Made by a program: the position numbers and the translations under genes. Below the pieces are notes generated by a model, which saw nothing but the letters and a program-made list of their open reading frames with translations, ran no database searches and had not been told where the DNA came from. This document shows positions 1 through 64,000 of a DNA stretch of 64,000 bases, in pieces. This DNA is from Stutzerimonas stutzeri (GTDB lineage: Bacteria > Pseudomonadota > Gammaproteobacteria > Pseudomonadales > Pseudomonadaceae), in assembly GCA_019056435.1 (NCBI GenBank), contig CP077641.1:1240001-1304000 (forward strand), read 5' to 3'. The stretch's first letter is position 1. Each line of letters begins with the position of its first letter.

Positions 1-209
1 CGTGCGCTAGCGGTATCGCCTGACGCCTGGTGCGCCTTGCCGAGCAGTTTCCAGGCTGCGGAATAACCGGGGTCCTGCTCGACGCAGCGCCGCAGGTGAA
101 ACGCTGCGCTGGGCGCGTCTCCGGCATCGAGGTAGCCCTTGCCAAGACCGAAACGCAACATGGCGCTGTCCTTGCCAGCGGCCAGCATCTTTTCCAGCGA
201 TTCGAGCAT
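1..209 (-). CDS. TPR-repeat protein, C-terminus beyond window
   Basis: The minus strand is open from an ATG at 209 to the window edge, about 69 codons. The start has a GGAGG ribosome site a few bases upstream. The reading begins MLESLEKMLAAGKDSAMLRF and continues with an alternating Ala/Gly/Leu pattern (LGKGYLDAGD, then AAWKLLGKAHQ) that matches tetratricopeptide helix pairs. TPR proteins usually mediate protein-protein contacts; no partner can be named here. It follows the ehuA-like gene by 18 bases on the same strand, so it is probably the last gene of that operon. The rest of the protein lies outside the window. Confidence 0.7.
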   Translation of the reverse strand, partial: MLESLEKMLAAGKDSAMLRFGLGKGYLDAGDAPSAAFHLRRCVEQDPGYSAAWKLLGKAHQASGDTASA

Positions 210-227
210 GTACGCCTCCGGTGACGG

Positions 228-995
228 TCAACTGGCCTGGGTGACGGCGCTGAGAAATTCCTGGGTGCGAGCTTCCCGGGGATTGTCGAAGAGCTCTTCG
301 GGTGTGCCCTGCTCGTGGATCCGACCTTCGTTGAAAAAGCATACGCGATCGGCAAATTCCCGGGCGAAGCCCATCTGATGGGTCACCATCAGCATGGTCA
401 GGCTGTGCGCATCGCCGAGACGGCGGATGACGTTGAGCACCTCCCCGCAGAGTTCCGGATCCAGCGCTGAGGTCACTTCGTCGAACAGCATTACCTTCGG
501 CCGCATGGCCAAGGCGCGGGCGATGGCGACGCGCTGCTGCTGGCCGCCGGACAGTTGCGAGGGATAGTGATCTAGCTTGTCCTCCAACCCGACCATGGCC
601 AGGAGCTCCTCGGCCCGCTCGCGCGCCTCGGCCTTGGACAGCCCGAGCACCTGCACGGGCGCCTCCATCACGTTCTGCCGCGTGCTCATGTGCGGGAACA
701 GGTTGAAGCTCTGGAACACCATGCCCACTTTGCCGCGCACGCGACGTAGATGCCGGGCGTTGGCTCGGACCAGTTTGCCCTGGCTGTCCGGCATGTGGGT
801 CAAGGGCTCGCCATCGACCAGGATGACGCCGTCGTCGATCTGCTCCAATGTCATGAGCGCCCTCAGCAGGGTCGACTTGCCGGAGCCACTGGGACCGATG
901 ATCGCGACCTTCTCGCCGTTGCGGACCTCCAGATCGAGGTGATTGAGCACCGTGAGCTCGCCGTAATGCTTGCTCACGTCTCGGAACTGCACCAT
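228..995 (-). CDS. ehuA: Ectoine/hydroxyectoine-type ABC transporter ATPase EhuA
   Basis: This is the ATP-binding subunit of a polar amino acid type importer, about 255 aa. It shows Walker A (GPSGSGKST near residue 35), the Q-loop in GMVFQSFNLFPHM, the signature LSGGQQQR, Walker B VMLFDEVTSALD and the H-loop VTHQMGF. The stretch ALMTLEQIDDGVILVDGEPL followed by HMP and LVRANARHLR closely resembles EhuA proteins as I remember them, which separates it from GlnQ/HisP ATPases. The ATG at 995 directly follows a GGAGG; a GTG at 998 is an alternative start. It is downstream of ehuD on the same strand. The substrate assignment is by family resemblance only, and no ectoine catabolic genes lie in the window. 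Confidence 0.82.
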   Translation of the reverse strand: MVQFRDVSKHYGELTVLNHLDLEVRNGEKVAIIGPSGSGKSTLLRALMTLEQIDDGVILVDGEPLTHMPDSQGKLVRANARHLRRVRGKVGMVFQSFNLFPHMSTRQNVMEAPVQVLGLSKAEARERAEELLAMVGLEDKLDHYPSQLSGGQQQRVAIARALAMRPKVMLFDEVTSALDPELCGEVLNVIRRLGDAHSLTMLMVTHQMGFAREFADRVCFFNEGRIHEQGTPEELFDNPREARTQEFLSAVTQAS

Positions 996-1050
996 CACCT
1001 CCGTTTCATGGGGGTATCGGTGGCCGGCGCACCGGCTGGCATGGACAGGG

Positions 1051-1710
1051 TCATCGGGCTAGCTCCATACGGTTTTCCAGGCGCCGCACCAACCAGGCGA
1101 GGCCAAGACTGAGGATTAGAAAGAATAGGCCGACCATGGTGATCGGCTCGAGGTAGCGGAAATGCTCGGAGCCGATGTTCTTGGCTCGCTGCATGATTTC
1201 GACGACGGTGATGGCCGACAGCACGGGCGTGTCCTTGAGCATCGAGATCAGGTAGTTGCCCAGTGCCGGCATTATCGGGCGCAGGGCCTGCGGCAGGATC
1301 ACCTTGCGGTAGGCGGTCAGCGGCTTCATGTTCAGCGCCGTGACCGCCTCCCACTGGGCGCGCGGTACCGCATCCAGCCCGGCGCGATAGACCTCGGCGG
1401 TGTAGCAGGCGTAATGCAGCGCGATGCCGGCGATACCAGCCTGCAGCGCCGACAGGTTGATGCCGAAATTGGGCAGCACGAAGAACAGGAAGTACACCTG
1501 GATCAGCAACGGCGTGCTGCGGATGAACTCGATGACGCCGGTTACCGGCCACGACAACCAGGGCTGCCGGCTGCGCCGACCGACCGCCAGGAAGAGCCCC
1601 AGGACGATGGCGATGGAAAAGCCGGCCAGGGTAATCCCGATGGTCTTCAGCGAGGCGTCCAGCAGCCTGGGTAGGATCTGCAGGGCGAAATCCCAATCGA
1701 AGAAGTTCAT
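1051..1710 (-). CDS. ehuD: ABC transporter permease EhuD-like
   Basis: Inner-membrane permease of the importer, 219 aa, the usual length for this HisM/GlnP-type family. Several hydrophobic segments are visible, and the cytoplasmic coupling loop contains EAVTALNMKPLTAYRKVILP followed by QALRP (the EAA motif). The N-terminus MNFFDWDFALQILP and the stretch EFIRSTPLLIQVYFLFFVLP resemble EhuD. The start at 1710 has a GGGAGG upstream. It overlaps the stop of the preceding permease by four bases (ATGA), indicating translational coupling in a B-C-D-A operon. Confidence 0.85.
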   Translation of the reverse strand: MNFFDWDFALQILPRLLDASLKTIGITLAGFSIAIVLGLFLAVGRRSRQPWLSWPVTGVIEFIRSTPLLIQVYFLFFVLPNFGINLSALQAGIAGIALHYACYTAEVYRAGLDAVPRAQWEAVTALNMKPLTAYRKVILPQALRPIMPALGNYLISMLKDTPVLSAITVVEIMQRAKNIGSEHFRYLEPITMVGLFFLILSLGLAWLVRRLENRMELAR

Positions 1711-2368
1711 GACAAGCCTCCCCGCATGCGGCCACGGGCGAGGCGGCGTTCCAGGGTGCGCATTCCGAAGTTGATGGACTGGGCGAGCACGAAGTAGATA
1801 ACCAGCGCGAGGCCGAAGATCTCGAGCGTCTGCAGGGTCGCCTGGTCAAGCTGGCGGGCACGGAAGGCCAGGTCCGACAGCGTGATCAGCGACACCAGCG
1901 AGGTGTTCTTCAGCAGCTCGATGAGCAGGTTCGTGCCCGGTGGGATCGCCGCCAGCAACGCTTGTGGCAGGATCACCCGGCGCAGGCGCTGCCAGGGCGT
2001 CATGTTCAGGGCCAGGCAGGCCTCGTACTGGCCCTCATGAACGGACCGGATCGCGCCCCGCAGCACCTCGGCCCCGTAGGCGCCGATGTTCAGGCCGAGC
2101 CCGATCACGGCGACCTGGAAGGCGCTCATTTCCACGTTGAAAGGCGGCATGGGCAAGACGAAGTACAGCCAGAACAGCTGTACCAGCAGCGAGCTGCCGC
2201 GAAACAGCTCGATGTAGGTGATGGCCAGCCAGCGCAGCGGCGCAATCGGAGACAATCGGGCGAAGGCGCCGACCAGCGCGGCCAGGATTGCCAATAGCGA
2301 GCCGAAAAGGTGACCTGCACGGTCACCCAGGCACCTTGCAGCAATAGGGGTAAGAGTTCGTTCATCAT
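1707..2368 (-). CDS. ehuC: ABC transporter permease EhuC-like, frameshifted
   Basis: Second permease of the importer, about 220 aa when repaired. The N-terminus MNELLPLLLQGAWVTVQVT is in one frame, and the rest (GSLLAILAALVGAF onward, with EACLALNMTPWQRLRRVILP) is in another. The switch falls in a short T run on the coding strand near 2306. Adding one base restores a continuous EhuC-like protein with conserved spacing, so this is a one-base loss, either a sequencing error or a real mutation. The C-terminal EAA loop and LLIELLKNTSLVSLITLSDL are intact. The start is one of two adjacent ATGs (2368 or 2365). Confidence 0.78.
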
Positions 2369-2593
2369 GGTTTTCCGGTTGGCTCCGTGCCGGACGGAGC
2401 TGGAAACGCCCACGGGTGACAGCGCACCGCGGGCGGGAGGGCTGCGCGCTGCTCATCACACGGGCCGAGCAGCTTGCAGCCAGCCGCTGGCTCGCCTACC
2501 TCGCGCATGCAGCGGCGGGTGGATGGCGAGCGTCGGCGGTCGTCATTCATGCGGTACTCATCCGAGGCGACCGAGCCGGCCGCCTCGGTGCCA

Positions 2594-3446
2594 TCAGGCG
2601 CTGCAGAGCTCGTCGGCGGTCTTGTCGGTCACGTTGGAACGATCGAAGCCGAAGGGCTCGACGGTCTTCAGGTGCTCGTCGCTGCCGAGCCACTTCTTCA
2701 GCTCGGCATTGACCGCATCGCGCAGAGCCTTGTCCTCTGGGCGGAACGCCAGGGCGCCGTAGCCGGTATTGGCCGGATCGTCCTTGAAGTCGGTGGTGGC
2801 TTCGACCCCGTCACCCGCTTTCTCGGCCAGACCCTTCATGGTCAGCTGAGTGCCGACGGCGGCGTCGGCGCGGCCGGTGCGCACGGCCTGCAGTTGGGAG
2901 GTGGTATCCGGAACCTGGACGATCTGGGAGTCCTTGATGCCGGCCTTGCGGGCATAGTTCAGGTTGACGGTGCCGGACATGATGGCGAGCTTGGCCGTCT
3001 CGTCCTTGGCGATGTCTTCATAGCTGCGCAGCTCTTCGGGTTGCCGGCCTTGACCAGGAGGGTGTCCTGCAACTGGTAGTGCGGGTCGGTGAACAGGACC
3101 TGCTTGCAGCGCTCCGGTGTGATGTACATGCCCGCGGCAATGAGGTCGAAGCGGCTCGCACGCAGGCCGGGAATCAGCGAGCCCCATTCGGTGAGCACGG
3201 GGTTGATCTTCTCGACGCCCATGCGCTGGAAGATCTTTTCGACGATTTCGGGGACTCGCCGGTGACGCTGCCGTCGGTGGCGGTGTAGGCGAAGGGGGTT
3301 TCGTTGGCGTAGCCGATGCGGACGCTGCTGCTGTCCTTGATCTTGTCCAGGGTATCGGCCTGGGTCAGGCTGCTGATCGTGGCGCCGACGAGCGCGGTGC
3401 ACCCGATCAGTAGCCGGGCGATGGGTGAGATGCTGATGTTCCTCAT
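2594..3446 (-). CDS. ehuB: Periplasmic substrate-binding protein EhuB-like, two frameshifts
   Basis: Solute-binding protein of the importer, about 284 aa when repaired. It begins MRNISISPIARLLIGCTALV with a signal peptide ending near the Q-A-D-T-L stretch, followed by the SBP_bac_3 pattern VRIGYANETPFAYTATDGSVTGE. The frame changes near 3250-3253 (a C4 run on the coding strand) and near 3038-3040 (CCC); one added base at each point restores the protein through LRSYEDIAKDETAKLAIMSG to the C-terminus. Start at 3446 with AGGAGAG upstream. As first gene of the B-C-D-A cluster it is presumably the most highly expressed. Two breaks in one gene could mean decay, but the window-wide pattern favours read errors. 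Confidence 0.78.
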
Positions 3447-3759
3447 GGTGTCTCTCCTGGTTTCCTTGGATATCCGCACGCGGATTCGTTTGTTCTAGGA
3501 GGCGGTTGCCGGGGTGAGTGCATCGGCTGAACGCTGGCAGAGACGGTGTCGTCGGTCGCCTCTGAGCGCATTGTGACAACGCCCCGGTTCGAGGAGCGCC
3601 GCACGGCCGATCTGCCCGAGCATACAAAAAGCTGAGCGCCTAACGGAAATGTAGACGGCATCTGAGCCGATTTGTCTCGATCGAGCGGCAAAAAAGCGGA
3701 GCGAAAAGCGCGCGGGATGGTAGGGGCCGATCGCCTTGCACGGCGACCGGCCTGGTGCT

Positions 3760-5133
3760 TCAGAAAAAGGTCAGGCCAGCCTGGAAGAGGCGCTCGACGT
3801 CGCGAATCTGGCGCTTGTCGACGAGAAAGAGAATCACATGGTCGCCGGACTCGATCACGGTGTTGTCGTGGGCGATCAGCACTTCTTCGTCGCGAATGAC
3901 CGCGCCAATGGTGGTGCCGGGCGGCAGCGCAATCTTGCCAATGGCGCGGCCGACCACCTTGCTCGAACGCGCGTCACCGTGCGCGATCACCTCGATCGCT
4001 TCGGCGGCGCCCCGACGCAGCGAGTGTGCGCTGACGATATCGCCACGACGCACGTGGGTCAGCAAGGTGCCGATGGTTGCCAATTGCGGGCTGATGGCGA
4101 TGTCGATCTCGCCGCCCTGCACCAGGTCGACGTAGGCCGGGTTGTTGATGATGCACATCACCTTGCGCGCCCCAAGGCGCTTGGCCAGCAACGAGGACAT
4201 GATGTTGGCTTCATCGTCGTTGGTCAGCGCGAGAAAAACATCCGCGTCGTTGATGTTTTCCTCGACGAGCAGGTCGCGATCCGACGCACTGCCCTGCAGG
4301 ATGATGGTGCTGTCCAAGGTGTCGGACAGGTAGCGACAGCGCGCCGGGTTCATCTCGATGATCTTGACCTGGTAGCGGCTCTCGATCGCCTCGGCCAAAC
4401 GCTCGCCGATGTGCCCGCCCCCGGCGATGACGATGCGCCGGTAGCTGTCATCGAGCCGGCGCATTTCGCTCATGACCGCGCGAATGTGCCCGCGGGCGGC
4501 GATGAAGAACACTTCGTCATCGGCCTCGATGACCGTGTCGCCCTGCGGCAGGATCGCCTGGTTGCGCCGGAAGATCGCCGCGACGCGGGTGTCCACGTTG
4601 GGCATGTGCTTGCGAATCTGGCGCAGCTCCTGGCCCACCAGCGGGCCGCCGTAGTAGGCGCGCACCGCGACCAGCTGGGCCTTGCCGTCGGCGAAGTCGA
4701 TCACTTGCAGCGAGCCGGGGTGCTCGATCAGGCGCTTGATGTAGTTGGTCACCACCTGCTCGGGGCTGATCAGTACGTCGACCGGAATCGCCTCGTTGCT
4801 GAACAGCCCGGAACGGGTGAGGTACACCGATTCGCGCACCCGGGCGATCTTCGTCGGTGTGTGGAACAGGGTGAAGGCGACCTGACAGGCGACCATGTTG
4901 GTCTCGTCGCTGTTGGTCACCGCGACCAGCATGTCCGCGTCGTCGGCGCCGGCCTGACGCAGCACGGTCGGGAACGAACCACGGCCGACCACGGTACGGA
5001 TGTCGAGGCGGTCACCCAGATCGCGCAGGCGATCGGCGTCGGTGTCCACCACCGTGATGTCGTTGGCTTCGCTGGCGAGGTTTTCGGCGAGCGTTCCGCC
5101 GACCTGGCCTGCGCCGAGAATGATGATCTTCAC
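3760..5133 (-). CDS. trkA: Trk potassium uptake NAD-binding protein TrkA
   Basis: Peripheral membrane regulator of the TrkG/H potassium channel, 457 aa, the standard length. It has two RCK units: the first starts [20 protein letters not shown] (GxGxxG dinucleotide-binding fold) with a TrkA_C domain before about residue 230; the second starts [20 protein letters not shown] with its own TrkA_C domain. It lies 66 bases after the rsmB stop on the same strand, the usual Pseudomonas order. A KtrB/KtrA pair at 34367-36407 gives a second potassium route in this window, but no TrkH partner sits beside trkA. Confidence 0.97.
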
Positions 5134-5199
5134 GCGATCACTCCTGAGAGGCGGATCTCGCCCCGTCTTGTTTTGCCGAGGCGCCGTGCGCCACCTGAG

Positions 5200-6530
5200 T
5201 CAACGTCCTGTTCGGCCGCCGGGTTGTGCCGCGATCTTGATCAGCTTGGCGTAGTAGAACCCGTCATGCCCGTTCTGCTGTGGCAGCAGCTGGCGACCGT
5301 GCGGTTGCTCGACACCGAATCCCGTTGGCAGGTCCAGCTCGCGTGCCCCGGGGTGCGGTTCAGAAACGCTTCGATGACCTCGCGGTTTTCCGTCGGCAAT
5401 ACCGAGCAGGTCGCGTAGAGCAACACGCCTCCGACCGCAAGCGTTGGCCAGAGTGCGTCGAGCATCTCGCCTTGCAGCGCGGCCAGCGGCGGGATGTCGT
5501 CGGCCTGGCGGGTCAGCTTGATGTCCGGGTGCCGGCGAATCACGCCAGTGGCCGAGCAGGGCGCGTCGAGCAGGATGCGATCGAAGTGGCGGCCGTCCCA
5601 CCACGCCCCCGTCGCGCGCGCATCGGCCGCGATCAGGCTGGCGTCGAGCTGGAGCCGGTCGAGGTTTTCCTGGACGCGTTGCAACCGCTTGGGCTCGAGG
5701 TCCAGCGCGACGATGTCAGCGAGGGCCGGCTCGCGCTCGAGGATATGGCAGGTCTTGCCGCCTGGGGCGCAGCAGGCATCCAGCACCCGCTGGCCTGGCG
5801 CCAGCTCGAGCAGGCCGGCGGCGAGCTGTGCGGCTTCGTCCTGCACACTGACCCGCCCTTCGGCGAAACCTGGCAGCTGGTGGACATCGCAGGCCGCCTC
5901 CAGGCGGATACCGTCCTCGCTGAACTCGCATGGATGGGCCGTGATGCCAGCGGCCTGCAGCTCGGCGAGATAGGCGTTGCGGTTGGCCTGACGGCGATTG
6001 ACCCGGAGCATCATCGGCGGGTGCGCGTTATTGGCCTGACAAATCGCTTCCCAATGCGCCGGCCAATGAGCCTTGAGCGCCTTCTGCAGCCAGCGCGGAT
6101 GGGCGAAGCGAATCACCGGGTCGCGCTCGAGTTCGGCGAACAGAGCCTCGCCCTCGCGCTGTGCCTTGCGCAGCACCGCATTGAGCAGACCCTTGGCCCA
6201 GGGTTTCTTGAGCTTGTCCACACAGCCGACCGTTTCACCCAGGGCGGCGTGGGGCGGGATACGGGTATGGAACAACTGATACAGACCGATCAGCAGCAGC
6301 GCCTCGACGTCGCGGTCGGCTGCCTTGAAGGGCTTCTGCAGCAGGCGCTCGGCGAGGCCGGCCAGGCGTGGCTGCCAGCGTGCCGTGCCAAAGGCCAGAT
6401 CCTGGGTCAGGGCCCGATCACGCGCCTCGACCTTGCCCAGTACCTCGGGCAGGCTGCTGCCCAGCGAGGCCTTGCCTGCCAGCACCACGCCCAGGGCGCG
6501 GGCGGCGGCCAGGCGCGGATTCATCGCCAT
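5200..6530 (-). CDS. rsmB: 16S rRNA m5C967 methyltransferase RsmB, frameshifted near C-terminus
   Basis: RNA methyltransferase that modifies C967 of 16S rRNA. The N-terminal NusB-like RNA-binding domain covers about residues 5-135 and the SAM-dependent domain the rest. The SAM motif is [12 protein letters not shown], and both NOL1/Nop2/Sun cysteines are present ([10 protein letters not shown] and [11 protein letters not shown]). After FLNRTPG the frame changes at the C/G run 5346-5353; one added base restores [17 protein letters not shown] and [13 protein letters not shown], the normal C-terminal end at 5200. The start at 6530 overlaps the fmt stop (TGATG); a second ATG two codons in is possible. 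Confidence 0.93.
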
Positions 6531-7459
6531 CAGACCAGCACCTTGCCCGGCGCGAACTGTTCGCGCCGGCTGTTGAACAGGTCACCGAAGTCCAGCGGCT
6601 TGCCGCCGGGCAGCTGCAGCCGTGTCAGCAGCAGCGAGCCTTCGCCGCAGGCGACCTCCAGGCCCTCCCTGCTCGCCTCGAGGACCTGCCCGGGCGTGCC
6701 CTGGCCGGCTGCCGCACGCGCAGCGTGAACCTTGAGCGTGGCGTCATCGAGTCCGGCATGGCAGATCGGCCAGGGGTGGAAGGCGCGCACCCGCCGTTCG
6801 AGTTCGACGGCCGGGCGGGTCCAGTCCAGGCGCGCTTCCTCCTTGTTCAACTTGTGCGCATAGGTGGCAAGGGCGTCGTCCTGCACCTCGCCAACGAGGG
6901 TGCCGGCTTCCAGCGCCGCGACGGCCTCCACCAGCGCCTGCGCGCCCAGCGTGGCGAGGCGGTCATGCAGGCTGCCGCCGGTGTCGATGGCGGAAATGGG
7001 CGTGGTTACCTTGAGCAGCATGGGGCCGGTGTCGAGGCCGGCTTCCATCTGCATCACGGTCACTCCGGATTCTGAATCGCCCGCCTCGATGGCCCGCTGG
7101 ATCGGAGCAGCCCCACGCCAGCGCGGTAGCAGCGAGGCATGGCTGTTGATGCAGCCGAGCCGCGGCAGGTCGAGGACTGCTTGCGGCAGGATTAACCCGT
7201 AGGCCACCACGACCATCAGATCCGCCTGCAACGCCGCCAGCTCTGCCTGGGCTTCCGGAGCGCGCAGGGTCGATGGCTGAAAGACCGGGATACCGCGGCT
7301 TTGCGCCAGCTGCTTGACCGGGCTCGGCATCAGCTTCTGGCCGCGCCCTGCCGGTCGGTCCGGCTGGGTGTAGACGGCGACGACCTGGCGGTTCGCGTCG
7401 AGCAGGGCCTGCAGGTGCTGGGCTGCGAATTCCGGCGTACCGGCAAAAACGATGCGCAT
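6530..7459 (-). CDS. fmt: Methionyl-tRNA formyltransferase
   Basis: Formylates initiator Met-tRNA using 10-formyl-tetrahydrofolate. The protein starts [20 protein letters not shown] at 7459 and is 309 aa; the open frame continues upstream, but that extension is not protein-like for the family. The hydrolase/transferase motif [20 protein letters not shown] is present, with the C-terminal OB-type domain after about residue 205. It sits between def and rsmB. An intrinsic terminator lies between def and fmt, so part of fmt transcription may start separately. Confidence 0.97.
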
Positions 7460-7471
7460 AGGGGACTCGTC

Positions 7472-7500
7472 AATAAAAAGGCTTGCTGCTGCAAGCCTTT
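7472..7500 (-). terminator. Rho-independent terminator between def and fmt
   Basis: A perfect 10-bp stem (AAAGGCTTGC and GCAAGCCTTT, 4-base loop) spans 7477-7500. On the minus strand it is followed by a T-rich tract (TTTTTATT). It lies just after the def stop and before the fmt start, so it would attenuate def-to-fmt read-through. Confidence 0.75.
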
Positions 7501-7512
7501 GGATGGAGAGGA

Positions 7513-8019
7513 TCAAGCCTGCTGACGGTGAAGCTTTTCCAGCTTCTTCTTGATCCGGTCGCGCTTGAGGTTGGACAGGTAATCGACGAACAGCTTGCCG
7601 TTGAGGTGATCGCACTCGTGCTGGATGCATACGGCAAGCAGGCCTTCGGCGATCAGTTCGAAGGGCTGGCCGTCGCGATCCAGTGCCTTGATCTTCACCT
7701 TCTGCGGGCGGTCGACGTTCTCGTAGAAGCCCGGCACCGAGAGGCAACCTTCCTGGTACTGATCCATCTGGTCGGTCAGGTACTCGAACTCGGGGTTGAT
7801 GAAGACGCGCGGTTCGGACTTGTCTTCGGAGAGATCCATCACCACGACCCGCTTGTGGACATTGACCTGCGTCGCCGCGAGGCCGATGCCGGGGGCGTCG
7901 TACATGGTTTCGAACATGTCGTCGATCAGCTGGCGAATGCCATCGTCGACTACGTCCACCGGCTTGGCGATGGTCCGCAGCCGCGGATCGGGAAACTCAA
8001 GGATGTTCAGGATTGCCAT
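7513..8019 (-). CDS. def: Peptide deformylase
   Basis: Metal-dependent removal of the formyl group from nascent proteins, 168 aa, the usual length. All three deformylase motifs are visible: GIGLAATQV (motif 1), EGCLSVPG (motif 2, metal-binding Cys) and QHECDHLNG (motif 3, HExxH). The N-terminus [15 protein letters not shown] is typical. It is divergent from the LysM gene at 8168; the 148-base gap should hold promoters for both. A terminator follows the stop. Confidence 0.97.
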
Positions 8020-8167
8020 ATGCGTTTGTGATGCACTTATGGAATAAAGTCAAAAGCCGCTGCTAAGATGCCGAGCAGCTTGTAAACGGCTTAACGCCGC
8101 TTTCCACAAGGGTTTCTGCGGCGCTAGGGCGCTTTACGTGAAGGCACATCATAAAGGGATTCACCAC

Positions 8168-9192
8168 ATGAGGAAATCACTACTCGCCCTGCTGCTGGTG
8201 GCGGTTGGCGGCATGGCTCAGGCCGCTGTGGAGCTCAAGGAAGGCCATCCTGAGCAATACACCGTGGTGAAGGGCGACACGCTTTGGGACATTTCCGGTC
8301 GTTTCCTGCGTGAGCCGTGGAAGTGGCCGGAACTGTGGCATGCCAACCCTCAGGTCGAGAACCCACATCTGATTTATCCAGGCGACAAGCTGAGCCTCGT
8401 CTACATCGACGGGCAGCCGCGGCTGATGCTCAATCGTGGCGCGTCGCGTGGCACCATCAAGCTCTCCCCGACCGTACGCACCACGCCGATGGCTGAGGCA
8501 ATCAGCACCATTCCGCTGGAAGCCATCAATTCCTTCCTGCTCAGCAACCGCATCGTCGACACGGCTGAGCAATTCGAATCGGCGCCCTATATCGTCGCCG
8601 GCAATGCCGAGCGGGTCATCAGCGGCGCCGGCGATCGCATCTATGGTCGCGGCGCCTTCGATCAGCAGGTCGGCGCCTACGGCGTGTTCCGCCAGGGCAA
8701 AACCTATGTCGATCCTGAGAGCGGCGAATTTCTCGGCATCAATGCCGACGACATCGGTTCCGTCGAGTTGCTGGAAGTCGAAGACGACATCGCTACCCTG
8801 CGCTTGACCCGCGTTACCCAGGAGGCCCGTCTCGGCGACCGGCTGTTCCCCAATGAAGAGCGTGCGGTGAACTCCACCTTCATGCCAAGCGAGCCCAAGG
8901 AAAGGTCGAAGGCCTGATCCTCGACGTCCCGCGTGGCGTGACGCAGATCGGCCAGTTCGACGTGGTTACCCTGAACAAGGGCGCGCGTGACGGCCTGGAG
9001 ATCGGCAACGTACTTGCGGTCTACAAGACCGGCGAAACGGTGCGCGACCGGGTCACCGGTGAGAACGTGAAGATTCCGGACGAGCGCTCCGGTCTGCTGA
9101 TGGTCTTCCGCGCTTACGAAAAGCTCAGCTACGGCCTCGTCCTGCAGGCGACCCGCTCGCTGGCTGTAATGGACAAGGTACGTAATCCCTGA
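8168..9192 (+). CDS. LysM peptidoglycan-binding protein, frameshifted
   Basis: Exported LysM protein, about 341 aa when repaired, matching the homologue next to dprA in Pseudomonas (PA0020 in memory). It starts MRKSLLALLLVAVGGMAQA, a clear signal peptide, with AAAGGGA upstream of the ATG. The LysM domain runs from about residue 36 (EQYTVVKGDTLWDISGRFL) to YPGDKLSLVY. The frame is lost near 8898-8905; one added base joins it to the downstream frame GVTQIGQFDVVTLNKGARDG, which ends at 9192. The likely role is cell-wall binding; the exact function is unknown to me. Confidence 0.88.
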
Positions 9193-9197
9193 CCCAC

Positions 9198-9227
9198 CGA
9201 GCCCCGCTGATGCGGGGCTCGTTCTTT
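9198..9227 (+). terminator. Rho-independent terminator after LysM gene
   Basis: Stem GAGCCCCGC / GCGGGGCTC with a 4-base loop, followed by a T-rich tract (GTTCTTTC), directly after the LysM stop. Confidence 0.75.
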
Positions 9228-9276
9228 CTACAGGCACTGCACGGATGCGGTGCTCCGAGACAAAGGATTGTTCCCG

Positions 9277-10374
9277 ATGGTTGCGGTATCCCCTGCCGAA
9301 CTCGAGGCGCGCCTGCGCCTGCATCTGTTGCCCGAACTGGGCCCACGCCGACTTCGCAAGCTCCTCAGTGCCTTTCCCGATGCGTCATCCGCGCTCAGCG
9401 CACCGGCAAACGCCTGGCGTGCGCTGGGATTGCCCGCTGCCTGTGCCGAGCCGCGTCGCAGCCCGGCGATCCGCGAGCGTGCCGCGGCGGCGCTTGCCTG
9501 GCTGGAGCAGCCCGATCATCACCTGATGATGTGGGACGATCCGACCTATCCGGGACTGCTCGAAGAGTTGCCGGACGCCCCGCCGCTGCTTTTCGTCGCG
9601 GGTGACCCGGGATTGCTCGCGCGCCCACAGTTGGCCATGGTCGGCAGCCGCCGTGCGTCGCGGCCAGGGTTGGACAATGCCACAGCATTCGCTCGGAGCC
9701 TGGCGCGCGGCGGTTTCGTGATTACCAGTGGGCTCGCGCTCGGCATCGACGGCGCTGCCCACCAGGGCGCGCTGGATGTCGATGGCAGCACGATTGCGGT
9801 GCTCGGGACCGGTCTGCAATGCCTGTACCCGCGCCGCCATGTCGGGTTGGCCGCGCGTATCGTCGAATCCGGCGGCGCGCTGGTCTCCGAGCTGCCGCTC
9901 GACTGCGCGCCTCAGGCTGCCAACTTTCCCCGTCGCAACCGCATCATCAGTGGTCTTTCGCTGGGCGTGCTGGTGGTCGAGGCCAGTCCATCGAGCGGCT
10001 CGCTGATCACCGCCCGGTTGGCTGCCGAGCAGGGCCGCGAGGTCTATGCGATACCTGGTTCCATCCATCACCCCGGCGCGCGCGGTTGCCATCAGCTGAT
10101 CCGCCAGGGGGCCGCGCTGGTCGAGAGCGTCGATGATGTACTGCAAGCCCTGCGCGGCTGGCAACAAAGCCCACCGCACGAGGACAACGTCACGCAAGCC
10201 CTCGCGCCGTCACACCCGTTGCTCGCCCAGCTGCACGCCGCCCCGATGAGCAGTGAGGCGTTGGCCGCCGCTTCCGGTCAGCCGCTTTCGAGCGTTCTGG
10301 CCGAACTGACCGAGTTGGAGATCGACGGCCGCGTGGCAAGCGAAAACGGCGTGTGGGTGGCACGCCCACGCTGA
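9277..10374 (+). CDS. dprA: DNA-processing protein DprA (Smf)
   Basis: Loads RecA on incoming single-stranded DNA during natural transformation; P. stutzeri is a known competent species. The protein is about 365 aa from the ATG at 9277, which has AAGGA upstream; a GTG at 9250 is a longer alternative. The Rossmann-type core contains [28 protein letters not shown] and [14 protein letters not shown] winged-helix-like tail covers the last 70 residues ([20 protein letters not shown]). Followed after 62 bases by tsaC. Confidence 0.96.
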
Positions 10375-10436
10375 CTGAGCTGTGCCGCCACCAGCGCTTG
10401 GGTACACTGCGCCGATCAACTTCAGCGGAGGTGCAA

Positions 10437-10994
10437 ATGGTCGGGGACTGGCGTGTGCAGCAGGCGGCCCGGGTGGTCAGGCGCGGCGGGGTGATTGCGT
10501 ATCCGACCGAAGCGGTCTGGGGCCTGGGTTGCGATCCCTGGGATGGCGAGGCGGTGCACCGCTTGCTGGCGCTCAAGGAGCGCCCGGTCGAAAAAGGTCT
10601 GATCCTCGTCGCGGCACACATTGATCAGTTCGACTTCCTGCTCGAGGACCTGCCCGAGCGCTGGCTGGATCGACTGGCCGGCAGTTGGCCCGGGCCCAAC
10701 ACCTGGCTGGTCCCGCACCGAGACCGACTGCCCGAATGGATCACCGGCCAGCACGACAGCGTTGCGCTGCGCGTCACCGATCATCCGCTCGTCGCCCGGC
10801 TCTGCGATTTCACCGGGCCCTTGGTTTCGACCTCTGCCAACCCCGCCGGCCGGCCCTCGGCGCGCTCGCGGCTGCGCGTCGAGCAGTATTTCCCGGGCGA
10901 GCTGGACGCGGTCCTGGGTGGCCGTCTCGGTGGACGACGCAACCCCAGCACCATTCGTGACCTGCGCAGCGGCGAGCTGATTCGCGCCAGCTAG
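10437..10994 (+). CDS. tsaC: Threonylcarbamoyl-AMP synthase TsaC (YrdC/RimN)
   Basis: Makes threonylcarbamoyl-AMP for the t6A37 modification of ANN-decoding tRNAs. 185 aa from the ATG at 10437, which has GGAGG seven bases upstream; the open frame continues further up but lacks similarity. YrdC motifs visible are [28 protein letters not shown] and [12 protein letters not shown]. Same strand and order as in Pseudomonas (dprA-tsaC-qor). Confidence 0.95.
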
Positions 10995-11030
10995 CCGGTT
11001 GCGGTGATCGTCCTCAGCCGGTCGCCGACA

Positions 11031-13068
<2,038 letters not shown>

Positions 13069-13216
13069 ACGTTGCGGCGCCGCGTCGAAAGCGGGATCGG
13101 TATCTTTGTTTCCTGCAGTAAACTCGCGTGCGAGTTCAATCGCGCCCTACCTGCTTTCGCCTCGCCTGGCCTGCCCTCGCGACGCGTTCAGAACGAATTT
13201 GATGCGGAGGTATTTC

Positions 13217-14041
13217 TTGACGGACCGTTACGGCGTTTTCGGCAATCCCATCGGGCACAGCAAGTCACCACAGATACATCGGCTGTTCGCCGAACAGACC
13301 GGTCAGTGCCTGAGCTACGAGCCGCTGCTGGCACCGCTGGAGGACTTCCCCGGTTTTGCCCAGGCGTTCTTTCAGCACGGCAGCGGCGCGAACGTAACGG
13401 TCCCCTTCAAGGAGCAAGCCTATCGCCTGGCCGATCAGCTGACGGCACGGGCGCAGCGCGCCGGGGCGGTGAACACCCTGAAGAAGCTCGACGATGGCCG
13501 ACTGCTGGGTGACAACACCGACGGCGTGGGCCTGGTTCGCGATCTGGTAGACAACGCCGCTCAAGACCTGCAAGGCCGTCGGATTCTGCTGCTGGGCGCC
13601 GGGGGTGCGGTACGTGGAGTGCTCGAACCGCTGCTGGCGCAGCGCCCGAGTGCGTTGGTCATCGCCAATCGCACGCCGGCCAAGGCTGTCAAGCTGGCCG
13701 AGGCGTTCGCCGAACTCGGGCCGGTGCGGGCGAGTACCTTCGCGCAGCTCGAGGGGCCCTTCGACCTGATCATCAACGGCACCTCCGCCAGCCTCGGTGG
13801 CGACCTGCCACCGCTCGCCGATACGCTGATCGCAGCCGGGCAGAGCCTGTGCTACGACATGATGTACGGCGCCGAGCCGACACCCTTCTGCCGCTGGGCC
13901 AGTGAACGTGGCGCCCAGGCACGCGATGGTCTTGGCATGCTCGTCGAGCAGGCCGGCGCGGCCTTCGAATTGTGGCGGGGTGTGCGACCGGAAACGCGTC
14001 CGGTGCTGGAAAAGCTGCGCGCGGAACTGGCGGCCCGCTGA
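13217..14041 (+). CDS. aroE: Shikimate dehydrogenase AroE
   Basis: NADPH-dependent reduction of 3-dehydroshikimate in chorismate synthesis. I choose the TTG at 13217 (reading [18 protein letters not shown]) because GGAGG sits at 13206-13210 and the 274-aa length fits the Pseudomonas protein; an ATG at 13202 would place the ribosome site inside the gene. Visible motifs are [19 protein letters not shown] (catalytic Lys), NTDGVG and the NADP-binding [13 protein letters not shown]. Confidence 0.95.
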
Positions 14042-14056
14042 GGCTGAGACGGCGGC

Positions 14057-14667
14057 TCAGAGGCGCAGGCGGATCTGCTCGTGAAGGTGCTGCGGATGTT
14101 CCAGCTCGTCGACCAGCCCTGCTGCAATGCGCCGCAGCTGGACGCGTCGGTCATCCGGCGCGAGGTCGGAAAGCTCGGCGAAATCCTCGATGGACAGGTC
14201 CTCGCCTGCGGTGGGTGTATCGATCAGCGTCCATGCCGAGGGTGCGCCGCGAGGCGCTGTAGCGCTGCGACGACCTCGGCCTCATCGCCTCGCGCGGTGA
14301 AGTCGCTGACTAGCAGCAGGCGCTCGACTCCCACCTTGGGCATCCCCGAGAGCAAGGCGTCCACCGCCTGGTAGAACCCCTGGGGTTGGTGCGCCGCAGC
14401 CTCGCCCGAGGCAGTCGGGATGGAGGGGCTGTCGTACAGGCAGATCACCGCATCCATTCCGGCGACGCTCTGCGACACGCTGACCGCATCGAAGAGGTCA
14501 CCGGTCTTGGCCCGCAGACCGGGGCGCACGGTCATCGAATTGAGGTCATCGACGAGCGCCACGGCCTCGTGCTGGCGGCTGAGCAGCTCACACAGCAGGG
14601 CGTTGCCCAGGCTCGAGTGGGCGCCATAGAGCGCGAACTTGAGCCTGGGGGTCTCGGCGTTGAGCAT
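14057..14667 (-). CDS. NAD(P)-binding Rossmann-fold protein, frameshifted
   Basis: Short NAD(P)H-binding protein of the NmrA/SDR-like kind, about 203 aa when repaired. The N-terminal beta-alpha unit LKFALYGAHSSLGNALLCEL has a glycine-rich nucleotide loop, followed by VALVDDLNSM. At the CCC run near 14240 the frame is lost after LQRLAAHP; one added base restores SAWTLIDTPTAGEDLSIEDF through to a stop at 14057. Substrate unknown. It starts 12 bases after the DUF883 gene stop, so the two are probably co-transcribed. Confidence 0.68.
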
Positions 14668-14679
14668 GACGGCAGACGA

Positions 14680-14991
14680 TCAGCGACGCGTGACCAGGTA
14701 GCCGATGACCGCGAGTGCGCCGGCGGCCAGGGCGACGGTGCTGAGCGGATGTTCGCGGGCGCAGTCGCGCGCCATGCGGCTGGCTTCGCGACCACGGCGG
14801 GTCAGGTGTTCGCGATGGCCGTCCAGGTCGACATCGCTCCACAGCGATTCGGCGCGGCTGCGCAACGCGTTGAAGCGGTGGCGCGACTCGCGAGAGGCGT
14901 CTTGCTTGAGATCGTCCAGAGCGCTCATCAGGTTCTGGATCTCGCTTTCGATCTCGTCACGAGTAGTGGGTCGGCGGCTGAAGCGGGACAT
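14680..14991 (-). CDS. DUF883 (ElaB/YqjD-like) membrane-anchored protein
   Basis: 103-aa protein with a charged, helical N-terminal region (IQNLMSALDDLKQDA, with many Arg/Asp/Glu) and one C-terminal membrane segment (HPLSTVALAAGALAVIGYLV) before a basic end. This is the ElaB/YqjD/YgaM arrangement; those proteins bind inner membrane and ribosomes in stationary-phase E. coli. The start MSRFSRRPTTRDE is preceded by a GGGAGAA region. The role here is by family only. Confidence 0.82.
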   Translation of the reverse strand: MSRFSRRPTTRDEIESEIQNLMSALDDLKQDASRESRHRFNALRSRAESLWSDVDLDGHREHLTRRGREASRMARDCAREHPLSTVALAAGALAVIGYLVTRR

Positions 14992-15304
14992 GGTGTTCTC
15001 CCTCTCGATGTGTGTGCAGGTTGGACTCTGCGAAGCGGCGAAGGTGCGCCGGCGGCACGGCGATCAGCCTTCGGCTTGCTAGCAGCGGACCCGTCAGAGG
15101 CCGCCGGGTTCCCGCCTGTCGTCTCGCCTGCGGGCAAACGCCGCGTGGCCGATAACCGTAGAGGACCGCCCAGGCGAGTCGGCGGATGTTCTTATACACT
15201 GCCTGGCAGCCGCGCGGCCGCTCGCCATCGGCGCCGAAGCGCTTGGCGTATACTGCGCGGCGCGCCCGATCCACAGGGCGCTTTTTTTAACGGCCAATTC
15301 ATCG
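14992..15304. other. Intergenic region between DUF883 gene and pbpG
   Basis: No convincing ORF on either strand. It should hold the divergent promoters for the DUF883 and pbpG genes. TATACT at 15248-15253 is a plausible -10 for pbpG, but I see no good -35 at the right distance. A G/C-rich segment and a T7 run (about 15284-15290) precede pbpG. Confidence 0.4.
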
Positions 15305-16257
15305 GTGTCTGTCTTGAAGCTACGTCATACCCTTCTCAGCCTGCTGCTCGTCTGCGGCAGCACCCTGTCATCCCCTGTTTCCCTCGCCGCGCCCAAGGTT
15401 TCCGTTCAGCAGGAACTGGCGTCCGGCAGTGCCTTGCTGGTTGACCTGAAAACCAACGAGATCCTTTATTCCAGCAACCCGGACATGGTGGTGCCGATCG
15501 CCTCGGTGACCAAGCTGATGACGGCCATGGTCGTGCTGGATGCCAAACTGCCCCTGGACCAGGCCCTGCCGGTGACCATCCGCGATGCGCGGGAGATGCA
15601 GGGCGTGTACTCGCGGGTGCGCATCGGCAGCGAGATCAGCCGCCGCGAGATGCTGTTGCTGACCCTGATGTCGTCCGAGAACCGCGCCGCGGCGAGCCTG
15701 GCCCATCACTATCCGGGCGGCTACGCGGCCTTCATCCAGGCGATGAACGCCAAGGCCAAGGCGTTGGGCATGACCCATACCCGCTACGTCGAGCCGACCG
15801 GCCTGTCGGAGCAGAACGTCTCCAGCGCCAACGATCTGGTCAAGCTGCTCAAGGCCAGCCAGGCCTATCCGTTGATCGAGCAGTTCAGCACCACCGGTGA
15901 AAAGACCGTCGCCTTCCGCAAGCCCAACTACACCCTGGGCTTTCGCAACACCAATGCCCTGGTGCGCAAGCCGAACTGGAGCATTCAGCTGACCAAGACC
16001 GGCTTCACCAACGCCGCGGGGCATTGCCTGGTGATGCGCACCGTGATGGATCGCCGCGACGTCGCCTTCGTCGTGCTCGACGCCTTCGGCAAATACACCC
16101 ACATGGCCGATGCCAATCGCCTGAAGAAGTGGCTGGAGACCGGCAAGGTCACCCCGTCGCGCCGGCTGCCCTGGCGTACAAGCAACAAAAGATGGCCCAG
16201 CGGCAACTGGCCGGGCAGCCCGCGGACGCGGCAGCAGCGGTGGCCGGCGCGCGGTAA
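15305..16257 (+). CDS. pbpG: D-alanyl-D-alanine endopeptidase PbpG (PBP7 type), frameshifted
   Basis: Periplasmic low-molecular-weight penicillin-binding protein that cleaves cross-links in peptidoglycan; about 317 aa when repaired. It has a signal peptide ([19 protein letters not shown]). All three active-site motifs are present: SVTK near residue 67, SEN near 125 and KTG near 232. After LETGKVTP the frame is lost at a C4 run (16152-16155). One added base gives [20 protein letters not shown] and a stop at 16257. The domain is complete before the break, so the product might still be active. Confidence 0.9.
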
Positions 16258-16412
16258 GGGGGTCTCGACCTTCCGACCCGGCGCCTCCCGCGGGCGTCGG
16301 CCGGCCGTAGTGGCCTGCCGTAGCGGCAATGCGCAACCCGATGCAACGATGACGGAACAGGCGACTCAAACGACTACATTCGCCCTTAGCGCAACGGGAA
16401 TCGAAGGTCGTT

Positions 16413-18482
16413 ATGAGCACGCCGGACAACACCTACATCGAATGGCTGCAGAACCAGTCCATGCTTCACGTCGCCCGCGAACGGGCACGCCTCTACGCAG
16501 GTCAGGCGCGCCTCTGGCAGCGGCCCTACGCGCAGGCGCGACCGCGCGACGCGAGCGCCATCGCCTCGGTCTGGTTCACCGCCTACCCCGCGGCCATCAT
16601 CACCCCTGAAGGGAGTTCGGTGCTCCAGGCGCTGGGTGACGATCGGCTTTGGAGCGCCCTGTCCGAGCTGGGCGTCCAGGGTATCCACAACGGTCCGATG
16701 AAGCGCTCCGGTGGGCTGCGCGGGCGTGAATACACGCCGACCATCGACGGCAATTTCGACCGTATCAGTTTCGACATCGACCCCGACCTCGGCACCGAGG
16801 CCGAGATGTTGCAGCTCAGCCGCATGGCCGCCGCGCACAACGCCATCGTCATCGACGACATCGTGCCGGCACACACCGGCAAGGGCGCTGATTTCCGCCT
16901 CGCCGAGATGGCCGTCGGCGACTACCCCGGCCTCTACCACATGGTCGAAATCAACGAGGAAGACTGGCCGCTGCTGCCGGATGTGCCCAAGGGGCGCGAC
17001 TCGATAAACCTCTCGCCGGTGGTGGTCGACCAGCTCAAGGACAAGCACTACATCGTCGGCCAGCTGCAGCGGGTGATCTTCTTCGAGCCCGGCATCAAGG
17101 ACACAGACTGGAGCGCCACGGGCGTGGTGACCGGCGTCGACGGCAAGCGTCGGCGCTGGGTCTACCTGCACTACTTCAAGGAAGGCCAGCCGTCGCTGAA
17201 CTGGCTCGATCCGACCTTCGCCGCGCAGCAGCTGATCATCGGCGATGCGCTGCATGCGATCGACGTCGCGGGCGCCCGGGTGCTGCGCCTGGACGCCAAC
17301 GGCTTCCTGGGCGTCGAGCGCCGCGCCGAGGGCACGGCCTGGTCCGAAGGTCATCCCCTGTCGGTCACCGGCAACCAGCTGCTCGCCGGGGCGATCCGCA
17401 AGGCCGGCGGCTTCAGCTTCCAGGAACTCAACCTGACCATCGACGACATCGCCGCCATGTCCCACGGCGGTGCCGACCTGTCCTACGACTTCATCACCCG
17501 GCCGGCGTACCACCATGCGCTGGTCACCGGCGACACCGAATTCCTGCGCCTGATGCTGCGCGAGGTGCACGCCTTCGGCATCGACCCGGCCTCGCTGATC
17601 CACGCGATGCAGAACCACGACGAGCTGACCCTCGAGCTGGTGCACTTCTGGACGCTGCACGCCTACGACCATTACCACTACCACGGCCAGACGCTGTCGG
17701 GCGGCATCCTGCGCGAGCACATTCGCGAAGAAATGTACGAACGCCTCACCGGCGAGCACGCGCCCTACAACCTCAAGTTCGTCACCAACGGCGTGGCCTG
17801 CACCACGGTCAGCGTCATCACCGCGGCGCTGGGCATCCGTGACCTGAGCAGCCTCGGCGCGGCGGAGATCGAGCAGATCCAGCGCCTGCACATCCTGCTG
17901 GTGATGTTCAACGCCATGCAGCCCGGCGTGTTCGCCCTCTCCGGCTGGGACCTGGTCGGCGCCCTGCCGCTGGAGGCCGAGCAGGTCGAGCACCTCATGG
18001 GCGACGGCGACACCCGTTGGCTGCACCGCGGCGCCTACGACCTGGCCGACCTGGCGCCGGAGGCCGAGGCGTCATCCGAAGGCCTGCCCAAGGCACGCTC
18101 GCTCTACGGCAGCCTAGTCGAGCAGCTGCAGCAGCCGGGCTCCTTCGCCTGTCAGCTCAAGCGCATCCTCAGCGTGCGCCGCGCCTACGACATCGCCGCC
18201 AGCAAGCAGATCATGATTCCCGACGTCCAGGCGCCGGGCCTGCTGGTCATGGTCCACGAGCTGCCAGCGGGCAAAGGTGTGCAGATCACCGCGCTCAACT
18301 TCGGTGCCGAGGCCATCAGCGAGACGATCAGCCTGCCCGGCATCGCGCCGGGTCCGGTGGTCGACATCATCCACGAAAGCATCGAAGGCGACCTGACCGA
18401 AAGCGGCGAGATGCTGATCAATCTCGACCCGTACGAAGGCCTCGCCCTGCGCGTGGTCAGCGCGGCGCCCACGGTGCTCTGA
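16413..18482 (+). CDS. treS: GH13 trehalose synthase (maltose alpha-D-glucosyltransferase) type enzyme
   Basis: 689-aa cytoplasmic GH13 enzyme predicted to interconvert maltose and trehalose. The three catalytic carboxylates are visible: the Asp nucleophile in [10 protein letters not shown] (near residue 294), the acid/base Glu in FSFQELNLT (near 340) and the Asp in QNHDELT (near 402). The sequence is divergent from the common Mycobacterium/Thermus TreS and has no fused maltokinase. As I recall, a characterised P. stutzeri trehalose synthase has this same length. It stands alone except for a 60-aa ORF after it. Trehalose is a compatible solute, fitting the nearby Ehu importer. Alternative: another GH13 glucosyltransferase. 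Confidence 0.8.
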
Positions 18483-18531
18483 TCGATCGCCTGGCCGCCC
18501 GCCGGCCAGGCCCAACCCTGAGGAGTCCTCC

Positions 18532-18714
18532 ATGCCTGTCAGCGTGACCAAGCTCCAGGGCCAGGACATACCCGAACACCTGCGCGGCCCTGGCGTGGAG
18601 GTGGTCTTCCGCGTCATCGATGAACAGGGCAAGGAGCGGTACTTGCTCGACGACGTGGAAGCGGCCCAGACCGCCGTGCGTGCCAGCGAAGCGCAGCGCA
18701 ACCCGGACGGCTGA
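18532..18714 (+). CDS. Small hypothetical protein downstream of treS
   Basis: 60-aa ORF starting MPVSVTKLQGQDIPEHLRGP, 49 bases after treS, with a good ribosome site (GAGGAGTCCTCC) upstream of the ATG. The sequence is soluble and acidic and reads like a folded domain (VEVVFRVIDEQGKERYLLDD). I do not recognise a family. The position suggests co-transcription with treS. Confidence 0.5.
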   Translation: MPVSVTKLQGQDIPEHLRGPGVEVVFRVIDEQGKERYLLDDVEAAQTAVRASEAQRNPDG

Positions 18715-18749
18715 GCAGCGCGGTCGGACCCTGGCTGGACGATGCCCGG

Positions 18750-20513
18750 TCAGTCCGAACGGGCCTGCACCCAGCCGAGCAGTGCATCGGCCTCCATCGG
18801 CCGCGCGATGTGGTAGCCCTGCCCTTCTTCGCAACCCCACTCGGCCACGAGTTCCAGGACCGGCTGCGTCTCGATGCCCTCGGCGACGACGCGCAATTCC
18901 AGTCGCTTGGCCAGGTCGATCAGCGTGCGGACCAGGCGGCGGTCTTTCTCGTCGTCGCTCAGGTGGCGAATGAAGGATTGGTCCAGCTTGAGGATCGTCG
19001 CCGGCAGGTCGCGCAGGTACGTCCAGTTGCTGTAGCCGGTGCCGAAGTCGTCGATCGCCACATCCATGCCCAGCGTTCGCAGGCGCTGCAGTTGCCGGCT
19101 CACCTCGCCGGGGTTGCGCATCAGCGCGCTTTCGGTGAACTCCACCTCCAGCGCTTCGGGCGGCAGCTGGTACGCGGCCAGCAGGGCCGTGACGCTGTCG
19201 GCGAAGGCCGGGCCGTCGAGATCGGCTGCCGAAACGTTGATCGCCACCTTGAAGGCGGCGCCCTGTCGCTGCCAGGCCGCCGACTGTGCGATGGCCTGCT
19301 CGGCCACCCAGAGGCTGAGCTCACGGATCAGCGCGGTCTTTTCCGCCAGCGGAATGAATTCGGCCGGGCCGATGGGGCCCAGCGTCGGGTGCGTCCAGCG
19401 CAGCAGCGCCTCGACCGAGGTGCAGTGCCCGTCCGCCAGGCTGATGCGTGGCTGGTAGACCAGCCGCAGCTGGTCCCCGGCAAGCAGCGCCTCGGACAGC
19501 CCGCTGAGCAGCCTGAAGGCGCGCTGCTGGGCCTGGTCGCGCCGCGGCGCATAGCTGGCCCAGCCGATACCACGGCTGCGTGCATCGTCCGCCGAGCTGA
19601 TCGCCAGGCGCAGCCAGTCCTGTTCCTGCGCGCCGGCCTGCAACGGCATCACGCCGATGCCGATCTGCGTCTTGACCGGAATGCCGTCGCACAGCACGGG
19701 CGGCTCGAATGCCGCGATGACCCGCTCGTTGAGCGCGGCCAACTCGGCTTGCCGACCGGCCGCGAGCAGAAAGGCAAAGCGCGTCGGGCTGATGCGGTAC
19801 AGGTCGTTGCCCTCGCCCAGCGCCGTCTGTACCCGCTGCTTGACGCACTGCATCAGCGCCTGGGCGAAGTCATAGCCGAGCACTTTCACGATTTCGTTCA
19901 GGCGAGTCGGTGCGATCACATCCACCACCACCAGCGTCATGCCCGGCGCATCGGCAAGCGAAACGTCGTTCTCCAACCGCGCGCGGTTGTGCAGGCCGGT
20001 GGGTCGATCGATGAACTGCTCGCTGCGCAGCGACAGGATGCGCGCCATGGTCAGCCGGGCCAAGTGTCCGAGCATCGACAGGTCGCGGTCGCTCAGCGCC
20101 TCGCGGGGCACCGTGTCGATCACGCAGAGGCTGCCCAGCCCCAACCCGTCCGGGGTGACCAGCGGCATGCCGGCATAAAAGCGAATGCCCGGCTCGCCGG
20201 TGACCAGCGGATTGTCCTTGAAGCGTGGGTCTTTCGAGGCATCGAGCACTTCGAACGGGCCGCTGGCGAGGATCGCGTAGGCGCAGAACGAGTCGCGCCG
20301 CGGCGTCTCCCGTGCGGTCAGCCCGACCCGGGCGGTGAACCACTGCCGCTGCTCGTCGATGATCGAAATCAGCGCGATCGGCGCGTCGAAGTAAGCCGCC
20401 GTCATCGCCACGATCTGCTCGAACACCTCGTCAGGCGTCGAATCCAGCCGGCACAGCGCGCTGACCTGCGACAGCCGTTGTGCTTCGTTGATCGGAATCG
20501 GGGCGCCAGCCAT
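18750..20513 (-). CDS. GAF - degenerate GGDEF - EAL protein (probable c-di-GMP phosphodiesterase)
   Basis: 587-aa protein with a GAF domain at about 20-160 (PIALISIIDEQRQWFTARVG), a GGDEF-like domain at about 165-310 in which the catalytic motif is replaced (RISPTRFAFLL), and an EAL domain at about 335-580. The EAL domain keeps SVEALLRW, NVSAADL, the DDFGTGYS loop and AEGIE, so hydrolysis of c-di-GMP is likely. No membrane segment is seen; the GAF domain may sense a small ligand or redox state. It is convergent with the treS region. Confidence 0.88.
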   Translation of the reverse strand: MAGAPIPINEAQRLSQVSALCRLDSTPDEVFEQIVAMTAAYFDAPIALISIIDEQRQWFTARVGLTARETPRRDSFCAYAILASGPFEVLDASKDPRFKDNPLVTGEPGIRFYAGMPLVTPDGLGLGSLCVIDTVPREALSDRDLSMLGHLARLTMARILSLRSEQFIDRPTGLHNRARLENDVSLADAPGMTLVVVDVIAPTRLNEIVKVLGYDFAQALMQCVKQRVQTALGEGNDLYRISPTRFAFLLAAGRQAELAALNERVIAAFEPPVLCDGIPVKTQIGIGVMPLQAGAQEQDWLRLAISSADDARSRGIGWASYAPRRDQAQQRAFRLLSGLSEALLAGDQLRLVYQPRISLADGHCTSVEALLRWTHPTLGPIGPAEFIPLAEKTALIRELSLWVAEQAIAQSAAWQRQGAAFKVAINVSAADLDGPAFADSVTALLAAYQLPPEALEVEFTESALMRNPGEVSRQLQRLRTLGMDVAIDDFGTGYSNWTYLRDLPATILKLDQSFIRHLSDDEKDRRLVRTLIDLAKRLELRVVAEGIETQPVLELVAEWGCEEGQGYHIARPMEADALLGWVQARSD

Positions 20514-20794
20514 GGGAGTCGTCTGCCTGATGTCGTTGAGCGAGGCCGGGCATCGTCGGATGCAACCGGTTGCAGGCGCACCGTGCTGCGCCCTGTCATG
20601 GCGTATCGGCCGGCGCGCCGCTTCCTTGACCGCTTGCCGGGCCGGATCGTGTTGCCTTGCACGGGCTTCCGTCGGCTTTCACGGCAACGATCGGAACCAT
20701 CGACCGGCTCCTGACCTCTGCTGAAGTACCTGCGTGAAAACGCCAAACGCGACGAAGCGCCTCGTGCCACGCCGCCCAGCAGAGAGGTCACACG

Positions 20795-20991
20795 ATGAAC
20801 GTCGAACAACGCATCCGCGAGCGTGCCTATGAAATCTGGGAGTCAAGGGGCGCCCCGAAGGGCAGGAATTCGAACACTGGTCCCAGGCCCGTGACGAAAT
20901 CGAGCCCTACTACAAGGAAGGCGACGCGACCGCCGGCAGCATCGAAAGCAGCGTAGCGATCCCGATGCCCCGGTCTGAGGGTCAGGGCTGA
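20795..20991 (+). CDS. DUF2934-type small protein, frameshifted
   Basis: Small protein of about 65 aa when repaired: MNVEQRIRERAYEIWES, then (after one added base near 20844-20850) GRPEGQEFEHWSQARDEIEP. The pattern RIRERAYEIWE...GRPEG...HW.QA is the DUF2934 signature. As written the frame runs into an unrelated sequence. An AGAGAGGT lies upstream of the ATG. Function unknown. Confidence 0.6.
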
Positions 20992-21037
20992 GCCGCCTGC
21001 GCCACGTGAGGTTTGCGTGGCGCTCTGAGCCCGCTTC

Positions 21038-23134
<2,097 letters not shown>

Positions 23135-23252
23135 GGGCCGCTCGGGGCTCTGCCCGCGCCTTCAGCCAAGCGAAACCGCACATCGGATAGCCGCATGAAA
23201 CGCAAGGCTTAACGCGGGCCACCGCTTTACCGGCTTAAGCCTCGGCGGTAAC

Positions 23253-23286
23253 GTGATGTGCCGTGCCGGTTGGCGCACGGCATCAC
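23253..23286. other. Strong hairpin downstream of hybrid kinase
   Basis: Inverted repeat GTGAT-x-GCCGTGC / GCxCACGGC-ATCAC with a short loop. It lacks a clear T tract, so it may be a terminator stem or a REP-like element at the left edge of the accessory island. Confidence 0.4.
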
Positions 23287-23357
23287 TCCCCGGCCCCTGG
23301 CCCCAGCCCAGCGGCCAGCACAACGGACATCGACCCGCATACCAAGGACAGGTACAA

Positions 23358-23604
23358 ATGGCGCGCTTCTTCCCCGTTCGGTCCCAATGTCAATTCGACA
23401 CCCCCGGCAAGCGGCGCTCTGCCGAGCGGCTGGAAAAGCTGCTCGAAGACGACTACCTCTGCTGGAACACCGTCCCGGTCGGGCCCAAGGCTCGCTACCC
23501 GGGCTTCGTTGTTCTTCATCCGCGTCGCGGCATTCTTTTGCAGAGGTCAGGAATTGAAGCTCCGTTATCCAGAGCGGGGGGATTCCCGGCTCTGGAGGCC
23601 CGAA
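23358..23604 (+). pseudogene. NERD-domain (nuclease-related) gene remnant
   Basis: The N-terminus reads MARFFPVRSQCQFDTPGKRR, then ERLEKLLEDDYLCWNTVPVG and FVVLHPRRGIL, which matches the start of NERD-domain proteins, often fused to superfamily 1 helicases in mobile or defence loci. After about 65 residues the frame is disrupted; fragments of the expected EVxxWKL motif lie in another frame near 23550-23570. The gene stops at the 21-bp repeat at 23606. Only a small part of the usual length remains, so it is a relic. AAGGACAGGTAC precedes the ATG. Confidence 0.7.
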
Positions 23605-23605
23605 T

Positions 23606-23626
23606 AATAAATCTGTCCCCTTTTCC
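23606..23626 (+). repeat. Left copy of 21-bp inverted repeat flanking the cassette array
   Basis: The core AATAAATCTGTCCCCTTTTC plus a final C recurs exactly as the reverse complement at 26149-26169. It ends five bases before the first cassette core site at 23631. I recall similar GGGGACAGATTTATTT sequences beside REP-associated tyrosine transposases in other Gammaproteobacteria; no transposase is present here. Confidence 0.8.
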
Positions 23627-23649
23627 CAACGTTACCTGCAAGGACGCGC

Positions 23650-24306
23650 ATGCAAAATCTTCTAAAAACACAAATCGTTGCTGAGGACCTGAAGCGGTTG
23701 TACTACGAAATAAATAATTCCAGGCGATACCCTTTTCGATTTCGCCAGGCATTTGAACAGTACATATACAAAAGCCAGCAACTAACAGAAACAATGCGTA
23801 AGGAATTCCGTTCTCTAACCGGAAATAACTGGGTAGCAGGAGAATTCACAGGCTGGAACGAATATACAAATATTCTAAAAGCGCTTCGTAACGCCACTTA
23901 TCATGGTCACCCTTTAGCTCTGCACGGAACAGCCCTTACACTGTATCCGGGTGTTGAATTCGCCACCGATATTGACCCGCCATCTGAGTTAGATTTCGTT
24001 CGTGGCTATCGAATTATGGAATCAACGTTATTCATCGAATTACCTTTCGATGAGGAAATTCTTCCAATTAGCGCAGGCTTTCCTATAAAAAATATAAATC
24101 CAGGTGGTCCTACTCATGCATTTCCACTTAAAGAGTTCATAAGCTATAAGCTCACGTGGCGCCTTCTCGAGGAGGGCGTGCGAAAAGCCACAGATAAAGC
24201 TGGAACCACGGACGCTGTCAAAATTACGCTGCACAGTTATCCTGCTCTAGCCGCGTACTGCAAATATTACACAAGCGTTCTAAATGAAAATCGCGCAAGC
24301 AGCTAA
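23650..24306 (+). CDS. Cassette 1 protein with HEPN-like RNxxxH motif
   Basis: 218-aa soluble protein, AT-rich relative to the chromosome. The N-terminal half is helical (AEDLKRLYYEINNSRRYPFR, then a long helix with QQLTETMRKEF) and contains KALRNATYHGHPL. The R-N-x-x-x-H pattern there is the active-site signature of HEPN ribonucleases. The C-terminal half looks beta-rich (STLFIELPFDEEILPIS) and is unknown to me. The start follows the cassette core by 19 bases, and the stop TAA is part of attC1. A HEPN RNase or toxin is an inference from one motif; it might equally be a structural HEPN-like fold. Confidence 0.72.
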   Translation: MQNLLKTQIVAEDLKRLYYEINNSRRYPFRFRQAFEQYIYKSQQLTETMRKEFRSLTGNNWVAGEFTGWNEYTNILKALRNATYHGHPLALHGTALTLYPGVEFATDIDPPSELDFVRGYRIMESTLFIELPFDEEILPISAGFPIKNINPGGPTHAFPLKEFISYKLTWRLLEEGVRKATDKAGTTDAVKITLHSYPALAAYCKYYTSVLNENRASS

Positions 24307-24363
24307 CAAGTGGCTCCGCTCACTGGGACGGGCTGAAGCCCGCCCCTTAACCAAACGTTAGAG
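24301..24363 (+). other. attC site 1
   Basis: A 63-bp recombination site from the inverse core (GCTAAC) to the core GTTAGAG at 24357. The inner stem ACGGGCT-GA-AGCCCG is shared with attC3, as is the right arm CCTTAACCAAACGTTAGA. It is about 11 bp shorter than attC3, having lost part of the left arm. Confidence 0.85.
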
Positions 24364-24389
24364 GCCACCCCCAATTCGGAGTATACACA

Positions 24390-24680
24390 ATGACGAAACA
24401 GAATCTTGGACCACACGCCGCCACAGCAAATAATCAACTTACATTTTCTCAGGCATTCGCCCAAGCAAGCAGTAACCCTACAAGACGATATGCAACCACA
24501 GGCAACTCTACGCCATTCACAGCAGAAGCCGCTGTGACGAGCAAAGGTATTCACATGGGTCAGCAAGTAATAATATTTCGCTCAGAAGGGAAAGAAAGAG
24601 CTCGAGCTTATCCATGCTGCTGGGGCCAGCAAACGAACTGCAATAGCACACATATAAATTGCTACACCGAAGCAATGTAA
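24390..24680 (+). CDS. Cassette 2 hypothetical protein
   Basis: 96-aa protein. The first 55 residues are polar and low in structure (THR/ASN/ALA rich); the last 40 (GQQVIIFRSEGKERARAYPC followed by CWGQQTNCN) contain four cysteines in a short span and resemble short cassette-encoded proteins I have seen, without a known function. The ATG is 33 bases after the cassette core. An internal methionine at residue 56 (MGQQVII) could be the true start of the folded part. Confidence 0.55.
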   Translation: MTKQNLGPHAATANNQLTFSQAFAQASSNPTRRYATTGNSTPFTAEAAVTSKGIHMGQQVIIFRSEGKERARAYPCCWGQQTNCNSTHINCYTEAM

Positions 24681-24692
24681 TGAGTAAGCGGC

Positions 24693-24769
24693 CTCTAACA
24701 ATGCGCTCAAATCGCTCACTTTGTTCGCTGGGTCCGGCTAAAGCCGGCCCCTTGGCTTAATCGTTAGGT
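24693..24769 (+). other. attC site 2
   Basis: A 77-bp site from inverse core CTCTAAC to core GTTAGGT (24763-24769). The inner stem TCCGGCT-AA-AGCCGG and right arm CTTAATCGTTAG are the same subtype as attC4. Confidence 0.88.
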
Positions 24770-24778
24770 ATCCATCGA

Positions 24779-25186
24779 ATGCCTACAGGTGTATATAGAA
24801 GAGTTTTTATTACATCAAGATGGGCAGTAAAGGTGCCTCGAATAAGAAATATTATTCGAGGGGCACGTTGCAATAGATGGGAAGCAGAGATGTGGCGAAA
24901 ATGGAGGCCAAAATTCGGATGGGCACACTTATGCCCAGTTCGATTCTGCGACCCTCTGGGGCTCGTTCTTGTTATGTACAGAGCACTCCAACCTGTAACT
25001 TTTGAAGAGATCAAGCTCGCAAACGACGGAGAATATAGCAATTACTACCCCAATCCCGACATGGAGTATAAGCCAGAAAACTGGGGAAAAATTGAAGGCA
25101 AAATTGTTTGCTTGGATTACGGCATTGACGAGCTTGAACTAATCACAAAGATCAGGCGTAAATATCGAGAAATGAGTAGCACCTAA
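24779..25186 (+). CDS. Cassette 3 hypothetical protein with kinase-like sequence features
   Basis: 135-aa protein. The N-terminus VYRRVFITSRWAVKVPRIRN has a beta-strand with a VKVP lysine, followed by a helix with Glu (RWEAEMWRKWR). The C-terminal KIVCLDYGIDELELI places an Asp-Tyr-Gly where kinases carry the DFG motif. No HRD catalytic loop is visible, so a small kinase-like or pseudokinase fold is only a suggestion. It starts 10 bases after the core GTTAGGT, leaving no room for a normal ribosome site. The stop TAA belongs to attC3. Confidence 0.65.
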   Translation: MPTGVYRRVFITSRWAVKVPRIRNIIRGARCNRWEAEMWRKWRPKFGWAHLCPVRFCDPLGLVLVMYRALQPVTFEEIKLANDGEYSNYYPNPDMEYKPENWGKIEGKIVCLDYGIDELELITKIRRKYREMSST

Positions 25187-25254
25187 CAATCCGCTCATCG
25201 TTCGCTTCGCTCACTGGGACGGGCTAAAGCCCGCCCCTTAACCAAACGTTAGAT
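25181..25254 (+). other. attC site 3
   Basis: A 74-bp site from inverse core ACCTAAC to core GTTAGAT (25248-25254). The left arm holds CGTTCGCTTCGCTCACTGGG; the inner stem is GGGCTAAAGCCC. Confidence 0.88.
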
Positions 25255-25259
25255 ACCTT

Positions 25260-25920
25260 ATGACAGCATACCTACACTTCCAGCACAGCATCACTGCAGC
25301 GCAGAAACTGACAGAGATGTACAAAGAATTACGCCGTCACCGTCAACTGGGCCAGCGAGGCAGATTAACCCCGCAAAACGAAGATCTCTTATGGTTACCA
25401 CGCTCCGCCGTGGTTGCATCTCTCTGCATTAGATGCATACGTTCACACAGTTCTAAAAGAACAAATTCCGCACGCACTACGAATGGAGCCAATTCCGCTG
25501 CCGCTATGCGAAGCAATGGCCAGCATCATCCCAATAAAAAACGGAGCAAATTTTAGAGACGCAATTCCTGTAATATCTGCAGCAAATATCTATCTAGAGC
25601 TATCCGAACGCCTTAATGATAAAACGCTTTCATTTTTATCCTATCAAGCGCCGGAGAAAATAATAACCGGATACGACCTTATTGGGCACCAAAACATATT
25701 CGAATCAGTATCTCAGTTATGGCCAGGCCCAAACACAACAGCCACAGATATTAAACGCATCCTGGCCAACTACGTGAAACGCCGAAATCAAATTGCTCAC
25801 GACGGAGATCGAGAGGCCAATGGCGCGGTGCGTCATATGCAGCCAGCTTATGCAAACGAGTGCTCTGAATTTATAGAAAACCTAGTATCCAGACTAAACA
25901 GAATCGTCTACGGTATCTAA
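25260..25920 (+). CDS. Cassette 4 RiboL-PSP-HEPN-like protein, frameshifted
   Basis: About 220 aa when the frames are joined. The first part (ITAAQKLTEMYKELRRHRQL, then LLWLPRSAVVAS) is in one frame and the remainder (SALDAYVHTVLKEQIP to the end) in another; the switch lies in the TCTCTCT tract at 25419-25425 and is a net +1 change. The C-terminal helix carries VKRRNQIAHDGD, the R-N-x-x-x-H motif of HEPN ribonucleases, and the whole layout matches RiboL-PSP-HEPN proteins. The stop TAA is part of attC4. As written the gene is broken, by read error or true inactivation. Confidence 0.75.
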
Positions 25921-25991
25921 CAATGCGCTCAAATCGCTCACTTCGTTCGCTGGGACCGGCTCAAGCCGGCCCCTTAGCTTAATCGTTAGAT
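25915..25991 (+). other. attC site 4
   Basis: A 77-bp site from inverse core ATCTAAC to core GTTAGAT (25985-25991), closely similar to attC2 over its full length. Confidence 0.88.
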
Positions 25992-25995
25992 ATTT

Positions 25996-26187
25996 ATGCA
26001 GATAACTGAGTGGGTCATAGCAGCGACAGCGTGGACAAATGAGAATCAAGGCGTTCTCAGTGTTGCGCTATTCTTGATCACTGTGATTTTTGGCTGGTTT
26101 AGCGGAATTTTCTCTGCTCTACGCCGGAAACCAAAATTCAAAATAAACGGAAAAGGGGACAGATTTATTTTCCGCCGAACATTTTGA
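25996..26187 (+). pseudogene. Cassette 5 gene, truncated membrane protein
   Basis: The ORF starts five bases after the attC4 core: MQITEWVIAATAWTNENQGV, then one hydrophobic segment (LSVALFLITVIFGWFSGIF) and RRKPKFKI. I recall longer hypothetical membrane proteins beginning this way. Here the reading runs into the right 21-bp repeat at 26149 after about 50 residues and stops at 26187. The cassette has no attC of its own, so its 3' part has been lost. Confidence 0.7.
26149..26169 (-). repeat. Right copy of 21-bp inverted repeat flanking the cassette array
   Basis: Exact reverse complement of 23606-23626 (reads GGAAAAGGGGACAGATTTAT then T on the plus strand). It interrupts the cassette 5 gene. 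Normal chromosomal composition resumes beyond it. Confidence 0.8.
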
Positions 26188-26239
26188 GCTCAGCGCCGCT
26201 GCTTCGCGCCACGTCTCTTTATTCACGAGATCCCATTGC

Positions 26240-26626
26240 ATGACCCATTCCTTTTCCATACTCCCGCAGAGCTTCGCGATCGCGCGGTTGGAGCCGAGCG
26301 CCGACGTGCCGAGCGCTGTTTTGGCTTCGCCAGGTTTCATGTCTATCACGCGCACAGATGATGAACTGTCGATCGTCTGTGCGGAGGATGCCGCAACCGG
26401 TTTGAACCGAGTGGATAACGGGTGGCGCGCGATCAAGGTGCAGGGGCCGTTCGCCTTTGATCAGACGGGCGTGCTGGCCTCGTTTCTTGACCCACTCGCG
26501 GCGGCTTCCATTGGCATCTTCGCGGTGAGCACGTTTGATACCGATTACATATTTGTCAAGTCGGACAATTTCGAACCTGCAGTAAAGATCTTGAAAGAAG
26601 CGGGGCACCGACATCTGGAAGGGTAG
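26240..26626 (+). CDS. ACT domain-containing protein
   Basis: 128-aa protein with two ACT-like halves. The start MTHSFSILPQSFAIARLEPS is followed by SITRTDDELSIVCAEDAA; the second half, FDQTGVLASFLDPLAAASIG then FAVSTFDTDYIFVKSDNFEP, fits the CASTOR/aspartokinase-like ACT pattern. Such small proteins may bind amino acids; the target is unknown. Its composition is chromosomal, so it marks the right side of the island. Confidence 0.8.
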   Translation: MTHSFSILPQSFAIARLEPSADVPSAVLASPGFMSITRTDDELSIVCAEDAATGLNRVDNGWRAIKVQGPFAFDQTGVLASFLDPLAAASIGIFAVSTFDTDYIFVKSDNFEPAVKILKEAGHRHLEG

Positions 26627-26711
26627 GAGATGGGGCAGATTCCCTTCTTTGCGCTCCTGTCCGTCCTGAATCGCCGGTGCATTTGAAACCGCCTGGCGCC
26701 ACTGCCGTATC

Positions 26712-27299
26712 ATGCGCATTCCCATTGTCGTTCACCCGCCCATGACCCCCCTAGAACTCATCGCCTCCGCCCTTGGCGTACTCGCCGTCTGGCTTACCGT
26801 GCGGCAGAACCCTCTGTGCTGGCCAATCGGGTTGGTAATGGTGGCGCTCTATGCCTGGTTTTTCTTTGAGGTGCGGTTGTATGCGCAGGTGCTGCTCAAC
26901 GGCGTCTTTGCGGCGATGCAGCTGTATGGCTGGTGGCAGTGGAAGCGGGGCAGCGGCGGGGAAGGCGGGCGGCCGGTGGTGGGCGCGACGGTGATGGAGA
27001 TCGCCATCGGGCTCCTGGTGGCGGCGCTGGGGAGCGTCGGGCTCGGTCTGCTGATGACGCACACCGAGGCGGCTTACCCCTGGCCGGATGCAACGCTGAC
27101 GGCCTTCAGCCTGCTGGCGCAACTGTGGATGGCACTCAAGCGATGGCAGTGTTGGGTGTTGTGGACCGTCGTGGATGTGCTTTACGTGACCTTCTTCATC
27201 TTTCAGGACTACTGGCTCACCGCCGGGTTGTACGGGTTGTTCACCGGGCTGGCGGTGATGGGCCTGCGGGAGTGGCGGCAGGCGAGGGTGGTGCAATAG
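26712..27299 (+). CDS. pnuC: Nicotinamide riboside transporter PnuC family
   Basis: About 195 aa with six to seven hydrophobic segments. PnuC features include LIASALGVLAVWLTVRQN, the NPLCWPIGLV segment, YGWWQWKRG and the C-terminal WTVVDVLYVTFFIFQDYWLT. PnuC transports nicotinamide riboside, which is trapped by phosphorylation. The NadR-like kinase gene at 29625 would supply that step, with an ABC exporter gene between. The start may be 26712 or the internal ATG at 26742 (MTPLELIA), which fits the family better. Confidence 0.88.
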   Translation: MRIPIVVHPPMTPLELIASALGVLAVWLTVRQNPLCWPIGLVMVALYAWFFFEVRLYAQVLLNGVFAAMQLYGWWQWKRGSGGEGGRPVVGATVMEIAIGLLVAALGSVGLGLLMTHTEAAYPWPDATLTAFSLLAQLWMALKRWQCWVLWTVVDVLYVTFFIFQDYWLTAGLYGLFTGLAVMGLREWRQARVVQ

Positions 27300-27339
27300 C
27301 TTTGTAGCGCGCCAGCCGTGCGATGGCTGCATTCGGCGG

Positions 27340-27618
27340 TTACACCGGCCTTACGGGGGCAGAGATGGACGATGCGCGAAACGCTGCCTGGCCGCTGGCG
27401 TCCAACGCTTGCCGAGGCGCATCGTCTTGCAGGCGGGCGCAGTCCGCGCAGTGGCCGCAGTCGGTGGGTTGCTCTGATGCAGTCCGGCTCGCTGCAATCT
27501 CGATAAGGCGCGCTTTCAGGGAATGAATCGCCGCAGGGCTTATGCCTTGGCCCTGAGCTGAACGAATGCATCGCACCGCGCTGAAATCCACCGCCGTCAT
27601 GTTGGATGATGCCGTCAC
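27340..27618 (-). CDS. Small hypothetical protein with a Cys cluster
   Basis: 92-aa ORF on the strand opposite to its neighbours, in the 384-base gap between pnuC and the ABC exporter gene. The GTG start at 27618 has GGAG seven bases upstream; an ATG six codons later is an alternative. The sequence contains DCGHCADCARL, a possible metal-binding cluster, and otherwise no recognised family. The codon third positions are only moderately GC-rich. It may be a real small gene; the evidence is the ribosome site and the cysteine pattern only. Confidence 0.35.
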   Translation of the reverse strand: MTASSNMTAVDFSAVRCIRSAQGQGISPAAIHSLKARLIEIAASRTASEQPTDCGHCADCARLQDDAPRQALDASGQAAFRASSISAPVRPV

Positions 27619-27683
27619 CTACTTACTCCACGTCGGTCGCATGATGCCGACCGCCACCCTTCGCCAAGAGCAGACCACGCCCC

Positions 27684-29519
27684 ATGTTGTTCCGCCGTTT
27701 CGAAAATCTCATCGACGTCTTCAAACCCAGCCCGGACGTCGCGCCGCCGGCCGGGATGCTGCGCTTTTATGCCCATTACCTGAAGCAGGTCTGGCCGCTG
27801 ATGACGGCCCTGCTGGTGGTCGGCTTCGTCGTTGCGGTGATCGAGGTGGCGCTGTTCAGCTTTCTCGGCCAGTTGATCGATATGGCGCAAACGACCGATG
27901 ACGCCCGGACCTTCTTCGCCGAACACCGCGGCGAGTTGCTGTGGATGGCACTGGTGGCGCTGGTCGTCCGGCCGCTGGTGTCCGGTCTGCACAACCTGCT
28001 CACCCATCAGGCGATCAACCCGGGGTTGACCAACCTGATCCGCTGGCAGAACCACCGCTACCTGCTCAAGCAGAGCCTGAACTTCTTCCAGAACGACTTT
28101 GCCGGGCGCATCGCCCAGCGCGTGATGCAGACGGGCCCGTCGCTGCGCGATTCGGCCATGCAGGTGATCGATGCGCTCTGGCATGTGGTGGTCTACGCCG
28201 GCAGTGCGCTGTACCTGTTCGCCTCCGCCGACCTGCGGCTGATCGTGCCGTTGCTGCTGTGGATCGTCGGTTATACGGCCGCGCTCTGGTACTTCGTGCC
28301 GCGCATCCGCGCGCGTTCGGCGGCGGCTTCTTCCGCGCGTTCGAAGGTGATGGGGCGGGTGGTGGACGGCTACAGCAACGTCGCCACGCTCAAGCTGTTC
28401 GCCCATTCGCGGGGGAGGAGAAGCTACGCCCGCGAGGCGATGCAGGAGCTGCTCGGCAAATTCCGCCTGCAGTCGCGCACCATCACCAGCCTGGATTTCC
28501 TGATCACTTGCATGAACGGCCTGTTGATCGTCTGCACCGGTGCGCTGGCACTGTGGCTGTGGAGCGAGGCGCTGATCAGCACCGGTGCCATCGCCCTGGC
28601 GCTGGGCCTGGTGATTCGCATCAACAACATGGCCGAGTGGATCATGTGGGTGGTCAACGGCATCTTCGAAAACGTCGGCACCGTGCAGGACGGCATGAAG
28701 AGCATCGTCCAGCCGCGCGATGTGCTCGACCCCGAGGACGCCAGGCCGCTGGAGGTGGAGCAGGGCGGCGTGCGCTTCGAGGAGGTGCATTTCCACTACG
28801 GCAAGCAGGGCGGGGTGATCAGCGGACTCTCGCTCGACATTCGTCCCGGCGAGAAGATCGGCCTGGTTGGGCCGTCGGGCGCCGGCAAGTCCACCCTGGT
28901 CAATCTGATGCTGCGCCTCTACGACCTGGAGAGCGGGCGCATCCTCATCGACGGCCAGGACATCGCCATGGTCAGCCAGGAAAGCCTGCGCGCGAACGTT
29001 GGCGTGGTCACCCAGGACACCTCGCTGCTGCACCGCTCGATCCGCGACAACCTGCGCTACGGCAAGCCGGACGCCACCGAGGAAGAACTCTGGGCCGCGG
29101 CACGCAAGGCCCGCGCAGATGTGTTCATCAAGTCCCTGGACGACAGCCAGGGCGGCCTGGGCTTCGAGGCGATGGTGGGCGAGCGCGGCGTGAAGCTCTC
29201 CGGCGGGCAACGCCAGCGCATCGCCATCGCCCGGGTTCTGCTCAAGGACGCGCCGATCCTGGTGCTCGACGAAGCCACCTCGGCGCTGGATTCGGAGGTC
29301 GAGGCGGCGATTCAGGAGAGCCTGGATACCCTGATGGAAGGCAAGACGGTGATCGCCATCGCCCACCGGCTGTCGACCATTGCGCGCATGGATCGGCTGG
29401 TGGTGATCGACAAGGGCCAGGTGATCGAGACCGGCACCCACGCCGAGCTGATCGCCCGCGGCGGGCTCTATGCGCGGCTGTGGCAGCACCAGACCGGCGG
29501 CTTCGTCGGGGTCGAATGA
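27684..29519 (+). CDS. ABC exporter, fused permease-ATPase
   Basis: 611-aa half-transporter: six membrane helices in about 1-340 and a nucleotide-binding domain in about 350-600 with Walker A GPSGAGKST, signature LSGGQRQR, Walker B ILVLDEATSALD and H-loop AIAHRLS. It belongs to the lipid/multidrug exporter family (MsbA-like). The substrate is unknown. It lies between pnuC and the NadR-like kinase gene on the same strand. Confidence 0.92.
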   Translation: MLFRRFENLIDVFKPSPDVAPPAGMLRFYAHYLKQVWPLMTALLVVGFVVAVIEVALFSFLGQLIDMAQTTDDARTFFAEHRGELLWMALVALVVRPLVSGLHNLLTHQAINPGLTNLIRWQNHRYLLKQSLNFFQNDFAGRIAQRVMQTGPSLRDSAMQVIDALWHVVVYAGSALYLFASADLRLIVPLLLWIVGYTAALWYFVPRIRARSAAASSARSKVMGRVVDGYSNVATLKLFAHSRGRRSYAREAMQELLGKFRLQSRTITSLDFLITCMNGLLIVCTGALALWLWSEALISTGAIALALGLVIRINNMAEWIMWVVNGIFENVGTVQDGMKSIVQPRDVLDPEDARPLEVEQGGVRFEEVHFHYGKQGGVISGLSLDIRPGEKIGLVGPSGAGKSTLVNLMLRLYDLESGRILIDGQDIAMVSQESLRANVGVVTQDTSLLHRSIRDNLRYGKPDATEEELWAAARKARADVFIKSLDDSQGGLGFEAMVGERGVKLSGGQRQRIAIARVLLKDAPILVLDEATSALDSEVEAAIQESLDTLMEGKTVIAIAHRLSTIARMDRLVVIDKGQVIETGTHAELIARGGLYARLWQHQTGGFVGVE

Positions 29520-29624
29520 GGGGAGACGCCGAATGAGCAGAGGCAGGCGAGTGGTGAACGACCTCATGGCTGCACGGCGTCCCGGCCGAGGGGCCGCCGG
29601 ACGGCAACAGGGCAGGGCGCGCCG

Positions 29625-30185
29625 GTGAAGGTGCTGGTGCTCACCGGCGCGGAATCCACCGGCAAGAGCTGGCTCGCCGGGCGCCTGCAGCAACGTTTCG
29701 GTGGGCTGGCGGTGGGCGAGTACGTTCGCCATTTCATCGACAACGAACAGCGCGACACCTGCCTGGCTGATATCCCGGCCATCGCCCGCGGGCAACTCGC
29801 CTGGGAAGACCACGCGCGCCGCCAGCGGCCCGGCCTGCTGATCCTCGATACGCACCTGCTGAGCAACATGGTCTGGAGCCGGACGCTCTTCGGCGACTGC
29901 CCGGCGTGGCTGGAGGCGGCGCTGCTGGCGCGTCAGTACGACCAGCATCTTCTACTGTCGCCCGAAGGTGCCGAGTGGCACGCCGACGGCCAGCGCTGCC
30001 AACCGGAGGCCGCCGAGCGCTGGCGTTTTCACCAGGCTTGCCACCAGTGGCTCGAGCGCCACCGCCAGCCCTTCGTCGAAATTGGCGGTGACTGGGCCAG
30101 CCGGGAGGCGCAGGCGATCGCGCAGGTGAGCGCGTTGCTGGGTAACGAACGCGGCGGCGGAGCGTCTGAACAAGGGTTGGTTTGA
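29625..30185 (+). CDS. NadR-like nicotinamide riboside kinase / AAA ATPase
   Basis: 186-aa protein with P-loop LVLTGAESTGKSWLAGRL, the YVRHFIDN stretch, Walker B LLILDTHLLSNMVWSRTLFG and CPAWLEAALLARQYDQHLL, all as in the ribosylnicotinamide kinase domain of NadR. The helix-turn-helix and NMN adenylyltransferase parts of E. coli NadR are absent. With PnuC upstream this suggests nicotinamide riboside salvage to NMN. The start is GTG at 29625; its ribosome site is weak. Confidence 0.8.
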   Translation: MKVLVLTGAESTGKSWLAGRLQQRFGGLAVGEYVRHFIDNEQRDTCLADIPAIARGQLAWEDHARRQRPGLLILDTHLLSNMVWSRTLFGDCPAWLEAALLARQYDQHLLLSPEGAEWHADGQRCQPEAAERWRFHQACHQWLERHRQPFVEIGGDWASREAQAIAQVSALLGNERGGGASEQGLV

Positions 30186-30203
30186 TCAACAAAGGAGCCG
30201 AGC

Positions 30204-30608
30204 GTGGACGGTCGAGGGTTTGTCTGGGCGCACTTCAAGCTCAACGCCGAGCAGCGTTTGCGCGGCTTCAACTTCTTCGTCGTGCTGGCGATCTTTGCCG
30301 ATGGCGGCGTGCTCGCCGCGCTGGAACGGGGCTTCTCGCCAGGGGTGCTGATGCTGTTGGGCGCCTTCACCGTGCTGCTGGCGATGGTCTTCTGGCTGGT
30401 CGATGCGCGCAGTCGCCAGCTGCTGCAGATCACCATCACCGCGCTGAAGGAAATCGAGGCCGAATACCCTGCGAGCTACCGCCTGTTCGCCATCGATGCA
30501 CTGGGGCAGAGCCGGGTGATCAGCTACACCTTCGCCATCCGCGCCCTGCTGATCGCGCAGATGGGCTTTGGCCTGGGTGTGCTGGGTTATGGCGTCTACC
30601 ACTGGTGA
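30204..30608 (+). CDS. Hypothetical inner-membrane protein
   Basis: 134-aa protein from a GTG at 30204 with AAAGGAG upstream. Two adjacent hydrophobic segments (FFVVLAIFADGGVLAAL; VLMLLGAFTVLLAMVFWLV) are followed by a soluble helix and a C-terminal hydrophobic segment (LIAQMGFGLGVLGYGVY). No family recognised. It is 18 bases after the NadR-like gene, likely the same transcript. Confidence 0.7.
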   Translation: MDGRGFVWAHFKLNAEQRLRGFNFFVVLAIFADGGVLAALERGFSPGVLMLLGAFTVLLAMVFWLVDARSRQLLQITITALKEIEAEYPASYRLFAIDALGQSRVISYTFAIRALLIAQMGFGLGVLGYGVYHW

Positions 30609-30786
30609 GGGGACGGCGCCTGTCACCCGTCTGCCGTTCCGCTCGAATCTGCCGCCGCGTTCTCACCGCTTCGATCCCGCTGGATCGCGCGCTGGAGCCG
30701 GTATGGGCTCGCTGATAGAGTGCCGCGGCCGCCCACCCCTATCGGCTGACAGGACGTCTGCCCAGCCGCTGCCAAGGATGCATTTC

Positions 30787-32266
30787 ATGAAAAAAGCTTG
30801 CACTCGCCGTTGCCGTACCCCTGGCGCTCATCGGCGCTGCCACCTTCTATACCAGCACTCAGGTCGAGCCGATCGCCCGCAATGCCGTCGACGAGGCCAA
30901 TGTGAAGCTGCGCGAGCTGAGTGTCGGCGCCGGTGCCGATGTCAGCATCACGATGCTCAGCTTCGACGGCGGACTGCTGGCCAGTGACGCCCGCTATCAG
31001 GTCGATATCGCCGTGCCGGACGAAGACGGCGGCACCCGGCAATACGCCCTGCTGGTCCAGGACCGTATCGAGCACGGCCCGTTTCCGCTGTCTCGCGTGA
31101 CCCGCGGTCGGCTGATGCCGGTAGCTGCCCAGAGCCACTTCCAGCTAGAGCACTCGCCTCTCACCGAAAAACTGTTCGATGCCGCCTCGGGACAGTCGCC
31201 GCTGGCCGGCGAGGTTGCGATCGGCTATGACGGAGGCCAGCACGGTGAACTGCGCTCGGTCGCGCTCAACCTCGAGGATACGGACGGCTCGGTTCGCGTC
31301 TCGCCCGCCACGATCGCGTTCGAGGCCACGAAGAACGCCACGGCCGTGCGCCTGGACGGTGAACTGCCGGACATCGACCTGAACCTGCTGGGGGTCGAAG
31401 GCAAGCCGGTGCGGATGAGCGTGCGCGGTGTCGGCATGACTGCCGACAAGAAACAGGACGACAACGGTTTCGCGCTCGGCCCGTCCGGCCTCGTGGTCAA
31501 GCGCATGGAGATCCAGGTGGGCGATGAGCCGGCCGTGGTCATCCAGAATGCTACCGTCGACGAGCGGCTCAGCCAGGGCAGCCAAGGCATCGACCAGACC
31601 GTGGCCTATCGCGTCGGGCAGCTCGATGCGCAAGGGCAGACCTTTAGCAATCTCGCGCTGGCCTTCAGCCTGCGCCATCTCGAACAAACCAGCCTCAAGG
31701 CACTGCTCGACAGCTACAAGGCGGTGCTGGCCAGCGACGCCGACCCCGAGGCCGCGCTCGCCAACATGACGCGTGAGCAACTGGGCGACCTGCAGGCCAA
31801 GGGCATGCAGTTGCTCGCGCAGAAACCCACGCTCGCGCTCGATGAGTTTGGCTTCGAGACCGCCCACGGTGCCGCGCGACTGTCCGTTGTGATCGACCTG
31901 AACAGCCCGAGCACGGAGGCGTTCACCCCCGACGCCATGATCGCGAGCATGCTCGGCTCGCTGAAAGCCGAAGCCGGCGTGGACAAAGGGCTGGTTCGTG
32001 ACCTGACGGGCCTGATGGCACAGCGCGAGCTGGATGGGGCCGACACCGACCCGGTTGCGTTGCAGCAGCAGGCCGATGCCTCCGCCGAGCTGTTCAGCGC
32101 AATGGCGGTCGATACCGGCTGGTTCCAGTTGCAGGGCGACCGCCTGGCCAGCTCACTGCACTACTCGGACGACAAGGTGACCTTGAACGGCCGCGCCATG
32201 AGCGTGCAGGAATTCATCGGCTTTGCCTTCGGTTCGGTCCAGGGGGCCGGGTTGCTCGGTCGGTGA
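30787..32266 (+). CDS. DUF945 (YdgA-like) protein, frameshifted at start
   Basis: About 492 aa when repaired. The start ATG at 30787 is followed by six A; removing one gives MKKLALAVAVPLALIGAATF, a signal/anchor segment, then YTSTQVEPIARNAVDEANVK, joined to the long downstream frame. As written the N-terminus is in the wrong frame. The body (LREL onward, repeated beta-rich segments, SLRHLEQTSLKALLDSY near the centre and TREQLGDLQAKGMQLLAQKP) matches DUF945. The family is periplasmic or inner-membrane anchored; its role is poorly known. Confidence 0.82.
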
Positions 32267-32287
32267 GCAAAACGATGCTGACAAAAG

Positions 32288-32312
32288 AAGGCGGCCCTGA
32301 GCCGCCTTTCTT
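32288..32312 (+). terminator. Rho-independent terminator after DUF945 gene
   Basis: Stem AAGGCGGC / GCCGCCTT with a 5-base loop, followed by TCTTGTTT. An A-rich stretch on the other side could allow bidirectional use with the convergent nucleotidase gene. Confidence 0.75.
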
Positions 32313-32362
32313 GTTTCTACCGGTGCCGGGCAGTATCGATGCTCGGCACCTGCCTCTCGGCC

Positions 32363-34168
32363 TCAATCTACCCGCTGAATCCGCCCCTCGATGCGGCCAG
32401 TGAATGGCTGCGGCAAGCCTTCGATGTAGGTCACCAGCGCATCCAGATCCACCGGGCCGACGACGCGGTTCTGGCCTTCGGTAAGGACGGTGAAGTTATC
32501 GCCGCCGCCCGCGAGGAAGGAGTTCACGGCGACGCGGTAGAGGGCGGTGGGGTTGATCAGCGCGCCGGTGGCGTCGCGCATTTCGATCACCCGGTTGCCG
32601 TCCGGTCGGCTGGCGGACCAGCTGTACTGGATGCCGGAGGGCTTGAGGATGCGCGCGTAGCTCTGGCCGACCCACTGCTGCTCCAGCAGCGTCTTGATTT
32701 GTGCGCCGGTCAGGTCCATCGAGACCAGGTCGTTGGCGAACGGCTGTATGGCAAACAGCTCGCCCCAGGTGACTTCGCCGCTTTCCAGGTCCGCGCGGAT
32801 GCCGCCCGGGTTCATGAAGCTGATCTGTGCCTCGGTCGCGATGCGCTGCGCATCGGCGATCAGGTTGCCCAGCGCCGATTCGCCGGCGGGCGTTTCGGTG
32901 CGGCTGATGTCGCCCTGGGCCAGGCCCACCACGCGCGCCACCAGCGGTTCGACACGGCTGTCCGCCTGCGCCACCAGCGCGGCCACGTCCGGGTCCGGCG
33001 TGAGCCCGGCGCCCTGGTCGGCCCAGGTGGTATGGACGACTGCCGACTTCTCGACGATGTCGCGGCTGCGGCGGCTGATCTCGAGCTGAATGTCGGCGTA
33101 GGCGGTGCCGGCCGAGAAGGCCTGGGTCACCAGGATCGGCTTGCCGTTGGCGTTGGGCACCAGGGCATTGGTGAAACCGTGGGAATGGCCTGAGATCACC
33201 ACGTCCACCTCGTCATCGAGGCGCTCGATGATGTCGACCACCGGGCCGGTGAGGGTATCGGCTGCGGGGTTGGTCGGGCCGTTGTAGCTGGTCTGCTGCC
33301 CGCCCTGGTGCAGGGCGACGACGATGGCGCGCACGCCATGGCGGCGCAGTTCGGCCACGGACCGGTTGATCGCCTCGGCCTCGTCGGTGAAGCGCAGGCC
33401 GGCGACACCGGTGGGCGAAACGATGCTCGGCGTTTCCTTGAGCACGGCGCCGACCACGCCGACGCGCACGCCGTCCCGGTAATGAATCGAGTAGGGCGGC
33501 AGCAGCGGCTGACCGGCCGATGCGTCGATCACGTTGCTCGACACCATGGGGAAACGCGCACCCTGCCATGGGTCCTCCAGGAAAGGCCCCTTGGCGTGGT
33601 TGCCACCGCTGAGCTGGCGCAGCAGCTCGGCCTTGCCGTTATCGAACTCGTGGTTGCCAAGCGTGCCGAGCACATTGCAGCGCTGCTGGGCGAAGGGCTG
33701 CGCGTTGCGCGGCATCTCCAGCTGGCGCCCGAACGGGCGGCAGTGCGGGTTCGCCAGGAGGTTGAAGAAGCTGATCGAAGGTTCGTCACGCAGCAGGGCG
33801 GAGTTGGGCGGCGAGGCGCCGACCTGGTCGCCGTCGTGCACGATCAGGGTGTTGTCGTTGCTCGCCGCCTTGAGGTAGGAGGCGAGGACCGCCGCACCAC
33901 CGGCCGGCCGCCCGGCCACGGTGCGCGGGGACAGCTGGCCGTGGAAGTCGTTGATGCTGAGGATGTTCAGCGACACCACCGGCTCGGGGCGCCACTGCGG
34001 GTCGCGCCAGCTACGCCGCTCGGTCGCCTGCTGGCGGGCCTTGAGGCTCTCCTGTTGTTCCTGACGGGCGTCCTGTTCGGCGGAGCCGTGCGGGAGCTGG
34101 GTCTGGGCCAGCGTCGGGGCGGCAATGCCGACCAGGCTGGCCGCGATCAGCCATTCCTTGATGCGCAT
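32363..34168 (-). CDS. Periplasmic 5'-nucleotidase / metallophosphatase (UshA family)
   Basis: 601-aa secreted enzyme from MRIKEWLIAASLVGIAAPTL (signal peptide). The metallophosphatase domain (about 70-350) shows SINDFHGQL, HDGDQVGASP, GTLGNHEFDNG and VISGHSHG; the C-terminal 5'-nucleotidase domain (about 390-590) shows GNLIADAQR, NPGGIRADL and SFLAGGGDNF. It would release nucleosides and phosphate from nucleotides in the periplasm. An insertion around residues 135-150 (HCRPFGRQLEMPRN) is longer than in UshA. The frame upstream of 34168 is not part of the protein. Confidence 0.92.
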   Translation of the reverse strand: MRIKEWLIAASLVGIAAPTLAQTQLPHGSAEQDARQEQQESLKARQQATERRSWRDPQWRPEPVVSLNILSINDFHGQLSPRTVAGRPAGGAAVLASYLKAASNDNTLIVHDGDQVGASPPNSALLRDEPSISFFNLLANPHCRPFGRQLEMPRNAQPFAQQRCNVLGTLGNHEFDNGKAELLRQLSGGNHAKGPFLEDPWQGARFPMVSSNVIDASAGQPLLPPYSIHYRDGVRVGVVGAVLKETPSIVSPTGVAGLRFTDEAEAINRSVAELRRHGVRAIVVALHQGGQQTSYNGPTNPAADTLTGPVVDIIERLDDEVDVVISGHSHGFTNALVPNANGKPILVTQAFSAGTAYADIQLEISRRSRDIVEKSAVVHTTWADQGAGLTPDPDVAALVAQADSRVEPLVARVVGLAQGDISRTETPAGESALGNLIADAQRIATEAQISFMNPGGIRADLESGEVTWGELFAIQPFANDLVSMDLTGAQIKTLLEQQWVGQSYARILKPSGIQYSWSASRPDGNRVIEMRDATGALINPTALYRVAVNSFLAGGGDNFTVLTEGQNRVVGPVDLDALVTYIEGLPQPFTGRIEGRIQRVD

Positions 34169-34366
34169 AGCGTGTTCCTCGGTGCGGTGGGGTGCAGCCG
34201 ACACTAGAAAGCGCAGATGGCAGGCTGATGACGCTTCGCTGGCGCTCCTGCGGGAGGCGACGGGCGGTTGGCGCGGCGGCATGACGGCCTGCGTGGACCC
34301 GCGCCGACGCGCGAGGCTTTTGATATGGTTGCCGACAGCTCGCCGTGGTGCGGATGATCCGTCGCC

Positions 34367-35734
34367 ATGGTCCGGCCTCAACGCTTACCGGGAATCCTTT
34401 CTTTGCTCAGCAACGCCGTCCGCCGCCCGGCTCGCCTCATCCCCCTCGCCTTTCTCGCCGCGACCCTGCTGGGCACGCTGCTGCTGTCGCTGCCCGTGTC
34501 GACGGCGGGACCGGACGGCGCGCCCCTGCTGACGGCCCTGTTCACCGCTGTTTCGGCGGTCTGCGTGACAGGTTTGATCGTTCAGGACACGGCGACCTAC
34601 TGGTCGTTCTTCGGACAGTGCGTGATCCTGCTGCTGTTTCAGATCGGTGGCTTCGGCATCATGAGCGGCGCGACCCTGCTCGGCCTGATGGTCAAGCGGC
34701 GTCTGCAATTGAGCAGCCGCCTGGTCGCGCAACAGGAGACGCGCTCGCTGGGGCTCGGGGATGTCACCGGCGTGTTGCGGCTGATTCTCCTGGTCACCCT
34801 GGGCGTCGAGCTGACGGTCATGGCGATCCTCACCGCGCAGCTGCACGTCCGTTACGGCCAGCCGCTACCGGAAGCCTTCTGGAACGGGCTGTTCCACGCC
34901 GTCTCGGCGTTCAATAACGCGGGCTTTTCGACCTATTCGGACAGCCTGATGAGCTTCGTCAGCGACCCGGTCGTGCTGGTGCCGATCATGCTGGCGGTGA
35001 TCATCGGCGGCCTGGGCTTCCCCGTGTTATACGAGTTCCGTCGCGACCAGCGCGGCAAGCCCTGGACCATCCATACGCGCATCACGCTCTGGGGCTCGGC
35101 GGTGCTGCTCGTCGGCGGCATGGCGGCGATCCTGTTCTACGAGTGGGGCAACCCGGACACGCTCGCCGGCATGAGCCTGGGCGACAAGCTGCTATCGGCG
35201 CTGTTCACCTCGGCGGTGGCGCGCACGGCGGGTTTCAACAGCCTGGACGTCGGCCAGTTCGAGGCGCAGACGCTGGCGGTGCACTATTTCCTGATGTTCG
35301 TCGGCGGCGGCAGCGCGGGCACTGCCGGCGGGATCAAGGTGACGACCTTCTTCCTGCTGTTCTTCTTCATCTGGGCCGAGATACGTGGCAACGCCGATAC
35401 CGTGGCCTTCCGCCGACGCATCTCCTATCAGACGCAGCGACAGGCGCTGACGGTGCTGTTCCTCGGCTCGCTCACCGTGGCCATCGGCACCATGCTGCTG
35501 CTCAGCGTGACGAAGCTGGAACTGGGCGTGGTGCTCTTCGAGGCCATATCCGCCTTTGCCACGGTGGGTCTATCGACCGGCATCACCGCCGACCTGCCAC
35601 CGTCCGGCCAGCTGGTGATCATCGCGCTGATGTTCATCGGCCGGGTCGGCACCATCACCCTGGCGACGGCCCTGGCGCTGCGCAGCGTGACCAAACACTA
35701 TCGCTACCCGGAGGAGCGCCCCATTGTTGGCTAA
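34367..35734 (+). CDS. ktrB: KtrB/TrkH-type potassium transporter subunit
   Basis: 455-aa membrane protein with the four M1-P-M2 repeats of the SKT superfamily. Selectivity-filter-like stretches are FTAVSAVCVTGLI, FHAVSAFNNAGFS, FTSAVARTAGFNS and FEAISAFATVGLS. The length and the adjacent 227-aa regulator point to the sodium-dependent Ktr type, not TrkH. The start at 34367 has only a weak ribosome site. Confidence 0.92.
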   Translation: MVRPQRLPGILSLLSNAVRRPARLIPLAFLAATLLGTLLLSLPVSTAGPDGAPLLTALFTAVSAVCVTGLIVQDTATYWSFFGQCVILLLFQIGGFGIMSGATLLGLMVKRRLQLSSRLVAQQETRSLGLGDVTGVLRLILLVTLGVELTVMAILTAQLHVRYGQPLPEAFWNGLFHAVSAFNNAGFSTYSDSLMSFVSDPVVLVPIMLAVIIGGLGFPVLYEFRRDQRGKPWTIHTRITLWGSAVLLVGGMAAILFYEWGNPDTLAGMSLGDKLLSALFTSAVARTAGFNSLDVGQFEAQTLAVHYFLMFVGGGSAGTAGGIKVTTFFLLFFFIWAEIRGNADTVAFRRRISYQTQRQALTVLFLGSLTVAIGTMLLLSVTKLELGVVLFEAISAFATVGLSTGITADLPPSGQLVIIALMFIGRVGTITLATALALRSVTKHYRYPEERPIVG

Positions 35735-36407
35735 TCTGTTCGGCAAGACATTCGAGAACGACAGCGTTGCGGTCATCGGCCTGGGGCGGTTCGGCTCGGC
35801 CGTCGCCGAGTCGCTAACCTCCATGGGCCACGAAGTGCTGGGCATCGACAGCAACAGCGCGAGCGTGCAGCAGTGGGTCGACGTGCTGACGCACGTGGCC
35901 CAGGCCGACTCCACCGATATCCGTGCGCTGCGTCAGCTGGGCGTCGACCAGTTCCGCCATGTGGTGGTCAGCATCGGCACCGACCTGGAGGCCAGCGTGC
36001 TCACGGTGCTCGCGCTGCAGGAACTGGGCGTGCCGGACATCTGGGCCAAGGCGCTGAGCAAGCGCCACGGGCTGATCCTCGAGCGCACCGGCGCGCACCA
36101 TGTCGTCTATCCCGAGACGTCCATGGGCGAGCGCGTGGCGCACCTGGTGACCGGCAAGATGTTCGAATTCATCGAGTTCGATGACGGCTTCGCCATTGCC
36201 TCGACCCATGCGCCCGCGGTCATCCACGACAAGACCCTGGCGGAAGCGGGCGTGCGCGAGCGCTACGGCGTGACCATCGTCGGCGTGAAGCGGCACCGGA
36301 CCGATTTCATCTACGCCAAGCCGGACACCCTGATCCACCCGGGCGACCTGCTCATCGTCGCGGGCGAGACCCGGCGGGTCGAGAAGTTCGCGGCGGTCAC
36401 GGCCTGA
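35724..36407 (+). CDS. ktrA: KtrA-type potassium channel regulator (RCK)
   Basis: 227-aa cytoplasmic RCK protein: one nucleotide-binding domain (VAVIGLGRFGSAVAESL) and one TrkA_C domain after about residue 140. It starts at a TTG (35724) with GAGGAG upstream and overlaps the ktrB stop by 11 bases, indicating coupling. It gates KtrB in response to ATP/ADP in characterised systems. Confidence 0.92.
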   Translation: MLANLFGKTFENDSVAVIGLGRFGSAVAESLTSMGHEVLGIDSNSASVQQWVDVLTHVAQADSTDIRALRQLGVDQFRHVVVSIGTDLEASVLTVLALQELGVPDIWAKALSKRHGLILERTGAHHVVYPETSMGERVAHLVTGKMFEFIEFDDGFAIASTHAPAVIHDKTLAEAGVRERYGVTIVGVKRHRTDFIYAKPDTLIHPGDLLIVAGETRRVEKFAAVTA

Positions 36408-36480
36408 CCGTTCGGAGCCTCGGGGGAACGGCTGCCGCCGCCGGCCGGTCGCACCTGAAAGCCTCCGGAGACGACCGACC

Positions 36481-36974
36481 ATGACCCGAAACCTCCTGCT
36501 GGGCGCCCTCGCCCTCGGCCTTGTGACTGGGATGCGCAGCACGCTGGCGCCCACCCTGGTCAGCCGCGCGCTGGCCGAGCGCGACGATCTCGATCAAGCC
36601 GACGAGCCTGCCCGCACGCTGGCCGCCGAGCGTACCCGGCAAATCCTGATGCCGCTGGCCGCCGGCGAGTTGCTCGGTGACAAGATGCCCTTCGCGCCGG
36701 ACCGGACCATCGCGCCCTCGATGCTGTTTCGCGGCCTCTCCGGCGGCGTGACGGCTGCCGCCCTGGCCGGTGTGCGCCGTGAACCGATCTGGCTGCCCGC
36801 GATGGTGGGCGCGACCGCCGCGCTGGTGGCCTCGAAGATCGGCCTCGCCCTGCGCAAGCCTTATCAGCCGCACCCCTGACCAACGCCGCGCTCGGGCTGG
36901 CCGAGGACAGCCTGGCACTGACCCTCGGCCGTGCCGGTATCCATCGCGCGCTGGGTGAGCGTCGATCTGCCTGA
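36481..36974 (+). CDS. DUF4126-like membrane protein, frameshifted
   Basis: About 164 aa when repaired. It starts MTRNLLLGALALGLVTGMRS with GGAG upstream. Hydrophobic segments alternate with the conserved GELLGDKMP stretch and GGVTAAALAG. After KPYQPHP the frame ends at a CCC tract near 36875-36878; one added base gives LTNAALGLAEDSLALTLGRA and a stop at 36974. Family of unknown function. Confidence 0.7.
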
Positions 36975-37009
36975 AAAAACGCAACGGACCGTTGTGCGCG
37001 GCCCGTTGC
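36973..37009 (-). terminator. Terminator of the stress-protein gene
   Basis: Read on the minus strand, GCAACGG and CCGTTGC form a stem separated by about 15 bases that can pair further, followed by GTTTTTT. It lies just after the 37032 stop. Confidence 0.55.
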
Positions 37010-37031
37010 AGCGTGGTGAGTTAGACGGCGG

Positions 37032-37751
37032 TCAGCTGGGCCGCTGGATCACGCAGACGCGGTCGGTGCAGGTGCCAGCCGCACGCGAGCCGACGCCTTG
37101 CGGCATGCTCCCGGTACCTGTTCCCGGCCCTACCACGCCACCTCCGGTGGGGTTCGCGGTCGCGGTTGTCTCCGGGTAGCCCGTACCGGCGCGTTTGGCG
37201 CTGCTGCCGACGCCATGACCATCGGCGATCGCCGTGGACGAGGCAGTACCGGTGGATGAGGCGGTGTCGGTGGAAGCGCCGCTGGTGAAATGCTTGTCGA
37301 GGTGGCTGTCCCCTCCGGTCGCACCGGCATAGGGGCTGCTCGGGCCGGGATAGCCGGCGTCGCCGGTGCCGCCCTCATCGATGCTGATCGCGCCGTTGTA
37401 TTCCAGGGCATCGCGCGCCTTGGCGAGCTGGTCGTCGTCATCGACATCCACGGCGATCACCAGCGCGCCGCGCCGCACCGCTTCGGGGTAGGCCGTGGCG
37501 TGCCGGCGATGGTCCTCGTGCGGCTCATGGCCGAACAACGAATGGAAGAAATTCGCGACCTTCGAGTCGTGGTGCGGGCGGTCCAGGTTGCCTTCGGTGG
37601 TCGAGTAGGGCGCGTCGTAGCTGTGGATTTCGGCGCTGTCGGCGCCTACGGAATGAATGCGTTCCCGCGCGATGCCGCGCGACATCAGATCGCCGCGGGT
37701 GCGGTTCGCGTCGGTGAGTGTGGCGAACGCGGCTACCAGTGTGTGTTTCAT
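37032..37751 (-). CDS. General stress protein 17M-like protein with Gly/Ser/Thr-rich tail
   Basis: 239 aa. The first 110 residues (MKHTLVAAFATLTDANRTRG, then DLMSRGIARERIHSVG and VIAVDVDDDDQLAKARDAL) fit the YflT/GSP17M heat-induced stress domain. The last 100 residues are low-complexity (GTASSTAIADGHGVGSS) and probably disordered. No membrane segment. GAGGTGACCC precedes the ATG. Role inferred from the family only. Confidence 0.7.
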   Translation of the reverse strand: MKHTLVAAFATLTDANRTRGDLMSRGIARERIHSVGADSAEIHSYDAPYSTTEGNLDRPHHDSKVANFFHSLFGHEPHEDHRRHATAYPEAVRRGALVIAVDVDDDDQLAKARDALEYNGAISIDEGGTGDAGYPGPSSPYAGATGGDSHLDKHFTSGASTDTASSTGTASSTAIADGHGVGSSAKRAGTGYPETTATANPTGGGVVGPGTGTGSMPQGVGSRAAGTCTDRVCVIQRPS

Positions 37752-37967
37752 GGGTCACCTCTCGTTGTGTTGAACAACCGGGTAGGTGAGCGTGCGCGGA
37801 GCCGTCCGGGTATCGGAGGTCGCGGCGCAACGCCCATGAAGATTGGGTCGGACCGTCGGGTGAGAGTTCAGCGGTGAGGGATCAGCGGTCGATACACGAC
37901 GATGGCTGCGGTGGCTGCGGTGGAGCGGCAGGCGCCGGCTCCACCGGAAGCGGTTGAGCGGGGCCGC

Positions 37968-38810
37968 TCAGTCGAGGTCGGACGCCTGGTGCCGCTCGGG
38001 CGCCTGCTCCGATTCCTCGCCCCAGGTGCGGTTGACCTTGCGCCCGCGGATCACCGCTGGCCGTTCGGCGATCTCCGCCGCCCAGCGCTGCACATGCCTG
38101 TAGTCCTGCACCGAGAGAAACTCGCCAGCCTCGTACAGCTCACCGCGGGCCAGCACGCCGTACCAGGGCCAGATCGCCATGTCGGCGATGCTGTAGTCGT
38201 CCCCGGCGATGAAGCGGTTCTCGGCCAACTGGCGGTCAAGCACGTCGAGCTGGCGCTTGACCTCCATGGCGTAGCGGTTGATCGGGTACTCGTACTTTTC
38301 CGGCGCGTAGGCGTAGAAGTGGCCGAAGCCGCCGCCAAGGAAGGGCGCCGAGCCCATCTGCCAGAACAGCCAGTTCAGCGTCTCCGTGCGCGCACGGGTT
38401 TCGGTCGGCAGGAAGGCGCCGAACTTCTCCGCGAGATAGACCAGGATCGAGCCGGACTCGAACACCCGCAGCGGTTCGCCTTCGACGCTGTGATCGGCCA
38501 GCGCCGGGATCTTCGAGTTGGGGTTGATCTCGACGAAGCCACTCCCGAACTGGTCGCCCTCACCGATCTTGATCAGCCAGGCGTCGTACTCGGCGCCCTG
38601 GTGGCCGAGCGCGAGCAGCTCTTCGAGCATGATGCTGACCTTCACGCCGTTCGGCGTGGCCAGCGAGTAGAGCTGCAGCGGGTGCTTGCCGACCGGCAAC
38701 GCCTTCTGCTCACGGGCACCGGCGGTCGGCGCATTGATGCTGGCGAACTTGCCGCCCGAGGGGGCGTCGTGCGTCCAGACCTTGGGCGGTACGTAGGTGG
38801 GATCACTCAT
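37968..38810 (-). CDS. yghU: Glutathione-dependent disulfide-bond oxidoreductase (YghU family)
   Basis: 280-aa GST-fold protein from MSDPTYVPPKVWTHDAPSGG. The thioredoxin-like domain has LATPNGVKVSIMLEEL and NPNSKIPAL; the helical domain has GSAPFLGGGFGHFYAYAPEK, typical of YghU/YfcG-like enzymes that reduce disulfides with glutathione. The open frame upstream of 38810 is not included because MSDPTYVPPK is the usual start. Confidence 0.92.
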   Translation of the reverse strand: MSDPTYVPPKVWTHDAPSGGKFASINAPTAGAREQKALPVGKHPLQLYSLATPNGVKVSIMLEELLALGHQGAEYDAWLIKIGEGDQFGSGFVEINPNSKIPALADHSVEGEPLRVFESGSILVYLAEKFGAFLPTETRARTETLNWLFWQMGSAPFLGGGFGHFYAYAPEKYEYPINRYAMEVKRQLDVLDRQLAENRFIAGDDYSIADMAIWPWYGVLARGELYEAGEFLSVQDYRHVQRWAAEIAERPAVIRGRKVNRTWGEESEQAPERHQASDLD

Positions 38811-38945
38811 GGCATGTCCTCGACGGTGGGTAGCGGACGTGCCGGCGGCCAGGATGCTCGAAGCCACCGACACGGATCACGAAGCCTGCCACTTCCGACC
38901 CTGGGAAGTCGATGGCCGCGGCCGACTCCCCCGTGCTGCGCCGGG

Positions 38946-41139
38946 TCAGCCCGCCGCCCGGGCCCGCGCTGCGTGCAGCTTCTTGTAGCTGTCGATAAGG
39001 CGCAGGTGGCGGTCCAGGCCTTCGAGCTGCATGCTCGTCGGCGTCAGGCCATGGAAGCGCACGCTGCCGTCCACCGAGCCGATCGCCGCGTCCATTCGCG
39101 CGTTGCCGAACAGGCGGCGGAAGTTGGTCTCGTAGTCGACCAGCACCATCTCGTCGTCCAGCTGCACTTCCAGCACGGCGTTCAGGGCCTGGTAGAACAG
39201 GCCGCGCTCGACGGTGTTGTCGTTGAATTGCAGGAAGGTTTCGACCAGCTCCTTGGCTTCCTCGAACTGCTTGAGTGCGAGGTGGACGAGCAGCTTGAGC
39301 TCCAGGATCGTCAGCTGGCCCCAGACGGTGTTGTCGTCGAACTCGATGCCGATCAGCGTCTTGATGTCGGTGTAGTCGTCCAGCTCGCTGTCTTCCAGGC
39401 GCTCGATCAGGGCCTGGAGTTCGTCATCGTCGAGGCGGTGCAGGTTGAGGATGTCGGCACGGAAGAGCAGTGCCTTGTTGGTGTTGTCCCAGATCAGGTC
39501 CTCGACCGGGTAGACCTCCGAGTAGCCTGGCACCAGGATGCGGCAGGCCGGCGCGCCGAGGTCGTTGTATTCGGCGACGTACACCTCCTTGCCCATCGCT
39601 TCGAGGATGCCGAACAGCGTCGCGGCTTCCTCGGCGTTGGAGTCGTCGCCCTGCCCGGAGAAATCCCATTCGACGAAGTCGTGATCAGCCCTGGCGCTGA
39701 AGAAGCGCCAGGAGACCACGCCGCTCGAGTCGATGAAGTGCTCGACGAAGTTATTCGGCTCCATCACCGCCTGGCTTTCGAAGGTCGGCTGCGGCAGGTC
39801 GTTCAAGCCCTCGAAGCTGCGGCCCTGCAGCAGCTCGGTGAGGCTGCGCTCAAGCGCCACCTCGAAGCTCGGGTGCGCGCCGAAGGAGGCGAACACGCCG
39901 CCGGTGCGGGGGGTTCATCAGGGTCACGCACATCACCGGGTATTCGCCGCCCAGCGAGGCATCCTTTACCAGCACCGGAAAGCCCTGTTCCTCCAGGCCC
40001 TGGATGCCGGCAACGATGCCCGGGTATTTCGCCAGCACGTCCGGCGGCACGTCGGGCAACGCGATTTCGCCTTCGAGGATTTCGCGCTTCACCGCGCGCT
40101 CGAAGATCTCCGACAGGCATTGCACTTGCGCCTCGGCCAGGGTGTTGCCCGCGCTCATGCCGTTGCTGAGGAAGAGGTTCTCGATCAGGTTGGACGGGAA
40201 GTACACCGTCTCGCCGTCCGAGCGGCGCACGAAGGGCAGCGAGCAGATGCCGCGCTCGACGTTGCCCGAGTTGGTGTCGTACAGGTGCGAGCCGCGCAGC
40301 TCGCCGTCCGGGTTGTAGATCTCGAGGCAGTAGGCGTCGAGGATCTCCTTGGGCAGCGCATCGCGGCGGCCCGGCTTGAACCAGCGCTCGTTCGGGTAAT
40401 GCACGAAAGGCGCGTGGGCGATCTCTTCACCCCAGAACTGATCGTTGTAGAAGAAGTTGCAGTTCAGCCGCTCGATGAACTCGCCCAGCGCCGAGGCCAA
40501 CGCGCTTTCCTTGGTTGCGCCCTTGCCGTTGGTGAAGCACAGCGGTGACTGCGCATCGCGGACATGCAGCGACCAGACGTGGGGCACGATGTTGCGCCAG
40601 GAGGCGATCTCGATCTTCATCCCCAGGCCGGCGAGGATCGCCGACATGTTGGCAATGGTCTGCTCCAGCGGCAGGTCCTTCCCGGCAATGTAGGTACGCG
40701 TCTCGGCATCCGTGGGGATCAGCAGCGCCTGGGCGTCGGCGTCGAGGTTGTCGACCTCTTCGATGACGAACTGCGGCCCGGTCTGCACCACCTTCTTTAC
40801 TGTGCAGCGGTCGATCGAGCGCAGGATGCCCTGGCGATCCTTGTCGGAAATGTCCGCCGGCAACTCGACCTGGATCTTGAAGATCTGGTTGTAGCGGTTT
40901 TCCGGGTCGACGATGTTGTTCTGCGACAGCCGGATGTTCTCGGTGGGGATGCCACGCGTCTGGCAGTACAGCTTGACGAAGTAGGCGGCACACAGCGCCG
41001 AAGAGGCGAGGAAGTAATCGAATGGCCCCGGTGCCGAGCCGTCGCCCTTGTAGCGAATCGGCTGGTCGGCGATCACCGTGAAATCATCGAACTTGGCCTC
41101 GAGCCGGAGGTTGTCGAGAAAATTGACCTTGATTTCCAT
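38946..41139 (-). CDS. ycaO: OsmC-YcaO fusion protein, frameshifted
   Basis: About 730 aa when repaired. An N-terminal OsmC-like domain ([20 protein letters not shown], to about residue 140) is fused to a YcaO cyclodehydratase-like domain ([40 protein letters not shown]) and a C-terminal TPR-like part. Azole-forming YcaOs act on peptides; this fusion type is linked to ribosomal protein S12 beta-methylthiolation in E. coli, as I recall. A G6 run on the plus strand (39908-39913) carries one extra base and splits the protein after VTLMNP; downstream resumes [20 protein letters not shown]. Confidence 0.88.
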
Positions 41140-41263
41140 GCGGGATTACCAGAGCGACGCGATTGGGCCGGCCATTATCCGGCTTCTCGCCGAGATGTCT
41201 TTTCCTTTCGGATGGTTGCCGGGTGGCTTGGACGGACGCGCTCGCCACGGCGCCGCCCAAACG

Positions 41264-41290
41264 AAAAAGCCCCAGGTGTTCACCTGGGGC
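41264..41290 (-). terminator. Rho-independent terminator of tRNA-Arg
   Basis: On the minus strand, stem GCCCCAGGTG / CACCTGGGGC (41269-41290) is followed by TTTTT. It is 10 bases past the tRNA 3' end. Confidence 0.85.
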
Positions 41291-41300
41291 TTCGGGCATA

Positions 41301-41377
41301 TGGCGCATCCGGCGGGATTCGAACCCACGACCCCTGCCTTCGGAGGGCAGTACTCTATCCAGCTGAGCTACGGATGC
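41301..41377 (-). tRNA. tRNA-Arg (anticodon CCG)
   Basis: 77 nt with encoded CCA. The acceptor stem pairs GCATCCG with CGGATGC. The D arm is TAGCTCAGCTGGATAGAG, the anticodon arm CTGCC-CTCCGAA-GGCAG gives anticodon CCG (reads CGG), and the T arm contains GGTTCGAATCC. The discriminator is G. A terminator follows immediately. Confidence 0.96.
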
Positions 41378-41686
41378 GTTGCGGGGCGCAATCATACGCA
41401 TGTCGTTCGCGGCCGTCCATGGCGGCTCGGGGCGGCTTTGGCGGGCCGGTGCGGGGCCGGCCATCAGGCTTGGCTATGGTGCGTTAATTTTTCCGAACAT
41501 GGTGTTGCTGAGCACCGCAGGTCAGGCCTAGGATTGTTCGACATTTCGAACGCTCACGGTGGCGACCGGAACCCTCGGTCAAGGCTTCGCTCTGACCTAG
41601 GTCGGGCGCGACCGTGCGCCATAGCCCTTCCGGCCAGACGATCAGGCCTCAGCTTCCGGCATCGTGCCGGCTCTCAGGAGACTGCC
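41378..41686. other. Intergenic region between tRNA-Arg and gabD
   Basis: No ORF with coding character on either strand apart from the upstream extension of the gabD frame. It must hold the tRNA-Arg promoter (minus) and the gabD promoter (plus). Short CCTAGG-containing elements recur near 41528 and 41598; no strong -10/-35 pair was identified. Confidence 0.35.
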
Positions 41687-43135
41687 ATGCAACTCAAAGA
41701 CACTTCGCTGTTCCGCCAGCAAGCCTACATCGACGGCAGCTGGCAGGACGCCGATAGCGGCCAGACCATTCAGGTCAACAACCCGGCGACCAACGAGACG
41801 CTGGGCACCGTGCCGAAGATGGGCGCCGCCGAAACCCGCCGCGCCATCGAGGCAGCCGAGCGCGCACTGCCGGCCTGGCGTGACCTCACCGCCAAGGAGC
41901 GCTCGCAGAAGCTGCGCCGCTGGTTCGAGCTGATGATGGAAAACCAGGACGACCTGGGCCGGTTGATGACGCTGGAGCAGGGCAAGCCGCTGGCCGAATC
42001 CAAGGGCGAGATCGCCTACGCCGCCTCCTTCATCGAGTGGTTCGCCGAAGAAGCCAAGCGCATCTATGGCGACACCATCCCGGGCCACCAGAAAGACAAG
42101 CGCATCATCGTGATCAAGCAGCCGATCGGCGTGACCGCGGCCATCACACCCTGGAACTTCCCGGCGGCGATGATCACCCGCAAGGCCGGCCCGGCATTGG
42201 CGGCGGGGTGCACCATGGTGCTCAAGCCGGCCTCGCAGACGCCGTTCTCCGCGCTGGCACTCGCCGAGCTGGCCGAGCGCGCCGGCATCCCGAAGGGCGT
42301 GTTCAGCGTCATCACCGGCTCGGCCGGTGACATCGGCAACGAGCTGACGGCGAACCCGACGGTGCGCAAGCTGAGCTTTACCGGCTCCACCGAAGTGGGC
42401 GCCAAGCTGATGGAGCAGTGTGCGCCGGGCATCAAGAAGGTCTCGCTGGAGCTGGGCGGCAATGCGCCCTTCCTGGTCTTCGACGACGCCGACCTGGACG
42501 AGGCGGTCAAGGGCGCCATGCAGTCCAAGTACCGTAACGCTGGGCAGACCTGCGTCTGCGTCAACCGCATCTACGTGCAGGACGGTGTTTACGAGGCCTT
42601 CGCCGAGAAATTCAAGGCCGCGGTCGAGAAGCTGAAAGTGGGCAACGGACTGGACGAGGGCGTCGACATCGGTCCGCTGATCGACGACCGCGCCGCGACC
42701 AAGGTCCGCGAGCACATCGAGGACGCGGTGGCCAACGGCGCCCAGGTGCTCACCGGTGGCAAGGCGCATCAGCTGGGCGGCAGCTATTTCGAGCCGACGC
42801 TGATGGTCAACGTGCCGCACGACGCCAAGGTGGCGAAGGAGGAAACTTTCGGCCCGCTGGCGCCGCTGTTCCGCTTCAAGGACGAGGCCGAGGGCATCGC
42901 CCTGGCCAACGACACCGAGTTCGGCCTGGCTGCCTACTTCTACGCCCGCGACCTGGGCCGCGTGTTCCGCGTGGCCGAGGCGATCGAGTCGGGGATGGTC
43001 GGCATCAACACCGGGATGATCTCCACCGAAGTGGCGCCCTTCGGCGGCGTGAAGTCCTCGGGCCTCGGCCGTGAAGGCTCGAAATACGGCATCGAGGACT
43101 ACGTCGAGATCAAGTACCTCTGCCTGGGGCTGTAA
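41687..43135 (+). CDS. gabD: NADP-dependent succinate-semialdehyde dehydrogenase GabD
   Basis: 482 aa, identical in length to E. coli GabD. It oxidises succinate semialdehyde from GABA breakdown to succinate. It has the catalytic Cys in [12 protein letters not shown], the general base Glu in LELGGNAPF and the cofactor loop [11 protein letters not shown]. The start [20 protein letters not shown] at 41687 is preceded by CAGGAG; the open frame above it is not coding. gabT is not adjacent, unlike the usual gabDT pair. Confidence 0.95.
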
Positions 43136-43161
43136 CACCCATCCGTCGCGCCCGGCCGTTT

Positions 43162-43390
43162 TCGTAGGGGCGAATGAATGGATGAATTCGCCTGGCGGGC
43201 TTCGGGCTATCCGGGCGAATAAATTCGCCCCTACAGGCGTTGGCGTTTGGCTGGGGGTAATGCGCCCGCCTGATGGCGCCGGGTGTTCTTGGGCGAATGA
43301 ATTCGCCTACGGGCGTTGGTGTTTGGCTGTGGGGCGAAATCGCCCCCAACGGCGGCGTCTGTCTGTAGGGGCGAACTTGTTCGCCCACGC
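43162..43390. repeat. REP/BIME-like palindromic repeat cluster
   Basis: Five copies of a GGGGCGAA-n-TTCGCCC palindrome at about 43164-43193, 43212-43235, 43288-43311, 43330-43348 and 43365-43386, in alternating orientation. A second unit, GGCGTTGGYGTTTGGCTG, recurs between them at about 43235 and 43312. This is the structure of clustered extragenic palindromes in Pseudomonas. It lies in the 493-base gap after gabD, which otherwise has no gene. Confidence 0.85.
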
Positions 43391-43558
43391 CCACGCCCCC
43401 CCCCCGCCCACGGGCATCACGGCGCCTTGCCTTGCTCGCCGCTTCGCCGCTCGTCTCGCGGCACCCTGATCTTTCGCGTCATCGTCTGTACGCCTCTAAG
43501 GTTGTTCAACCAGGGCGGGTGCCGACTCACCTATCGACATCCAGAAATGGCTCGACTA

Positions 43559-43583
43559 TTCTGCTGTGCGAAACATGGTTTCG
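43559..43583 (+). promoter_or_regulatory. Putative IclR-type operator upstream of pimF-like gene
   Basis: Contains TTCTGCTGTGCGAAA (43559-43573), shared apart from one base with 49775-49789, and overlapping it a perfect palindrome CGAAAC-ATG-GTTTCG (43569-43583). It is 46 bases before the pimF-like start. Probably the site of the IclR regulator at 51369-52156; this is inference. Confidence 0.55.
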
Positions 43584-43628
43584 TAAAAATAAGTCCAATT
43601 AATCTCTCTCTATAGACGGAGGCCTGCC

Positions 43629-45734
43629 ATGTCCGATGTCGTTCGGCTCGAACGCCGGGGCGCGATTGCGCTCATCACGGTCAACAATCCGCCGGTCAAT
43701 GCGCTTGGCCACGCTGTGCGTGCCGGGTTGCAGGCAGCGTTTCAGGCGGCTGAAGCCGACCCCGAAGTGACGGCCGTGGTGCTGGTCTGCGAAGGCACCA
43801 CTTTCATGGCCGGCGCCGACATCAAGGAGTTCGGCAAACCGCCGCAGGCACCGAGCCTGCCGGAGGTGATCGAGGTCATCGAGGGCAGCCGCAAGCCGAG
43901 CGTCGCGGTGATCCACGGCACCGCCCTGGGTGGTGGGCTGGAGGTCGCGCTGGGCTGCCATTATCGTATCGCCCGGCCGGACGCCAAGGTCGGCCTGCCG
44001 GAGGTGAAGCTGGGCCTGCTGCCCGGCGCCGGCGGTACCCAGCGCTTGCCTCGGCTGGCTGGTGTCGAGAAGGCGCTGGATATGATCGTCAGCGGCCAGC
44101 CCATCGGTGCGGCGGAGGCGCTGGAGCACCATATCGTCGACGAGCTGTCCGAAGGCGATCTGATCGAGGCCGGTCTGACCTATGCGCGTCGCCTGCTCGA
44201 CGAGGGCCGCGGCCCGCGCCGCAGCGGCGAGCAGACCCGCGGTCTGGAAGGCGCCGACAACGAGGTGCTGATTCGCGCCAAGCATGCCGAGGTGGCCAAG
44301 CGAATGCCGGGGCTGTTCTCGCCGCTGCGGTGCGTTGCCGCCGTTGAGGTGGCGACCAAGCTGCCGCTGGCCGAAGGCCTCAAGCGCGAGCGCGAGCTGT
44401 TCACCGAGTGCCTGAATTCGCCGCAGCGCGGCGCGCTGATCCATTCGTTCTTCGCCGAGCGTCAGGCCGGCAAGGTCGACGACCTGCCATCCGACGTCAA
44501 ACCCCGCCCGATCAGGACCGCCGCGGTGATCGGCGGCGGCACCATGGGTGTCGGCATCGCCTTGAGCTTCGCCAATGCCGGGGTGCCGGTGAAGCTGCTG
44601 GAAATCAACGACGAGGCACTGCAACGCGGCCTGCAGCGCGCCCGTGACACCTACGCGGCGAGCGTCAAACGCGGCAGCCTGAGCGAGGAGGCGATGGAGC
44701 AGCGCCTCGCGCTGATCACGGGCGTCACCGACTACGGCGCTCTGGCTGATGCCGACGTGGTGGTCGAGGCCGTGTTCGAGGACATGGGCGTCAAGCAGCA
44801 GGTCTTCGAGCAGCTGGATGCGGTGTGCAAGCCCGGTGCGATTCTCGCTTCCAACACCTCGTCGCTGGACCTGAACGCCATCGCCGGCTTCACCAGGCGC
44901 CCCGAGGATGTGGTCGGCCTGCACTTCTTCAGCCCGGCCAATGTCATGCGCCTGCTGGAAGTGGTGCGTGGCGAGCGGACCAGCGATGAAGTGCTCGCCA
45001 CCGCCATGGCGATCGGCAAGCAGCTGAAGAAGGTCTCGGTGGTGGTCGGCGTCTGCGACGGCTTCGTCGGCAACCGCATGGTCTTCCAGTACGGCCGCGA
45101 GGCGGAGTTCCTGCTGGAGGAAGGCGCCACGCCGCAGCAGGTCGACGCTGCCCTGCGCAACTTCGGCATGGCCATGGGACCGTTCGCCATGCGCGATCTG
45201 TCCGGTCTCGACATCGGCCAGGCGATCCGCAAGCGCCAGCGCGCGACCCTGCCGCCTCACCTGGATTTCCCCACCGTCTCGGACAAGCTCTGCGCCGCCG
45301 GCATGCTCGGGCAGAAGACCGGTGCCGGCTACTACCGCTACGAACCCGGCAACCGCACCCCGCAGGAGAATCCCGACCTCGCGCCCATGCTGGAAGCCGC
45401 GTCGCGGGAAAAGGGCATCGAGCGGCAGGCGCTGGACGAGCAGTACATCGTCGAGCGCTGCATCTTCGCGCTGGTCAACGAGGGCGCGAAGATTCTCGAG
45501 GAAGGCATCGCCCAACGCTCCAGCGACATCGACGTCATTTACCTGAACGGCTACGGCTTCCCGGCCTTCCGCGGCGGGCCGATGTACTACGCCGACAGCG
45601 TCGGCCTGGACAAGGTGCTGGCGCGAGTAAAAGAACTGCACGCGCGGTGTGGCGACTGGTGGAAGCCGGCGCCGCTGCTGGAAAAACTGGCCGCCGAAGG
45701 CCGCACCTTCACCGAATGGCAGGCCGGGCGATGA
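43629..45734 (+). CDS. Bifunctional enoyl-CoA hydratase / 3-hydroxyacyl-CoA dehydrogenase, PimF-like
   Basis: 701-aa beta-oxidation enzyme. The N-terminal crotonase domain (about 5-190) has GADIKEF, the oxyanion loop [15 protein letters not shown] and [13 protein letters not shown]. The NAD-binding 3-hydroxyacyl-CoA dehydrogenase domain starts near 296 ([20 protein letters not shown]) with [15 protein letters not shown], followed by the C-terminal dimer domain. Its neighbours are two acyl-CoA dehydrogenase genes, as in the pim operon of Rhodopseudomonas for dicarboxyl-CoA oxidation, where PimF has this architecture. No thiolase or CoA ligase is nearby. Alternative: a FadJ-like protein for other acyl chains. 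Confidence 0.85.
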
Positions 45735-45776
45735 GCGCCGCCGCCTGCAAACCGAACGCAGCATGAGGACCTTCCC

Positions 45777-46973
45777 ATGAACGTCAACTACACGGCCGAA
45801 GAGCTCGCCTTCCGCGATGAAGTGCGCGCCTTCCTGAAAAGCGAGCTGCCGGCGGACATCGCCGCCAAGGTCAAGCTCGGCAAGCACATGTCCAAGGAAG
45901 ATCACCAGCGCTGGCAGCAGATCCTGGTCAAGCGCGGCTGGTATGCGCCGGGCTGGCCGGTGGAGCTGGGCGGCACCACCTGGGGCCCGGTGGAAAAGCA
46001 CATCTTCGACGAGGAATGCGCCGCCTTCGGCGCGCCGCGTACCGTGCCCTTCGGCGTCAACATGGTCGCCCCGGTGATCATCAAGTTCGGCACCCAGCAG
46101 CAGATCGACCATTACCTGCCGCGCATCCTTTCGGGTGAGGACTGGTGGTGCCAGGGCTATTCCGAGCCCGGTGCCGGTTCCGACCTGGCCAGCCTCAAGA
46201 CCCGCGCCGTGCGTGACGGCGACCATTACGTGGTCAACGGCCAGAAGACCTGGACGACCCTCGGCCAGCACGCCAACATGATCTTCTGCCTGGTGCGCAC
46301 CGACCCGGAAGCCCAGCAGCAGCGCGGCATCAGCTTCCTGCTGATCGACATGAAGAGCCCAGGCATCAGCGTGCGGCCGATCATCACCCTGGACGGTGAC
46401 CACGAGGTCAACGAAGTCTTCTTCGACAACGTTCGCGTGCCGGTGGAGAACCTCGTCGGCGAGGAAAACCAGGGCTGGACCTGCGCCAAGTACCTGTTGA
46501 CCCATGAGCGTACGGGGCTGGCCGGCATTGGCGCCTCCAAGGCGGCGCTGGCACATCTCAAGCGCATCGCCATGAAAGAGGTGTGCGACGGCAAGCCGAT
46601 GCTCGAAGACCCGCTGTTCCGCGCTCAGGTGGCGGAAGTCGAGATGCAGCTGATGGCCATCGAGATGAGCACCCTGCGCATCCTCGCGGCGGCGAAGGAG
46701 GGCGGTGTACCCGGCGCCGAATCGTCGATTCTCAAGATCAAGGGCACCGAGATCCGTCAGGCCATCACTCACCTCTTGCGCAAGGTCATCGGCCCCTACG
46801 CGCTGCCCTTCCTCGAGGAGGAGCTGCAGCTGGACTACGAGGGCGAGCTCTTGCACACCGACTACAGCGCATCGCTGGCCGGCGACTACTTCAACATGCG
46901 CAAGCTGTCGATCTTCGGCGGCTCCAACGAAATCCAGAAGAACATCGTCTCGAAGATGATTCTCGAGCTGTAA
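45777..46973 (+). CDS. Acyl-CoA dehydrogenase, PimC-like large subunit
   Basis: 398-aa flavoenzyme. It shows the FAD-binding GYSEPGAGSDLASLKTRA, the ITLDGDHEVNEVFFDNVRVP segment and the C-terminal SIFGGSNEIQKNIVSKMIL. The position of the common catalytic Glu before GT-x-x-IQ is occupied by Gly (FGGSNEIQ), as in heteromeric dehydrogenases such as PimCD-type pairs. It begins 42 bases after pimF and is followed 12 bases later by the second dehydrogenase. The two probably form one alpha-beta enzyme. Confidence 0.85.
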   Translation: MNVNYTAEELAFRDEVRAFLKSELPADIAAKVKLGKHMSKEDHQRWQQILVKRGWYAPGWPVELGGTTWGPVEKHIFDEECAAFGAPRTVPFGVNMVAPVIIKFGTQQQIDHYLPRILSGEDWWCQGYSEPGAGSDLASLKTRAVRDGDHYVVNGQKTWTTLGQHANMIFCLVRTDPEAQQQRGISFLLIDMKSPGISVRPIITLDGDHEVNEVFFDNVRVPVENLVGEENQGWTCAKYLLTHERTGLAGIGASKAALAHLKRIAMKEVCDGKPMLEDPLFRAQVAEVEMQLMAIEMSTLRILAAAKEGGVPGAESSILKIKGTEIRQAITHLLRKVIGPYALPFLEEELQLDYEGELLHTDYSASLAGDYFNMRKLSIFGGSNEIQKNIVSKMILEL

Positions 46974-46985
46974 GGGGGCACCGCC

Positions 46986-48128
46986 ATGGACTTCAAACTG
47001 ACCGAAGAGCAGCAGATGCTGCAAGACACCGCGGCGCGCTTGGTGCGCGACGCCTATCCGTTCGAACAGCGCGAGAAGTTCAGCGAGTCCGAGCTGGGCT
47101 TTTCCGCCGAATTCTGGTCGCAGCTGGGCGAACTGGGCCTGACCGCGGTGCCGTTCTCCGAGGACATCGGCGGCTTCGGTGGTAGCGGCGTGGAAACCAT
47201 GCTGGTCATGACCGAGCTGGGCCGTGGCCTGACGCTGGAGCCGTATCTGCACTCGGTGATCTTTGGCGGCGGCTTGCTCAGCCAGCTCGGTTCCGACGCC
47301 CAGAAGCAGGACCTGCTGCCCCAGGTCGCCGCCGGTTCGCTGCAACTGGCGGTCGCGTTCGACGAACCGCAGAGCCACTACAACCTGAACGATGTACAGA
47401 CCAAGGCCGAGGCGGTGGGCGGCGGTTATCGCCTGTCCGGACGCAAGGCCGTGGTGATCGGTGGGCACAGCGCCGGGCAGATCATCGTCTCCGCGCGCAG
47501 CGCCGGCGACAGCCGCGACGAAGCCGGCATCAGCCTGTTCCTTATCGATCCGAACGCCCAGGGTGTCAGCCGTCGCGTCTACCCGACCATCGATGGGCGC
47601 AAGGGCTGCGACTTGTTCCTCGACAACGTGCAGGTGGGTGCCGAGGCGCTGCTTGGCGAGCTGGGCAATGCCTTGCCCGCGATGCGCTACCAGCAGGGCC
47701 GCGCCATCGCCGCGCAGTGCGCCGATGCCCTCGGCAGCATGGACGAGGCCTGCAAGCTGACCCTCGACTACCTGAAGACGCGCAAGCAGTTCGGCGTGCC
47801 GATCGGCAAGTTCCAGGTGCTGCAGCACCGCATGGTGGACATGCAGACCGAGCTGGAACAGGCCACCAGCATGGCGATCCTCGCCGCGACCTTTGCCGAT
47901 GGCGAAGACAACGACGACCGCCGTCGCATTATCGCCGCCGCCAAGTACATCTGCGCCCGCGCCGCGCGCAAGGTGGCCGAGGAAGCCATCCAGCTGCACG
48001 GTGGCATCGGCATGACCTGGGAATACAACCTCGCCCACCACGCCAAGCGCCTGGTAATGATCGCCCACCAGTTTGGTGACGACGACCACCACCTGAAGGC
48101 CTATGCGAAGCTGATGCAGGTGGCCTGA
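46986..48128 (+). CDS. Acyl-CoA dehydrogenase, PimD-like small subunit
   Basis: 380-aa partner of the preceding protein: MDFKLTEEQQMLQDTAARLV, the middle beta domain with VAFDEPQSHYNLNDVQTKAE, and the C-terminal helices RKVAEEAIQLHGGIGMTWEY. The usual FAD-contact motif of full-length dehydrogenases is weak, which is common in the smaller subunits of such pairs. Ends at a strong terminator. Confidence 0.84.
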   Translation: MDFKLTEEQQMLQDTAARLVRDAYPFEQREKFSESELGFSAEFWSQLGELGLTAVPFSEDIGGFGGSGVETMLVMTELGRGLTLEPYLHSVIFGGGLLSQLGSDAQKQDLLPQVAAGSLQLAVAFDEPQSHYNLNDVQTKAEAVGGGYRLSGRKAVVIGGHSAGQIIVSARSAGDSRDEAGISLFLIDPNAQGVSRRVYPTIDGRKGCDLFLDNVQVGAEALLGELGNALPAMRYQQGRAIAAQCADALGSMDEACKLTLDYLKTRKQFGVPIGKFQVLQHRMVDMQTELEQATSMAILAATFADGEDNDDRRRIIAAAKYICARAARKVAEEAIQLHGGIGMTWEYNLAHHAKRLVMIAHQFGDDDHHLKAYAKLMQVA

Positions 48129-48147
48129 TCGTCCCGCCTGGAGCATG

Positions 48148-48178
48148 AAAAAACCCGCTCTCAGGAGCGGGTTTTTTT
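48148..48178 (+). terminator. Terminator after the pim-like operon
   Basis: Stem AAAAACCCGCTC / GAGCGGGTTTTT, 3-base loop, T7 tract. It is symmetric and could also end the convergent MFS transcript. Confidence 0.9.
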
Positions 48179-48292
48179 ATGGCCCGATGGTCGTGTGTGG
48201 TTCGAGAGTGCAGAGGGTCGAGCGTGGGCGGGGTCGGGTCGGTGTCCCTGGGTGGATCGATAATACGTAATCCACTCCAGGGGCATGTCGGA

Positions 48293-49663
48293 TCAGACCG
48301 GTTTGGGCTGCGCGTCGCTCCCCGCTGCGCTCTGCGGCTTCCATTCCTGCAGCCGATCCAGGCTGCCGCGGTAGTGCTTGAGCCCCATGCCGAGCAGGAT
48401 CATGGCGCCGACCAGGGCGATGCCGGTGACGATCAGCAACGAGTAGCGCAGGGCGTTGTCGTCGCCGAAGACGAAATCGGTGCCCAGCGCCACCGCGGTC
48501 GGGCCGATGCCGAGGCCGACCATGGTGATGACGAACAGGTACACCGCCGACGCCTGGCCGCGCATGGAGTTGGGCATGATTTCCTGGATCGCCGCCGGGC
48601 CCACGCCGAAGGGCATGGCGATGGTGAAGACGTGCAGGGCGATCAGCGCCAGCGCCAGTTCGCCGGTACCGGCCAGGTAGGCCAGGTTGAGCGTCAGGGT
48701 CAGGGCGGCGGAGATGATGCCCACGCGCAGCGGCGCGTCGCGATAACCGCGCCGGTGCAGCAGGTCCGACAGTCGCCCGCCGGCGATGATGCCGATCGAG
48801 CCGGCCACCGCGACCACCGAGCCGTAGAGCACGCCGACGTCGCTGGCCGACCAGCGGTAGGTGCGGATGAAGAAGGTCGGAATCCATGCCGAACTGCCAT
48901 AGGCGGCGAAGGCCAGGCAGGCGAAGCCGAAGTTGTGGCACAGCACGGTACGGCGGTTCTGGCGGATGTAGCCGGCCACTTCGCTCAACGGCACCTCGAC
49001 GCCGGCGCCGACGCCCTTGCGCGACGGCTCGCGGATCAGCAAGAGCACGGCGGTGAAGAGCACGCCGGCTGCGCCGAGTACGAGGAAGATCAGCTGCCAG
49101 GGGCGCACCATGCCGAGCATCGGCAGCTCCACGTCGCCCTGTGCCGAGGCGAACTTGACCACCAGCCCGCCAAGCAGAAAGGCCAGGCCCGAGCCGATAT
49201 AGATGCCCATCGAATAGACGCTCATCGCAGTACCGCGCAGCTTCGGCGGGAAGCTGTCGGCGATCAGCGAGTAGGCTGAGGGCGACAGCGCCGCCTCGCC
49301 CACACCGACGCCGATGCGGAACACGAGGAACTGCCAGAAGGTGCGCGCCGTGCCGCACAGCGCGGTCATCAGGCTCCAGACCAGCACACCGATGGCGATG
49401 ATGCCACGGCGGCTCTTGCGGTCGGCCAGGCGTCCGATGGGCACGCCGCAGATGGTGTAGAACACCGCGAAGGAGAAGCCCATCAGCAGGCTCATGTGGG
49501 TGTCGGTGATGTCCAGGTCGCGGCGGATCGGCTCCACCAGCAGGTTGAGAATCTGCCGGTCGACGAAGGACAGCACGTAGGCGAGCATCAGGATCGCGAC
49601 CGTCATCCAGGCGCGAGTGCTCGAGGGGTAGCCGTTAGTGTTGCCGTTATTGTTGTTGTGCAT
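48293..49663 (-). CDS. MFS transporter
   Basis: 456-aa protein with twelve predicted helices. It starts MHNNNNGNTNGYPSSTRAWM with CGGAG upstream, and carries the MFS motif GRLADRKSRRG between helices 2 and 3 and VGEAALSPSAYSLIADSFPP, a spinster/organic-acid type signature. The substrate is probably an organic acid linked to the adjacent acyl-CoA pathway (inference). A putative IclR-type site lies at 49775. Confidence 0.86.
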   Translation of the reverse strand: MHNNNNGNTNGYPSSTRAWMTVAILMLAYVLSFVDRQILNLLVEPIRRDLDITDTHMSLLMGFSFAVFYTICGVPIGRLADRKSRRGIIAIGVLVWSLMTALCGTARTFWQFLVFRIGVGVGEAALSPSAYSLIADSFPPKLRGTAMSVYSMGIYIGSGLAFLLGGLVVKFASAQGDVELPMLGMVRPWQLIFLVLGAAGVLFTAVLLLIREPSRKGVGAGVEVPLSEVAGYIRQNRRTVLCHNFGFACLAFAAYGSSAWIPTFFIRTYRWSASDVGVLYGSVVAVAGSIGIIAGGRLSDLLHRRGYRDAPLRVGIISAALTLTLNLAYLAGTGELALALIALHVFTIAMPFGVGPAAIQEIMPNSMRGQASAVYLFVITMVGLGIGPTAVALGTDFVFGDDNALRYSLLIVTGIALVGAMILLGMGLKHYRGSLDRLQEWKPQSAAGSDAQPKPV

Positions 49664-49774
49664 GGCAGCTCCGGGTAGCGGGTTGGCTGTAACCAGCCCA
49701 CTCACTGTTGTCGGAGATCAGCCATCCGGCAAGATCAATAACCGCTGCATATGTTTCGAAATATGCTTAGGGTG

Positions 49775-49789
49775 TTCCGCTGTGCGAAA
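49775..49789 (-). promoter_or_regulatory. Putative IclR-type operator upstream of MFS gene
   Basis: TTCCGCTGTGCGAAA, a near palindrome (TTYCGC-TGT-GCGAAA), sits between the hydrolase stop and the MFS start. It differs by one base from 43559-43573 in front of the pimF-like gene. Confidence 0.55.
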
Positions 49790-49794
49790 TATTT

Positions 49795-50678
49795 TCAGGC
49801 TACCGTCCGCTGTTCGGCTGGTGTCAGCTCCGGTAGCAGCCAGCGCGACCATAAGCTGTCAGCGAAGCCTCGCCGGAAAAACCGAAGTGGCCGATTCGCG
49901 TGGCGCCAACCTCGGCCGGTGCGAGGCGCAGCATGGTCTTGGGCGCCGAGCGGTAGAACCCGTGCAGGGATTCGGTATTGCGCGCCGACATCATCTCGTC
50001 GTCGCTGAACGACAGCGAGGTCAAGGGGGTGCGCACGGCGTCGAAGGCCTGGCGCATGGGCTCGCCTTCGACGCCGACCAGGTACTCCGGATGCAGGCAC
50101 CAGCGCCGCCATTGGCGGATCACCCCGGCCGGAAGATCGCCGACCGCCCCGATGCGGCCGCCTGGAAAGTAGCCCGCCACCGCGGTCAGTACGGGCGCCA
50201 GACCATGCCAGAGCAGCCAGGCCTTGTTGCGAATCTGCGGGCTGTTCTCGCGCCAGTAGCCGCTGCCGGCGGCGATGGTGACGATGCGGGTCAGGCGCTC
50301 ATGGCCGTTGACCAGTGGCAGGATCTGGGCACCGACGCTGTGCCCGATCCAGTACAGCGGCAATCCGTCGGCGGCCTCGGTTGCCGCGGCGAGCACGGCG
50401 CTGCAGTCGTGACGCCCCCAGTCGAGGATGTCCACCTTCAGCTGCCGCAGGTGCACCTGGCGCGAGCGGCCCATGCCCAGGTAATCGAAGGTCACCGCCA
50501 GGTAGCCCCGGTCGGCCAGCCAGTTGGCGAAATCGGTATAGAAACGCTGCGGTACGCCCATCGCCGGGGCGATCAGCACGACGCCGGCTGGCTCGTGGCC
50601 GGGCCGGTACCAGCAGCTGGACAGGGCATGGCCGTTGCCGTTATCGATGAAGCGTTCTTCAACCTGTATCGTCGCCAT
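49795..50678 (-). CDS. Alpha/beta hydrolase, frameshifted near C-terminus
   Basis: About 294 aa when repaired. The fold is seen as VVLIAPAMGVPQRFYTDFAN, the Ser nucleophile elbow WIGHSVGAQ, and FDYLGMGRS. A late T-run frameshift (49877-49881) after IGHFGF is restored by one base to RRGFADSLWSRWLLPELTPA and a stop at 49795. The catalytic core precedes the break. The gene is divergent from a TetR regulator gene across a 99-base gap with a palindrome. Substrate unknown; an esterase or thioesterase for the neighbouring pathway is a guess. Confidence 0.8.
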
Positions 50679-50744
50679 CTTGTTGTTCTCCGCGCTGTTG
50701 CGATTGCTGCGATCGGTGCAGTATACGAGCGGTAGAAGATAATT

Positions 50745-50761
50745 CTAGAAAAATATTCTAG
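50745..50761. promoter_or_regulatory. Palindromic operator between hydrolase and TetR genes
   Basis: Perfect inverted repeat CTAGAA-AAATA-TTCTAG in an AT-rich patch, 16 bases before the TetR start. Its position in a short divergent gap fits autoregulation and control of the hydrolase by the TetR protein. Confidence 0.65.
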
Positions 50762-50777
50762 TAGCACGGGAGGCCGG

Positions 50778-51356
50778 ATGGCCCGCAGTAGCCGCAAGCA
50801 GGAAATCCTTCAGGCCGCGCTTGCCTGTTTCACCGAGTTCGGCGTGGAAGCGACCACCATCGAGATGATCCGTGATCGCTCCGGCGCCAGCATCGGCAGC
50901 CTCTATCACCACTTCGGCAATCGCGAGCGGATCATCGCTGCGCTGTATCTGAAGGGCATTGGCGAGTACGCCGCGTTGCTCGAAGCCGGGTTGATCGAGA
51001 CGCTGGATGCCGAGGCCTGCGTCCGGCTGTTCGTCACCAGTTACATCGACTGGGTGGTGGCCAATCCGGACTGGGCGCGCTTCGTCCTGCACAACCGCGG
51101 GCGGGTCGAGGCGGGGGAGATGGGCGAGCAGCTACGCGAGGTCAATCGCGTGCATGGAGAGCGGGTCGGAGCGATCCTGCGCCGGCATCGCGAAAGCGGA
51201 GCCTTTCGGCGCATGCCCGGCGACTGCTTTCTCGCGGTGGTGATCGGACCCTGCCACGACCTGGCGCGCAACTGGCTGGCTGGGCGCTCGCGCACCGCGC
51301 TGGCGGACTGTCGCGAGCTGCTGGCGGATATCGCCTGGACCAGCGTCAGGGCCTAG
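50778..51356 (+). CDS. TetR-family transcriptional regulator
   Basis: 192 aa with the N-terminal helix-turn-helix KQEILQAALACFTEFGVEAT followed by IRDRSGASIGSLYHHFGNRE, and a helical ligand domain. Start ATG at 50778 with GGGAGG upstream. Divergent from the alpha/beta hydrolase gene, which it probably controls. Confidence 0.92.
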   Translation: MARSSRKQEILQAALACFTEFGVEATTIEMIRDRSGASIGSLYHHFGNRERIIAALYLKGIGEYAALLEAGLIETLDAEACVRLFVTSYIDWVVANPDWARFVLHNRGRVEAGEMGEQLREVNRVHGERVGAILRRHRESGAFRRMPGDCFLAVVIGPCHDLARNWLAGRSRTALADCRELLADIAWTSVRA

Positions 51357-51368
51357 CCAGGCGGTAGG

Positions 51369-52156
51369 CTAGACGCCGAGGCTCTCGATATCGCGAGCCA
51401 GCATCTCCAGCTGGTGGGCCAGCGAGCCCTTGAGGGTCTCCTCGCTGAGCTGGAACGAGGGGCACCGCAGGTCAGCGCCATGATGCTGCCATCGGCCAGG
51501 TGCAGGGGAACGCCGGCGGCCTTGACGTTGCGGTCCCAATCGCCGAGTGACAGGCAGAACCCGTGCTGGCGAAACTCCTCGAAGGACTCCTCCAGCGATT
51601 GCTTCATCGCCGGCCACTGGTCGCCGTACTTGGTTTCCAGCGCGGCCATGAGGTGCCCGCGTTCTTTTTCCGGGGTGGCGGCGAGAAAGGCGCGACCGGC
51701 AGCGGTCGTGGCCAGCGGCAGGCGCACGCCGGCGTCCATGCGCAGGGTGGAGACTTCCGCGGGCCGGCAATTCTCGATGTAGATCATCGACAGGCGGTCG
51801 CGACAGGTCAGGCCCACGGTGGTGTTGGTCCGCCGCGCGAACTCGTCCATGTAGGGCTTGGCCAGCTGGCGCACGCGCAGATTGGAGACATAGGCATAAC
51901 CGAGCGCCAGCACGCCGGAGTCGAGCTGATACTTCTCCAGCTGTTGCGAATAGCTGAGGTAGCCGAGCTTGGTCAGGGTGTAGGTCATGCGCGACACCGT
52001 GGGCTTGGGTAGCCCCGTGATGCGCGCGATGTCCTGGTTGCCCATCACCACCGAGCCGTGGGTGAAGGCGCGCAGCACATCCAGCCCGCGGGACAGGGCC
52101 TCGACGAACTTGCGGTCCTTGGGGTTCTCGGTGTCGATGTCTTCAACGTCGCTCAT
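51369..52156 (-). CDS. IclR-family transcriptional regulator, frameshifted near C-terminus
   Basis: About 262 aa when repaired. The winged helix is FVEALSRGLDVLRAFTHGSV, then ITGLPKPTVSRMTYTLTKLG; the effector domain includes LATTAAGRAFLAA and FCLSLGDWDRNVKAAGVPLH. After LTCGAP the frame is lost at the CCCC run (51459-51462); one base restores SFQLSEETLKGSLAHQLEML to 51369. It starts at 52156, with an open but unrelated frame upstream. Probably regulates the pim-like operon and MFS gene through the shared motif. Confidence 0.85.
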
Positions 52157-52268
52157 GGTGTCTCGGTCTGTCTGAAGGTGGGCCGCCGGCGATCGGCAGT
52201 AAGGTCGCTGCCGGACCGGGTGGGCGGGTAATAAGCAGAGGGGCCATGGTAACCAAAACGGCCGGCAA

Positions 52269-52283
52269 TTTCGCAGAGTAAAA
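52269..52283 (-). promoter_or_regulatory. Weak match to the IclR-type motif upstream of iclR
   Basis: TTTCGCAGAGTAAAA keeps the left half-site and spacing of the motif at 49775. It lies 113 bases before the regulator start and may allow autoregulation. The rest of the 52157-52411 gap shows no gene. Confidence 0.3.
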
Positions 52284-52411
52284 CCACAGCGGCCGGTCGG
52301 ACTCTTGTCCGACGCTGGCGCGACGAACGGTACGGGACGGCCGGGCCGCGAAGACCCGCAGCGACTGGCGCGTGCAGAGTCGGCGTGCAGTCGTGGCAAG
52401 TCAATCCGCGC

Positions 52412-52439
52412 TTGTTGCTCGGGGGCTTTCTGATATAAA
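52412..52439 (+). promoter_or_regulatory. Sigma70-type promoter of rpmBG
   Basis: TTGTTG at 52412-52417 and TATAAA at 52434-52439 with a 16-base spacer, about 150 bases upstream of rpmB. Confidence 0.55.
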
Positions 52440-52542
52440 GCAGCGCTCTTTTCTAGGGGCCCGGTTTCTTCGCTTGCCGCGTAGCCGGTAAGACCCCAAC
52501 GAAACGTGGCGCTGAGCGCCGAAAGACAAGTGATTTCAAGCG

Positions 52543-52563
52543 GCCAACCCATGCCGGGTTGGG
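52543..52563 (+). promoter_or_regulatory. Hairpin in the rpmB leader
   Basis: GCCAACCC-ATGCC-GGGTTGGGC forms a strong stem 25 bases before the rpmB ATG, inside a leader of about 140 bases. It may serve translational feedback; no known ribosomal-protein leader family is recognised. Confidence 0.45.
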
Positions 52564-52587
52564 CATGTGGTTTTAGAGGGCTGAGGC

Positions 52588-52824
52588 ATGTCGAGAGTCT
52601 GTCAAGTTACCGGTAAGGGTCCGGTAACCGGGAACAACATTTCCCACGCGAACAACAAAACCCGTCGTCGTTTTCTGCCGAACCTGCAGCATCATCGCTT
52701 CTGGGTCGAGTCCGAGAACCGCTTCGTTCGTCTGCGCCTGACCGCCAAGGGCATGCGCGTCATCGACAAGCGTGGCATCGACGCCGTTCTGGCTGAAATC
52801 CGCGCTCGCGGCGAAAAGGTTTAA
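52588..52824 (+). CDS. rpmB: 50S ribosomal protein L28
   Basis: 78 aa: [38 protein letters not shown] and the basic C-terminus, the standard L28. GAGGGCTGAGGC precedes the ATG. Co-transcribed with rpmG 11 bases downstream. Confidence 0.98.
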
Positions 52825-52835
52825 GGAGAACTATC

Positions 52836-52991
52836 ATGCGTGACCTGATCCGTTTGGTGTCCAGCGCCGGTACCGGCCACTTCTACACCACCGACAAGAA
52901 CAAGCGCACCACGCCCGACAAGATCGAGATCAAGAAGTACGATCCGGTCGTGCGCAAGCACGTGATCTACAAGGAAGCCAAGATCAAGTAA
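52836..52991 (+). CDS. rpmG: 50S ribosomal protein L33
   Basis: 51 aa, read directly from the sequence: [20 protein letters not shown] then [17 protein letters not shown] and [17 protein letters not shown] lies upstream of the ATG. It has no Cys pairs, so it is the zinc-free C-minus form. Followed by a terminator. Confidence 0.98.
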
Positions 52992-53009
52992 TTGATCGGC
53001 CCTTGAAAG

Positions 53010-53036
53010 AAAAACCCGCCACTCGGCGGGTTTTTC
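53010..53036 (+). terminator. Rho-independent terminator of rpmBG
   Basis: AAAACCCGCC-ACTC-GGCGGGTTTTT stem and T5 tract, 20 bases after the rpmG stop. Confidence 0.92.
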
Positions 53037-53101
53037 GTTTCTGGTGTCCGGTTTGCGTTGGGCGGTCCGTCATTGCGTGCCGCCCGCGGCTGATGGGTCG
53101 C

Positions 53102-54427
53102 TCAGGCCTCCTTGCGAATGGCCCCGGCCAGGCGTTCGATCATCGCATCGATGTGCTCGCGTTCGACGATCAGGGCGGGTGACAGGGCAATGGTGTCGCC
53201 GCTGGCACGGGCCAGCAGGCCATCGGCGAAGCACTGGCGGAAGATCTCGTAGGCGCGCTTGCCGACCCCATCGGGATGGGGCGCAAACTGGATGCCCGCC
53301 ACCAGGCCCACCGTGCGGATGTCCAGCACGTTCGGCAGGTCCTGCAGGCTGAACAGGGCGTCCTGCCAGTAGCCTTCGATCTCGATCGCTTTCTGGAACA
53401 GATTTTCGCGCTGATAGATCTCCTGGGTCGCCAGGGCGGCGGCGCAGGCGACCGGGTGGCCGGAATAGGTGTAGCCGTGGAAGAACTCGATGGTGCTTTC
53501 CGGCCCCTGCATGAAAGCGTCGTGGATTCTCTCGTCGACGAACACCGCGCCCATGGGGATGGCGCCGTTGGTCAGCCCCTTGGCGCAGGTGAGGATGTCC
53601 GGCGTGACGCCCCAGCGCTGAGCGGCGAAGGCTTCGCCGACGCGGCCGAAGCCGGTGATCACTTCATCGAAGATCAGCAGGATGCCGTGCTTGCGGGTGA
53701 TCTCGCGCAGGCGCTGGAGATAGCCCTTCGGCGGCAGGATCACCCCGGCCGAACCGGACATGGGCTCGACGATCACCGCGGCGATGTTTTCCGCGCCATG
53801 CAGCGTGACCAGCCGCTCGAGCTCCTCGGCTTTCTCTGCGCCATGTTCAGGCAGGCCGCGGCTGAACGCGTTGCGCGAAAGGTCGAGGGTATGGGGCAGG
53901 TGGTCGACACCCGGCAGCAGCGCGCCGAAAGCCTTGCGATTGTTTGCCATGCCGCCGACCGAGATGCCGCCGAAGCCTACGCCGTGGTAGGCCAGCTCGC
54001 GGCCGATCAGGCGGGTACGGCTGCCCTGGCCGATGGCGCGCTGATAGGCCAGGGCGATCTTCAGCGCGGTATCGGCCGATTCCGATCCGGAGTTGGTGAA
54101 GAACACCCGGTTCAGTCCCTCGGGGCTGATGGCGGCGAGCTTTTCCGCCAGCTCGAAGGGCAGCGGGTGGCCCATCTGGAAGGTGGGCGCGAAGTCGAGC
54201 TGGGCGATCTGCCGGCTCACCGCCTCGGTGATCTCGCGCCGGCCGTGGCCGGCATTGCAACACCAGAGCCCGGCGGTGCCGTCGATCACCTGGCGGCCCT
54301 CCGTATCGGTGTAATACATGCCATCGGCGCGCTCGAGCAGCCGCGGGCTGCCCTTGAACTGGCGATTGGCGGTGAAAGGCATCCAGAAGTGTTCGGCTGA
54401 CGCGGCGCGCTGCGGATCGGTGGTCAT
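53102..54427 (-). CDS. Class III omega-amino acid aminotransferase
   Basis: 441-aa PLP enzyme. The PLP lysine is in CAKGLTNGAIPMG and the cofactor Asp in LIFDEVITGFGR; NSGSESADTALKIALAY and AYHGVGFGG are also family marks. The start WMPFTANRQFKG resembles beta-alanine/omega-amino acid:pyruvate aminotransferases (BauA-like) more than the SpuC/GabT2 type seen near kauB in P. aeruginosa. It is divergent from a KauB-like aldehyde dehydrogenase gene, so the pair could convert an omega-amine to the acid. Exact substrate unknown. Confidence 0.85.
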   Translation of the reverse strand: MTTDPQRAASAEHFWMPFTANRQFKGSPRLLERADGMYYTDTEGRQVIDGTAGLWCCNAGHGRREITEAVSRQIAQLDFAPTFQMGHPLPFELAEKLAAISPEGLNRVFFTNSGSESADTALKIALAYQRAIGQGSRTRLIGRELAYHGVGFGGISVGGMANNRKAFGALLPGVDHLPHTLDLSRNAFSRGLPEHGAEKAEELERLVTLHGAENIAAVIVEPMSGSAGVILPPKGYLQRLREITRKHGILLIFDEVITGFGRVGEAFAAQRWGVTPDILTCAKGLTNGAIPMGAVFVDERIHDAFMQGPESTIEFFHGYTYSGHPVACAAALATQEIYQRENLFQKAIEIEGYWQDALFSLQDLPNVLDIRTVGLVAGIQFAPHPDGVGKRAYEIFRQCFADGLLARASGDTIALSPALIVEREHIDAMIERLAGAIRKEA

Positions 54428-54520
54428 GAGTGCTCCGGCACGGTGGCGGGTTCGGCGACTATGCTGTAGCGCGACTGCACCCGAGCGCTCAGCGGTTTCG
54501 GCGAGTCTATGTTTAATAAA

Positions 54521-54553
54521 ACGAACAAAACAAGGCTGGCGCCGGCCGTTCGT
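54521..54553. promoter_or_regulatory. Inverted repeat in aminotransferase/kauB intergenic region
   Basis: ACGAAC (54521-54526) and GTTCGT (54548-54553) are inverted, separated by 21 bases, within the AT-rich 201-base divergent region. Possible shared operator; no regulator gene is adjacent. Confidence 0.3.
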
Positions 54554-54628
54554 AAAAAATATTGATAGGGCTGGCGTCGCTGGTTTAGGGTGCTTTTCTG
54601 ACTATCCGACAGACACCGAGGACGCTCC

Positions 54629-56122
54629 ATGACCACCCTGACTTACGCCGACTGGCAACAGCGTGCCCGCGACCTGCGCATCGAAGGCCGGGCCTTCATC
54701 CAGGGTGAATACACCGCGCCCAGCGCCGGCGCCAGCTTCGATTGCATCAGCCCGGTCGACGGGCGCGTGCTGGCGCAGGTGGCGAGCTGCGACGAGGCCG
54801 ACGCCGACCGCGCGGTGATCAGCGCGCGCATGGCGTTCGAGTCCGGCGTCTGGTCGCGCCTGGCCCCGGCCAAGCGCAAGGCGACCATGATCCGCTTCGC
54901 CAACCTTATCCAGGCCAACGCCGAGGAACTGGCGTTGCTGGAAACCCTGGACATGGGCAAGCCGATCAGCGATTCGCTGGGCATCGACATCCCCGGTTCG
55001 GCCAATGCGCTGCGTTGGGCCGGCGAGGCGATCGACAAGGTCTACGACGAAGTCGCACCCACGCCGCACGACCAGCTTGGCCTGGTCACCCGCGAGCCGG
55101 TGGGCGTGGTGGCGGCCATCGTGCCCTGGAATTTCCCGCTGATGATGGCCTGCTGGAAGCTCGGCCCGGCCCTGGCCACGGGCAATTCCGTGGTGCTCAA
55201 GCCTTCCGAAAAGTCGCCACTGACAGCCATTCGGGTGGCGCAACTGGCCATCGAGGCGGGTATCCCGCCGGGCGTGCTCAATGTGCTGCCGGGCTATGGC
55301 CATACCGTCGGCAAGGCGCTGGCGCTGCACATGGACGTCGACACCCTGGTGTTCACCGGCTCCACCCGCGTCGCCAAGCAGCTGATGATCTATGCCGGCG
55401 AGTCGAACATGAAGCGTGTCTGGCTGGAGGCTGGCGGCAAGAGCCCGAACATCGTCTTCGCCGACGCACCGGACCTGGAGGCGGCCGCCAGGTCCGCCGC
55501 CAGCGCCATTGCTTTCAACCAGGGCGAAGTCTGCACCGCGGGGTCGCGGCTGCTGGTGGAAAGCGCGATCAAGGAGCGCTTCCTGCCGATGGTGGTCGAG
55601 GCGCTGAAGAGTTGGAAACCCGGTAATCCGCTGGACCCGGCAACCAATGTCGGCGCCCTGGTCGACACCCAGCAGCTCGACACCGTGCTCGGCTACATCG
55701 AGGCCGGCCGCAACGATGGTGCGCAGGTGCTGATCGGCGGCCAACGGACGATGCAGGACACCGGCGGCCTGTACGTCGAACCGACCATCTTCGATGGCGT
55801 CAGCAACGCGATGAAGATCGCGCGCGAGGAGATCTTCGGCCCGGTGCTGTCGGTGATCACCTTCGATACCGCCGCCGAAGCCGTTGCCATCGCCAATGAC
55901 ACCCCCTATGGCCTCGCCGCCGCGGTGTGGACCGCCGACATCTCCAAGGCCCACCTGACGGCCAAGGCGCTGCGCGCCGGCAGCGTCTGGGTCAACCAGT
56001 ACGACGGCGGTGACATGACCGCGCCCTTCGGCGGCTTCAAGCAGTCGGGTAACGGTCGCGACAAGTCGCTGCACGCGCTCGACAAGTACACCGAACTGAA
56101 GGCGACCTGGATCAAGCTCTGA
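54629..56122 (+). CDS. kauB: Aldehyde dehydrogenase, PuuC/KauB type
   Basis: 497 aa, the length of P. aeruginosa KauB as I recall, an enzyme of guanidinobutyraldehyde and aminobutyraldehyde oxidation in polyamine catabolism. Catalytic Cys is in NQGEVCTAGSR and Glu in LEAGGKSPN; the cofactor loop is FTGSTRVAKQL and the substrate end VNQYDGGDMTAPFGGFKQSG. The ATG at 54629 is preceded by GAGGACGCTCC. Its location near rpmBG is conserved in Pseudomonas. Substrate range is inferred. Confidence 0.85.
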   Translation: MTTLTYADWQQRARDLRIEGRAFIQGEYTAPSAGASFDCISPVDGRVLAQVASCDEADADRAVISARMAFESGVWSRLAPAKRKATMIRFANLIQANAEELALLETLDMGKPISDSLGIDIPGSANALRWAGEAIDKVYDEVAPTPHDQLGLVTREPVGVVAAIVPWNFPLMMACWKLGPALATGNSVVLKPSEKSPLTAIRVAQLAIEAGIPPGVLNVLPGYGHTVGKALALHMDVDTLVFTGSTRVAKQLMIYAGESNMKRVWLEAGGKSPNIVFADAPDLEAAARSAASAIAFNQGEVCTAGSRLLVESAIKERFLPMVVEALKSWKPGNPLDPATNVGALVDTQQLDTVLGYIEAGRNDGAQVLIGGQRTMQDTGGLYVEPTIFDGVSNAMKIAREEIFGPVLSVITFDTAAEAVAIANDTPYGLAAAVWTADISKAHLTAKALRAGSVWVNQYDGGDMTAPFGGFKQSGNGRDKSLHALDKYTELKATWIKL

Positions 56123-56128
56123 CGACAT

Positions 56129-56205
56129 CCGTAGGGTGGATGTCGCTTTTTGAATCCACCTTGTTGCTGGTGGGCCGATGCAGCTTGATCCGCCCTACGG
56201 TTTTT
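56129..56205. repeat. Palindromic extragenic repeat with terminator-like end
   Basis: CCGTAGGGTGGAT at the left (56129-56141) and ATCCGCCCTACGG at the right (56188-56200) are inverted with one mismatch; an inner GGTGGAT...ATCCACC stem lies within. A T5 run follows the right end, so it may terminate kauB transcription. Confidence 0.6.
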
Positions 56206-56215
56206 CAGCGTTCAG

Positions 56216-57619
56216 CTAGCTTTGCCCCCACTGCCCGCTGCGGCGCATTGCGCCCCAGTGGTGCTTGCGTCGTGAGAACCACTGCCAGAGGCCGCGGCAA
56301 CGCCAGAGGGTGTTGAGCTGGCGATAGCCGAAGTTCTCCAGCACGGCCATCAGGAACAGCCGAAGCATATCGCGGCGGCGTTCGTAGACGCGGAACGACA
56401 TGGTTTCCAGCAGCAGTCCGTTGACGGATAGCAGGATGCCCATGCCGATGGCCACCAGCAGGAAGGCCGTCAGCGCCGCATAGGAGACCACGCCGAGCAC
56501 GAAGCCGCCGATCATGAAGCCATAGCCGACCAGCTCGATCAGCGGGCCCAGCCATTCGAACAGGGCCATGAACGGCCAGGCCAGCCAACCCGGCGTACCG
56601 CCGCGCAGGCTGAAGGCCAGGCGTGCGTGACGGCCGAGGCTTTCGGCCAGGCCGCGCTGCCAGCGGCTGCGCTGGCGCCCCAGGGTGCCCAGGTCCTCGG
56701 GACATTCGGTCCAGCAGATGGGGTCTGGCAGGTAGCGGATACGGTAGGGAATTCGCCGTTCACGGTGATAGCGGTGCAACCGCACCACCAACTCCATGTC
56801 CTCGCCGACGGTGTCGGTCCGGTAGCCGCCGACGGCCATGACCCGCTCACGGTCGAACAGGCCGAAGGCGCCGGAGATGATCAGGACGGCGTTCATCGGC
56901 GACCAACCCAAGCGGCCGAAAAGAAAGGCGCGCAGGTATTCGACAATCTGAAAGCGCGCCAGCCAGTTGCGCGGCAGCCCGGCGCGGATGAGAAAACCGC
57001 CGCGCACCTCCGAGCCGTTGGCGATGCGCACGGTACCGCCGGCGGCAATGGTGCGTTCGTCCTCGAGAAAGGGCTGAACCACCCGCAACAGGCTGTCGCG
57101 CTGCAGGATGGAGTCGGCGTCCACACCGCAGAATAGCCCGTGACGTGCCGCGTTGATGCCGGCGTTGAGCGCATCGGCCTTGCCGCCATTGGCCTTGTCG
57201 ATCACCCGCAGGTTGGCGTAGCGCCGTGAACGGTAGATCGCCAGCACCGGCTGGTGTTGCACGGCCTGGCGCAGCGGCTCGGGGTGCGGCACCAGTTCGA
57301 ATTCATCGATCAGCACGGCGAGGGTGTCGTCCTTGGAGCCGTCATTGATGACCACCACTTCGAATTCGGGATACTGCAGCTGCAGCATCGAGCGCACCGA
57401 GGTGCGGATCGTCGCCTGCTCGTTGTAGGCAGGCATGAGCACCGAGACGGGCGGCTCGACACCGAGGTAGGGCGCTATTTCGCCCGTTTCCGCGCGCTGA
57501 CGGATGTAGCCCATCAGGCTCACCATCGACAGCATGTTGAGCAGCAGGTACATGCCGTTGAGCAAGAAGAAGTAGAGGATGAAGCCCAGTTGCAGCCACC
57601 ACAGCCAATCGATCGTCAC
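56216..57619 (-). CDS. Membrane GT2 glycosyltransferase (polysaccharide synthase type)
   Basis: About 467 aa from a GTG at 57619 with GGAGG upstream. One N-terminal helix (QLGFILYFFLLNGMYLLLNM) and about three C-terminal helices flank a GT-A domain. Processive synthase motifs are present: VLMPAYNEQATI, VVINDGSKDDT, GVDADS, the acceptor-site GEDMELVVRLHRY and QRSRWQRG (QxxRW). No PilZ domain is visible. It resembles PgaC/YaiP-like synthases. It overlaps the HEAT gene stop by four bases and is the last gene of the operon. Confidence 0.88.
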   Translation of the reverse strand: MTIDWLWWLQLGFILYFFLLNGMYLLLNMLSMVSLMGYIRQRAETGEIAPYLGVEPPVSVLMPAYNEQATIRTSVRSMLQLQYPEFEVVVINDGSKDDTLAVLIDEFELVPHPEPLRQAVQHQPVLAIYRSRRYANLRVIDKANGGKADALNAGINAARHGLFCGVDADSILQRDSLLRVVQPFLEDERTIAAGGTVRIANGSEVRGGFLIRAGLPRNWLARFQIVEYLRAFLFGRLGWSPMNAVLIISGAFGLFDRERVMAVGGYRTDTVGEDMELVVRLHRYHRERRIPYRIRYLPDPICWTECPEDLGTLGRQRSRWQRGLAESLGRHARLAFSLRGGTPGWLAWPFMALFEWLGPLIELVGYGFMIGGFVLGVVSYAALTAFLLVAIGMGILLSVNGLLLETMSFRVYERRRDMLRLFLMAVLENFGYRQLNTLWRCRGLWQWFSRRKHHWGAMRRSGQWGQS

Positions 57620-58740
57620 CGCCGGACCTCCGCGATCGCGCGGCGCAGGGCGTCCTGGCCATAGCGATCCTCGACCTGCAGCAACAGCTCCTGCAAGCGT
57701 TCGGAGGTAACGCCGGGCAGCCGGGCCAGGCTGTCCGCCGCGGCCTGGCGAACCCACCAGCTGGTGTCGGCGAGCAGGGGCAGGAAGACCGCGCTGTCCT
57801 CGCTGCGCGCCTGCTTGTCGAGCGCTTGCAGGGCGGCCAGCCGGACGTTGGGGTGCGCGTGCTGCATGGCGCGCAGCAGGCGGCCGCGGTCGCGCGGGTC
57901 GGCCAGCTCGCAGAGGCAGCGCAGGGCTACCTGCAGCTGCTCCGGTGCAGCGTCCTCTTCCAGACGCGCCCGCGCCCAGGGCGCCGCTTGGCGCGGGTCG
58001 CCATGGACCAGCAATGGAGCGAGCCGTTCGCGCCGCGGGTCATCGGCGCCCGTCAGGGCGATCAGCAGCGGAAGGGTCATCGCCTGCTCGCCGGCCTGCT
58101 GACAAAGACTAGCCAGGCGCGGCAGGGCCCAGTCCGGTCGGGTCACCGCGGCGGGCAGGATGAGCTGCATGGCGCGTGCGGCGTCCATGGCGATCAGCGT
58201 CTGCGCCGCGGCGAGCGAGACAATCAGGTTTCGGTTCATCAGCAGGGGTTGCACGGCATCCCAGTGTGCCGGGTCGGCAAGGTTGCACAGGCAGGTGAGG
58301 CCGACCAGCTTGCTGCGCACTCGGCCGTGCAGCAGGGTCAGCGCCTGGCGGTCCATGCCGAGGGCGGTCAGCGCGCGATTCATGCGGTCGCGCGCGGCGC
58401 CACGCAGCTGCAACTGGGTGCGGTTCCATTGCAGCAGAAACCACAGCTGGCGACCGCGGGGCAATGGCGGCAGGGGATCAGGCAGCGTGTCGCCCAGACT
58501 GCAGAGCGCGAAAAACGGACGCCACTGGTCATTGAACTGCTGGCGGCGTGCGGCGCGGCGCCGGGACACTTCGCCCAGCAGCATCACCTGCACCATCACC
58601 AGCATGGTCAGCGCACCCAGGCCTAGCGCACAGTAGAGCGCCAGTTGCAGGATGCCGTCTTGCGGCCAGATCGACAGCCAGGCCTGGACCGGCGCTTCGC
58701 AGAGCCAGGACGGGCACCGGGCGATCAGGTCAGAACGCAT
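57616..58740 (-). CDS. Membrane-anchored HEAT-repeat protein
   Basis: 374 aa. One membrane helix (LQLALYCALGLGALTMLVMV near residues 32-52) is followed by a basic stretch (RRRAARRQQF) and at least six HEAT-like helical repeats (for example HPNVRLAALQALDKQ and TSWWVRQAAADSLARL). Such repeats scaffold protein contacts; here it would link the synthase to regulators or the outer-membrane partner. It overlaps the YaiO-like gene by 11 bases. Confidence 0.82.
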   Translation of the reverse strand: MRSDLIARCPSWLCEAPVQAWLSIWPQDGILQLALYCALGLGALTMLVMVQVMLLGEVSRRRAARRQQFNDQWRPFFALCSLGDTLPDPLPPLPRGRQLWFLLQWNRTQLQLRGAARDRMNRALTALGMDRQALTLLHGRVRSKLVGLTCLCNLADPAHWDAVQPLLMNRNLIVSLAAAQTLIAMDAARAMQLILPAAVTRPDWALPRLASLCQQAGEQAMTLPLLIALTGADDPRRERLAPLLVHGDPRQAAPWARARLEEDAAPEQLQVALRCLCELADPRDRGRLLRAMQHAHPNVRLAALQALDKQARSEDSAVFLPLLADTSWWVRQAAADSLARLPGVTSERLQELLLQVEDRYGQDALRRAIAEVRR

Positions 58741-59871
58741 GCCGCAGACCGATCTGCAGCCAGCGCCGCGTGTAGTAATCGCCCTGCTCGTGGTGGCCGA
58801 GCTCCCAGGTCAGCGCCCAGCGGCTGTCCAGCCAGTGACGCCCCTGCAGGCTGACGGCGCGGACGTCGCTGGTGATCAGGCGCTGTTCCTCGACCGCTTC
58901 CTCTTCCCCGGCGGTCAGCCTGAGCCCGGCATAGCTCAGGCCGTCGTAGAAGTAGTCCAGTGCCAGGTCATGACCGATCGGGGTGCCGGCGTTGGCAACA
59001 TCGGTGATGTTCAGCGTGTAGCCGGCACGCCAGGCCCCCAGTAGCGCTCGGCCGCCAGCGCGAGTCGATCGACTCGGGTGGTTTCGTATTCGGTACGCCT
59101 GACACTGGCCGCGCCGAGAAAGCCCGCCGGCAACCGCCGTTGCAGGCGCAGGTCCGCATGCCATTCGGGCAGGAAGTAGGGCGAGGGTTGATAGCCAACC
59201 TCGGGCTGCAGGGTCCAGTTCTCGTCCAGCGGGATGACTGCGCCCGCTTCGACGCCCTCGTCCCACTCGCCGAAGCGTTGCTCACGTAGCAGGGCGCCGT
59301 ACCAGCCGAGGCCTTCGGGCTGCGTCGAGGTGTAGTCCAGGCGCTGGCTGCGCCAGTCGTCGAAGCCATTGTCGAGCCAGTCCTGACGAGCCGAGATTTC
59401 CAGTTCGTGACGGCGCTGCGCAGGCGCGGAGGCGATGGGCGCGGTTGCGGTGACCGGCGAGGTCAGCGCGGCGCGGGCCTGCTGGATCACCTGCTGGACC
59501 TCGGCGTAGTCCGGTGCGATTGTGGCGGCGCGCTCCAGCGGCTGCAGCGCCGCCTGCGGCCGCCCCGCCCAGAGCAGCGCCTGACCCTGGCCGAGCAGGT
59601 AGTCGGCATTGTCGGGCTCGTCGCGCAGCAGGCGGTCATACAGCGGCAACGCCTGTTCGGGCTGGCCCTGCCAGGCGTGGACACGCGCCAGCAGGAAAAG
59701 CGCCTCGCTGTCCGCGGGTTGCTCGGCCAGGTGCGTGCGCAGCGTTGCCTCGGCCGCGTCCAGCTGTCCCGCCTCGACCTGTTGCCGCGCTGTGGCGACA
59801 TCAGCCAGGGTCGGTGTTGCGAGCAGGGCTGCGGAGGCGGCCAGGGCGAGCGCCAGGCAATGTGACCTCAT
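58730..59871 (-). CDS. YaiO-like outer-membrane protein (TPR plus beta-barrel), frameshifted
   Basis: About 380 aa when repaired. A signal peptide (LALALAASAALLATPTLADV) is followed by three TPR units (about 25-125: VEAGQLDAAEATLRTHLAEQ; ALFLLARVHAWQGQPEQALP) and a barrel-like domain with alternating beta pattern ending in HAF, a typical C-terminal Phe of outer-membrane barrels. A C5 run (59035-59039) splits the barrel after AAERYWG; one base restores GYTLNITDVANAGTPIGHDL. The layout is a small version of PgaA-type TPR-porins for polysaccharide export. Confidence 0.85.
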
Positions 59872-60257
59872 CGCGGCCTCCTCAGCAGACGGCGGATGCG
59901 TGCCAGCAGCTCTTCGGGTTGGAACGGCTTGGTCACGTAGTCATCGGCGCCCAGTTCCAGCGCCCGCACGATGTCCACTTCGCGCGCCTTGGCGGTCAGC
60001 ATCAGCACCGGCACGCTTTCCCAGCCCGGTTGCGCGCGCAGGCGTTCGATCAGCTCGAGCCCGTCGTGGTAGGGCAGCATGATGTCCATCAGCGTGAGGT
60101 CGGGCGGCGAGGCGCTGGCCAGCTTCTCCAGCGCCTGGCGCCCGTCGGCGGCATGCTCGACGCTGAAACCGTGGCGCTCGAGCATGAAGCGGATGAGGAA
60201 GGCGATGTCCTCCTCGTCCTCCACCATCAGGATGCGCGGGTGGCTGGAATCGCTCAT
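59868..60257 (-). CDS. Single-domain response regulator
   Basis: 129-aa receiver only: acidic pocket VEDEEDIAF, phospho-acceptor Asp in LMDIMLPYHDG and Lys in DYVTKPFQPEE. No output domain. It overlaps the hybrid kinase stop and the YaiO-like start by four bases each (ATGA), so it is translationally coupled with both. Confidence 0.93.
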   Translation of the reverse strand: MSDSSHPRILMVEDEEDIAFLIRFMLERHGFSVEHAADGRQALEKLASASPPDLTLMDIMLPYHDGLELIERLRAQPGWESVPVLMLTAKAREVDIVRALELGADDYVTKPFQPEELLARIRRLLRRPR

Positions 60258-63126
60258 GCATTGACCTCTTCGGAATCCCGGGACTGGCCGGGCGGCCAGT
60301 GATTAAGCAGTTGCTGGATCAGCATGGCCAGCTCGGCACCGTCGTGTCGCGATTTGACCAGTTGGCGCAGGGCCAGGCGGCTGTCGTGCACGGGCGAGTC
60401 CATGGCGGAAAAGATGATGACTGGCGGCGGCGGGAGTGCCTGGGCCAGCTGGTCGAACAATTCGCTGCCATCGCCGTCAGGCAACATCAGGTCGATGATC
60501 GCCAGATCAAACGGCTGCTGCTCGATCAGACGGCGCGCTTCGGCCAGGGTGCCCGCGCCCTGCAGGTCGACCTCCAGCGGCTCGACCAGACGGGCGAGCA
60601 GCACGCGCAGATCCTCGTCGTCCTCGACGTGCAGGATGCGCGGTCGCCCGCCGTTGCTCGTGAGGCAGGCGCGCACCACGTCCATCACCCGCGAGGGGTC
60701 GATCGGCTTGTGCAACCAGTCGATCACGCCCACCGCGCCGCCCCGCAGCACGCCATCGTCATTGTCACGGCGTTGCGGCTGCAGGCTGACGATGAGGACC
60801 GGCAGGTGACGGTAGGCGCTCTGGCTGCGCAGGTTCTGCAGAAAGGCGATGCTGTCTTCGTCGCTCAGGGCGGGGCTCAGCGTCAGGGCCTGGACGCTGA
60901 ACTCGGCGAGCAGCTCGCGCGCCTTCACCGCGGTGTCGGCAGTGACGGTCGCGTAACCGTGTTCTTGCAGCGCGCTGGCCAGTTGCTCGGCAGCCTGGCC
61001 GTCCGGCTCCAGCACCAGGATGCGCGCCTGTGGCCCAGCGGATCGACGTCCCGGCAGCGGAGGGCTCGTCGTCGTGACCGCCGGCTGCGCGGGTGCCAGC
61101 TCCAGCGGCAGGCGCAGCCAGAAGCGCGTGCCCCGGCCTTCCTGCGAGTCGAAGCCGATGCGGCCATGCATCTGCTGCACCAGCGAGCGGGTGATCGCCA
61201 GGCCCAGCCCGGTACCGCCGCGCTTGCGGGCATCGGAGGAGTCGGCCTGGGCGAAGCGCTCGAATATCCGCCCGCGGAAATTTTCCGGAATACCCTGGCC
61301 CTGGTCCTGGACGCCCACCTCCAAAGTGTTGCCGTCGCGGCGCAGATCGATGCTGACCACGCCCCCGGTCGGCGAATGCTTGATGGCGTTGGACAAGAGG
61401 TTGGCCAGTACCTGGGCGAAACGATCCGGGTCGAGGTTCACCTCGGTGGGCACCGGACCATCCGGCAGAAGCAGCGTCAGGATGACGCCACATTCGTCGC
61501 CGTAGGGCTTGAGATCCGCCAGCGCCTGTTCGATCAGCGCCTGCACATCGCAGCGGGTGAAGTGGAAGGGCAAGCGGCCGGCCTCGAGCTTCTCGATGTC
61601 GAGAATGTCGTTGATCAGGCGTACCAGGCGCTCGCTGTTCTTGTGCGCGATGTCGAGTAGCGGACGGGCGCCTGCGTCGATGTCCCCGGCAACGCCGCCG
61701 ACCAGCATGCCAAGGGCACCGCGGATGGCGGTCAGCGGCGTGCGCAGCTCATGGCTGACCGTCGAGATGAACTCGGTCTTCATCTGTTCGATGCGCCGCC
61801 GCAGGGAGATGTCGACCGCCACGGTAACCACGTGACAGCTGCCATTGGAGAGCGTCAGGAGGCGCTTGACCACCTGCAGCCAGCGTTCGTGGCCTTGCGT
61901 GTCGGTCACGCTGACTTCGGTGATGCGCAGTTCGCCGCTGCCGCCGAGCAGGTCCGCTTCGCCCTGTAACAGCGGCAGGACCAGGTGAGCCTGGGCGATT
62001 TCCTCGCTGCGGCGGCCTTCGATGGCTTCCGGCTGACAGCCCAGCAGTTCGGCGAACGCGCTGTTGCAAAGCAGAAAGCGGCCCTGGTCGTCGCGCACGA
62101 AAATCTGGTTTTCGTCGGTGTCGATGACGCGCCGCAGAAAGACTTTCTGGTCCTCGAGGATATCCCGGTTGCGCTGCAGTTCGGTGATGTCGCGGGCGAT
62201 CGCCAGGTGGTCGCCCAGCCCGGTCGGTGCGAGGCGCACCTCAAAGGTTCGCTGGCCATCGATCTCGCACCAGGTGGTCTGGCGCAGTTCGAGTGAGTGG
62301 TCGGCCTGGTCCAGCAGATTGACCAGCAGGGCTCGATCGCGGCGGGGGCCGGTGCGCGCGTGCCGTTCGTTGCTGACAGTGCGGTCACCCGCCGCTTGCG
62401 ATCGAGTGCATAGAGGTCGTCGGGAATGGCCTGTAGCAGGGCCCCGAGCCGGGCTTCTCCGGCCTGCGCCTTGACCGCCAGCTCCTGGCGGATGCGCAGG
62501 TTGCGGCGGATCGCCCATATCGCGGCGAGGAACAGTGCGGCGACCAGGAGGGCACCGATCACGGCGAGCCGGCGGCTGCGATCGAACGTATCGGCGACGG
62601 CCCGGTTGGCGGCGGCCAGTCGCTGGCGCTCGCGCTGTTCCACCGCGTTCAGCAACACGCGCAGGCGGTCCATGATCTGCTTGCCGCCGGCGCGTTGCAG
62701 CCGCTCGGCGGTCGCTTGCAGGCCCAGCTCCCGGCGCTCCTGGATATTGGCTTCGGCGATCGTCAGGCGCTCGGCGATACTGCGGTCGAGCTGTTCGAAC
62801 CAGCGCTGATCGGGGAAGTCGCGTTGCGCGACGAGGGGTTCGAGGCTGCGACGGTGCGCCTCGATCTGCTCGAGCCCGATCTCGTAGGGATCCAGGTAGC
62901 TCGGCTCGCCCGTCAGCACGAACCCGCGCGAACCGGTTTCGATGTCCTGCAGGGAGGACAGGATGGCCTGGGCCGCGGTGATGATCTCCAGGCTCTGGCT
63001 GACCGACTGGTTGGTCCGTAACACGGCGTCCTGAGTGCGCTTGCCCTGCCAGCCAAGCGCGACGAGCACGAGGAACGCACCTAGAAACGCAAGCGAATGC
63101 CAACTTATCGCAGGTCTTGCGGGCAA
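60254..63126 (-). CDS. Hybrid histidine kinase (CHASE3-like, PAS, HisKA, HATPase, two REC), frameshifted
   Basis: About 957 aa when repaired. TTG start at 63126 with AAGGAG upstream. A first helix (LAFLGAFLVLVALGW) and a second (LAVIGALLVAALFLAAIWAI) enclose a CHASE3-like periplasmic domain (SLQDIETGSRGFVLTGEPSY). PAS domains follow, then the H-box FISTVSHELRTPLTAIRGAL, NLLSNAIKHSPTGG, and two receivers; the second has AIIDLMLPDGDG, while the first has lost the canonical Asp context. The frame breaks at the C5 run 62344-62348. It heads the five-gene operon. Confidence 0.88.
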
Positions 63127-63277
63127 AACCAGACTCCTTCAGCGGGACAGGCGTGTCGCATTGGAGCACAGGCGTTCACGGGCTCCAAACGGCAGGCTAG
63201 AGCCGGCGATACGCACGCCGGTCGTGGTCAGTGTAGTTGGAGTCGCGGCAGAGGGAAGCGGTTCGCTGGCCGATCGG

Positions 63278-64000
63278 TCAGCCGTGCCGGGCGATGCGCA
63301 CCTGGTTGCGGCCGTTGTGCTTGGCGTCGTAGAGCGCCTGGTCGGCCTGCTCCAGCATCGCCCCCCGGGGCGGTGTTGCCGTCGGTTTCGCTGATGCCTG
63401 CACTGAGCGAGACGCTGAAGGTTCGCGTGCCGGCGTGGAAATTCAGTGCGGCGAACCGCAGGCGGATTTCATCGAAGATCCGCCTGGCCTGCTCGGCGGT
63501 ACAGTCTGGCAGGACGGCGACGAACTCCTCGCCGCCGTAGCGGCCGAGGCTGTCGATGCGTCGCAGTCGCTGGCGCAGCAGGTTGGCGAGCGAGCGGATC
63601 ACGTTGTCGCCGGCCGCGTGGCCGTACTGGTCGTTGACCCGCTTGAAGTGGTCGAGGTCGATCATCACCACGCTGGTCGGCTTGCCGTTGCGTTGCGCAC
63701 GCTGGACCTCGAGTGCGACCTGCTCCTTGATGTCGGCGTGCTTGAGCAGTCCGGTCAGGCTGTCGCGGGCCAGCGCATTGCTCAGCGAGCGTGCGCGCTT
63801 GGCGTGGGAGAACACCGCGGCGATCAGCGCGTTGTCGCTGATCGGCTTGGTGATGAAGTCGTCGCCGGCCTTGAGCAGCGCGGCCATCTGCCGATTGATG
63901 TCGGTCTCGGCGGACAGGTAGATGATGGTCACGCGCAGCCATTCGGCGTGCAGGCGGATCATCTGCGCCAGCTCCGGGCCCGAGCAGCCGGGCATGTTCA
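63278..64000 (-). CDS. REC-GGDEF diguanylate cyclase, partial and frameshifted
   Basis: The 5' part lies beyond the window. The visible part begins in a receiver domain (MPGCSGPELAQMIRLHAEWL; KAGDDFITKPIS), then a GGDEF domain (DSLTGLLKHADIKEQ; VMIDLDHFKRVNDQYGHAAG) whose signature is GGEEF in GRYGGEEFVAVL, an active form. The inhibitory-site RxxD is seen as RRID. A run at 63361-63370 shifts the end; corrected, it reads AMLEQADQALYDAKHNGRNQ and stops at 63278. It is 151 bases upstream of the hybrid kinase gene on the same strand and likely feeds c-di-GMP to the polysaccharide operon. Confidence 0.88.

Follow-up and report, generated by a model that had tools for sequence, protein, structure and literature searches.

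An intI-less cassette array in Stutzerimonas stutzeri, probably the decayed remnant of a satellite integron platform

Here we report on an array of gene cassettes within a 64-kb stretch of the Stutzerimonas stutzeri chromosome (the window). As judged from its sequence and that of its relatives, the array is probably a remnant, now decayed, of a satellite integron platform that had no intI of its own and that IntI used to serve in trans. More broadly, we lean towards the view that Stutzerimonas carries a distributed integron, in which one integrase serves several intI-less attI platforms, each with its own array; the window would hold one of them after loss of attI and trimming at REP-like repeats, and many CALINs elsewhere could be platforms with an unrecognised attI.

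The array contains four plus-strand attC sites of two subtypes, one represented by site 1 (24303..24361) and site 3 (25183..25252), the other by site 2 (24695..24767) and site 4 (25917..25989). A covariance model (R2) trained without the window sites recovered all four at E values of 3e-16 to 2e-23 (site 1, 65.4 bits, E 3.3e-16; site 2, 82.4 bits, E 6.9e-21; site 3, 91.8 bits, E 1.9e-23; site 4, 89.5 bits, E 7.9e-23), and up to E 1 it gave only two further matches in the window, both partial, on the minus strand and within these four sites (E 0.3). For R2, 12 attCs were taken from main integron arrays, five at another locus of the source genome and seven in two relatives, the latter chosen among matches of a model (R1) whose training includes the window sites. 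R1 scores for those four sites are therefore circular, and a fair test is given by R2. In both models the RNAalifold structure differs from the canonical attC fold, and recognition is mainly by sequence. By identity, site 2 pairs with site 4 (92% over 83 nt) and site 1 with site 3 (85% over 67 nt), indicating that the subtypes are real; the four sites and two subtypes named in the first-pass annotation are thus borne out. Folding of the bottom strand was better than that of shuffled sequences at sites 1–4 (z of -2.54, -4.24, -2.45 and -3.29, respectively). No match at the four sites was obtained with Rfam at gathering scores, a collection that may or may not include an attC family. The alternative that the repeats form another family of extragenic palindromes was rejected because the independent R2 model detects them as attC.

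Neither intI nor attI was found in the window, as the first-pass annotation had stated: TIGR02249, the intI profile, gave no match (PF16795 is the wrong family for intI), the best tblastn E value was 0.5, and the attI 31-mer had no match at up to 11 mismatches on either strand. The window thus lacks a functional intI and an attI beside the first cassette, as a complete integron would have, and its four attC sites within 1.7 kb with no intI in 64 kb correspond to a CALIN, that is, at least two clustered attC sites with no integrase nearby. A genome-wide search returned a partial intI remnant, so the idea of a genome devoid of any integrase trace was rejected. This broken intI lies 0.77 Mb from the array, together with an attI and five attCs; it is the sole integron-type intI match in the source genome, covers TIGR02249 positions 1–145 of 315 and is degraded beyond. 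A further attI, intI-less and with eight attCs, is located at about 3.79–3.80 Mb. At up to three mismatches, attI sites of the source genome occur at 2.03 and 3.80 Mb of contig C1 only.

Both ends of the array coincide with a 26-bp inverted REP-like repeat, whose left arm (23601..23626, plus strand, containing AATAAATCTGTCCCCTTTTCC) matches the right arm (26149..26174, minus strand, GGAAAAGGGGACAGATTTATTTTCCG on the plus strand) at 24 of 26 positions; the chance expectation for its 17-mer core is 0. The right arm interrupts cassette 5, and the left arm adjoins what is left of a helicase gene of the NERD/UvrD type, truncated to its 5′ end (23358..23575, plus strand; 89% identity to residues 1–61 of the intact protein). 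The complete helicase has 627 aa (for example, in L061), with Pfam NERD and UvrD on an intact relative, and DNA similarity of the left flank to most relatives stops at 23575 or before. In two relatives (L104 and L131), the REP-like motif splits attC sites in half. REP-like repeats, and not integron chemistry, fix the ends of the array. Close to the left arm, a GTTACC read directly at 23631..23636 (plus strand) resembles the CCAAACGTTAG ends of the neighbouring attCs and departs from the core consensus, GTTRRRY; it might, at a stretch, be the core left behind by an attC or attI that once lay upstream. A literature search with the REP-like repeat as letters returned no match.

The genes around the array, all on the plus strand, define its chromosomal address. 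To the left lies a hybrid histidine kinase/response regulator (21038..23134; Pfam HATPase_c, HisKA, PAS and Response_reg), and relatives carry a similar kinase as left neighbour. To the right lie an ACT-domain gene (26240..26626; Pfam ACT_7, E 1.6e-20), which likewise comes after an attI–cassette array in G011, a PnuC-like NMN transporter (26712..27299; Pfam PF04973, E 1e-51) and an ABC transporter (27684..29519; Pfam ABC_tran), the marker for the orthologous address, whose DNA was matched in 43 of 56 genus genomes. Among 37 loci examined at this address, attC (model R1) was present in 17, window included, and intI in none. Between histidine kinase on the left and ACT/PnuC and the ABC transporter on the right, the address has places for the helicase and then for attI with cassettes, and in 14 genus genomes it carries attI (type A platform). 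Over the 250 bp that follow attI, each of these 14 sites is unlike all the others; therefore, cassettes have been exchanged at sites without intI. The window array sits at the type A address, between histidine kinase and ABC transporter, and the attI region ending in GTGTCTAATTATAGTTAG that characterizes type A is absent from the window, so that we class the array as a likely derived remnant and not as a platform member. The label of a stranded cluster (CALIN), given in the first-pass annotation, holds by definition but is too simple for an array whose address is orthologous to intI-less attI platforms and whose ends are set by REP-like repeats.

Across the genus, 36 of 56 genomes contain the attI pattern, at 57 sites altogether. 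An intI match (E ≤ 1e-40) lies within 3 kb of 18 of these sites, and the other 39 have none at that distance; a second copy in G016, which adjoins an N, was treated as an assembly artefact. The intI-less sites recur at several chromosomal addresses, and first cassettes vary at type B sites as well, with 11 kinds among 13. In the loci of the 39 intI-less sites no intI remnant was detected (best E 0.56), three of them (L133, L225 and L243) having less than 1 kb on the intI side. Of the 29 genomes that have attI without nearby intI, 13 lack any intI match at E ≤ 1e-40, so that platforms may remain as relics once intI is gone. The promoter of the P. stutzeri Q integron is reported, in the review PMC8876359, to lie inside intI, so that intI-less platforms may be without that promoter. 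In the literature searched, which covers the founding P. stutzeri integron papers only in part, intI-less attI platforms are not described; a prior description is possible.

Sharing of cassettes between a main array and a platform, bounded by att sites, was seen in two genomes only. G063 has a full-length intI located away from its intI-less attI, and over 881 bp a two-cassette block at this satellite attI (C1, 50 kb) shares 98.75% identity with the main array (C1, 3.78 Mb; contig of 4.73 Mb), the identity beginning at the GTTAG of attI and stopping at the GTTAGG of attC, which are the crossover points. In G003, whose intI match now has two stop codons, a cassette common to the main array and a type B platform has its start precisely at the attC crossover, and the attC context differs between the two copies. 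Both footprints fit IntI action in trans. The suggestion in the first-pass annotation that the window cassettes may still be mobilised in trans thus stands only in part: these relatives carry fitting footprints, whereas mobilisation by the source genome's own IntI is unlikely because its gene is partial and degraded. Other same-genome matches were rejected as evidence of exchange, as the segments examined in G059 and G007 encode IS110 or DDE transposases, that in G041 is a 355-aa ORF without Pfam match in a genome with no attC in the main locus, and those in G053 and G061 are one stretch overlapping itself.

The following scenario would best account for the array. A single intI, that of the main integron, would move cassettes into and out of its own attI and would do likewise, in trans, at additional copies of the attI region that stand without intI at chromosomal addresses recurring in the genus; the window's would be one of these. 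There, the helicase gene is truncated and the right end stops within cassette 5, each junction being marked by a REP-like repeat, and attI would have been lost together with the leading portion of the array; the trimming would have occurred by rearrangement between REP copies rather than by RAYT transposition. As the window holds no attI trace, we infer the former attI of the array from its position only, and we likewise infer IntI in trans as the agent. With the intI of the source genome broken as well, the window array is now probably frozen.

A plain CALIN, left by one or a few insertions at a secondary attG-like site by a formerly active IntI or by break-off from the main integron, with the shared address only a hotspot, seems to us unlikely. 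It agrees with the lack of attI in the window, with the CALIN loci that, according to PMC12444791 (from which we take the term), are conserved in Xanthomonas at a distance from the main integron, and with a general hotspot at this address, between whose histidine kinase and ABC transporter, by our reading of coordinates, 12 of 94 exact motif copies from 56 genomes fall. The attI found there in 14 genus genomes, however, is not a product of attG insertion. Compared with the CALINs so described, the window array also ends at REP-like repeats that cut cassettes. We also doubt that a complete integron formerly stood at each address and lost intI independently, with no service in trans. The platforms do resemble the stretch between intI and attI as far as roughly the start of intI, and nearly half of the genomes with such sites (the 13 of 29 above) are without detected intI; but this reading requires many separate losses, no intI remnant was seen in the 39 loci searched, and it is at odds with first cassettes that are unlike at 14 of 14 type A sites and of 11 kinds among 13 type B sites, and with the exchange between the G063 platform and its main array.

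That a mobile element with the inverted repeats as its ends carries the array as cargo, the whole being moved by a RAYT-type (Y1) transposase, is very improbable. The inverted repeat does surround the array, a second inverted pair in the source genome encloses other cargo (one ORF of 517 aa and another that is weakly PHP-like) directly after a tRNA-Gly gene, and RAYT genes adjoin the motif in 5 of 35 motif loci, yet RAYT genes and 55-nt palindromes lie inside '< >' pairs and the array inside '> <', on the opposite side of the motif. Moreover, the inverted repeats at the array ends would suit a composite transposon or MITE, but no target-site duplication was seen at their outer ends, and the motif cuts attC sites of relatives at varying points. 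In L012, annotation of the cargo as an AAA gene was rejected for want of Pfam support. REPINs, in the REP/REPIN–RAYT systems, consist of two inverted motifs a few tens of nucleotides apart with their AT-rich ends inward. The window motif resembles these in recurring as inverted pairs ('<N21-23>' in relatives) and beside Y1/RAYT genes, and differs in that its single motifs, oriented the other way, face each other across 2.5 kb with no RAYT gene in the array.

With the chromosomal integron of Pseudomonas stutzeri, reportedly described by Holmes in 2003 and by Coleman and Holmes in 2005, the window array shares the attC type of the main integrons of the genus, the damaged copy in the source genome included; it differs in lacking intI and attI and in its separate chromosomal address. 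The delta-attI-type cassettes of class 1 and 2 integrons, as presented in PMC12901181, also have attI away from its usual place, whereas the genus platforms have an attI region of ~110–125 bp at separate addresses, each having an array of its own. Should a single IntI serve several attI platforms, the integron would be a network that persists after local intI loss, and its cassettes could sit in different genomic contexts within one cell. The usual description of an integron has one integrase with a single attI and a single array. The network view would readily explain conserved CALIN positions and allows the action of IntI in trans to be tested directly on chromosomal sites. Surveys seeking attI only beside intI, or only that of mobile classes, for which the attI models of IntegronFinder are presumably an example, would miss intI-less attI platforms.

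Last, the five plus-strand ORFs listed in the first-pass annotation correspond to five cassettes, all present on that strand, although the fourth is split in two frames and the fifth is cut at 26148. The ORFs of cassettes 1 (23650..24306, 218 aa), 2 (24390..24680, 96 aa) and 3 (24779..25186, 135 aa) belong to no family, with no significant match in Pfam, NCBIfam or PADLOC. The array matched 79 plasmid and 2 phage records, at no more than 10% query coverage among the 20 and 2 matches listed. Cassette 5 retains its first 51 codons (25996..26148) up to the right repeat arm, and these are 47% identical over 49 aa to a cassette protein of G010 with an open frame of 226 residues. Cassette 4 (25260..25920; frames 25260–25556 and 25414–25920) is HEPN-like by a weak RiboL-PSP-HEPN match (E 8.2e-5, under the curated cut-off), and its relative in the G063 main array, at 79% DNA and 86% protein identity, is a single open frame of 226 residues.

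The window array carries four plus-strand attC sites, at 24303–24361, 24695–24767, 25183–25252 and 25917–25989 (sites 1 to 4), each starting with CTAAC and ending with GTTAG. The first-pass annotation was right, including in its division of them into two subtypes: sites 2 and 4 were 92% identical over 83 nt and sites 1 and 3 were 85% identical over 67 nt. A covariance model (R2) whose training set of 12 attCs came from main integron arrays (those beside intI), with none from the window, recovered all four with E values of 3.3e-16 to 1.9e-23, and its only other matches in the window up to E 1 were two partial, minus-strand ones inside the same sites (E 0.3). Tested against the definition, the array is a CALIN, the label it had been given at first pass, and not a complete integron. 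The sole Rfam match in the window was a minus-strand tRNA gene at 41304–41377.

Across the whole genome, R2 identified 18 attC sites: the four in the window, five at 2.03 Mb of the contig (C1), eight at C1:3.79 Mb and one at C1:3.048 Mb, the last (C1:3047956–3048036) distant from all arrays. The search of the genome for intI that the annotation had proposed returned, with TIGR02249, a single integron-type match (C1:2031596–2032030, 205 bits), and a partial one, covering model positions 1–145 of 315; four weaker matches at two other loci were taken for ordinary tyrosine recombinases. Because the intI sequence is degraded past model position 145, the genome's own IntI is probably not active. Beside the remnant lie an attI and five attCs of the type found in the window. 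A second attI, without intI, lies at position 8204 on the minus strand of the locus at C1:3789000–3801000 (L217), with eight attC sites and with EamA-type and LysR-type genes as neighbours.

Of 56 genus genomes, 36 contained matches to a 31-base attI pattern searched with up to 3 mismatches, 57 sites in all, and its reversed control matched none; the pattern is not an exhaustive detector, leaving for example the main locus of one genome (G041) unmatched. An intI match (E ≤ 1e-40) lay within 3 kb of 18 of the 57 sites, and 39, spread over 29 genomes, had none. Grouped, in part by eye, according to their upstream sequence and neighbouring genes, these 39 comprised 14 sites of type A (the window's address), 13 of type B (neighbour DctP), four of type C (neighbour DNA polymerase II at one address), three of type D, one main-like site (G039), one copy at an assembly gap (G016) and three others (G008, G013 and G014, the last at a contig end). 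Upstream flanks were alike in 78/78 pairs within type B, 48/78 within type A (13 of 14 loci compared), 2/6 within type C and 1/6 within type D (L226 included). Between types, no pair was alike for A–B (0/169), A–C, B–C and B–D (0/52 each) or C–D (0/16); the 7/52 A–D pairs that were alike all involved locus L222, whose kinase is just 52% identical to that of the window. A search of the 39 platform loci for remnants of intI revealed none, its two matches having E values of 0.56 and 0.98; on the side where intI would lie, three of the loci (L133, L225 and L243) span less than 1 kb.

Most attI copies open with a box like TGGTGTATAA, about 110–125 bp before GTTAG, with several type A copies differing; such boxes and the TTATACACCA boxes are reverse complements. 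Types B and C (L219, L220, L225 and L234 against type B loci) have some tens of bases in common upstream of the first box, past the attI region, but differ in their wider flanks. In a collection of 84,980 species, the exact attI pattern occurred in 17 stretches, three from Pseudomonas MAGs and 14 titled Stutzerimonas (S. azotifigens, stutzeri, kunmingensis, frequens, zhaodongensis and chloritidismutans).

Cassettes shared between main arrays and platforms suggest that IntI acted in trans. In G063, which has a full-length intI at C1:3.776 Mb and a satellite attI at C1:50 kb, the two cassettes adjoining the satellite attI match a block of the main array with 98.75% identity over 881 bp; the matching stretch begins at the GTTAG of attI (where an unrelated attC lies upstream in the partner) and stops at the GTTAGG of an attC. 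In G003, the main array and a type B platform have a cassette in common, whose start is in both cases exactly at GTTAGG, within different attC contexts; the intI match of this genome now carries two stop codons. Homologous recombination would not be expected to stop exactly at the G063 att boundaries, and we read the att-bounded sharing in both genomes as probable footprints of IntI in trans. Sixteen of the 29 genomes with an intI-less attI have an intI match elsewhere, in 11 of them stop-free and spanning 290 or more of 315 positions, but the other 13 have no detected intI, which counts against such service. The first satellite cassette of G011 shares 89% identity with a G063 main cassette and 95% with a G041 type B platform cassette. 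No two of the 14 type A sites had first cassettes alike over the first 250 bp, and the 13 type B sites held 11 kinds, two pairs being shared. The identity of the G003 cassette is lost inside its attC (L218, the type B platform, ~2648–2773), which looks as if interrupted by other DNA. IS110-type transposase genes occur in or beside main-array attC sites in L172 (G007) and L185 (G059), and near-identical copies occur in intI-less platforms. In P. stutzeri Q the reported promoter lies within intI (PMC8876359), so platforms without intI may lack it, another point against the trans reading.

The ABC transporter, which served to locate the window's address in relatives, was found in 43 of 56 genus genomes; the interval was taken from 35 of these (one stretch only 1.3 kb long), together with locus L061. 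With the window counted in, 17 of 37 sources carried attC sites at the address (R1, a model that includes the window sites; E ≤ 0.001) and 0 of 37 carried intI (tblastn, E ≤ 1e-4). Nine of the address loci from relatives match the attI of main integrons; no attI was found in the window, and we infer a former one in its array from position. In Xanthomonas, PMC12444791 reports CALINs at conserved positions, and none of the whole-word attI mentions considered in it concerned an attI located at a CALIN. The literature searched, from which two founding P. stutzeri papers were absent, gave no description of intI-less attI platforms.

The array is flanked by a 26-bp inverted repeat (arms 23601–23626 and 26149–26174) identical at 24/26 positions, the 17-mer core of which has two matches in the window (≤2 mismatches) against 0.00 expected. 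The right arm interrupts cassette 5 after 51 codons, where a G010 relative has a 226-residue frame, and on the left lies a truncated NERD/UvrD helicase gene, similarity to most relatives stopping at 23575 or earlier. Similarity to G012 runs to 23627, beyond the left motif; its helicase gene is truncated at almost the same place, after which come the motif, with one mismatch, and a cassette. In other relatives the motif splits an attC mid-site (left motif in G044, right motif in G053). IntI was therefore not the maker of the array's ends. A cassette of the G063 main array shares 79% identity with cassette 4, and cassettes 1 to 3 had no relative among the main and platform loci searched. Cassette 4 (25260–25920) is spread over two frames, its relative having a single 226-residue frame, and may be a broken HEPN-like gene.

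A 20-mer, AAATAAATCTGTCCCCTTTT (≤3 mismatches), has 11 copies in the window's genome and 0 when read backwards, and the 16-mer core of the repeat has 94 copies in 34 of 56 genus genomes (control 0), including nine pairs of the form '<N21-23>' with starts 37–39 bases apart. The repeat resembles a REP family associated with RAYT genes. RAYT (Y1_Tnp, Pfam PF01797) genes lie within '< >' pairs at two loci (L139 and L144) and close to the motif at three (L013, L143 and L158); the other 30 motif loci, of 35 searched with RAYT proteins, have none. Because the array lies on the motif's outer side ('> array <'), we prefer rearrangement between REP copies over RAYT transposition as the origin of its ends. 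Going by coordinates, the interval between histidine kinase and ABC transporter holds 12 of the 94 exact core copies. Another inverted pair in the genome (L012 2312–4978; C1:78.8–81.5 kb), directly after a tRNA-Gly gene, holds a 517-aa ORF without a Pfam match and a 164-aa ORF whose match to PHP is weak and falls below cut-off, as if the repeats framed unrelated inserts. At C1:888500–898000 (L013), a cluster of RAYT genes has the REP-like motif alongside; two of the genes are 98.7% identical in protein and others are broken.
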